A DNA stretch of 25,316 nt, from IMG/VR virus record IMGVR_UViG_3300008952_000278, positions 1-25,316 of that record; one strand, given 5' to 3'. The DNA comes from a virus. Each line of letters opens with the position of its first letter. The stretch's first letter is position 1. The notes beneath the pieces are model-generated. The model was not told the DNA's origin. It made no database searches and saw nothing but the letters and a program-made list of their open reading frames with translations. Both the position numbers and the translations under genes were made by a program. Below, one piece after another: positions 1 through 25,316 of the stretch.

Positions 1-69
1 GAACAAATGAGTATAAATGTATTGAAACATAAACATTGGGGGCCGTGGGATTTAAAGCCACCGAGATAA
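1..69 (+). CDS. C-terminal end of an unidentified protein (5' truncated by window)
   Basis: Frame 1 is open from the first base to a TAA at 67-69 and gives 22 residues ending in HKHWGPWDLKPPR. The stop lies three bases before the next start, the same tight spacing seen through the rest of the window, which supports it as the tail of a real gene. The piece is too short to name a family. The Trp/Pro-rich end is the only visible character. Confidence 0.55.
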   Translation, partial: EQMSINVLKHKHWGPWDLKPPR

Positions 70-72
70 ATT

Positions 73-573
73 ATGAAAACATTTCACATAGATGAGCCGA
101 GAGAAATCGGAAAGAAAAAGGTTAGAGTATCACCAAATGAGCTAAATGTGATAAAAAGTGATATTTATGAAAGATTAGTAAAAGAAGAGAAAATCATGAA
201 ACTAACAATGTCTGAATTGAAAGATGCGATAGATCAAGGTATAGAATCTGGATTTTTTGATGAAATTACAGAAGATATTATCGCGGATGATAAGGAAATG
301 TACGCTCTTATGGGAGCTTTTTTAACAGAGCTTAGAAAGAAAAGAGTAGTTAGAGGAAGAAAGATTTTTAAAAAAGTTATATGTCCAGGTAATAAAAGAT
401 ATGTACCAGCTCTCAAAAAATGTGTTATAAAAACTTCAAGAGAAAAGATGAAGAAACGGAGAGCAATGAAACGAGGCGCTATTAAGAAAAAAGGCAGAAT
501 GGGTCGTATTCTTAGAAGAAGACTGAAATCATTGAAGAAACGTAAAGCCTTTGGATTGAAGCGTGGAAGATAA
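73..573 (+). CDS. Small protein with Cys pair and strongly basic C-terminus
   Basis: The protein has 166 residues. The N-terminal 95 residues are mixed and acidic, with two predicted helices. A short segment then holds two cysteines (C104 and C117, CPG-x9-KKC pattern), followed by about 45 residues that are mostly Lys and Arg with almost no acidic residues. Such a tail would bind DNA or RNA, or be packaged with DNA, but no catalytic motif is visible. From memory, small phage proteins with a Cys-x10-12-Cys unit ahead of a basic tail occur in other marine T4-like phages, without known function. The stop overlaps the next start (TAATG at 571-575). No strong ribosome binding site precedes the ATG. 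Function unknown. Confidence 0.8.
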   Translation: MKTFHIDEPREIGKKKVRVSPNELNVIKSDIYERLVKEEKIMKLTMSELKDAIDQGIESGFFDEITEDIIADDKEMYALMGAFLTELRKKRVVRGRKIFKKVICPGNKRYVPALKKCVIKTSREKMKKRRAMKRGAIKKKGRMGRILRRRLKSLKKRKAFGLKRGR

Positions 574-3500
574 TGGACAGACTTACTGAATGGTTAGTTA
601 AACCCTATATAGAAAATATAAATGAGGATATAAATATACCTGTCAATGTTGGAGATACCATTTTAGTTGGTAGATTTAAAAATAAAAAAATGAAGGTCAA
701 GAGCATTGGTAAAGATGAACATGGTATGCCTACTATCAATGGTAGAAAAGCAACTACATTCAGAATTCCTAAAAAACAAGAAATAAAAGAAGGTGTAAAC
801 GATCCAGGTATACTTAAATGTGTATTTCTTGCAGGTGGCCCTGGAAGTGGTAAAACCTATATGACTAAAGGGTTATTTGGTATTCCAGATAGAATAAATG
901 TATCTAAATCAGGTATGAAAATGGTAAACTCAGATAAAGAGTTAAAATTTTTATTAAAGAAATTTGGGTTCGGTACTGATTTAGATAAAATGCCTGATGA
1001 ACTATTTAAACAATTAACCGATCCAAAAGATAAAGATTATAGTGGTTTTAGAGATTTTTCAAAAAGTTTAACTAAACAAAGAATGAAACAATATACTGAT
1101 GGTAGATTAGGTATTATAGTTGATGGTACTGGTCATAATTATGGTAAAATTTCTAAGATGAAAAAGGATGTAGAAAACTTGGGTTATGATACTTATATGA
1201 TTTTTATTAATACTACATTAGAGGTAGCATTAGAAAGAAATGAAAACAGAGATAGAATATTACCAAGAAATATTGTTGAAAAATCACATAGAGATGTAAT
1301 GAAAAATCTTGGTGGATTTCAAGGGTTATTTAAACAAAACTTTATGATAGCGGATAATAATGAAGATTTAGATGAGAAAAAAGCTGCTAAGAGATTTAAT
1401 ATGTTGGTTAAACAAGGTATTAATAAGTTTGTTAGAAAACCCATTCAAAATCCAATTGGAAAGGGTTGGGTTGAAAAACAAAAAATATTAGCAAAAAATG
1501 AAGGAATAGTTAGTGGTAATGGAACTATTATGGGAGCTCCTGATCCAAAAACAGTTAAAAAAATTAAAAAACAAGTAGATAATCAAAATAAAGATTTAAA
1601 ATATACAGATACATTTAGTTTACAACATCTTAATGAGTTTATAAATAAACCAAAGATGAAAAAGGCAATACAAAATTTAGTTGATAAAAATTTAATACCA
1701 AAAGTTTATGCTAAAAATACCAGAAAGTTACAAACTTTCCTTGTTAATAATCCAATGGTAATGACACAATTATTGAGAATACTTGGAGAAAAAGTTAATG
1801 AAGCATTTGCTGTAAGAGGTAGTAAGGTTGAAAAATTTATAACTGGTAAAAATCTTACACATAAGGGTAGAAAATATAAAGAGATAGAATTTGAAACAAT
1901 AAAAGTAGACAATCCTAAAAAAATGGTTACATTAAGAATCTTAGCACCTAAAAATTTATTTGGTCAAGAAGTACCTGTAAGATTTCAAACACTTCGAAGA
2001 GGCCCTTTTCTAAAAACCGATACAGGTAAAAAATTAAAAGAACAAAAAGAAATCAAAAAAGTTGTTGGTATCTATGGTGGTAGATTTCAACCGTTTGGCC
2101 CACATCATAAAAAAGTATATGAATGGATGAAGAAACAATTTGATGAAGTTTATATAGTTACATCTGATATTAAATCATTACCAAGACACCCAATGAATTT
2201 TAAAGAAAAAGTCCGTCATCTGGTTAAAATGGGTATTCCTAAGAAAAATATTGTTATGGAAAAAACACCATATAGAGCTATAAATACTTTAAAGAAATTT
2301 GATGAAGAAACTACAGCTGTTGTGTATGCTTTTGGAGCAAAAGATGCGGGTAGATTAAAAGCTGGTGCGTATTTTGAAGATTATAAAAAGAATAAAAACA
2401 ACATGGTTGGTTATAGAGAACAAGGATATATTGTAACCACACCACATTTTTCTATACAAGCGGGTGGAATGGAAGTAAGTGGTACGGCAATGAGACAATT
2501 ACTTGGTTCACCTAAGTATGCAGATGATAGGAAACGAAGATTTAAAAAATTCTTTGGTTATTTTGATCAAGGTGTCTATAATATGATGACTAATAAATTT
2601 AGTAAATTGTTTAGTGAAGATATAGTAATGTCTACAGAAGTTATACAAGAGTTTTTAACAGAGGTTGATATATCAAAATTATTAAAAGAATCTACTCTAA
2701 ATACTAAAGTACAGATAGATGATGGCCCAGTAACTTATTATAAGGGATTTAGTGATTATAAAAAGTATTCAACGGAGTGGATAGATTCAATATTTAAAGA
2801 AACTGGTTGGAAAGTTGTAGAATACGCGTTATCAGATAAGGCGATTGACCCAGCTTTTGATTATACTTTGAAGTATAGGTTTTTACCAACACCTTCATAT
2901 GGTACAACTGGTGTAGAGAAGATTGCATCTGGAAATCCTTCGTATGGTAGGTATAAAGAAAGAATTAATTTTATTTTATCAACTTTAGGATATGAGGTTT
3001 ATAAATGGATGGGCCTTGATGATAGTGATATGAAAGTTAAAGCACCTATTTTACCTGGTGCAGATAAAGATGTAGGGAATACAGATTTGAGAGAATCAAA
3101 GTTATTTTCTAAAGATTGGTGGACAGATCAGTTATTGATAGAGGAAATTTTAGAAATTGACCAAAGAATGACTTTAGAGGAAGGAATAAAGTTTAATAAC
3201 TTTTTAAAAGACTGGGCTAAAAAAGCAAAACAACCATTAGATAAAGTTAGAAAGTCAATGATGAACAAGAATACTTTTTCTGTTGCTAAATTAAATAATT
3301 TTAGTGTTGAAAAAGTATTTGATATGGCTAAGAAAGGGTTTAAAGCATATCAAAAAATTATCAACTATGTTCCTGATAAGATAGCGCAGAAATTAGCAAA
3401 GACTAAGTTTGGTGAAAAGAAAGAAAAAGCTTTAACTAAATTAGATGATTATTTAAAAGAACATCCAAAACTAAAAAGAGTAATGGGTTTAGGAGCAGCC

Positions 3501-5204
3501 GCGGCAGTAACTTATGCTTGGACTAAGATGACTTTTATCGGAGATCCAGAGTATGATTTAGATTTATCAGCAGCCGCCACAGCGGCCGCGACAGGAGATG
3601 TTAAGTTTGCAGATTTATTTAGTGGTCAAATGGGAACTAAATTTTTAGTATTAACTGTAGTTGGTGCTACTACAGGTTTGACAGCACCTTATGTAAAAGC
3701 GTTAGGTCGTGTTGGAACTATGGCAGCTGGTGTTGGGTTCGGTGCTTATAGAGCATATAAAGCTCGTAAACAAAGGAAAGCAGATGCCGAAAAGAAAACA
3801 AAAACATCTGTTCCAGATACCGTAAAGAATCCTAATCCAAAGGGTAGAAAGAAAACAGTTAGTCGTAAAAGTGCAGTTCAATGGGTAGCTAAAAATAAAG
3901 GAACAAAAGCTGCTAAGAAATACGCAAGAAGTTTGTCCGAAAGAGTTTCTATAGTTGAAGAATTAGATTTATTGTTGGAAGGTGGAGCATACGGACATAT
4001 GGCACATCCATTTGATGATAATAATTTAACTTTTGGGGATTTGAGGAACATAATTATATTAGGACTTGGTGGAAAACTAAGTCGTGAAGATAATGTTACA
4101 GAGAAACTTGACGGACAAAACCTAATGGTAAGTTGGGTTGATGGAGAATTAAGAGCCGCTCGTAATAAAGGACATTTGAAAAGTTATGGTAAATCATCAT
4201 TAACTACAAGTGGAGTAAAGAGTTTATTTAGTGGTAGAGGTGATGTGAAAGATGCTTTTGTAGGAGCTATGACAGATTTAGAAAACGCAATAGGTAGATT
4301 ATCAGATGCACAAAAAGAAAAAATATTCGGTAATGGTAAACGATGGATGAATTTAGAAATTATGTATCCTAAAACTGCAAATGTAGTTGATTATGATGTT
4401 GCAGAAATAGTATTTCATGGTACATTAGAGTATGATGAAAGTGGTAAACCAATAGGACAACCAAGAGATTCAGCTCGTATGTTGGCAGGTATGATTAAAC
4501 AAGTAAATGCAAATGTTCAAAAAACATTTAAAATTGGTAAACCTAATTTTTTAAAAATACCTAAAAATCAAAATTTTGGTAAATTAAAAAGAAAGTTTTT
4601 GGGTAGATTGAATAAATTACAAAAACAATATGCATTAACGAGTTCAGATTTATTAGGAGATTATCATAGAGCTTATTGGGAAGAATTTATTTTTAACGCG
4701 TCAAAACAATTTGATGTTAAATTAAAAAATAATCAATTAGTAAATCTGGTTAATAGATGGGCATTTTTTGATAAGTCATATAAGATACCAACGATAAAAA
4801 AAGATTTTAAAGATAATCCTAAATTTTTAGATTGGGTATTATCAACGGATAAACAAGACCATATGAAAATGTCAAAGAAAAATATTAAACCTTTTGAAGT
4901 TTTATTTTTTGAAGTTGGGGCAGAGATACTTAAAAATGTAAGTGGATATATAGCAGTCTCTCCAGATAAAACTGTTCAAAAAATTAGAAAAGAGGTTATA
5001 ACGGCTATTAAAGATTTAAAACAGAAAAAAAATGTAGAAAAATTAAAAAGTTTAAGAATACAATTAGAAAAATTAAAAGAAATTGGTGGATTGTCCGCAG
5101 TTGTTCCAAGTGAAGGAATAGTGTTTAAGTATAAAGGAAATATTTATAAGTTTACAGGTGCATTTGCTCCAATTAATCAGATTCTTGGGTCATTGAAATT
5201 TTAA
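573..5204 (+). CDS. Giant fusion: P-loop kinase, cytidylyltransferase-like domain, KxDG nucleotidyltransferase (ligase-type)
   Basis: The protein has 1543 residues and several domains. Residues about 20-63 look like a small beta-barrel (VGDTILVGRFKNKK). A zeta-toxin/polynucleotide-kinase-like P-loop domain follows: Walker A GGPGSGKT at 88-95, VDGTGHN at 183-189 and an Arg-rich lid RNENRDRILPR at 222-232. Residues 497-641 match the nucleotidylyltransferase superfamily (NMNAT/cytidylyltransferase fold), with GRFQPFGPHH at 503-512 and SGTAMR at 636-641. The middle has two hydrophobic stretches (about 970-991 and 1024-1060). The last 400 residues resemble a covalent nucleotidyltransferase/ligase: motif I K1178-L-D-G, motif Ia-like RAARNKG (1194-1200), motif IV-like EGIVFKY (1514-1520) and K1526 near the end. 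Kinase plus ligase suggests RNA or DNA end repair; kinase plus NMNAT-like fold could instead mean NAD metabolism. The domain calls are firm, the substrate is not. The gene lies upstream of the head genes and overlaps its predecessor by one base. Confidence 0.88.
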   Translation: MDRLTEWLVKPYIENINEDINIPVNVGDTILVGRFKNKKMKVKSIGKDEHGMPTINGRKATTFRIPKKQEIKEGVNDPGILKCVFLAGGPGSGKTYMTKGLFGIPDRINVSKSGMKMVNSDKELKFLLKKFGFGTDLDKMPDELFKQLTDPKDKDYSGFRDFSKSLTKQRMKQYTDGRLGIIVDGTGHNYGKISKMKKDVENLGYDTYMIFINTTLEVALERNENRDRILPRNIVEKSHRDVMKNLGGFQGLFKQNFMIADNNEDLDEKKAAKRFNMLVKQGINKFVRKPIQNPIGKGWVEKQKILAKNEGIVSGNGTIMGAPDPKTVKKIKKQVDNQNKDLKYTDTFSLQHLNEFINKPKMKKAIQNLVDKNLIPKVYAKNTRKLQTFLVNNPMVMTQLLRILGEKVNEAFAVRGSKVEKFITGKNLTHKGRKYKEIEFETIKVDNPKKMVTLRILAPKNLFGQEVPVRFQTLRRGPFLKTDTGKKLKEQKEIKKVVGIYGGRFQPFGPHHKKVYEWMKKQFDEVYIVTSDIKSLPRHPMNFKEKVRHLVKMGIPKKNIVMEKTPYRAINTLKKFDEETTAVVYAFGAKDAGRLKAGAYFEDYKKNKNNMVGYREQGYIVTTPHFSIQAGGMEVSGTAMRQLLGSPKYADDRKRRFKKFFGYFDQGVYNMMTNKFSKLFSEDIVMSTEVIQEFLTEVDISKLLKESTLNTKVQIDDGPVTYYKGFSDYKKYSTEWIDSIFKETGWKVVEYALSDKAIDPAFDYTLKYRFLPTPSYGTTGVEKIASGNPSYGRYKERINFILSTLGYEVYKWMGLDDSDMKVKAPILPGADKDVGNTDLRESKLFSKDWWTDQLLIEEILEIDQRMTLEEGIKFNNFLKDWAKKAKQPLDKVRKSMMNKNTFSVAKLNNFSVEKVFDMAKKGFKAYQKIINYVPDKIAQKLAKTKFGEKKEKALTKLDDYLKEHPKLKRVMGLGAAAAVTYAWTKMTFIGDPEYDLDLSAAATAAATGDVKFADLFSGQMGTKFLVLTVVGATTGLTAPYVKALGRVGTMAAGVGFGAYRAYKARKQRKADAEKKTKTSVPDTVKNPNPKGRKKTVSRKSAVQWVAKNKGTKAAKKYARSLSERVSIVEELDLLLEGGAYGHMAHPFDDNNLTFGDLRNIIILGLGGKLSREDNVTEKLDGQNLMVSWVDGELRAARNKGHLKSYGKSSLTTSGVKSLFSGRGDVKDAFVGAMTDLENAIGRLSDAQKEKIFGNGKRWMNLEIMYPKTANVVDYDVAEIVFHGTLEYDESGKPIGQPRDSARMLAGMIKQVNANVQKTFKIGKPNFLKIPKNQNFGKLKRKFLGRLNKLQKQYALTSSDLLGDYHRAYWEEFIFNASKQFDVKLKNNQLVNLVNRWAFFDKSYKIPTIKKDFKDNPKFLDWVLSTDKQDHMKMSKKNIKPFEVLFFEVGAEILKNVSGYIAVSPDKTVQKIRKEVITAIKDLKQKKNVEKLKSLRIQLEKLKEIGGLSAVVPSEGIVFKYKGNIYKFTGAFAPINQILGSLKF

Positions 5205-5216
5205 TAAGAGGTTATT

Positions 5217-5768
5217 ATGGCAAATTATAGTAAAACAGCAGAACGTCAAAGTAAGGCGTTAAATAATATAATAAACGATCGACCAGTTGAAAAACGAATA
5301 TTTGTTGGTGGTGTCGATCCAGAGTTTAAAAAAGAATTACAAGAAAAAGAATTACAAGAAAGAAAAGAACGTGAAGAACTTACTAATGTTTTAAAAGAAG
5401 CACGGACGCCTTGGTTTTGTCCAAATTGTGATACAATAATGAAAAAACGAATAGATTCAGAATATTATCGTAAATTTGGACATTGTTTGGATTGTCAAGT
5501 AGAATTTGAGAATAAATTGGCAATAAAAGGCGAGTTAAATGAACATATAGATAATAAGGTTAAATCAAATAAAAAGGCATTTATAAAAGATTTGAAACAA
5601 TCAATAGAGGAATGGAAAAATTCTAAAGATTATGTGGAGTTTTTTAATCAAATAAATCCAGATGGATATACGATTGAAAAGGAAAAATGGAACAAAGATC
5701 AGCTAAATATGAGTAAATTGATAGCAGAAGCTGAAGAATATCTACAAAAATTAGAAGAATCTATTTAG
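5217..5768 (+). CDS. Zinc-ribbon protein of unknown function
   Basis: The protein has 183 residues. A charged, probably coiled N-terminal region (about 35-60, rich in KE repeats) leads into a four-cysteine zinc ribbon: C68-x2-C71 and C90-x2-C93, in the contexts WFCPNC and GHCLDC. A helical C-terminal half, rich in Lys, Glu and Trp, follows. The ribbon pattern fits structural zinc binding. No nuclease or polymerase motif is seen. From memory, similar zinc-ribbon proteins sit near the terminase in other marine phages. The ATG is preceded by AGAGG at a close spacing, 12 bases after the giant gene, so the two are probably co-transcribed. Confidence 0.85.
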   Translation: MANYSKTAERQSKALNNIINDRPVEKRIFVGGVDPEFKKELQEKELQERKEREELTNVLKEARTPWFCPNCDTIMKKRIDSEYYRKFGHCLDCQVEFENKLAIKGELNEHIDNKVKSNKKAFIKDLKQSIEEWKNSKDYVEFFNQINPDGYTIEKEKWNKDQLNMSKLIAEAEEYLQKLEESI

Positions 5769-5770
5769 TT

Positions 5771-5779
5771 TATATTTAT
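5771..5779 (+). promoter_or_regulatory. Candidate late promoter element (TATATTTAT)
   Basis: This lies in the 48-base gap before the gene at 5817, ending 37 bases before its ATG. It matches the ATATTTAT core that recurs in most of the intergenic gaps of this window. There is no recognisable -35 box. Assignment as a promoter is inference from position and recurrence only. Confidence 0.35.
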
Positions 5780-5816
5780 ATAAAAACCTACGCATAGTTA
5801 ATTGGGAGAACTTATA

Positions 5817-6077
5817 ATGACACTATCGGAACTTAAAGAAATGATTCGAGGAGAAATCCAAAGTGTAATGGAAGCAGATAAATCTGATATGGAAAAATTA
5901 GATGTTAAACTACCAGCACAAGTCGAAAGACATTTAAAGAAAGCAGTAGCCGCAATAAAGGATTCAGGATTAAATCGTCGCAGACAAATAGCGGCTTTAG
6001 CGAGAGTAATTGACGCTCTTGGATTAGATAGAACTGAATTAATGCGGTATATGTCTAAGATCAAGAAGGCAATATAG
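5817..6077 (+). CDS. Small helical protein with amphipathic N-terminal peptide
   Basis: The protein has 86 residues from the ATG at 5817. This start is preferred over the in-frame TTG at 5802 because GGGAG at 5804-5808 sits 8 bases upstream of it and itself overlaps the TTG. The N-terminus (MTLSELKEMIRGEIQSVME) is a short amphipathic helix closely resembling residues 84-103 of the protein at 11385 and the starts of several core-position proteins. The rest is helical and basic (GLNRRRQIAALARVIDALGL). No family recognised. The N-terminus may be a capsid-targeting peptide (inference). Confidence 0.78.
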   Translation: MTLSELKEMIRGEIQSVMEADKSDMEKLDVKLPAQVERHLKKAVAAIKDSGLNRRRQIAALARVIDALGLDRTELMRYMSKIKKAI

Positions 6078-6078
6078 T

Positions 6079-6372
6079 ATGTGGAAACTCGTATCCCTAA
6101 TTATGGCTTTATTAGGGTTGAGTGGAAAAGCGAGTGCTAAAAAGAAGAAAAAGTTAAAGTCTGTTAATAAAGAATTAAAAAGCACTGCGAGAAAAACTAA
6201 AACCGCAATTAAAAAAACACAATCTTCGGCGAAAAAAACTAAAGCTTTAAAGAAGAAAGCTAAATCCATAGAAGAGGAAATAGATGAAGTTAAAAAAACG
6301 AGTAAAACTCGAAAGAAAATTTCAGATTCTAAGGACGCAGAAGATTTTTTAAGAAAATTTGCAAAAAAATAG
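6079..6372 (+). CDS. Small lysine-rich protein with hydrophobic N-terminus
   Basis: The protein has 97 residues. Residues 1-20 (MWKLVSLIMALLGLSGKASA) look like a signal peptide or membrane anchor, with an ASA site before a run of five lysines. The rest is a highly charged helix rich in Lys, Ser and Thr with few hydrophobic residues, possibly a coiled coil. AGAAGG at 6064-6069, inside the end of the previous gene, is its likely ribosome binding site, 9 bases before the ATG. Neighbouring genes suggest co-expression with late genes. It could be a membrane protein acting in lysis or a DNA-binding structural protein. No family recognised. Confidence 0.72.
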   Translation: MWKLVSLIMALLGLSGKASAKKKKKLKSVNKELKSTARKTKTAIKKTQSSAKKTKALKKKAKSIEEEIDEVKKTSKTRKKISDSKDAEDFLRKFAKK

Positions 6373-6381
6373 GAGCAAATA

Positions 6382-6678
6382 ATGGCAATAAATGACCATC
6401 CATCTGATTATGATCAATTCGCAAAACATGGACATACAGGTAAATGGCATTCTGTAACAACTGTTCAGAATGCTACTGGTAGTTTTACTGGTTCCGATTA
6501 CGGAGCTGGTGGTATAATTGTAGCTGAAGCTTCTACAACGGGCCACGTAACATTAAGTCAAGGTGGTACAATTGATTTATCAAAACTTACAGTAGGTACT
6601 GTATATGAGTTTAGTATAAGAGAAGTAGCTAACAATAATAAAGTAACATATGTCCTTAAAAGAAATCCGAAATTATAA
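6382..6678 (+). CDS. Small probable virion structural protein
   Basis: The protein has 98 residues, with little charge, and is rich in Gly, Ser, Thr and His. It is predicted to be mainly beta strand (TGSFTGSDYGAGGIIVAEA, GTIDLSKLTVGTVYEFSI). There is no signal peptide or catalytic motif. Composition and the Gly-Ser-Thr beta pattern resemble the small structural proteins found near terminase genes in other marine phages (memory, not searched). A good AGGAG precedes the ATG by 6 bases. Its stop overlaps the next start (TAATG). A role as decoration or accessory virion protein is a guess. Confidence 0.75.
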   Translation: MAINDHPSDYDQFAKHGHTGKWHSVTTVQNATGSFTGSDYGAGGIIVAEASTTGHVTLSQGGTIDLSKLTVGTVYEFSIREVANNNKVTYVLKRNPKL

Positions 6679-7049
6679 TGAAATGGTTGATAGGACTTTT
6701 TCTATTGACGGGTTTATTAGGGCAGGTAACTTTAAGTGAAGAAGATGCGATAAACCTAACAAAGAATATACAAGATTTACAAGCTAAAACAGATAGCTTA
6801 AATAAAATTGTAATTCTACAAAATGACCTTATATTTACATATAAGGCTACGATTAGTCAAGACGATACTACTAAAAAATATTTAAATGAGACTATTGAAA
6901 GTTTAAAGAAAGAAAATAATTTATTGGAAAAAAAAACTAAGTTGGTTAAACCATCTTGGTATGAAAATAAATGGTTATATTTTACCTATGGGGCAATTTT
7001 ATCTTACGCGATAACATCTACAATTAATTCTATAACTAATATTTTATAA
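6678..7049 (+). CDS. Small membrane protein: N-terminal hydrophobic segment, coiled coil, C-terminal transmembrane helix
   Basis: The protein has 123 residues. Residues 1-20 (MKWLIGLFLLTGLLGQVTLS) form a signal or anchor segment without a lipobox cysteine. Residues about 22-95 are a heptad-like, Asn/Lys/Glu-rich coiled coil. Residues about 100-120 (LYFTYGAILSYAITSTINSI) form a second hydrophobic helix after a WYENKW aromatic patch. The topology of two membrane segments flanking a coiled coil recalls spanin-like or holin-accessory proteins, but a unimolecular spanin would need a lipobox. No ribosome binding site is visible, so translation probably depends on coupling through the TAATG overlaps at both ends. 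Function unproven. Confidence 0.75.
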   Translation: MKWLIGLFLLTGLLGQVTLSEEDAINLTKNIQDLQAKTDSLNKIVILQNDLIFTYKATISQDDTTKKYLNETIESLKKENNLLEKKTKLVKPSWYENKWLYFTYGAILSYAITSTINSITNIL

Positions 7050-8635
7050 TGACATCAGGTAAAAAACAATTAAAACAAGCAATTCGTACCGAATTTTTAA
7101 AATGCGCACAGGATCCTGTATATTTTTTGAGAAAGTATTGTGTGATACAACATCCTCAAAAGGGTAAAATTAAATTTAATTTATATGACTATCAAGAAGA
7201 TACCATTAGAGAATTTGTAGAAAATGAATATAATATTATTCTGAAGGCACGTCAGTTAGGCATATCTACATTAACTGCAGGATATGCACTTTGGTTGATG
7301 ACTTTTTATAATGATAAAAATATTTTGGTTATTGCTACAAAACAAGAAGTTGCGAAAAATTTGGTTACAAAAGTTCGTGTGATGCATGCTAATTTACCAA
7401 CTTGGTTGACTCAAAATTGTGTAGAAGATAATAAATTAAGTTTACGATATAGTAATGGGTCACAGGTAAAGGCAGTTGCTAGTTCTGATGAAGCAGGTAG
7501 GTCAGAAGCCTTATCTTTATTAATACTTGATGAGGCAGCATTTATTGATAAAATTGATAGTATATGGACAGCGGCATCCCAGACATTAGCATTAGGTGGA
7601 AGGTGTATAGCACTTTCTACACCAAATGGTGTTGGTAATTGGTTTCATCAAACTTGGGTTGGTGCGGAAGATAAATTAAATAGTTGGAATACTACAAAAT
7701 TACATTGGACTGTACATCCAGAAAGAGATATGGAATGGAGAACCAGTCAAGATAAATTATTAGGGCCTTCAAATGCCGCTCAAGAATGTGATTGTGACTT
7801 TATCACTTCTGGTCAAAGTGTAGTTGATGGTGTTATATTAGAAGAATATAGAACTAATGTTTGTAAAGACCCAATTGAAAAACGAGGTGTTGATAGTAAT
7901 TTATGGGTTTGGGAGCCACCTAATTATACTAAAAATTATGTAGTGAGTGCTGACGTTAGTAGAGGAGATGGAACAGACTATTCTGCGTTTCATGTAATGG
8001 AAGTAGAAGAATGTAAACAAGTAGCAGAGTATAAAGGTAGAATGTCTACAAGAGATTTTGGAAACTTGGTTGTTAATATCGCAAAAGAGTATAATGACGC
8101 GTTATTAGTTATTGAGAATAACAATATTGGTTGGGCGGCTATTCAACAAGCGATAGATAGGGATTATGATAATTTATTTTATATGAGTAAAGATTTACAA
8201 TATGTAGATACACAAAAACAGATGACAAATAAATTATATAGAGAATCTAAGCAAATGGTACCTGGATTTACAATGTCTATGAAGACAAGACCATTAGTGG
8301 TATCAAAATTAGAAGAATTTTTTAGAGAAAAGGCTGTAACAGTACATTCAACGAGGTTAATTGATGAGTTGTTTGTATTTATATATAACGGACAAAGAGC
8401 AGAAGCAATGACTGGATACAATGATGATCTTGTTATATCCTTTGGTATAGCTCTTTGGATAAGAGAAACAGCTTTAAGGTTAAGGTCTGAGGGAATAGAG
8501 TTGTCTAAAAAGGCAATTAATTCCATAGATATGAATCCTGGTGTATATTCAAGTAAACCTGAAAATGATAGTTGGACTTGGGACATTGGGAAAGGTAATA
8601 GAGAGGATTTAAGTTGGTTAGTAGAAAAACAATAA
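7049..8635 (+). CDS. terL: Terminase large subunit (packaging ATPase and nuclease)
   Basis: The protein has 528 residues, within the usual range. It is the motor that pumps DNA through the portal and cuts the concatemer. The ATPase domain shows an atypical Walker A, KARQLGIST at 66-74, Walker B LLILDEAAF with D161-E162, and a coupling motif STPNG shortly after. The RNase H-like nuclease domain shows acidic residues D302 (ADVSRGDGTDY), E356 (IENNN) and D459/D460 (NDDLVISFG), the three-acid pattern of T4 gp17-type terminases. The gene starts inside the TAATG at the end of the previous gene with no ribosome binding site. The portal follows 9 bases downstream. No small terminase subunit is recognisable nearby. 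Confidence 0.96.
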   Translation: MTSGKKQLKQAIRTEFLKCAQDPVYFLRKYCVIQHPQKGKIKFNLYDYQEDTIREFVENEYNIILKARQLGISTLTAGYALWLMTFYNDKNILVIATKQEVAKNLVTKVRVMHANLPTWLTQNCVEDNKLSLRYSNGSQVKAVASSDEAGRSEALSLLILDEAAFIDKIDSIWTAASQTLALGGRCIALSTPNGVGNWFHQTWVGAEDKLNSWNTTKLHWTVHPERDMEWRTSQDKLLGPSNAAQECDCDFITSGQSVVDGVILEEYRTNVCKDPIEKRGVDSNLWVWEPPNYTKNYVVSADVSRGDGTDYSAFHVMEVEECKQVAEYKGRMSTRDFGNLVVNIAKEYNDALLVIENNNIGWAAIQQAIDRDYDNLFYMSKDLQYVDTQKQMTNKLYRESKQMVPGFTMSMKTRPLVVSKLEEFFREKAVTVHSTRLIDELFVFIYNGQRAEAMTGYNDDLVISFGIALWIRETALRLRSEGIELSKKAINSIDMNPGVYSSKPENDSWTWDIGKGNREDLSWLVEKQ

Positions 8636-8644
8636 GAGGTAAAA

Positions 8645-10480
8645 ATGGCTGATAAATCATTATTTGCAAGACTTGGTAGACTTTTTTCATCTAACGTTAT
8701 TGTTAGAAACGTTGGTGGTAGAAAGCTAAAGATTGTAGATACAAGTAATAGTCAATATCTGCCAAGACAAGCGTTAGTAGATAGATTTACAAGACTTCAT
8801 AGTGGTCTGGGATATGCAGGTTATGGAGATATAGACTTAGTAAGGTCTACACGTTTAGGGTTATTTAAAGATTATGAACAAATGGATTCAGATTCAATTA
8901 TAGCATCGGCACTTGATGTCTATGCAGATGAATCCACAATGAAATCTGAATATGGTGATGTCTTAACCATATCTACAGAGAATAATAATATAAAAGAGAT
9001 ATTAAATAATTTATACTATGATGTATTGAACATAGAATTTAATCTATGGCCATGGGTACGTAATATGTGTAAGTATGGAGACTTTTTCTTGAATTTAAAA
9101 ATTGACGAAAAGTATGGGATAACTAATGTAGTTCCATTACCAGTCTATGATGTATCAAGATTAGAAGGTTTAAACCCAGAGAATCCAGAGTATGTTAAAT
9201 TTATGTTAGAATCATCTGGAAAAGATGGACAATCTGCACGTCATAGTCAGAGTGTAGTTAAAAAAGAATTTGAAAATTTTGAAATAGCACATTTTAGGTT
9301 ATTGAGTGATTCCAATTTCTTACCTTATGGTAAAGGTATGATTGAAGGAGCTCGTAAAACATGGAAACAACTTTCATTAATGGAAGATGCTATGTTGATT
9401 CATAGAATTATGAGGGCTCCTGAAAAGAGAATCTTTAAAATTGATATTGGTAATATTCCTCCAGGTGAGGTTGATAATTATATGAACCAAATCATTAATA
9501 AGATGAGAAAAGCACCAATTGTTGATGAAGCTACTGGTGATTATAATCTTAAATACAATATGCAAAATATTTCAGAAGATTTCTTCTTACCAGTTCGTGG
9601 TGGAGATAGTGGAACACAAATAGATACTGCTCCAGGATTAACTTACGAAGCAATTGAAGATATAGAATATTTAAAAAATAGAATGTTAGCGGCGTTGAGA
9701 GTTCCAAAAGCATTTTTAGGATTTGATGAAAATGTTGGTGAAAGAGCTACATTGGCCGCACAAGATGTAAGATTTGCAAGAACTATTGAAAGAATACAAA
9801 GAATCGTAGTTAGTGAGTTAACAAAGATTGGTATTGTTCATTTATATGCACAAGGATATACAGACCAAGAACTTGTTAATTTTGAATTGAATCTTACAAA
9901 TCCATCTACAATTTATGAACAAGAAAAAGTTGCGTTGTGGAGTGAAAAAACACAATTAGCATCTTCAATGTTACAAGATGGTATTGTTTCTACTGCATGG
10001 ATTTATGAAAATATTTTTAATTTTACGGATGATGAAATAAAAGAACTTGATAATGAGATAGTTTTTGATTTTAAACAGAAGTTCAGACGTTCACAAATAG
10101 AAGCTGAGGGTAATGATCCTGCAAAAAGTGGTGAAGCGGCAGGAACACCATCAGATATGGCAATGGGAAGAACTGGTCATGAATTAAATAATGAAGTTGG
10201 GCCTGAAGGCGGTTCACCTGAAGGTGGTTGGAATGGTGCTGGTAGACCAGTAGAACCTGCACATTATGCGAAAGATAAACACGTAAGAGGTCGTGACCCA
10301 TTGGGAAGTCATAAAATGAAACGAGATACATCATCTGATCCTAAATTGGGAAGAAATTTAGCCCTCGCGCATGTTGAAAAGTTGAAAGGAACACTAATAA
10401 AAGAAAAAGATTATAAATTATTAAACGAATCTGAAAAAATACAGGAAGAATATGATGAAGAAGTTAAACCTAAAGTTTAA
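8645..10480 (+). CDS. 20: Portal vertex protein (T4 gp20-like)
   Basis: The protein has 611 residues, slightly longer than T4 gp20. It would form the dodecameric channel at the head vertex that initiates head assembly and docks the terminase. Features typical of the family are DSDSIIASALDVYADEST near residue 80, NLWPWVRNMCKYGDFF near 135, and ALRVPKAFLGFDENVGERATLA near 355, followed by QDVRFARTIERIQRIV. The last 110 residues are a Gly/Pro/Glu-rich, probably disordered extension. GAGG sits 5 bases before the ATG. Position directly after the terminase and before core, scaffold and capsid genes matches the T4 head operon order 17-20-core-22-23, except that the sheath and tube genes 18 and 19 are absent here. 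Confidence 0.95.
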   Translation: MADKSLFARLGRLFSSNVIVRNVGGRKLKIVDTSNSQYLPRQALVDRFTRLHSGLGYAGYGDIDLVRSTRLGLFKDYEQMDSDSIIASALDVYADESTMKSEYGDVLTISTENNNIKEILNNLYYDVLNIEFNLWPWVRNMCKYGDFFLNLKIDEKYGITNVVPLPVYDVSRLEGLNPENPEYVKFMLESSGKDGQSARHSQSVVKKEFENFEIAHFRLLSDSNFLPYGKGMIEGARKTWKQLSLMEDAMLIHRIMRAPEKRIFKIDIGNIPPGEVDNYMNQIINKMRKAPIVDEATGDYNLKYNMQNISEDFFLPVRGGDSGTQIDTAPGLTYEAIEDIEYLKNRMLAALRVPKAFLGFDENVGERATLAAQDVRFARTIERIQRIVVSELTKIGIVHLYAQGYTDQELVNFELNLTNPSTIYEQEKVALWSEKTQLASSMLQDGIVSTAWIYENIFNFTDDEIKELDNEIVFDFKQKFRRSQIEAEGNDPAKSGEAAGTPSDMAMGRTGHELNNEVGPEGGSPEGGWNGAGRPVEPAHYAKDKHVRGRDPLGSHKMKRDTSSDPKLGRNLALAHVEKLKGTLIKEKDYKLLNESEKIQEEYDEEVKPKV

Positions 10481-10497
10481 TGAATTTTTTCATAGTT

Positions 10498-10513
10498 TTA
10501 TATTTATTAGTGA
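10498..10513 (+). promoter_or_regulatory. Candidate late promoter element (TTATATTTATTAGTGA)
   Basis: All 16 bases are identical to 16794-16809 before the neck gene. In both places the ATATTTAT core ends 33 bases before the ATG. No -35 partner is shared, which would fit a clamp-driven T4-type late promoter, though the sequence is not the T4 TATAAATA. Inference from recurrence. Confidence 0.5.
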
Positions 10514-10540
10514 TAGAATACATATACATTGGAGTGATTT

Positions 10541-11422
10541 ATGTCTAAAAAAATAAAACACACTAAAATTAAAAATACAGGTGTGCTATTTGAAGTGCTG
10601 ACTCGTCAAGTCACCGCCGATATAATAGAAAATAGAGATTCAAAATCTATTAATTTAATAAAAAAATATTTTAATAAAACAACTAATTTGGGACAAGAAT
10701 TAGATTTATATAATATATTGGTAAATGAAAGTTATAAAAGTTCACATAATGCAAATAGACTTGTTGAAGCGGTAGTTAAATCTCGACAAAAATTGTCAAC
10801 TGTGAGTTTAAGACGAGAAAAATATAATCTTATTAAAGAATTAAAGGATAAGTATGACGTAAATAAACTATTTGCTACTCGTATCCCAAATTATAAAAAA
10901 TTAGCATCAATCTATAAAATTTTTGAACATGAAAGTACAGAAAAATCACTTAGACCAGATGAATATGTTAATGTTCGTTCTTATTTAACAGAAAGTATAT
11001 GTGCTGAAAAAGTAGGTAGGACGGAACAACAATCTAATGTTGTAGCAGAAGATAAAGAAATTAGATTATTGGCTTATTCACTTATGGTGGAAAAATTTAA
11101 TAAGAAATATTCTAATTTGACTGAAAAACAGAAGATGATACTAAAGAAATATATTAATAATATTTCTAATACGAGTAATTTACACGAATATGTTTCTGAA
11201 GAGGTTATGGGAATTAAAACAGAATTGACTAAACTTTTACCAGAAGTAACTGATAAAATAACTAAAATAAAACTATCAGAAGTAATAAAACAGTTAGATG
11301 CAATGACTGTAGGTAAGAAAAGAATAAGTGAAAAGGCACTTATTGCTTTAATGAGATACTATGAGCTAATTGAGGAATTAAAAGATGTCAGTAAACGACA
11401 ATCTAAGACAATTAATTCGTAA
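10541..11422 (+). CDS. Unknown protein in the prohead-core position
   Basis: The protein has 293 residues, is basic and largely helical, with no signal peptide or membrane segment. It begins MSKKIKHTKIKNTGVLFEVL, then NLIKKYFNKTTNLGQELDLY; conserved-looking Lys/Tyr/Asn-rich helices follow to the C-terminus. I see no catalytic triad, so it does not look like the gp21-type protease that T4 has in this area. From memory, similar proteins follow the portal in other marine T4-like phages, uncharacterised. A good TTGGAG lies 6 bases before the ATG. Its 3' end overlaps the next gene by 38 bases. It is the first gene after the candidate promoter at 10498. Confidence 0.82.
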   Translation: MSKKIKHTKIKNTGVLFEVLTRQVTADIIENRDSKSINLIKKYFNKTTNLGQELDLYNILVNESYKSSHNANRLVEAVVKSRQKLSTVSLRREKYNLIKELKDKYDVNKLFATRIPNYKKLASIYKIFEHESTEKSLRPDEYVNVRSYLTESICAEKVGRTEQQSNVVAEDKEIRLLAYSLMVEKFNKKYSNLTEKQKMILKKYINNISNTSNLHEYVSEEVMGIKTELTKLLPEVTDKITKIKLSEVIKQLDAMTVGKKRISEKALIALMRYYELIEELKDVSKRQSKTINS

Positions 11423-12101
11423 ATATATTAAGGAAGTTCTCAAAGAACTGGAAGAAACATCTTTTAGTAGTGGAGCGGGAGCCTATAATACACCTTTTGC
11501 TTTTAGTGGGGGTAGAGACAAGGATAAAAAGAAAAAGAAGAACGTATCAACTAATTCTACAGGATATAAAATAGTAGAAGCGGCGAAGGTAAGAAAAGTA
11601 GTACTTGAAGTACCAAAAAATATTTATGGAATGAAACTAACTAAATCAAAATTAAGAGAAATCATTAGAGAAGAAATTCAGTCTATTAAAGAAGGCGGAA
11701 TGGGTATATTAGATTCAGACCAAGCAGATATATTACAAGCAATAGTAATGAGAAATAAAAGTAAACCCACGAGAGCTATTCTAAATCTTGCACTAAAGAG
11801 TGGACATTTTAAAGGTGTTGATAAAAAAGAATTATTAGGATATATTGACGGAGCAAGACAATTTGTTAAATATATGAAAAGTCATCCAATAAATGCTATA
11901 AAAGAAATTAGTGGTATAGATTTAGCAAAAAAAGTTGTTAAAAATAAACAATACGAAAAGGGTATGGATTTATTTACAGCTCAATATATTGTTCAAACAT
12001 ATGATGCATACAAAAATCATCCTGAGTTGAGAAAGAAAATCGAAAAGCTATCAGTTCCTAAAGCAGTCAAGTTGGCAAACTTGGTAATGAAAGGTAGATA
12101 A
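11385..12101 (+). CDS. Prohead-core-position protein with two copies of an amphipathic targeting-like helix
   Basis: The protein has 238 residues. It starts inside the previous gene in another frame, with GAGG at 11372-11375 nine bases before the ATG. Two short amphipathic helices are alike: LRQLIRKYIKEVLKE near the start (7-21) and LTKSKLREIIREEIQSIKE at 85-103. The first is followed by a Ser/Gly linker (SSGAGAYNTPFAFSGG) and a Lys run. The second leads into a helical domain to the end. The second helix begins just after an internal Met (83), so the protein reads like two short core proteins joined end to end. Function unknown; internal head protein is an inference from position and the helix motif. 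Confidence 0.8.
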   Translation: MSVNDNLRQLIRKYIKEVLKELEETSFSSGAGAYNTPFAFSGGRDKDKKKKKNVSTNSTGYKIVEAAKVRKVVLEVPKNIYGMKLTKSKLREIIREEIQSIKEGGMGILDSDQADILQAIVMRNKSKPTRAILNLALKSGHFKGVDKKELLGYIDGARQFVKYMKSHPINAIKEISGIDLAKKVVKNKQYEKGMDLFTAQYIVQTYDAYKNHPELRKKIEKLSVPKAVKLANLVMKGR

Positions 12102-12349
12102 TGATTAAGTTAAAAGAAATTATCAAAGAAGAAGATTATAATAAACAATACGTAAAAGAAGCTTATCGTACTCCTGATGAATTAGGTGCAGCTATGCGTC
12201 GTAGTATAGATGAATTATCCGTTGTTTTAAAGAAAGCACAAAAAGGAAGATTAGGTCCAGAAGGATGGGCAAAAAAATATTTTAGGAGTGCTCCAAAAGC
12301 AATTGAGATGATTGAACATCTAATTGGTATACTGAAAAAAATGAAATGA
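12101..12349 (+). CDS. Small core-position protein, MIKLKEIIKEE start
   Basis: The protein has 82 residues. Its start MIKLKEIIKEEDYNK resembles the short amphipathic helices of its neighbours and has an I-K-E tripeptide that would fit T4-type prohead protease cleavage. The body is helical and basic (MRRSIDELSVVLKKAQKGRL, then EMIEHLIGILKKMK). AAAGGT six bases before the ATG serves as ribosome binding site, and the start also overlaps the previous stop (TAATG). No family recognised. Possible packaged internal protein. Confidence 0.75.
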   Translation: MIKLKEIIKEEDYNKQYVKEAYRTPDELGAAMRRSIDELSVVLKKAQKGRLGPEGWAKKYFRSAPKAIEMIEHLIGILKKMK

Positions 12350-12636
12350 TTAAGTTAAAACATATATTAACAGAGAAAAGAGAATTAGGTGGTGCAATAA
12401 TAGATAAGATTCACGACTTAACTGATAAAAATGCTCATAATATGGCTAGACTTACACTTGCTAAAGCAATGAGAAATAAAATTCTTATGAAAAATTACGA
12501 AGCATTAATGACATTACATACAAAACTTCGTGATATGAATGATTTAACCTCAGCTCGTAATAGGTTAGATAAAGAATTATTTGCTCAAGCAAAAAAAATG
12601 TATAGTGATTATGATATAATATATGGAGCATTTTAG
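12346..12636 (+). CDS. Small core-position protein, MIKLKHILTEK start
   Basis: The protein has 96 residues. It begins MIKLKHILTEKRELGG, sharing the first five residues with the preceding protein (MIKLK) and carrying L-T-E, a possible prohead protease site. The rest is helical and basic with many Met, Lys and Asn. The start overlaps the previous stop as ATGA and lacks a clear ribosome binding site, implying translational coupling. No family recognised. Confidence 0.73.
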   Translation: MIKLKHILTEKRELGGAIIDKIHDLTDKNAHNMARLTLAKAMRNKILMKNYEALMTLHTKLRDMNDLTSARNRLDKELFAQAKKMYSDYDIIYGAF

Positions 12637-12980
12637 TGAGTAAAAAATCAATATATAAACAGTTAATGACTGAATTAGATGAAGCACCTTTAAGTTCTAC
12701 ATCACAATTACCATTCAGTTCAACAGAGGCTAGACAATTAGTTGAAAAAGATGTAGTTGTAATGTCAAAGATTTTAGGAAAAGCATCACAACAATCCATT
12801 AAAACAATGATGAATGGTGTAAAAAGTGGTAAGTACGATGCTTTTGATTTACAAAGAGCAATAATGACAGGTCCTGTTAAAGATACTGGTACAGGACAAA
12901 GAGATATGATGAGAGCTTTGTGGAACCGAGTAAGAGATGGTTTCAGACGATATTCTAAAAGAGGAAAACTCAGAAAATAA
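12636..12980 (+). CDS. Small core-position protein with GTG start
   Basis: The protein has 114 residues. The GTG at 12636 overlaps the previous TAG, and GGAG at 12625-12628 lies 7 bases upstream, which decides this start. The N-terminus MSKKSIYKQLMTELDEAP again is a short basic-hydrophobic helix ending in acidic residues (L-D-E). The C-terminal 25 residues are very basic (RVRDGFRRYSKRGKLRK). No membrane segment or enzyme motif. An internal head or nucleic acid-binding protein is plausible but unproven. Confidence 0.75.
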   Translation: MSKKSIYKQLMTELDEAPLSSTSQLPFSSTEARQLVEKDVVVMSKILGKASQQSIKTMMNGVKSGKYDAFDLQRAIMTGPVKDTGTGQRDMMRALWNRVRDGFRRYSKRGKLRK

Positions 12981-12988
12981 ATATTTAT
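12981..12988 (+). promoter_or_regulatory. Candidate promoter-like element (ATATTTAT)
   Basis: Directly follows the stop of the previous gene in a 27-base gap and ends 19 bases before the next ATG, closer than the copies at 10500 and 16796. It matches the recurring core but may be chance in AT-rich DNA. Confidence 0.25.
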
Positions 12989-13007
12989 ATAATATTGGAG
13001 ATATAAA

Positions 13008-13634
13008 ATGGCTAAAAAAATCAAAATGAAAGATTTAATGAACGAAAACTTTTCAACAATATCTACTGTTGGTGGTATTGTTACAGCTAAACCATTTCAT
13101 ACAGATATGAGTTTATCAGCTCTTGTAAAAGAAAAATATGGTGAAGTTGAAGAACAAGAAATTGATATTGAAGGTTTAAAAAATGAATTAGCTGAGTTTA
13201 ATAAAATTGGTGAAGCTCTTTTTGGTAAATCCAATATTATAGATATTGCAGAGAAATTAAGTTGGATTGCAAGTCAAGCTAAGAATCATACTTTAAGTGA
13301 AACAGAAGATTGGTTTGATAAAATTACAATCAATCGTAATATGAAAGAACTTACATCACTTTCTAAAAACTTTTCAAAGATAGCTGGTGAAGCTAAATCA
13401 GTTCAAGAAAGAATGTCAGCACTATATGAAGATATGGGTCATATACTTTCTCGTTATTATGAAGTAAATGAAAAGACAGAAAATACTATTGATGAAGGTG
13501 ATTATGAAGCATTCTTTCAATCTACTATGAAAAAGTTTGGCATCTCATCACCAGATGAATTAGATGATGATAAGAAAAAAGAATTTTTTAATTATGTAGA
13601 TGCTAATTACAAGGCAGAAAAAGAAACAGACTGA
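13008..13634 (+). CDS. Core-position protein, acidic, helical
   Basis: The protein has 208 residues. It starts MAKKIKMKDLMNENFSTIST, a basic amphipathic start like its neighbours, followed by a short Gly/Thr/Phe segment (VGGIVTAKPFHTDM). From about residue 50 it is acidic and helical (EIDIEGLKNELAEFNKIGEAL, then long helices with KELTSLSKNFSKIAGEAK). The last 40 residues are acidic (SPDELDDDKKKEFFNYVDAN). GGAG precedes the ATG by 8 bases. No catalytic motif; I cannot match it to the T4 gp21 protease. Likely an internal head or core component by position only. Confidence 0.78.
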   Translation: MAKKIKMKDLMNENFSTISTVGGIVTAKPFHTDMSLSALVKEKYGEVEEQEIDIEGLKNELAEFNKIGEALFGKSNIIDIAEKLSWIASQAKNHTLSETEDWFDKITINRNMKELTSLSKNFSKIAGEAKSVQERMSALYEDMGHILSRYYEVNEKTENTIDEGDYEAFFQSTMKKFGISSPDELDDDKKKEFFNYVDANYKAEKETD

Positions 13635-13636
13635 GG
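13633..13636 (+). promoter_or_regulatory. Ribosome binding site deciding the TTG start of rpsU
   Basis: GAGG five bases before the TTG at 13642. It overlaps the stop codon of the preceding gene (TGA at 13632-13634), so rpsU translation is probably coupled to it. Confidence 0.6.
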
Positions 13637-13641
13637 TTAAT

Positions 13642-13827
13642 TTGATAGAAGTAAAGGTTCGTAAAGGTAACATAGAAAAAGCTTTAAGACAATTAAAAAA
13701 ACAAGTAAAAGAAACAAAGTTATTTTTAGAATTGAAAGATAGAGAGTTTTACACTAAACCCTCTGCAATTAAAAGAGAAAAAAGAGCTAAATCCCTGTTA
13801 AGAAGAAGAAAATTATCAGAAAACTAA
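13642..13827 (+). CDS. rpsU: Ribosomal protein bS21 homologue encoded by the phage
   Basis: The protein has 61 residues from a TTG start. It opens IEVKVRKGNIEKALRQLKK and continues LELKDREFYTKPSAIKREK, matching the bS21 pattern: a beta-strand V-x-V-R-x-N/G start, an A-L-R-x-x-K-K helix, the R-x-x-x-Y-x-K-P-S core and a basic C-terminal helix. Length fits bacterial bS21 (about 60-75). The TTG at 13642 is chosen because GAGG at 13633-13636 lies 5 bases upstream and because it gives the canonical N-terminus; the frame opens earlier, at an ATG at 13600, but that would add 14 foreign residues. bS21 sits at the mRNA exit of the 30S subunit near the anti-Shine-Dalgarno helix. Phage copies are known, for example in pelagiphages; a role in biasing host ribosomes to phage mRNA is a hypothesis. 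Confidence 0.9.
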   Translation: MIEVKVRKGNIEKALRQLKKQVKETKLFLELKDREFYTKPSAIKREKRAKSLLRRRKLSEN

Positions 13828-13843
13828 CTCTTTTTTATATTTC

Positions 13844-13861
13844 TGTATATTTATATATACA
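13844..13861 (+). promoter_or_regulatory. AT palindrome containing the ATATTTAT element
   Basis: TGTATAT-TTAT-ATATACA: perfect 7-base arms around a 4-base centre, 106 bases before the scaffold ATG. The recurring element (13847-13854) lies inside it. If it is a promoter, the scaffold/capsid message carries an unusually long 5' leader of roughly 100 bases. Could also be an operator or a weak hairpin. Confidence 0.35.
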
Positions 13862-13869
13862 AAAATAAA

Positions 13870-13903
13870 TACACTACGAACATTCCGTTCATCTTGTAGT
13901 GTA
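13870..13903 (+). ncRNA. Leader hairpin upstream of scaffold gene
   Basis: TACACTAC (13870-13877) pairs perfectly with GTAGTGTA (13896-13903). Inside it GAAC (13878-13881) pairs with GTTC (13887-13890) around an ATTCC loop, leaving an ATCTT bulge on the 3' side. That gives 12 base pairs. There is no U run after it, so it is not an intrinsic terminator. It lies between the candidate promoter at 13847 and the scaffold gene, so it would be in the 5' leader of the scaffold/capsid mRNA; a stability, processing or control element is inferred. Confidence 0.45.
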
Positions 13904-13967
13904 ATCAAGAAGTAATTCTATTATAGTTCCAAATAACTATATTAATATCCAATTATGGAGATAAGTA

Positions 13968-15056
13968 ATGGATAATTTATTAAAAGACGCCATTGCTGAT
14001 GCAAAAGCAGTTCGTGAAACAGCTCTTGAAAATGCTAAAATCGCTTTAGAAGAAGCTTTCACTCCACGTTTACAGTCTATGCTTTCTAAGAAGATTCAAT
14101 CTGAAATGGAAAACGAAGAAGCTGTAACAGAAGAAGAAGCTGAAGAAGCTGAAGAAGCTGAAGAAGGCTATATGAACGATGAAGACGAAGACCCAACTGA
14201 TGACCACTCTGAAGAACCTGAAATAGATATGGAAGAAGACGAAGAAGAAGCAGGTGAAGAAGAAATGGAAGAAGAAGGCGTAATCGAAATCGATGGTGTA
14301 AAATATGCACCTGTAGTTTCTGAAGAAGAAGACGAAGAAGCAGAAGAAGAAGCTGAAGAAGTTTCTGAAGAAGAAGAAGCTGAGGAAGGTGAAGATGATG
14401 AGATGGATGAAGACCTAGACCTTGACGAAATATTAAAAGAGCTAGAAGAAGAAGCAGAAGAAGACGAAGAAGCTGAAGAAGTCGAAGAAGCTGAAGAAGT
14501 TTCTGAAGCAGAAGAAGCAGAAGAAGACGAAGAAGCTGAAGAAGTTGAAGAAACTGTCGAAGAAGAAGCTGTTGTTGAAGGTGAAGAAGAAGAAGTAGAA
14601 GAAGATATCGACCTTGAAGAAGTTCTTAAAGCTTTATCTGAAGAAGATGAAGAAGAAGTTTCTGAAAATACTGATGATCTCACTACTCTTAAAGCTGACC
14701 TTGAAGAGCATCGCAATGTAGTAAAGTACTTACGTTCTAAGTTAAACGAAGTTAATTTGTTAAACGCTAAGTTGTTGTTCACCAATAAACTTTTCCGTGC
14801 ATTTGGTTTATCAAATGACCAGAAGATGAAAGTTGTTGAAACATTCGACAGAGCAGCAAATCTTCGTGAAGTTAAATTGGTTTACTCCACTTTAGCAGAA
14901 TCTTTCGGAACGAAAGTAGAGAAAAAAGAAATCAAAGAATCCAAGGGCTCAGCCTCTAAAGCTGTTGCTTCAACTAAATCAGAAAAACAAGAAGAAATTA
15001 TTTCTGAAGGTGAAGTAATTAAAAATCGCTTTAAGAAGTTAGCCGGGATTATTTAG
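13968..15056 (+). CDS. 22: Prohead core scaffold protein (T4 gp22-like)
   Basis: The protein has 362 residues. The N-terminus (AKAVRETALENAKIALEEAF, then TPRLQSMLSKK) and the C-terminal helical domain (LNEVNLLNAKLLFTNKLFRA, FDRAANLREVKLVYSTLAES) match the prohead scaffold family of T4-like phages. The protein ends KNRFKKLAGII, a likely capsid-contact tail. Residues about 48-236 are an almost wholly acidic, Glu/Ala/Asp low-complexity tract. The scaffold fills the prohead and is degraded by the maturation protease, consistent with many (I/L)-x-E tripeptides. GGAG lies 7 bases before the ATG. The capsid gene follows 11 bases downstream. Codons such as CGT, GAC and AAC are commoner here than in flanking genes, as expected for a highly expressed pair. 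Confidence 0.92.
   Translation: MDNLLKDAIADAKAVRETALENAKIALEEAFTPRLQSMLSKKIQSEMENEEAVTEEEAEEAEEAEEGYMNDEDEDPTDDHSEEPEIDMEEDEEEAGEEEMEEEGVIEIDGVKYAPVVSEEEDEEAEEEAEEVSEEEEAEEGEDDEMDEDLDLDEILKELEEEAEEDEEAEEVEEAEEVSEAEEAEEDEEAEEVEETVEEEAVVEGEEEEVEEDIDLEEVLKALSEEDEEEVSENTDDLTTLKADLEEHRNVVKYLRSKLNEVNLLNAKLLFTNKLFRAFGLSNDQKMKVVETFDRAANLREVKLVYSTLAESFGTKVEKKEIKESKGSASKAVASTKSEKQEEIISEGEVIKNRFKKLAGII
14100..14680 (+). repeat. Purine-rich GAA/GCT triplet tract coding for the acidic scaffold region
   Basis: Imperfect tandem GAAGAAGAAGCT-type units run through about 580 bases. They encode blocks such as EEAEEAEEAEE. The frame is kept throughout and nearly every Glu is GAA. Such tracts can change length by slippage in multiples of three. 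On the other strand the tract yields a Ser-rich open frame that is an artefact. Confidence 0.8.
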
Positions 15057-15067
15057 GAGATATAATA

Positions 15068-16699
15068 ATGTCTAAAATGAAAAATCTTGGAACAATCGAA
15101 AAGTTGATGGATGGATATAATCCTTACCGTCAGCGTCAAGAAGAGACCCGCGGTTTAGTCAAGAAGTGGGAATCAACCGGTTTGTTAGAAGGTTTGAACG
15201 AAGAACAAAAAGTTCAGGGAATGGCAGTACTTCTTGAGAACCAAGCACGTCAGTTAATTGACGAAGCTAGTTCTACAGGTACATCAGCTAACTCAGAAGA
15301 GTGGAGCGGTGTTGCACTTCCTTTAGTTCGTAAAATCTTTGGTGAATTAGCAGCACAGGAATTCGTTTCTGTTCAGCCAATGAACCTACCTTCCGGTCTT
15401 ATATTTTATCTTGACTTTAAATACGGCACAGCACAACCTGGATTTGGTGATGGTGAGCAAGTATTTGGTGTAACATCAGGTAGTGGCGACCCAACAGCTG
15501 GACTTTATGGTGCAGGTAGATTCGGATATTCAATTAACGAAGCTACTAGTACAAGTCAAGCTACAGCAGCAATTACAGGTTCTGCAACTTGGGTAATGGT
15601 TGATTTTGAACCAGACTTGTCAAGTTCTTTAAGTAACTTAAAGTACTGCGATGTACCGTTGTCAACAATGTCAAACCCAGATAAAGAAGGTGTAAGAGCT
15701 TTCAAACCTACAGGTTCAGCAGCTCTTACAGCATATTACCCAGCATACACTAAAATCTTAAATGGTGTAGCAGGTAGTGAAGTTGCTCCTTCAGATACGA
15801 CGGCATCACACGTTCGCTTTATTATTGATGAAGGTTCAACAGCAGCTAACGTTTCTGTTCAATATCATAAAGCACCAACTGACACAACACGTGGTGACTT
15901 TGAAGATACACCAACTGAACCAGCAACTGATTCTGGTATCCCAGAAATCGATATCGCAATGCGTTCGATTCCTATCGTTGCTAAAACACGTAAGTTGAAA
16001 GCAGTTTGGACTCCTGAGTTAGCACAAGACTTAAATGCATACCATTCAGTTGATGCAGAAGCAGAACTTACTTCACTACTTAGTGAGTATGTATCAATGG
16101 AAATCGATCTTGAAATCCTTGATATGCTTCGTCTTAATGCTATTGCTAAGACAGAAAAATGGTCAGCAAAAGTTGGCTATGAGTTAAACGCCGCAGGAAC
16201 AGCATTTGAAGAAACATCTGCTAATTCAAACGCTTACACAAAAGGTGAGTGGTTCCAGACTCTTGGTAACAAGATACAGTCTGTTTCCAACGCAATTCAT
16301 CAGAAAACACTCAGAGGTGGAGCTAACTTTATTGTAGTTTCTCCTGAGATTGCTACAGTCCTTGAATCTATTCCTGGATACGCAACTGATTCTGATGGTG
16401 CTTCAACAAACAATTCTTACGCAATGGGCGTACAGAAAGCTGGAATGTTGAACAACAGATTCACAGTATATAAGAACCCATACCAGTTCGAGAATGTAAT
16501 TCTTGTTGGTTTCCGTGGAAGTAACTTCCTAGAAACAGGTGCTGTGTATGCTCCTTATGTACCGATGATTATGACACCTCTTGTATACGACCCAACTAAC
16601 TTTACTCCAAGAAAAGGTGTAATGACAAGATACGCTAAGGAAGTTGTCAGACCCGAATTCTACGGTAAAGTTGTCGTAGCAGACGTAGACAAAGTTTAA
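15068..16699 (+). CDS. 23: Major capsid protein (T4 gp23-like)
   Basis: The protein has 543 residues, close to T4 gp23 (521). The N-terminal propeptide (MSKMKNLGTIEKLMDGYNPY) ends in LLENQARQLIDEASSTG, where the L-I-D-E66|A67 junction fits the T4 prohead protease cleavage rule (I/L-x-E). Next comes the conserved segment WSGVALPLVRKIFGELAAQE, then VSVQPMNLPSGLIFYLDFKYG of the HK97-fold family. The C-terminus (RKGVMTRYAKEVVRPEFYGK) is also typical. AGGAG lies 8 bases before the ATG. An intrinsic terminator follows. Arg is mostly CGT/CGC (about 11 to 7 AGA by eye) and Asn is often AAC, unlike the AGA/AAT-rich neighbours, indicating selection for high expression. Confidence 0.96.
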   Translation: MSKMKNLGTIEKLMDGYNPYRQRQEETRGLVKKWESTGLLEGLNEEQKVQGMAVLLENQARQLIDEASSTGTSANSEEWSGVALPLVRKIFGELAAQEFVSVQPMNLPSGLIFYLDFKYGTAQPGFGDGEQVFGVTSGSGDPTAGLYGAGRFGYSINEATSTSQATAAITGSATWVMVDFEPDLSSSLSNLKYCDVPLSTMSNPDKEGVRAFKPTGSAALTAYYPAYTKILNGVAGSEVAPSDTTASHVRFIIDEGSTAANVSVQYHKAPTDTTRGDFEDTPTEPATDSGIPEIDIAMRSIPIVAKTRKLKAVWTPELAQDLNAYHSVDAEAELTSLLSEYVSMEIDLEILDMLRLNAIAKTEKWSAKVGYELNAAGTAFEETSANSNAYTKGEWFQTLGNKIQSVSNAIHQKTLRGGANFIVVSPEIATVLESIPGYATDSDGASTNNSYAMGVQKAGMLNNRFTVYKNPYQFENVILVGFRGSNFLETGAVYAPYVPMIMTPLVYDPTNFTPRKGVMTRYAKEVVRPEFYGKVVVADVDKV

Positions 16700-16722
16700 T
16701 TGATTTAAACTTAGTTGTCATA

Positions 16723-16739
16723 GAGGTGTATTTCACCTC
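16723..16739 (+). other. Small perfect hairpin between capsid gene and terminator
   Basis: GAGGTG-TATTT-CACCTC, a 6-base-pair stem with a 5-base loop, 23 bases after the capsid stop. It has no U run (AAATTT follows). It may protect the 3' end of the capsid message or mark a processing site; the function is inference. Confidence 0.55.
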
Positions 16740-16745
16740 AAATTT

Positions 16746-16778
16746 AAAAAGGGGAGATTTCGGTCTCCCCTTTTTTTT
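16746..16778 (+). terminator. Strong intrinsic terminator after major capsid gene
   Basis: GGGGAGA (16751-16757) pairs with TCTCCCC (16764-16770) around TTTCGG, followed by eight T residues; the A run before and T run after extend the stem to 12 pairs. The symmetry would also terminate transcription from the other strand, but no minus-strand gene is seen. It separates the head unit from the neck and tail unit that begins at the element at 16794. Confidence 0.92.
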
Positions 16779-16793
16779 ATTTATTTACGGTTG

Positions 16794-16809
16794 TTATATT
16801 TATTAGTGA
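16794..16809 (+). promoter_or_regulatory. Candidate late promoter element (TTATATTTATTAGTGA)
   Basis: It lies just downstream of the terminator and its ATATTTAT core ends 33 bases before the next ATG. It is identical over 16 bases to 10498-10513. Position right after a terminator makes a promoter here almost necessary; the exact element is inferred. Confidence 0.6.
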
Positions 16810-16836
16810 ATAAAAATATTTTTTAGGAGAAGTTAA

Positions 16837-17988
16837 ATGAGTCAACAATCGATATGGCCGGGTTCGGGTTCAGCAGCAAGTGGTTCTACACCATTTGGTC
16901 TATATGATGCAGATAGTGAGTTTCAAACAGAAGCACCACAATTTGCTAAGTGGTGTGCTCAAAGACTAGGTTATCCTATTATGGCTGTTGAACTACAAGA
17001 TGTACAATTCTATGCATGTTTTGAAGAAAGCATTAGTGAATATTCAGCACAAATAAATCAATTTAACATAAAAGACAATCTTTTAAGTCTACAAGGCCAA
17101 TCAACAGGTTCTAATTTTACTCATAAAAGAATATCAAGAACTATGGGTGAAACAATCAAATTATCTAAACAATATGGTACTGAAGCTGGAGTAGGTGGTG
17201 ATGTTGACTGGAAAAAGGGTTCAATATCAGTAACAAGTGGTTCACAAGAATATGATTTAAATGCGTTATATGCTGATGTATCTGAAAGTGGAGCTATAGA
17301 AATCAAAAGAATATATTATGAAGCTACACCAGCAATGCAGAGATTCTTTGACCCATATGCTACAACTGGTTATGGTACAATAAATATGGTTGAAAGTTTT
17401 GGTTTTGGTGATTATTCACCGGCAGTATCTTTCACATTGATGCCTTTATTTGAAGATTTACTAAGAGTCCAAGCTATTGAATTAAATGACTCAATTAGAA
17501 AAGCAAATCATTCATTTACACTTGTTAATAACAAACTTAGAGTATTTCCAGACCCAGAAGAAGATAAAACACTTTATTTTGATTATATAGTAACAAGTGA
17601 TAGAGATAATCCTTTACAGACAGAATATAGTGGTTCTGCTGATGTTGTATCAGACTTTTCTAATGCACAATATAATAATATGCAATATCAACATATCAAT
17701 GATGTTGGAAAACAATGGATACGAAAATATGGTTTAGCATTATCTAAAGAACTTTTAGGTATTATTCGTTCTAAATATGGTACTATTCCAATACCGAATG
17801 CAGATACTACATTAGATGGTGATGCATTACGTTCAGAGGCAGCTACTGAAAAAGAAGTTCTTGTAACACAACTCAGAGAAATGTTAGAACAAACAAGTCG
17901 GAAAGCTTTATTAGAAGCTGATAAAGACGAAGCAGAATTCTTACAAGAAAAATTACAGAAAATTCCATATCCAATTTATATAGGATAA
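16837..17988 (+). CDS. 13: Neck protein (T4 gp13-like head completion)
   Basis: The protein has 383 residues (T4 gp13 has 309). After a Gly/Ser-rich start, residues about 25-70 (FQTEAPQFAKWCAQRLGYPI, then MAVELQDVQFYACFEESISEY) match the helix-turn pattern found at the N-terminus of gp13-type neck proteins of marine T4-like phages. A beta-rich middle (KGSISVTSGSQEYDLNALYA, RVFPDPEEDKTLYFDYIV) and a C-terminal helical tail (EKEVLVTQLREMLEQTSRKA) follow. It would bind the portal and close the filled head. AGGAG lies 8 bases before the ATG. It opens a new unit after the terminator, and the next genes look like gp14 and gp15 in T4 order. Confidence 0.8.
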   Translation: MSQQSIWPGSGSAASGSTPFGLYDADSEFQTEAPQFAKWCAQRLGYPIMAVELQDVQFYACFEESISEYSAQINQFNIKDNLLSLQGQSTGSNFTHKRISRTMGETIKLSKQYGTEAGVGGDVDWKKGSISVTSGSQEYDLNALYADVSESGAIEIKRIYYEATPAMQRFFDPYATTGYGTINMVESFGFGDYSPAVSFTLMPLFEDLLRVQAIELNDSIRKANHSFTLVNNKLRVFPDPEEDKTLYFDYIVTSDRDNPLQTEYSGSADVVSDFSNAQYNNMQYQHINDVGKQWIRKYGLALSKELLGIIRSKYGTIPIPNADTTLDGDALRSEAATEKEVLVTQLREMLEQTSRKALLEADKDEAEFLQEKLQKIPYPIYIG

Positions 17989-17992
17989 TATT

Positions 17993-18478
17993 ATGGCAGG
18001 TCGTTATTATCCACAACTCGATATTAATACTTTTGATAAGCTTAATAAAGAGTTAGTTGGTGACTTATATACAAGTAAAGATGGTATCATAAATCAAGAA
18101 GTTGTTATTTATAAAATTTCAGCTCAAGATACAGAAGTGAATATGTATGGTGAAACTTCACAAGGTAAAGTTTATAAACCAGGTGTTCAAGTAGTATGTA
18201 TAATTGAAGCTGAAGATCAAACAACAACTACAGATGAATTTGGACCAGACTTACAACAAAATATCATTTTCTCTTTTTTGAGACAATCTTTAGTTGACAT
18301 AAGTTATGTTGTTGAGATAGGTGATATTGTAGATTGGAATAGTGGTTATTGGGAAATATCTTCAGTAAACGAAAATCAATTAGTTGGTGGTCAAACCGAC
18401 CATAATCATTCAGTTGTATGTAATGCATTTTTAGTAAGAACATCACACCTAAATATTGAAAGAGTGAGAAGTATATAA
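17993..18478 (+). CDS. Probable neck/head-closure protein (gp14-like position)
   Basis: The protein has 161 residues, is acidic and beta-rich. Segments include VVIYKISAQDTEVNMYGETS and VVEIGDIVDWNSGYWEISSV, the latter resembling the 'GD-x-(I/V)-x-x-x-x-x-x-x-(W/F)-E-I' stretch of T4 gp14 (from memory). It is shorter than T4 gp14 (256). The place between gp13-like and gp15-like genes supports a head-closure or neck role. AGGA lies 7 bases before the ATG and it follows the previous gene after 4 bases. Its stop overlaps the next start (TAATG). Confidence 0.68.
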   Translation: MAGRYYPQLDINTFDKLNKELVGDLYTSKDGIINQEVVIYKISAQDTEVNMYGETSQGKVYKPGVQVVCIIEAEDQTTTTDEFGPDLQQNIIFSFLRQSLVDISYVVEIGDIVDWNSGYWEISSVNENQLVGGQTDHNHSVVCNAFLVRTSHLNIERVRSI

Positions 18479-20157
18479 TGTCAACAAAACCATTACCAAG
18501 AAAACAAAGGGTCTTAAACAGAGGTTATCTATATTCAAGGACGAATGATAATATAAAAACACCATCTGTGTCTTTGGTAGATATGGATAGTGCAATTATG
18601 TTTTATTTTGAAAATGTAATTAAACCATCTGTAAAAGATAACGGTGAAAATGTAAAAGTTCCAATTATGTATGCATCACCTGAACGTTGGAAATCAATCT
18701 TACGTGATGGTTTTATGAAAGACAAAAAACGACAAATCATTACACCAGTTATAGCATATCGTAGAACTTCAATAGAACGAGATGAAACAATTCCACAAGA
18801 TAAGTTAGATGCTAATAATCCAAATATGTTTTATACATTTGAGAAAAAATTCTCTAACACAAATCGTTATGATAATTTTGCAATACAACAAGGTACATTA
18901 CCACAAAGAGAATATTACAATGTAACATTACCAGATTATGTAACATTAACTTATGATTTTATTATTTGGACAAGTTATATTGAACAAATGAATAAAATAG
19001 TTGAAAAAGTTATTTATTCTGATGGTGCATATTGGGGTGACCCTGAGAAATTAAGATTTAGAAGTCATATTGAAAGTGTAACAGATGCTACTGAAATTTC
19101 AGATGTAGAAAGATTAGTTAGAACAAACTTTTCAGTTACATTGAGAGGTTATTTATTACCAGAAGGAAATTTTGACCATCGTTCAACTACACAAAAATTT
19201 ATTACACCTAAAAAAGTAATAATCGGTACTGAAACCGATGCCGTTGTTGATAAAAAAGTTGGTAGAGCAGGTCAATTTACAGAAGGTCTTGTTGACAAAA
19301 CTTCATTACCAGGTTCACCCGCAGTATCAGGTATAGCAATAGAATTAACTAATCCAATAACTTTTAATCAAGGTACTGGTGTAACTTTAAGTAATGATGG
19401 TATTTCTTTTGATGGTAGTTCAGCTGTTGATTTAACACTTTCTATTGGTCAAGATGTTGCAACAACAGCAGATGTAGTATTTAATTCAGTTTCAGCTAGT
19501 TCAGTAATATTAGGTAGTACTACAATAGATGGTAGTAATATAACAGGTGATTTAGGTGTAACGGGTTCAGTAACTCTTACTGGTGATTTTTCAGTTAGTG
19601 GTGATGCTACGATAGGTGGTATTGTAACAGCTCAAGAGTTTCACACAGAATTTGTATCTTCATCTATAATTTATGCAAGTGGTTCATCTCAAATTGGTGA
19701 TACTCTGGATGATACTCATAACTTTACTGGTAGCTTATCTATTACTGGTTCATATGAATTAAATGGATATGAGGTTACAGAGATTTCGAATGACACGACT
19801 TTAGCTGACGCAAGTGCAACGGCTCTTGTTACAGAGAATGCAGCAAAAACTTATATAGATACAACTACAATAACAAATCAATTATATTTAAGAAAAAGTT
19901 TCTTTAAGAAAAACATTTCAATAACTGGTGTATCTACTGCTAGTTTCAATGCAGTAACAGCATCAGCTCCGTCTGGTTTAACAGCAACAAATGAGGATGA
20001 TTTTGTGTTCTTTATTAACGGACAATATATGGAACACGATGCCTTAACAATACAACAATCAAGTACAACATTTTTACTAAAAGTTGATAATAGTTCAATA
20101 GGTTATGATTTAGAAAGTGATGATGAAATAATCGCAATAGGTAAGTTTGATTCGTAA
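18478..20157 (+). CDS. 15: T4 gp15-like tail terminator fused to a fiber-like C-terminal module
   Basis: The protein has 559 residues, about twice T4 gp15 (272). Residues about 1-255 resemble the gp15 tail terminator/sheath stabiliser: VPIMYASPERWKSIL near 61, LPDYVTLTYDFIIWTSYIEQ near 150, and TNFSVTLRGYLLPEGNFDH near 219. Residues about 280-559 are Ser/Thr/Gly beta-repeats as in phage fibers (SGSSQIGDTLDDTHNFTGSL near 401) and end IGYDLESDDEIIAIGKFDS. The gp15 part would cap the tail tube and join the neck; the rest would project outward. The junction is in frame without a stop or internal start of note. The C-terminal half is paralogous to the next gene. The first start overlaps the previous stop. 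Confidence 0.82.
   Translation: MSTKPLPRKQRVLNRGYLYSRTNDNIKTPSVSLVDMDSAIMFYFENVIKPSVKDNGENVKVPIMYASPERWKSILRDGFMKDKKRQIITPVIAYRRTSIERDETIPQDKLDANNPNMFYTFEKKFSNTNRYDNFAIQQGTLPQREYYNVTLPDYVTLTYDFIIWTSYIEQMNKIVEKVIYSDGAYWGDPEKLRFRSHIESVTDATEISDVERLVRTNFSVTLRGYLLPEGNFDHRSTTQKFITPKKVIIGTETDAVVDKKVGRAGQFTEGLVDKTSLPGSPAVSGIAIELTNPITFNQGTGVTLSNDGISFDGSSAVDLTLSIGQDVATTADVVFNSVSASSVILGSTTIDGSNITGDLGVTGSVTLTGDFSVSGDATIGGIVTAQEFHTEFVSSSIIYASGSSQIGDTLDDTHNFTGSLSITGSYELNGYEVTEISNDTTLADASATALVTENAAKTYIDTTTITNQLYLRKSFFKKNISITGVSTASFNAVTASAPSGLTATNEDDFVFFINGQYMEHDALTIQQSSTTFLLKVDNSSIGYDLESDDEIIAIGKFDS
19678..20157 (+). repeat. Fiber module, copy 1 (inside the gp15-like gene)
   Basis: It encodes SGSSQIGDTLDDTHNFTGSL through the C-terminus. 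Matches copy 2 (20517-20987) along its whole length at protein level, including YLRKSF, TASAPSG, LKVxNxSxGYDL and DEIIxxGKFxS, with similar spacing. DNA identity is clear but diverged. Confidence 0.8.
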
Positions 20158-20987
20158 TGGCAATTAAATACACATTAAAGCAACCATTAGAATTCATCAA
20201 TGGTACTAGTTTTAGTACTACACCACTTGATGATATCTACGCCATAGACACAGTTACAGTTACTTTTAATATAGATCAAGTAGTTGGTTCAGGTTCTAAT
20301 GTTGTTTTTAATCAAGTTTCTTCATCAACATTACCAATCCTAATAGATAACGGTATTTTCAAGTTAGATGATGGTTCTATAACGGGTTCTTATACACATA
20401 CTGGTAATTTTTCAATATTAAATAATTTTACATTTGCAGATGATTTATCCATAGGCGGTAAACTCACTGCTGAACGAATAGAGGCAGAACTAACACAATC
20501 AACCGTTATATTTAAAAGCGGTTCATCTCAGTTTGGTGATACTTTAGACGATACACATATTTTTACAGGTAGTTTATCTATATCTGGTTCACATATATTG
20601 GGTTTTAGTGTAAGTGGTATATCTAACGATACTACATTAGCAGATAGTAATGCAACAGATTTACTTACAGAAAATGCGTTGAATAATTTTTCTTTAGGTG
20701 TAAGCACTGAAGCTAGTTATTTAAGAAAGTCATTTACTAAAGTAGGTACATATGTTAGTGAGGCGACAGCTAGTTTTTTAGCAGTAACTGCCTCAGCACC
20801 AAGTGGGTACACTACAACAAGTGAACAAGATTTTATGTTTTTTAATAATGGTATGTTAATAGAATATGATGCGTTAGATATACAACAAAATGGTAGTACT
20901 ATGTTATTAAAAGTTAATAATGATAGTTTGGGATATGATTTACGATCAACTGATGAAATTATTGGGTTTGGTAAATTTAATTCATAA
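20157..20987 (+). CDS. Fiber-like structural protein, paralogue of the preceding C-terminal module
   Basis: The protein has 276 residues, Ser/Thr/Gly/Asn-rich and beta-rich. It contains SGSSQFGDTLDDTHIFTGSL (near 121) and ends SLGYDLRSTDEIIGFGKFNS, both matching the preceding protein's C-terminal half. The N-terminal 85 residues (MAIKYTLKQPLEFINGTSFS) are different and may be the anchoring part. The start overlaps the previous stop (TAATG) with no good ribosome binding site, so it is probably translated by coupling and made with the fused version. Likely a fiber, whisker or accessory virion protein. Confidence 0.8.
   Translation: MAIKYTLKQPLEFINGTSFSTTPLDDIYAIDTVTVTFNIDQVVGSGSNVVFNQVSSSTLPILIDNGIFKLDDGSITGSYTHTGNFSILNNFTFADDLSIGGKLTAERIEAELTQSTVIFKSGSSQFGDTLDDTHIFTGSLSISGSHILGFSVSGISNDTTLADSNATDLLTENALNNFSLGVSTEASYLRKSFTKVGTYVSEATASFLAVTASAPSGYTTTSEQDFMFFNNGMLIEYDALDIQQNGSTMLLKVNNDSLGYDLRSTDEIIGFGKFNS
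20517..20987 (+). repeat. Fiber module, copy 2 (free-standing gene)
   Basis: It is the second copy of the module at 19678-20157. It lies about 840 bases downstream in the same orientation. Together they indicate a tandem duplication with later divergence, or recombination between fiber genes. Confidence 0.8.
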
Positions 20988-21013
20988 TCCCACTTTTCTT
21001 TTACCATATTTTG

Positions 21014-21021
21014 ATATTTAT
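21014..21021 (+). promoter_or_regulatory. ATATTTAT element before the zinc-finger gene
   Basis: It lies 4 bases before the ATG at 21026, too close to be that gene's promoter at the usual spacing. It may serve the fiber gene at 21285 or be chance. Low weight. Confidence 0.15.
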
Positions 21022-21025
21022 AAGT

Positions 21026-21304
21026 ATGAGGAAACGAAACTGGCCCAACCGTAAAAACAGACCATGTCCCGATTGTGGGAGAATGTTGACATACACGCGA
21101 AAAGATAGTTTCGATAGGGCGATGGGAAACAATAGTGTTTGTAAGTCGTGTGCACAAGTAGATAGAAAACTTACAGTAGAAACAATAGAAAAAATGAAAC
21201 AACCAAAAACTACTCAACACAAAAAGAAGATTTCAAAATCAATAACTTCGTGGTGGGAAGAAAGAAAACAGGAAGATTTAAGAGATGGCATTAATCCACA
21301 GTAA
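21026..21304 (+). CDS. Small zinc-finger protein with NUMOD3-like tail, possibly mobile-gene related
   Basis: The protein has 92 residues from the ATG at 21026. Four cysteines, C14-x2-C17 and C39-x2-C42 (CPDC, CKSC), form a zinc ribbon. The C-terminal half (TTQHKKKISKSITSWWEERK) resembles the NUMOD3-type DNA-binding repeat found in phage homing endonucleases. No HNH or GIY-YIG catalytic motif is present, so it is either a remnant or a small DNA-binding protein. It is inserted between fiber genes, its basic Lys/Arg composition differs from them, and it overlaps the next gene by 20 bases. No ribosome binding site precedes the ATG, so the start is uncertain. Confidence 0.62.
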   Translation: MRKRNWPNRKNRPCPDCGRMLTYTRKDSFDRAMGNNSVCKSCAQVDRKLTVETIEKMKQPKTTQHKKKISKSITSWWEERKQEDLRDGINPQ

Positions 21305-23552
21305 ACAGTTAAATCCAAAATTAACTGGTTCGTTTATATTATCTGGTTCGTCTCAAACTTTTAGAGGTAAAGCAGCTTTTAAAAACATATCGGCATTCTC
21401 TGGTTCGGTTAGTGTTTCAGGCTCTACTTTATCCGTGAATACATTAGTTACTTCATCTACCGCAATTTATACTAACAATATACAAAATGGATATCCAACT
21501 TCAAATGATTGGGGTTCAAGTCTTGATGGAAGTTATTTTAATAATTTTGATAACACTACACACGTAAGTGAAATATTAAGATTTATGTCAGGTGTTATGA
21601 GTCATAGTTTAGATGTGGCTGATGCAGCACCGAATACAAAGACATTTGCAAGTGTAGATACAAATGAAAATAGTTTAGGTAGTACAGATTCAATTAGTGG
21701 ATATATACCAACAAATTATACTGGTTTAAGTAACGCTACTTTAAATTATTTAGTAACAAAGGGTTTTGGTAGTGTAGGGTCAACATTGTTTAGTGGTATT
21801 TCTGTATATCACGATAATGGTCGTACATATTCGGTTGATTTTGATTCAAACTCCGGTGGTTCTACAATCGTAAGTTCATCTGCAGATAGTGAATTATTTG
21901 GTATAGGTGGATTGACAAGTGGTGGAGCTACACAATTTGATGTTAAGACTATAGCTACACAATCATTTAGTGACAATGCAAGTAATTCATCACCAAATCA
22001 AAGTTCAAATACTTTTACTACCCAATCATTTTTTCAATTAAGTAATTCATCTTTTGGAACAAGTGATGGTTTAACATTAAATAAAATAAATACATCTCAA
22101 CCAGCAGTTATACCTGCAGCTTATCAAGATGGAAAATTTGCAAATATTGGTGGTACTTCATTAAGTGGTTCTTTGACAAGAAAGTATCACGCTACAAAAG
22201 GTAGTTTTACGAGCGTTTCGTCAAGTGGATATTATAGATTCCATGATTTAAAAGTTGGTATAGCAACTGGTTCAGGTGCCTTCACATTCGTAAATGGTTC
22301 TACTAAAAATAGATTTTGGGCTCCAATAGACCAAATAGAATCTGATATTGGTACTAATTCACTTTCAGATACGGGTACAACTCATAAAAGTTTAACAGTT
22401 GTATCAAGAAGTTTAAGTGGAACTCCGTACATGACCGGGTCCACATATGAATTATCAACAAAAATTACAGGACTATTTAGTCCAATGTATGTCGCATCAA
22501 CAACTTTAGTTGATATGACAGCTGGTTCAGTTGGTGTTGGTAGTGCTACTTTAACGGGAGATACAATATCAACAAGTGGTGGAACCATACAAACAAGTGG
22601 TAAAGTTTTTCAAAGTGATGGAACAACGGCTGTTAATAGTGGAGTTCCAAGACACGATGATATTGCTATAGTTACCGCTTCAATAGTATACGATGGTGGT
22701 AGTAGTACAAACATACAACAAACTGGTACAAGTGATAGTTCGTTTACTATTGCTACTAAAGCTAGAAATAGAAATAATAGTCAATCTACATTAGATACAC
22801 AAACTATAAACTATCACACACAAGGTACATTTGGTCAACCGACATCAAGTGGTAGTCTAGCAATATACGATAGATCACAAGGATATGATGGTAATAGTTT
22901 ACAAGATACAACCGAAACATTTAGTGGTGAAGATTTTAGAATTAAATTAAATAACAATGTTACTTCTTATAGTGGTGATTCTTTTGATACGACATATAAT
23001 GTTTCTAGGGATTCTAGCAGAGTTGTAGGTGAAAATGATTTACAAGTGAAACCAGGATTTTTAGTAGATCCCGGTGGTAGTTACAGATATTGGTATCCAA
23101 ATAATTATGGTAGTGGTTCTTACAAATATTATATAAGACGATTCCAAAAAACGAGTGGTAACAAAACAAGCATGACTGTAAATCTAAGCAGTAAAACATT
23201 AGTAAATTGGAACTCTACTTCTGACGGTGTTGCATGTGCATTAATATTTAAAAGTGGTACAAGTGCTGGTGGTAACACGAGTATAACAACTTGTAGATTA
23301 TATGACCCAAGTGCAACAACAAGTAATTTGATTGAGAGTGGAATCAGTACAGATTTTCACAAAAATCCATTCTCAAGCAACATAGATTTATATGGAAACA
23401 CAGGTGGTAGTGTTTCAACTGGAACATATACTGTACCAATAAGAAACGCTGATGGTATGTTTTTAGATTCAACAGACGATGAACTTTATGTATTAGTGAG
23501 ATATAAAGGTGACCCATCACCAGTAACAACGATAACTTTGGGGTATAGCTAA
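21285..23552 (+). CDS. Large fiber/adhesin-like virion protein
   Basis: The protein has 755 residues, very rich in Ser, Thr, Gly and Asn with few charges, and beta-rich throughout. It begins MALIHSKQLNPKLTGSFILS, a start I recall from several marine phage fiber proteins. The middle includes GVMSHSLDVADAAPNTKTFA and VTKGFGSVGSTLFSGISVYH, and the C-terminal part has an aromatic-rich patch (SYRYWYPNNYGSGSYKYYIR near 602) that could form a receptor-binding tip. No enzyme motif. AGGA lies about 11 bases upstream of the ATG inside the previous gene. The stop overlaps the next start (TAATG). Virion fiber or baseplate adhesin is likely; receptor unknown. Confidence 0.75.
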   Translation: MALIHSKQLNPKLTGSFILSGSSQTFRGKAAFKNISAFSGSVSVSGSTLSVNTLVTSSTAIYTNNIQNGYPTSNDWGSSLDGSYFNNFDNTTHVSEILRFMSGVMSHSLDVADAAPNTKTFASVDTNENSLGSTDSISGYIPTNYTGLSNATLNYLVTKGFGSVGSTLFSGISVYHDNGRTYSVDFDSNSGGSTIVSSSADSELFGIGGLTSGGATQFDVKTIATQSFSDNASNSSPNQSSNTFTTQSFFQLSNSSFGTSDGLTLNKINTSQPAVIPAAYQDGKFANIGGTSLSGSLTRKYHATKGSFTSVSSSGYYRFHDLKVGIATGSGAFTFVNGSTKNRFWAPIDQIESDIGTNSLSDTGTTHKSLTVVSRSLSGTPYMTGSTYELSTKITGLFSPMYVASTTLVDMTAGSVGVGSATLTGDTISTSGGTIQTSGKVFQSDGTTAVNSGVPRHDDIAIVTASIVYDGGSSTNIQQTGTSDSSFTIATKARNRNNSQSTLDTQTINYHTQGTFGQPTSSGSLAIYDRSQGYDGNSLQDTTETFSGEDFRIKLNNNVTSYSGDSFDTTYNVSRDSSRVVGENDLQVKPGFLVDPGGSYRYWYPNNYGSGSYKYYIRRFQKTSGNKTSMTVNLSSKTLVNWNSTSDGVACALIFKSGTSAGGNTSITTCRLYDPSATTSNLIESGISTDFHKNPFSSNIDLYGNTGGSVSTGTYTVPIRNADGMFLDSTDDELYVLVRYKGDPSPVTTITLGYS

Positions 23553-24571
23553 TGGCGATTAATCAAACTAAAAAATCAAATAGATTACTTGCGAGTAGAA
23601 GATTTACGAGTGAAGATTTAAATACTTCACAAGAAGCTTTTCAGTCCGTATTAGATATACAAGCGAATGAAGTCTATACTGATGCTAATTTAATACCAAC
23701 AAGTTCATTACCATTTAGTGGTAGTTCTCAACAAGGTAGTATTCATCAAAGTGGTGATAAAAACATTCTTAAATACTATTACAGACAACGATTAACGAGG
23801 TCAAATGTAGCTAATGATGTATTTTTCTTTATGAATCCTACTGGTAGTTCATCTGGTGTTACACCACAGTTGATACAAGATGACCAACAAACTAATTTTG
23901 TATCATCAAAGTATACAATATCATCATTAGCTAATGCAAACACAGAAGACTCAACACCAGGATATAATGTAAAAATATTTAAATCAACATCTCTAAACAG
24001 TGGTTCTTTAGGTAGTGGTGATGTAATATCATCAAACGATTATCAGTTTGATTATAAAACAGGTGTATTACAGTTTGAAACAGCATTAGCTTCAAATCTT
24101 GAAGTTTATATGACAGCATATCAATATGTTGGTAGAACTTTAGCAGATGGTGTTACATCAACAGGTACTGGTTCTTTTGGTAGTTTAGATGTAAGTGGTA
24201 ATATAACACCCGGTACAGATGATACATATGATATAGGTGTTAGTGGTTTAGAATGGAGAGATTTATTTATTGATGGTACAGCAAATATAGATACATTATC
24301 ACTAACTGACGGGTTTACTTATGGTGGTGTTACTTTAAATGAAAACAGCAACGCATTATCAGTAACTGGTTCAAAGTTTGATTTTAAATCTACTGATGGT
24401 TCAGATTTATTTACACTTTATAATAATAGTGATGAATTAGTATTTCAATTAGATGATAAAGTGGTAGTAGTAGGAGCAAGAACAACAACACCAAGTGCAG
24501 TAGCGGGGGGTTTGTTCTATAGTGGTTCTGATGCTTGGTATTTAGGCTTTGAAGGTAGTGGATTACCTTAA
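23552..24571 (+). CDS. Fiber/baseplate-associated structural protein
   Basis: The protein has 339 residues. The N-terminal 190 residues (start MAINQTKKSNRLLASRRFTS) form a mixed domain with KNILKYYYRQRLTRSNVAND and YQFDYKTGVLQFETALASNL. Residues about 195-290 carry the fiber pattern GSFGSLDVSGNITPGTDDTY followed by WRDLFIDGTANIDTLSLT. The C-terminus ends FYSGSDAWYLGFEGSGLP. The W-(K/R/S)-DL(F/Y)-(I/L) pattern recurs in the next gene. The start overlaps the previous stop with a GGGG 8 bases upstream. Likely a connector linking fiber parts (inference). Confidence 0.75.
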   Translation: MAINQTKKSNRLLASRRFTSEDLNTSQEAFQSVLDIQANEVYTDANLIPTSSLPFSGSSQQGSIHQSGDKNILKYYYRQRLTRSNVANDVFFFMNPTGSSSGVTPQLIQDDQQTNFVSSKYTISSLANANTEDSTPGYNVKIFKSTSLNSGSLGSGDVISSNDYQFDYKTGVLQFETALASNLEVYMTAYQYVGRTLADGVTSTGTGSFGSLDVSGNITPGTDDTYDIGVSGLEWRDLFIDGTANIDTLSLTDGFTYGGVTLNENSNALSVTGSKFDFKSTDGSDLFTLYNNSDELVFQLDDKVVVVGARTTTPSAVAGGLFYSGSDAWYLGFEGSGLP

Positions 24572-24585
24572 AATTTTTTAATATA

Positions 24586-24593
24586 ATATTTAT
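24586..24593 (+). promoter_or_regulatory. Candidate late promoter element (ATATTTAT)
   Basis: In the 56-base gap before the last gene, ending 34 bases before its ATG, close to the 33-base spacing of the copies at 10500-10507 and 16796-16803. The following TTGATGA resembles the TAGTGA after those copies. Confidence 0.45.
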
Positions 24594-24627
24594 TGATGAC
24601 AAATAATGTCAATTTAGGAGAATAGTA

Positions 24628-25316
24628 ATGGCTCAATGGAGAAAAGTGATTGTTTCTGGTAGTAATGCAGAACTCAATCATATATCAGCAAGTGGGAATT
24701 TCGTTCCCGTAACAACAGACGGCGGTGCACTAGGTAGTGCTGGTCTAAACTGGAGTGATCTCTTTTTAGATAGTGGAGCCGTTGTAAACTTTGATAATGG
24801 TGATGTAACATTAACACATTCAGCAAATGCACTTACCGTTGGTGGTGGAGATGTATTGGTTGGTGATAATAATGTTTCAGGTTCTTCATCGTCTACAGGA
24901 TCATTTGGATATATAAATATTCATGGAGATGCTGTAATAGGGGGTAATATTACTTTTGGTGATGCAGATACCGATAATATATCATTTAGTGGTGAAATAA
25001 GTTCATCTCTTATACCAGATGTAGACGATGCATTTGATTTAGGTTCTGCAACAAAAGCTTGGAAAGATTTATATTTAGAAGGTGATATAACCTTAACAGA
25101 TGCTGGTAGTGTAAAGGCAACAGCAGGAAATTTAACAGTAGATTCAGAAGCAGCCACTTTAGTATTAGACGGACACACAGGAGTAGATATTGACGCAACA
25201 AATAGTGGTAAAGTGTCTATTGATGGTGCAGGTGGTATTGATATTGGCGTAGCTTCAGATGTAGCTATTGACATTGATTCTTCTACATTAGATATAGATG
25301 CAAGTTCTACTATACA
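24628..25316 (+). CDS. Fiber protein, N-terminal part (3' truncated by window)
   Basis: The ATG at 24628 has AGGAG 7 bases upstream and the frame stays open for 229 codons to the window end. It begins MAQWRKVIVSGSNAELNHIS, a start I recall from many marine phage fiber proteins. It contains repeated ALGSAGLNWSDLFLDSGAVV- and AFDLGSATKAWKDLYLEGDI-type units, then a run of short Asp/Ile/Ala repeats (VDIDATNSGKVSIDGAGGID) typical of a long beta-helical shaft. Probably a long tail fiber or adhesin. Length and C-terminus are not visible. Confidence 0.85.
   Translation, partial: MAQWRKVIVSGSNAELNHISASGNFVPVTTDGGALGSAGLNWSDLFLDSGAVVNFDNGDVTLTHSANALTVGGGDVLVGDNNVSGSSSSTGSFGYINIHGDAVIGGNITFGDADTDNISFSGEISSSLIPDVDDAFDLGSATKAWKDLYLEGDITLTDAGSVKATAGNLTVDSEAATLVLDGHTGVDIDATNSGKVSIDGAGGIDIGVASDVAIDIDSSTLDIDASSTI

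Follow-up and report, generated by a model that had tools for sequence, protein, structure and literature searches.

A marine T4-like phage gene that looks like a chain of kinase, NMNAT-like nucleotidylyltransferase and RNA-ligase-like enzymes with capsid-protease-type sites between them

We found that ORF 573-5204 of the 25,316-nucleotide viral DNA analysed here (the window; IMG/VR record IMGVR_UViG_3300008952_000278) looks like a chain of a kinase, an NMNAT-like nucleotidylyltransferase and an RNA-ligase-like enzyme from a marine T4-like phage. Because capsid-protease-type sites sit between the enzymes, the phage probably packs, cuts and injects this chain. The reading we favour, and hold to be moderately probable, is that the product travels in the head as a polyprotein, which the prohead protease cuts and whose modules are injected, most likely for RNA/tRNA repair. 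Judged from the sequence patterns, packaging and cutting are quite likely; RNA repair as the role of the modules has about an even chance, and NAD restoration as that role is improbable.

The ORF lies on the plus strand, begins with ATG and encodes 1543 aa with zero internal stops; its start ATG shares one base with the stop of ORF 73-573. On re-reading, the 1543-residue frame reported by the first-pass annotation was intact, with all of its motifs in place (recomputed positions GGPGSGK 88, VDGTG 183, RNENRDR 222, GRFQPFGPHH 503, SGTAMR 636, KLDGQN 1178 and EGIVFKY 1514). The C-terminal half is present at 100% identity in three independent IMG/VR contigs (L004, L005 and L019), and two 5'-incomplete contigs carry the module order of the window at ~73-76% identity in the best segment, from kinase to ligase in L002 and from mid1 to ligase in L003. 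Hence, the fused architecture is not an assembly artefact, since independent contigs carry the same order. The features are as follows, with a slash marking each predicted cut.

573..626, plus strand: N-terminal capsid-targeting-like leader, residues 1-18, MDRLTE/WLVKPYIENINE/, containing two [LI]xE sites, one at residue 6 and one at residue 18
627..776, plus strand: N module, residues 19-68 (module comparison)
783..791, plus strand: predicted prohead-protease site IKE/GV, residues 71-73, at the N/kinase border (motif)
792..1490, plus strand: kinase module, residues 74-306, with Walker A GGPGSGK 88-94, VDGTG 183-187 and RNENRDR 222-228 (Pfam, PDB profile, Foldseek)
1503..2042, plus strand: mid1 region, residues 311-490, a variable linker together with small modules; predicted sites LNE/F 355, LGE/K 406 and LKE/Q 490 (module comparison)
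2043..2642, plus strand: NMNAT-like nucleotidylyltransferase (CYT) module, residues 491-690, with GRFQPFGPHH 503-512 and SGTAMR 636-641 (Pfam, PDB profile, Foldseek, alignment)
2643..2690, plus strand: linker after CYT with predicted sites IQE/F 693, LTE/V 697 and LKE/S 706 (motif)
2691..3095, plus strand: mid2 module, residues 707-841 (module comparison; low-confidence model)
3174..3182, plus strand: predicted site LEE/GI, residues 868-870 (motif)
3183..3941, plus strand: mid3 module, residues 871-1123, rich in small residues, weakly hydrophobic (module comparison, hydropathy)
3972..3980, plus strand: predicted site LLE/GG, residues 1134-1136, at the ligase border (motif)
3981..5201, plus strand: ligase-type KxDG nucleotidyltransferase module, residues 1137-1543, with K1178 LDG, ARNKG 1196, NLEIMYP 1260 and EGIVFKY 1514; motifs III and IV are separated by a helical region (invariant motifs, fold search)
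7049-8635, plus strand: terminase gp17 (head-gene context)
8645-10480, plus strand: portal gp20 (head-gene context)
15068-16699: gp23, with candidate site LIDE/ASST in its N-terminal region

For the kinase module, Pfam Zeta_toxin matched at 3.7e-11, above its curated cut-off, the PDB profile search matched PSTK and Pnkp, and Foldseek returned the C. thermocellum polynucleotide kinase (prob 1.00, TMt about 0.69). The module has the Walker A, DxTx acceptor-site motif, Arg lid and Pnkp-like fold of Pnkp/zeta-type P-loop kinases. Profiles and AlphaFold/Foldseek models thus support a polynucleotide-kinase/zeta-type enzyme.

The CYT module matched Pfam CTP_transf_like at 1.6e-5, above the curated cut-off, with archaeal NMNAT as its best match in the PDB profile search and a NaMNAT fold by Foldseek. 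Its Rossmann-like fold, GRFQPF and SGTxxR are features of NMNAT and cytidylyltransferases; the first His of HxGH is Gly in most members, which read GPHH, GIHH or GAHH, and HSGH is found in L032 and L039 only. The cyanophage cytidylyltransferases detected in virions are a different subfamily (GRFNPPTVGH). Since single-sequence hhalign yielded nothing usable linking CYT to the HTVC008M cytidylyltransferase, we claim mere resemblance between the two.

The KxDG module is, by our assessment, an RNA-ligase-type enzyme, more weakly supported than the other two. In the alignment of relatives, KLDG, ARNKG, LExxxP, EGIV and K show no or almost no variation; Pfam RNA_ligase reached E 0.06, below the cut-off, and the PDB profile search found no solved relative. 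The model has a pLDDT of 80.8, and fold-search ranks 1-29 are all RNA or DNA ligases, but weak (best E 4.4e-3, TM about 0.2). Homology to DUF6267 was also tried with single-sequence hhalign, which was uninformative, so resemblance alone is claimed.

Hence, the three domains proposed by the first-pass annotation are right in kind, with kinase and nucleotidylyltransferase above curated Pfam cut-offs and the ligase weaker. The fold check that it suggested came out likewise, supporting a Pnkp-type kinase and a NaMNAT-like fold and giving weak ligase matches. Structure prediction for residues 1-860 was good for kinase and CYT and of low confidence for mid1 and mid2. The hydrophobic segments it had remarked on fall below transmembrane level, with no 19-residue Kyte-Doolittle window >1.5 anywhere; on this basis we rejected a transmembrane mid3.

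The modularity of the chain is evident among relatives, where we found 16 architectures in 31 non-redundant ORFs, the longest of 2463 aa. The ligase module comes last in every one of the 31, CYT is found in nearly all architectures, the N module lies on either side of the kinase or follows CYT, and mid2 precedes CYT in other architectures. Modules can also occur as separate genes, the kinase in several relatives. Among cultured phages, Microcystis phage Mel-JY01 has a CYT+LIG (CYT and ligase) protein of 639 aa, and HTVC008M and Melnitz have the kinase as a stand-alone protein. The motif sets of kinase, CYT and ligase are invariant or nearly so throughout. Three relatives (L011, L020 and L089) carry CCA-adding tRNA nucleotidyltransferase modules (Pfam PolyA_pol 3.7e-31, 1e-29 and 1.5e-29), which strengthens an RNA/tRNA repair role. 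Matches in genome collections gave no guide to the host, since the contigs came from MAGs of three taxa that are unrelated to one another and probably represent viral bins.

We compared [LI]xE, the T4 prohead-protease motif, between linkers and folded cores using 500 composition-keeping shuffles. Counting related sequences as independent, as these shuffles do, [LI]xE occurred 240 times in linkers vs 135 ± 11 shuffled (0/500 shuffles reached 240) and 86 times with a small P1' residue vs 31 ± 6. Junctions between modules carried [LI]xE in 57 of 73 cases, with 36.1 expected. In folded cores the motif was found 57 times vs 119 ± 9 shuffled, and its strict form 5 times vs 30 ± 5. By core, the strict form numbered 0 in the kinase (6.0 expected), 1 in CYT (5.7) and 11 in the ligase (24), and the terminase was not depleted (41 vs 34); for the loose motif, core depletion is driven by the ligase, with no depletion in the kinase core. 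Hence, the modules should survive cutting intact, since the strict cleavage motif is rare within cores.

Among the sequences listed, the kinase N-terminus is preceded by [LI]xE/G in 17/18 distinct sequences, and stand-alone kinases open with a T4-style capsid-targeting leader (MIKLKDLLLE/G, MIKLMDILLE/G, MKTFAELQE/G and similar). Of 48 sequences, about half have [LI]xE/GG exactly at the ligase border, and most others have it <=25 residues away; several borders read LLLM or LLTC, not LxE, and a few lack [LI]xE within 60 residues upstream. We found [LI]xE inside the first 25 residues of 32/37 non-redundant module proteins, compared with none of 19 portals and 7 of 21 terminases, and the window protein itself opens with a leader of the T4 type (~6-20 residues, ending [LI]xE), MDRLTE/W. 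L/I-x-E is the gp21 motif, and a 10-residue leader suffices for targeting (PMC9026906).

The gene lies just upstream of the terminase and portal genes, so that head genes adjoin it as they do T4-type internal-protein genes. In relatives, among them L079, which matches the window at 98% identity in terminase and portal, a prohead protease homologue follows the module gene in the same cluster; no protease gene was recognisable within the 25 kb of the window. The T4 late promoter TATAAATA had no match upstream of ORF 573-5204; the matches it did have fell within genes or on the opposite strand.

From these patterns we infer packaging, cutting and injection of the product, and its substrate. The N-terminal leader would target the polyprotein to the prohead core, where a T4-gp21-type prohead protease would cut after [LI]xE in the linkers. 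The freed modules (N domain, Pnkp/zeta-type kinase, NMNAT-like nucleotidylyltransferase, RNA-ligase-type nucleotidyltransferase and smaller modules) would enter the host with the DNA. There, kinase and ligase, with the CCA-adding enzyme in some relatives, would most likely heal and seal RNA, mainly tRNA cut by host defence nucleases, ahead of phage gene expression.

The gene might instead encode one multi-enzyme fusion that is made late in infection, stays in the cytoplasm to repair RNA/DNA ends and is neither packaged nor cut, with [LI]xE as a by-product of charged amphipathic linkers. Such a protein would also keep its enzyme motifs conserved throughout, and control motifs do deviate in part, with E.[LI] at +7.2 sd in linkers and [LI]..E also enriched there. 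However, linker [LI]xE exceeds every composition-keeping shuffle, the strict motif is scarce in module cores and not in terminase, the kinase holds its E/G leader border whether stand-alone or fused, and the gene lies within the head cluster with modules that move independently. Because modules shuffle and junctions carry sites, we consider a single fusion enzyme rather unlikely. Hence, of the earlier suggestion that one polypeptide may repair cleaved nucleic acid, repair persists as the best functional guess, with the CCA-adding modules of relatives in its favour, and the single working fusion probably gives way to the packaged, cut polyprotein.

A packaged set could also restore NAD against NAD-depleting defences, with the NMNAT-like module and kinase acting as in NadR; NAD restoration had been raised by the first-pass annotation. 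The CYT profile and fold, its presence in nearly all architectures and the discussion of cyanophage cytidylyltransferases as NMNAT homologues (PMC10665884) agree with this. However, NadR-like proteins pair NMNAT with a ribosylnicotinamide kinase, and the best matches of this kinase are Pnkp, zeta and PSTK; no NadR-family model was matched, and ligase and CCA-adding modules would be left unexplained. Since the kinase is Pnkp-like and the first His of HxGH is mostly missing, we find NAD restoration less favoured and a NAD-restoring set unlikely.

Very unlikely, in our view, is a part in the prohead core or in head assembly, with enzyme-like domains that have a structural role or work during assembly, like the gp22/gp67/gp68 core proteins cut by gp21: the gene is beside head genes, and neighbouring gene 10541 is the strongest multi-site candidate (O/E 2.48), but catalytic motifs are invariant down to 43-45% identity to the window, and module cores, which should survive cutting, have few strict motifs. 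Similarly doubtful is a zeta-toxin-like kinase of cell-wall precursors in a set that attacks the host with no repair, since, although Zeta_toxin is the best sequence family of the kinase and phage polyvalent proteins include such kinases of the zeta type (PMC5512222), its top structural matches are polynucleotide kinases, and its partners are a ligase-type module and, in relatives, a CCA-adding enzyme.

The proposed head-packaged polyprotein would belong with the polyvalent and ejected proteins of phages. Like polyvalent proteins (Iyer et al. 2017, PMC5512222), it is large and combines several unrelated enzyme domains (at least two unrelated activities in one polypeptide), with variable architectures and a zeta-type kinase; those proteins are encoded near late/packaging genes with predicted delivery alongside DNA, which for the window protein is suggested by context and leader. 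Unlike them, with their proposed self-processing by their own zincin-like peptidase, it carries prohead-protease motifs in its linkers; this peptidase, a common polyvalent theme that is not strictly required, was absent from Pfam scans of the window protein and the relatives scanned. Iyer et al. do not mention polynucleotide kinase, cytidylyltransferase, nicotinamide, marine or cyanophage, and their RNA-ligase passages deal with enzymes elsewhere in phages.

T4 IPI-III and Alt (PMC9026906) share the short leader ending [LI]xE, head-gene location, protease gene (here in relatives) and expected ejection, but have one leader and one function each, whereas the window protein has many sites between several enzymes. 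The P1 Dar proteins DarA, DarB and DdrB are likewise large, capsid-packaged anti-defence proteins that carry a capsid targeting signal and are processed by proteolysis; they have other domains, and a polyprotein of several enzymes with recurring prohead-protease sites does not appear in the portions of PMC9024508 drawn on here. Jumbo-phage RNA repair sets also combine RNA ligase, polynucleotide kinase and CCA-adding enzyme, proposed to counter RNase effectors, but the corresponding portions of PMC7824862 speak neither of an NMNAT-like partner nor of head packaging or a processed fusion.

In HTVC008M (gp127-gp130) and S-SM1 (gp189-gp190), a KxDG protein (DUF6267) and a cytidylyltransferase are adjacent, several with capsid-targeting-like leaders, and a zeta/Pnkp kinase joins them in HTVC008M only, not S-SM1. 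These are separate genes, with homology to window modules established for the kinase only. The S-SM1 cytidylyltransferase T4-GC190 was detected in virions (PMC3037559); it starts MKKFSAFLNE/A and is more distant from the CYT of the window. Cytidylyltransferase is also present in S-CREM2 virions (PMC10665884). Within the literature covered, to which preprints and most subscription papers do not belong, we found no earlier description of a prohead-protease-cut multi-enzyme chain.

Tentatively, and at somewhat less than even chances, the chain may represent a widespread phage-head polyprotein family with the capsid maturation protease as its processing enzyme, in which [LI]xE-bordered, interchangeable repair cassettes are separated in the prohead and injected for RNA/tRNA repair, possibly NAD supply, before phage gene expression. 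If so, the maturation of phage heads would serve polyprotein processing as well, and RNA repair would enter the host together with the genome, before defences that cleave tRNA upon infection. With modular cassettes and a readable cleavage code, injected enzymes would be minable from sequence alone in many uncultured marine phages.

The probable polyprotein is encoded by an intact reading frame of 1543 residues in an IMG/VR virus record of 25,316 bases, and every motif that the first-pass annotation had placed in its protein was found at its residue. Since T4-like terminase, portal and major capsid genes follow downstream on the same strand, the polyprotein heads the head-gene cluster.

573-5204, + strand, probable polyprotein with kinase, NMNAT-like (CYT) and ligase-type modules

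Two of the three domains called earlier, the kinase and CYT, held up in Pfam, profile and Foldseek searches, and the ligase call is weaker. Pfam matched the kinase to Zeta_toxin (3.7e-11), CYT to CTP_transf_like (1.6e-5) and the ligase to RNA_ligase at 0.06, under the cut-off. Profiles built from relatives' sequences matched PSTK and the Clostridium thermocellum Pnkp kinase (kinase) and archaeal NMNATs (CYT); profile search found no solved relative of the ligase. Foldseek, run on the AlphaFold model of residues 1-860, ranked C. thermocellum polynucleotide kinase top (prob 1.00, TM on target ~0.69), then zeta toxins, with NaMNATs among matches for the second domain. In the secondary structure of this predicted model, GGPGSGK and GRFQPFGPHH are each flanked by strand and helix and SGTAMR lies at a helix start, modelled positions that fit active-site motifs. 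At the HxGH motif of CYT, most members have GPHH, GAHH or a similar string; two relatives have HSGH.

At ranks 1-29, the ligase model (pLDDT 80.8) matched RNA/DNA ligases only, and these matches are weak (best E 4.4e-3). Across 23 sequences with identity down to 45%, KLDG, ARNKG, LExxxP and EGIV and a K further on show little or no variation. Motifs III and IV lie ~250 residues apart with a long helical region between, a wider spacing than that of T4 Rnl1.

Among the relatives (74 loci in IMG/VR, Microcystis phage Mel-JY01 and others), module order varies: the 31 non-redundant complete ORFs, 248-2463 aa long, fall into 16 architectures. The ligase is always at the end; the N module lies ahead of the kinase, behind it or behind CYT, and several relatives encode the kinase as a separate gene nearby. 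CCA-adding tRNA nucleotidyltransferase modules are inserted in loci L011, L020 and L089 (PolyA_pol 3.7e-31, 1e-29 and 1.5e-29; L089 against the NCBIfam CCA tRNA nucleotidyltransferase, 3.6e-51). An HD domain is also inserted in L011, and a weakly matching ParB-like domain in L092. L089 (835-6555, 1907 aa, on a contig of a Flavobacteriales MAG) combines a ParB-like-looking segment, the CCA-adding module and a further domain (KEPKFFSVHTSPSFEQTF...). By eye, inserts in L022 (10955-12754) and L046 (6832-7686) look HNH-/zinc-finger-like (HMEPDHRIPF; CEECGESMKQIQYRHLKYKHNM); the L022 insert had no Pfam match.

T4 gp21 cleaves after L/I-x-E (PMC9026906). In the linkers of 28 non-redundant polyproteins we counted 240 [LI]xE motifs, versus 135 ± 11 once each linker was shuffled, and 86 versus 31 ± 6 where the cut precedes a small residue (the strict form), in sequences that are related to each other and in a test where some control motifs deviate as well. 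Module cores are depleted, with 57 versus 119 ± 9 expected for the loose motif, a deficit that comes mostly from the ligase, and 5 versus 30 ± 5 for the strict form. By core, the strict motif occurs 0 times versus 6.0 expected in the kinase, 1 versus 5.7 in CYT and 11 versus 24 in the ligase; it is not rare in terminase (41 versus 34) and somewhat low in portal too (24 versus 39). A site is present at 57 of 73 distinct junctions (36.1 expected). The window's gp23 carries LIDE↓ASST (arrow, predicted cut) in its N-terminal region, the part in which T4 gp23 is cleaved.

In stand-alone kinases, the first 8-10 residues close with [LI]xE↓G, and fused kinases keep this border.

Stand-alone starts: MIKLMDILLE↓GVNDPG, MIKLKDLLYE↓GVNDPG, MIRLSDLLQE↓GIADAG, MIPFILKE↓GLYDPG, MKTFAELQE↓GVYDPN
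Fused borders: IKE↓GVNDPG, IRE↓GVNDPG, ITE↓GIYDPG

Inspected by eye, the [LI]xE↓G border is present in 17 of 18 distinct sequences, and the remaining one has VTE↓G. A stand-alone jumbo-phage ligase begins MKFLKSYEEFLNE↓NLILE↓GG. Leader sites occur in 32/37 module proteins versus 0/19 portals and 7/21 terminases. Judged by its sequence, the kinase leader is built like the capsid targeting sequence of T4, of which the first 10 residues are enough for head incorporation (PMC9026906). Leader-like starts also occur in small genes of the window, whose products are possibly further packaged proteins.

73-573, + strand, small protein, MKTFHIDE↓P, C-terminal half very basic
12101-12349, + strand, small gene, MIKLKEIIKEE
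12346-12636, + strand, small gene, MIKLKHILTE↓K
12636-12980, + strand, small gene, MSKKSIYKQLMTELDE↓A

Many relatives encode a prohead protease homologue downstream of the polyprotein, ~60% identical to that of Mel-JY01; among them is L079, with terminase and portal 98% identical to the window's. No recognisable prohead protease gene is present in the 25,316-base window; the simplest, if unproven, account is that it has been displaced to a site beyond the fragment. Two neighbouring genes are rich in motifs.

10541-11422, + strand, gene behind the portal, 13 [LI]xE versus 5.3 expected
11385-12101, + strand, 238-aa protein, 8 [LI]xE versus 2.4 expected

The first, with an observed/expected ratio of 2.48 (z +13.9) across its orthologue set, is a candidate for a core protein of the prohead that is cleaved at multiple sites. 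The second resembles a fusion at the place where the protease is missing; in L079 the protease comes after its homologue.

Cytidylyltransferase T4-GC190, which starts MKKFSAFLNE↓AER, was detected in S-SM1 virions (PMC3037559), and S-CREM2 virions contain a cytidylyltransferase, with the authors' caution about co-purification (PMC10665884). These belong to another subfamily; hence, they back the principle rather than the window's protein. In HTVC008M (gp126-gp130; L077 3260-8504) and S-SM1 (gp188-gp192; L094 2451-7337), DUF6267 proteins with a ligase-like KWDG...EG pattern adjoin cytidylyltransferases with leader-like starts, possibly the same kit encoded as separate genes.

A Pnkp-like kinase, an RNA-ligase-type enzyme and the relatives' CCA-adding modules fit a role in healing and sealing cleaved tRNA, as has been proposed for separate jumbo-phage genes (PMC7824862). 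We give RNA repair by the modules an even chance, and NAD restoration appears unlikely. The NMNAT-like module, the least explained part, may be a source of NAD or may modify some other nucleotide.

That the polyprotein is packaged in the head and cut there is probable. T4 internal proteins are a precedent for packaging, as is the P1 Dar system. Our literature search found no account of a prohead protease that separates a chain of several enzymes. The nearest concept is that of polyvalent proteins, for which self-processing by zincin domains was proposed (PMC5512222); here, in contrast, the enzymes differ and the phage capsid protease appears to do the processing.

Follow-up and report, generated by a model that had tools for sequence, protein, structure and literature searches.

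The window, by which we mean the whole stretch of 25,316 nucleotides analyzed here, is a 25-kb virus record that encodes a T4-type terminase, portal and gp23 capsid protein, all on the same strand. Matches to PF07230 (portal, 258.6 bits), PF03237 (42.7 bits) and PF07068 (gp23, 259 bits) mark the region as a T4-like head gene cluster. Between the portal/terminase genes and the scaffold and gp23 capsid genes lies an open reading frame on the + strand (13,642–13,827), which starts with TTG at 13,642, ends with a TAA stop codon at 13,825–13,827 and is translated into a product of 61 residues. This gene encodes ribosomal protein bS21. Directly 5′ of it is g15 (13,008–13,634, + strand), a conserved head-cluster gene that matched PHROG 28651 (E = 9e-9) and precedes bS21 across the clade according to tblastn. 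On the other side follow a putative scaffold or prohead core protein (13,968–15,056, + strand), the major capsid protein gp23 (15,068–16,699, + strand) and, 3′ of the capsid gene, a terminator-like hairpin with a 13-bp stem and a T run (16,746–16,775, + strand). The scaffold candidate is acidic, adjoins gp23 and was assigned by its position and its conservation across relatives (tblastn); it had no family match in the domain profile search. A prohead protease was not recognized between portal and scaffold (10,481–13,968), an interval in which a protease-like gene is present in L109 and other relatives. Elsewhere in the window, positions 573–5204 encode a fused protein of 1543 amino acids with zeta-toxin/polynucleotide-kinase-like, cytidylyltransferase-like and weak RNA-ligase-like parts.

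The predicted 61-residue protein matched PF01165 (Ribosomal_S21; 50.8 bits, E = 1.4e-13, cut-off 27, profile positions 1–54 of 55) and TIGR00030 (S21p; 52.7 bits, cut-off 28.95, profile positions 2–57 of 58). PHROG 21469 (‘ribosomal protein S21’) was a further match, and a structure-chain search retrieved solved bS21 chains. The family match is far above chance and confirms a preliminary description of this DNA, which had reported a bS21 of this size with exactly these coordinates; the profile searches, which could have placed the product outside bS21, placed it inside the family with scores over the curated cut-offs. The same description had located the gene in the head cluster, and the portal (PF07230), gp23 (PF07068) and terminase large subunit genes are indeed its neighbors. 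The protein is small and basic; it has an (R/K)xxY-x-KPS core, and its C-terminal helix is likewise basic: REFYTKPSAIKREKRAKSLLRRRK. Thus, the bS21 core that had been noted is present, but its spacing has to be corrected from R-x-x-x-Y-x-K-P-S to R-x-x-Y-x-K-P-S (REFYTKPS). In comparison with the near relative L002, bS21 had a dN/dS of 0.054, the lowest among five neighboring genes (0.09–0.16 for the other four), and the gene evolves under purifying selection.

A Shine-Dalgarno (SD) motif, GAGG (13,633–13,636, + strand), is located 5 nt 5′ of the TTG; AGAGGTT is conserved here in relatives. The motif overlaps the stop codon of the upstream gene (13,632–13,634), an arrangement suggesting that translation of bS21 may be partly coupled to that gene. 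The TTG is kept in the near relatives L002 and L003 (97% identical). In the near clade of the window, bS21 usually begins with TTG or GTG, preceded by an SD of the AGAGGTT or GGAGG type, with TTG in L039–L041, L043, L044, L046, L047, L052 and L108, GTG in L029, L031, L032 and L036, and ATG in L059. Because non-ATG starts with a conserved SD recur in the near clade, the weak TTG start is genuine, as had been proposed, and it looks as if it has been kept by selection. An alternative ATG start at 13,600 (75 aa) was rejected; it overlaps the upstream gene, and the TTG is where the domain starts and where a conserved SD is placed.

Across 30 kb of intergenic DNA from the clade, TATTTAT was found 173 times on the coding strand (~25 expected); its reverse complement ATAAATA, the T4 late motif, was not enriched (22 observed, 31 expected). 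We infer that TATTTAT is a strand-specific promoter-like element of this clade. A scan of the window for sigma-70 promoters gave matches at chance level. One late-promoter-like TATTTAT box stands before the g15-bS21 pair (12,982–12,988, + strand) and another heads the leader of the scaffold gene (13,848–13,854, + strand); more boxes occur at 5773, 10,501, 16,778 and 16,797. With the second box and a conserved leader RNA between them, bS21 and the scaffold-capsid genes probably belong to separate transcripts. Read most simply, g15 and bS21 would form one unit with its own box, in which bS21 comes second, and scaffold-capsid transcription would start anew. The gene had been described as part of one operon with the capsid gene, and the promoter-like boxes suggest that it is probably not on that transcript. 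If so, the TTG start, which had been held to keep bS21 below the level of the capsid protein, is only part of the argument about expression levels.

The leader between bS21 and the scaffold gene (13,828–13,967, + strand) comprises 140 nt and folds better than 200 of 200 shuffled sequences (z = −3.57). It contains two hairpins. In the first (ACACTAC...GTAGTGT; 13,871–13,902, + strand) each of the seven pairs had changed on both sides within the set of 34 sequences, and in the second (TATAGTT CCAAAT AACTATA; 13,922–13,941, + strand) four of seven pairs had done so and 100% of the cells were paired, which amounts to 11 of 14 pairs in the 34 aligned relatives. Across the alignment, the share of paired cells was 96.0%; shuffles gave 78.3%, with none of 500 reaching the observed value, and sliding the partner gave no more than 46.5%. 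A covariance model of the leader (R1) matched members outside its training set (for example, L108 with 88 bits, L109 with 79 and L056 with 78), always 5′ of the scaffold gene; in ten phage contigs or genomes of 52–216 kb, it found a single copy of the element in each record. No Rfam family scored over threshold; the best weak match had 22.2 bits, below its cut-off of 52.1. The leader is equally present in members that lack bS21 (immuto L023, L063, L073, L083, L087 and L091) and is therefore not tied to bS21. This rules out that it is kept for regulation by bS21.

Four capsid-based scans of viral contigs yielded at least 153 distinct assessable members of the gp23 clade, of which L037 was left out owing to its rearranged locus, so that 152 members were counted. 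Among the matches listed, 95 of these members carried bS21 and 57 did not; in the first batch, absences were backed by PF01165 searches of the whole records. In every bS21-carrying member among the matches listed, including the window, the gene was co-directional with the capsid gene (+ strand), and mostly it was situated 1.1–2.8 kb 5′ of it. The position is thus conserved, the relatives that carry bS21 having it in the same slot. Pairwise distances for bS21 followed those for the capsid (Mantel r = 0.67, 0 of 2000 permutations). These results show that bS21 is a long-standing core gene of the gp23 clade, which was mostly inherited together with the capsid gene. The location, which the preliminary description had taken to be unusual, is shared by most of the clade and resembles that in previously described phages (Chen et al. 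2022). A phylogeny against host bS21, which had been suggested for host assignment, would not settle the host, as 61 amino acids are too few and bS21 of this clade tracks the capsid gene.

SD strength was calculated as the energy with which the 16S tail pairs with the 18 nt preceding each gene start, the starts having been called mechanically; members were divided into SD-rich and SD-poor at a cut of half of their genes. Among the 152 members in the matches listed, SD-rich phages comprised 75 with bS21 and none without, whereas the SD-poor phages comprised all 57 bS21-less members and 20 with bS21. The capsid start was preceded by an SD in 84% of the members with bS21 and in 14% of those without it, again among the matches listed. 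In a phylogenetic regression, bS21 was accompanied by a mean SD pairing stronger by 3.1 kcal/mol (p = 7e-9, lambda = 0.95), a p-value that is optimistic because the tree contains only about six changes in the state of bS21. No more than five independent supported pairs could be formed, of which 3.7 agreed on average and none opposed (sign test not significant). At the level of the clade, the association between bS21 and SD use is thus suggestive. Phages without SD use appear to have mostly lost bS21. The 20 SD-poor members with bS21, as well as the previously published bS21-carrying Bacteroidetes phages, whose hosts lack SDs, indicate that bS21 is not used only together with SDs.

Based on these data, we propose that the core head-cluster bS21 is made late in infection, enters the 30S subunit and favors SD-led phage mRNAs, an explanation that, taken as a whole, we see as evenly balanced between right and wrong. 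The protein would be made from a late g15-bS21 unit, its translation depending on the SD, being partly coupled and beginning at a weak start codon. The protein would then enter 30S subunits, either replacing host bS21 or joining subunits that lack bS21; the late replacement of host bS21, which had been suggested before for this gene, is plausible. bS21 is in contact with the site of anti-SD pairing (PMC9723584), and at the 30S platform, beside the anti-SD, phage bS21 could favor initiation on the SD-led late mRNAs for scaffold, capsid and tail proteins. If it is true that phage bS21 shifts the choice of mRNAs, the outcome would be a virus-made specialized ribosome. The clade also bears on the question of why, of all ribosomal proteins, bS21 is the one most often carried by phages, and it offers matched natural pairs of phages with bS21 and SDs, with neither, and with bS21 and few SDs.

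The association could also have arisen if SD use and the retention of bS21 both follow the host, so that phages of Bacteroidia, as hosts that ignore SDs, lose both and phages of SD-using hosts keep both. In that case, bS21 would be a general late supply or repair of ribosomes, with no selectivity for phage mRNAs. Both the small number of bS21 transitions on the tree and phage immuto, the sole clade isolate with a well-supported Bacteroidota host, which lacks bS21 as well as SDs, speak for this explanation. However, phage Mel-JY01 has Bacteroidota-type promoters and yet possesses bS21 and SDs, and phages whose bS21 has an aromatic, Bacteroidia-like residue 54 are SD-rich. We regard host-driven co-occurrence as a serious possibility, albeit one that we would sooner doubt than accept. 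A role outside the ribosome, with bS21 acting as a basic RNA-binding regulator of the scaffold leader or as a virion component delivered at infection, appears very unlikely. Although the gene directly precedes the conserved structured leader, and packaging into virions was raised as a possibility by Chen et al. (PMC9723584), the leader is just as present without bS21, which is therefore not the reason for its conservation, and the protein sequence retains the full bS21 profile. That bS21 is a passenger or auxiliary gene recently captured from the present host is hardly credible, given that, among the matches listed, almost every SD-using member of this diverse clade has it in the same slot and that its distances are congruent with those of the capsid gene.

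The proposed preference for SD-led mRNAs might take a special form in Bacteroidota. Tyr54 of Bacteroidia bS21 stacks on A1534 and blocks anti-SD pairing, and its loss raises SD-led translation (PMC9976891). If host bS21 thus hides the anti-SD and host mRNAs are SD-less, as this reading presupposes, bS21 of the clade could let 30S subunits read SDs and thereby favor SD-bearing late phage mRNAs. We consider such a ribosome switch unlikely. In its favor, Mel-JY01 bS21 has Lys at position 54, and SDs precede 54% of the Mel-JY01 genes behind TATTTAT (late-type) boxes compared with 29% of those behind Bacteroidota-type promoters (p = 0.004). The Flavobacterium phage immuto, with no bS21 and almost no SDs (5%), was also counted for the switch. 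In the window, L002 and L003, residue 54 (F. johnsoniae numbering) is Leu, and the window protein thus lacks the aromatic residue of the Bacteroidia-type anti-SD latch. Among the matches listed, an aromatic residue 54 was found in about twenty clade members, nearly all of them SD-rich. Tyr54 occurs in L084, L095, L099, L100, L112, L114, L115, L142, L177 and L181, phages with strong SDs, which are signals that Bacteroidia ribosomes should ignore. The finding of an aromatic residue 54 in several SD-rich members argues against the switch, and a simple mimicry model leaves it unexplained. A further point against the switch is that Bacteroidota-type promoters were not seen in the nearer relatives of the window.

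Evidence on hosts came from translation signals, promoters and genome bins. Of the 26 starts in the window, 69% had an SD of ≤ −4 kcal/mol compared with 16% at random ATGs, which argues against translation by an unmodified Bacteroidia ribosome. The Bacteroidota promoter consensus consists of TTG, a spacer of ~19 nt and TAnnTTTG (PMC6847099). In Mel-JY01 (L024, PP395634.1), which is filed under Microcystis, TTG was present ~19 nt upstream at 19 of 27 TAnnTTTG sites; hence, its assignment to a cyanobacterial host may be mistaken and the real host may be a member of the Bacteroidota. Neither the Bacteroidota nor the sigma-70 motif was enriched in L040 and L043, with the exact TAnnTTTG count also failing on the positive control immuto; despite this failure, immuto shares the TTCGTATA part. 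One scan of contigs from bacterial genomes retrieved only two phage contigs, in MAGs of Flavobacteriales and Euryarchaeota, and these assignments disagree. Two different phage contigs of the clade (L331 and L332), each with bS21, were binned in the Flavobacteriales MAG NAT55, where host-type rpsU was not found; this binning was counted as a hint for the ribosome switch.

bS21 dominates among viral ribosomal proteins (Mizuno et al. 2019, PMC6375957). For phages, its proximity to head genes has already been described, and a ribosome substitution late in infection has been proposed (Mizuno et al. 2019; Chen et al. 2022, PMC9723584). In the Bacteroidetes phages studied by Chen et al., bS21 is encoded in the head region on the opposite strand, is highly transcribed late, and typically lies 2–4 genes from the prohead protease and major capsid protein genes (PMC9723584). 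These large myoviruses resemble the window in that bS21 lies in the terL-portal-prohead protease-capsid region and late use has been proposed, but they have an aromatic residue 54 and their bS21 is oriented against the head genes, whereas the window has a co-directional bS21 close behind a head gene, Leu54 and SD-led genes around it. The bS21 proteins of the pelagiphages HTVC008M and Mosig belong to the same family, are of the same size and share 50–55% identity with the window protein over the aligned part; unlike in the window, where bS21 is near the capsid gene, their genes lie in the replication region near those for the sliding clamp and RegA. When expressed in E. coli, HTVC008M bS21 enters 70S ribosomes, which then translate poorly (PMC6375957). 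In F. johnsoniae, the state of bS21 alters mRNA choice (McNutt et al. 2023, PMC9976891); the window protein belongs to the same family but lacks the Tyr54 of that bS21. Two phages of the same capsid clade, Mel-JY01 (annotated RpsU, PP395634) and the huge phage LR756508 (bS21 open reading frame), have bS21 in the same slot as in the window, 5′ of scaffold and gp23. Unlike in the window, bS21 and the scaffold gene of Mel-JY01 are ~1.5 kb apart, with two genes in the interval, and the head genes of LR756508 lack SDs. Compared with these systems, the new aspects are the association with SD use, the vertical inheritance within a defined capsid clade, the probable separate promoter and the leader, and the conserved weak start.
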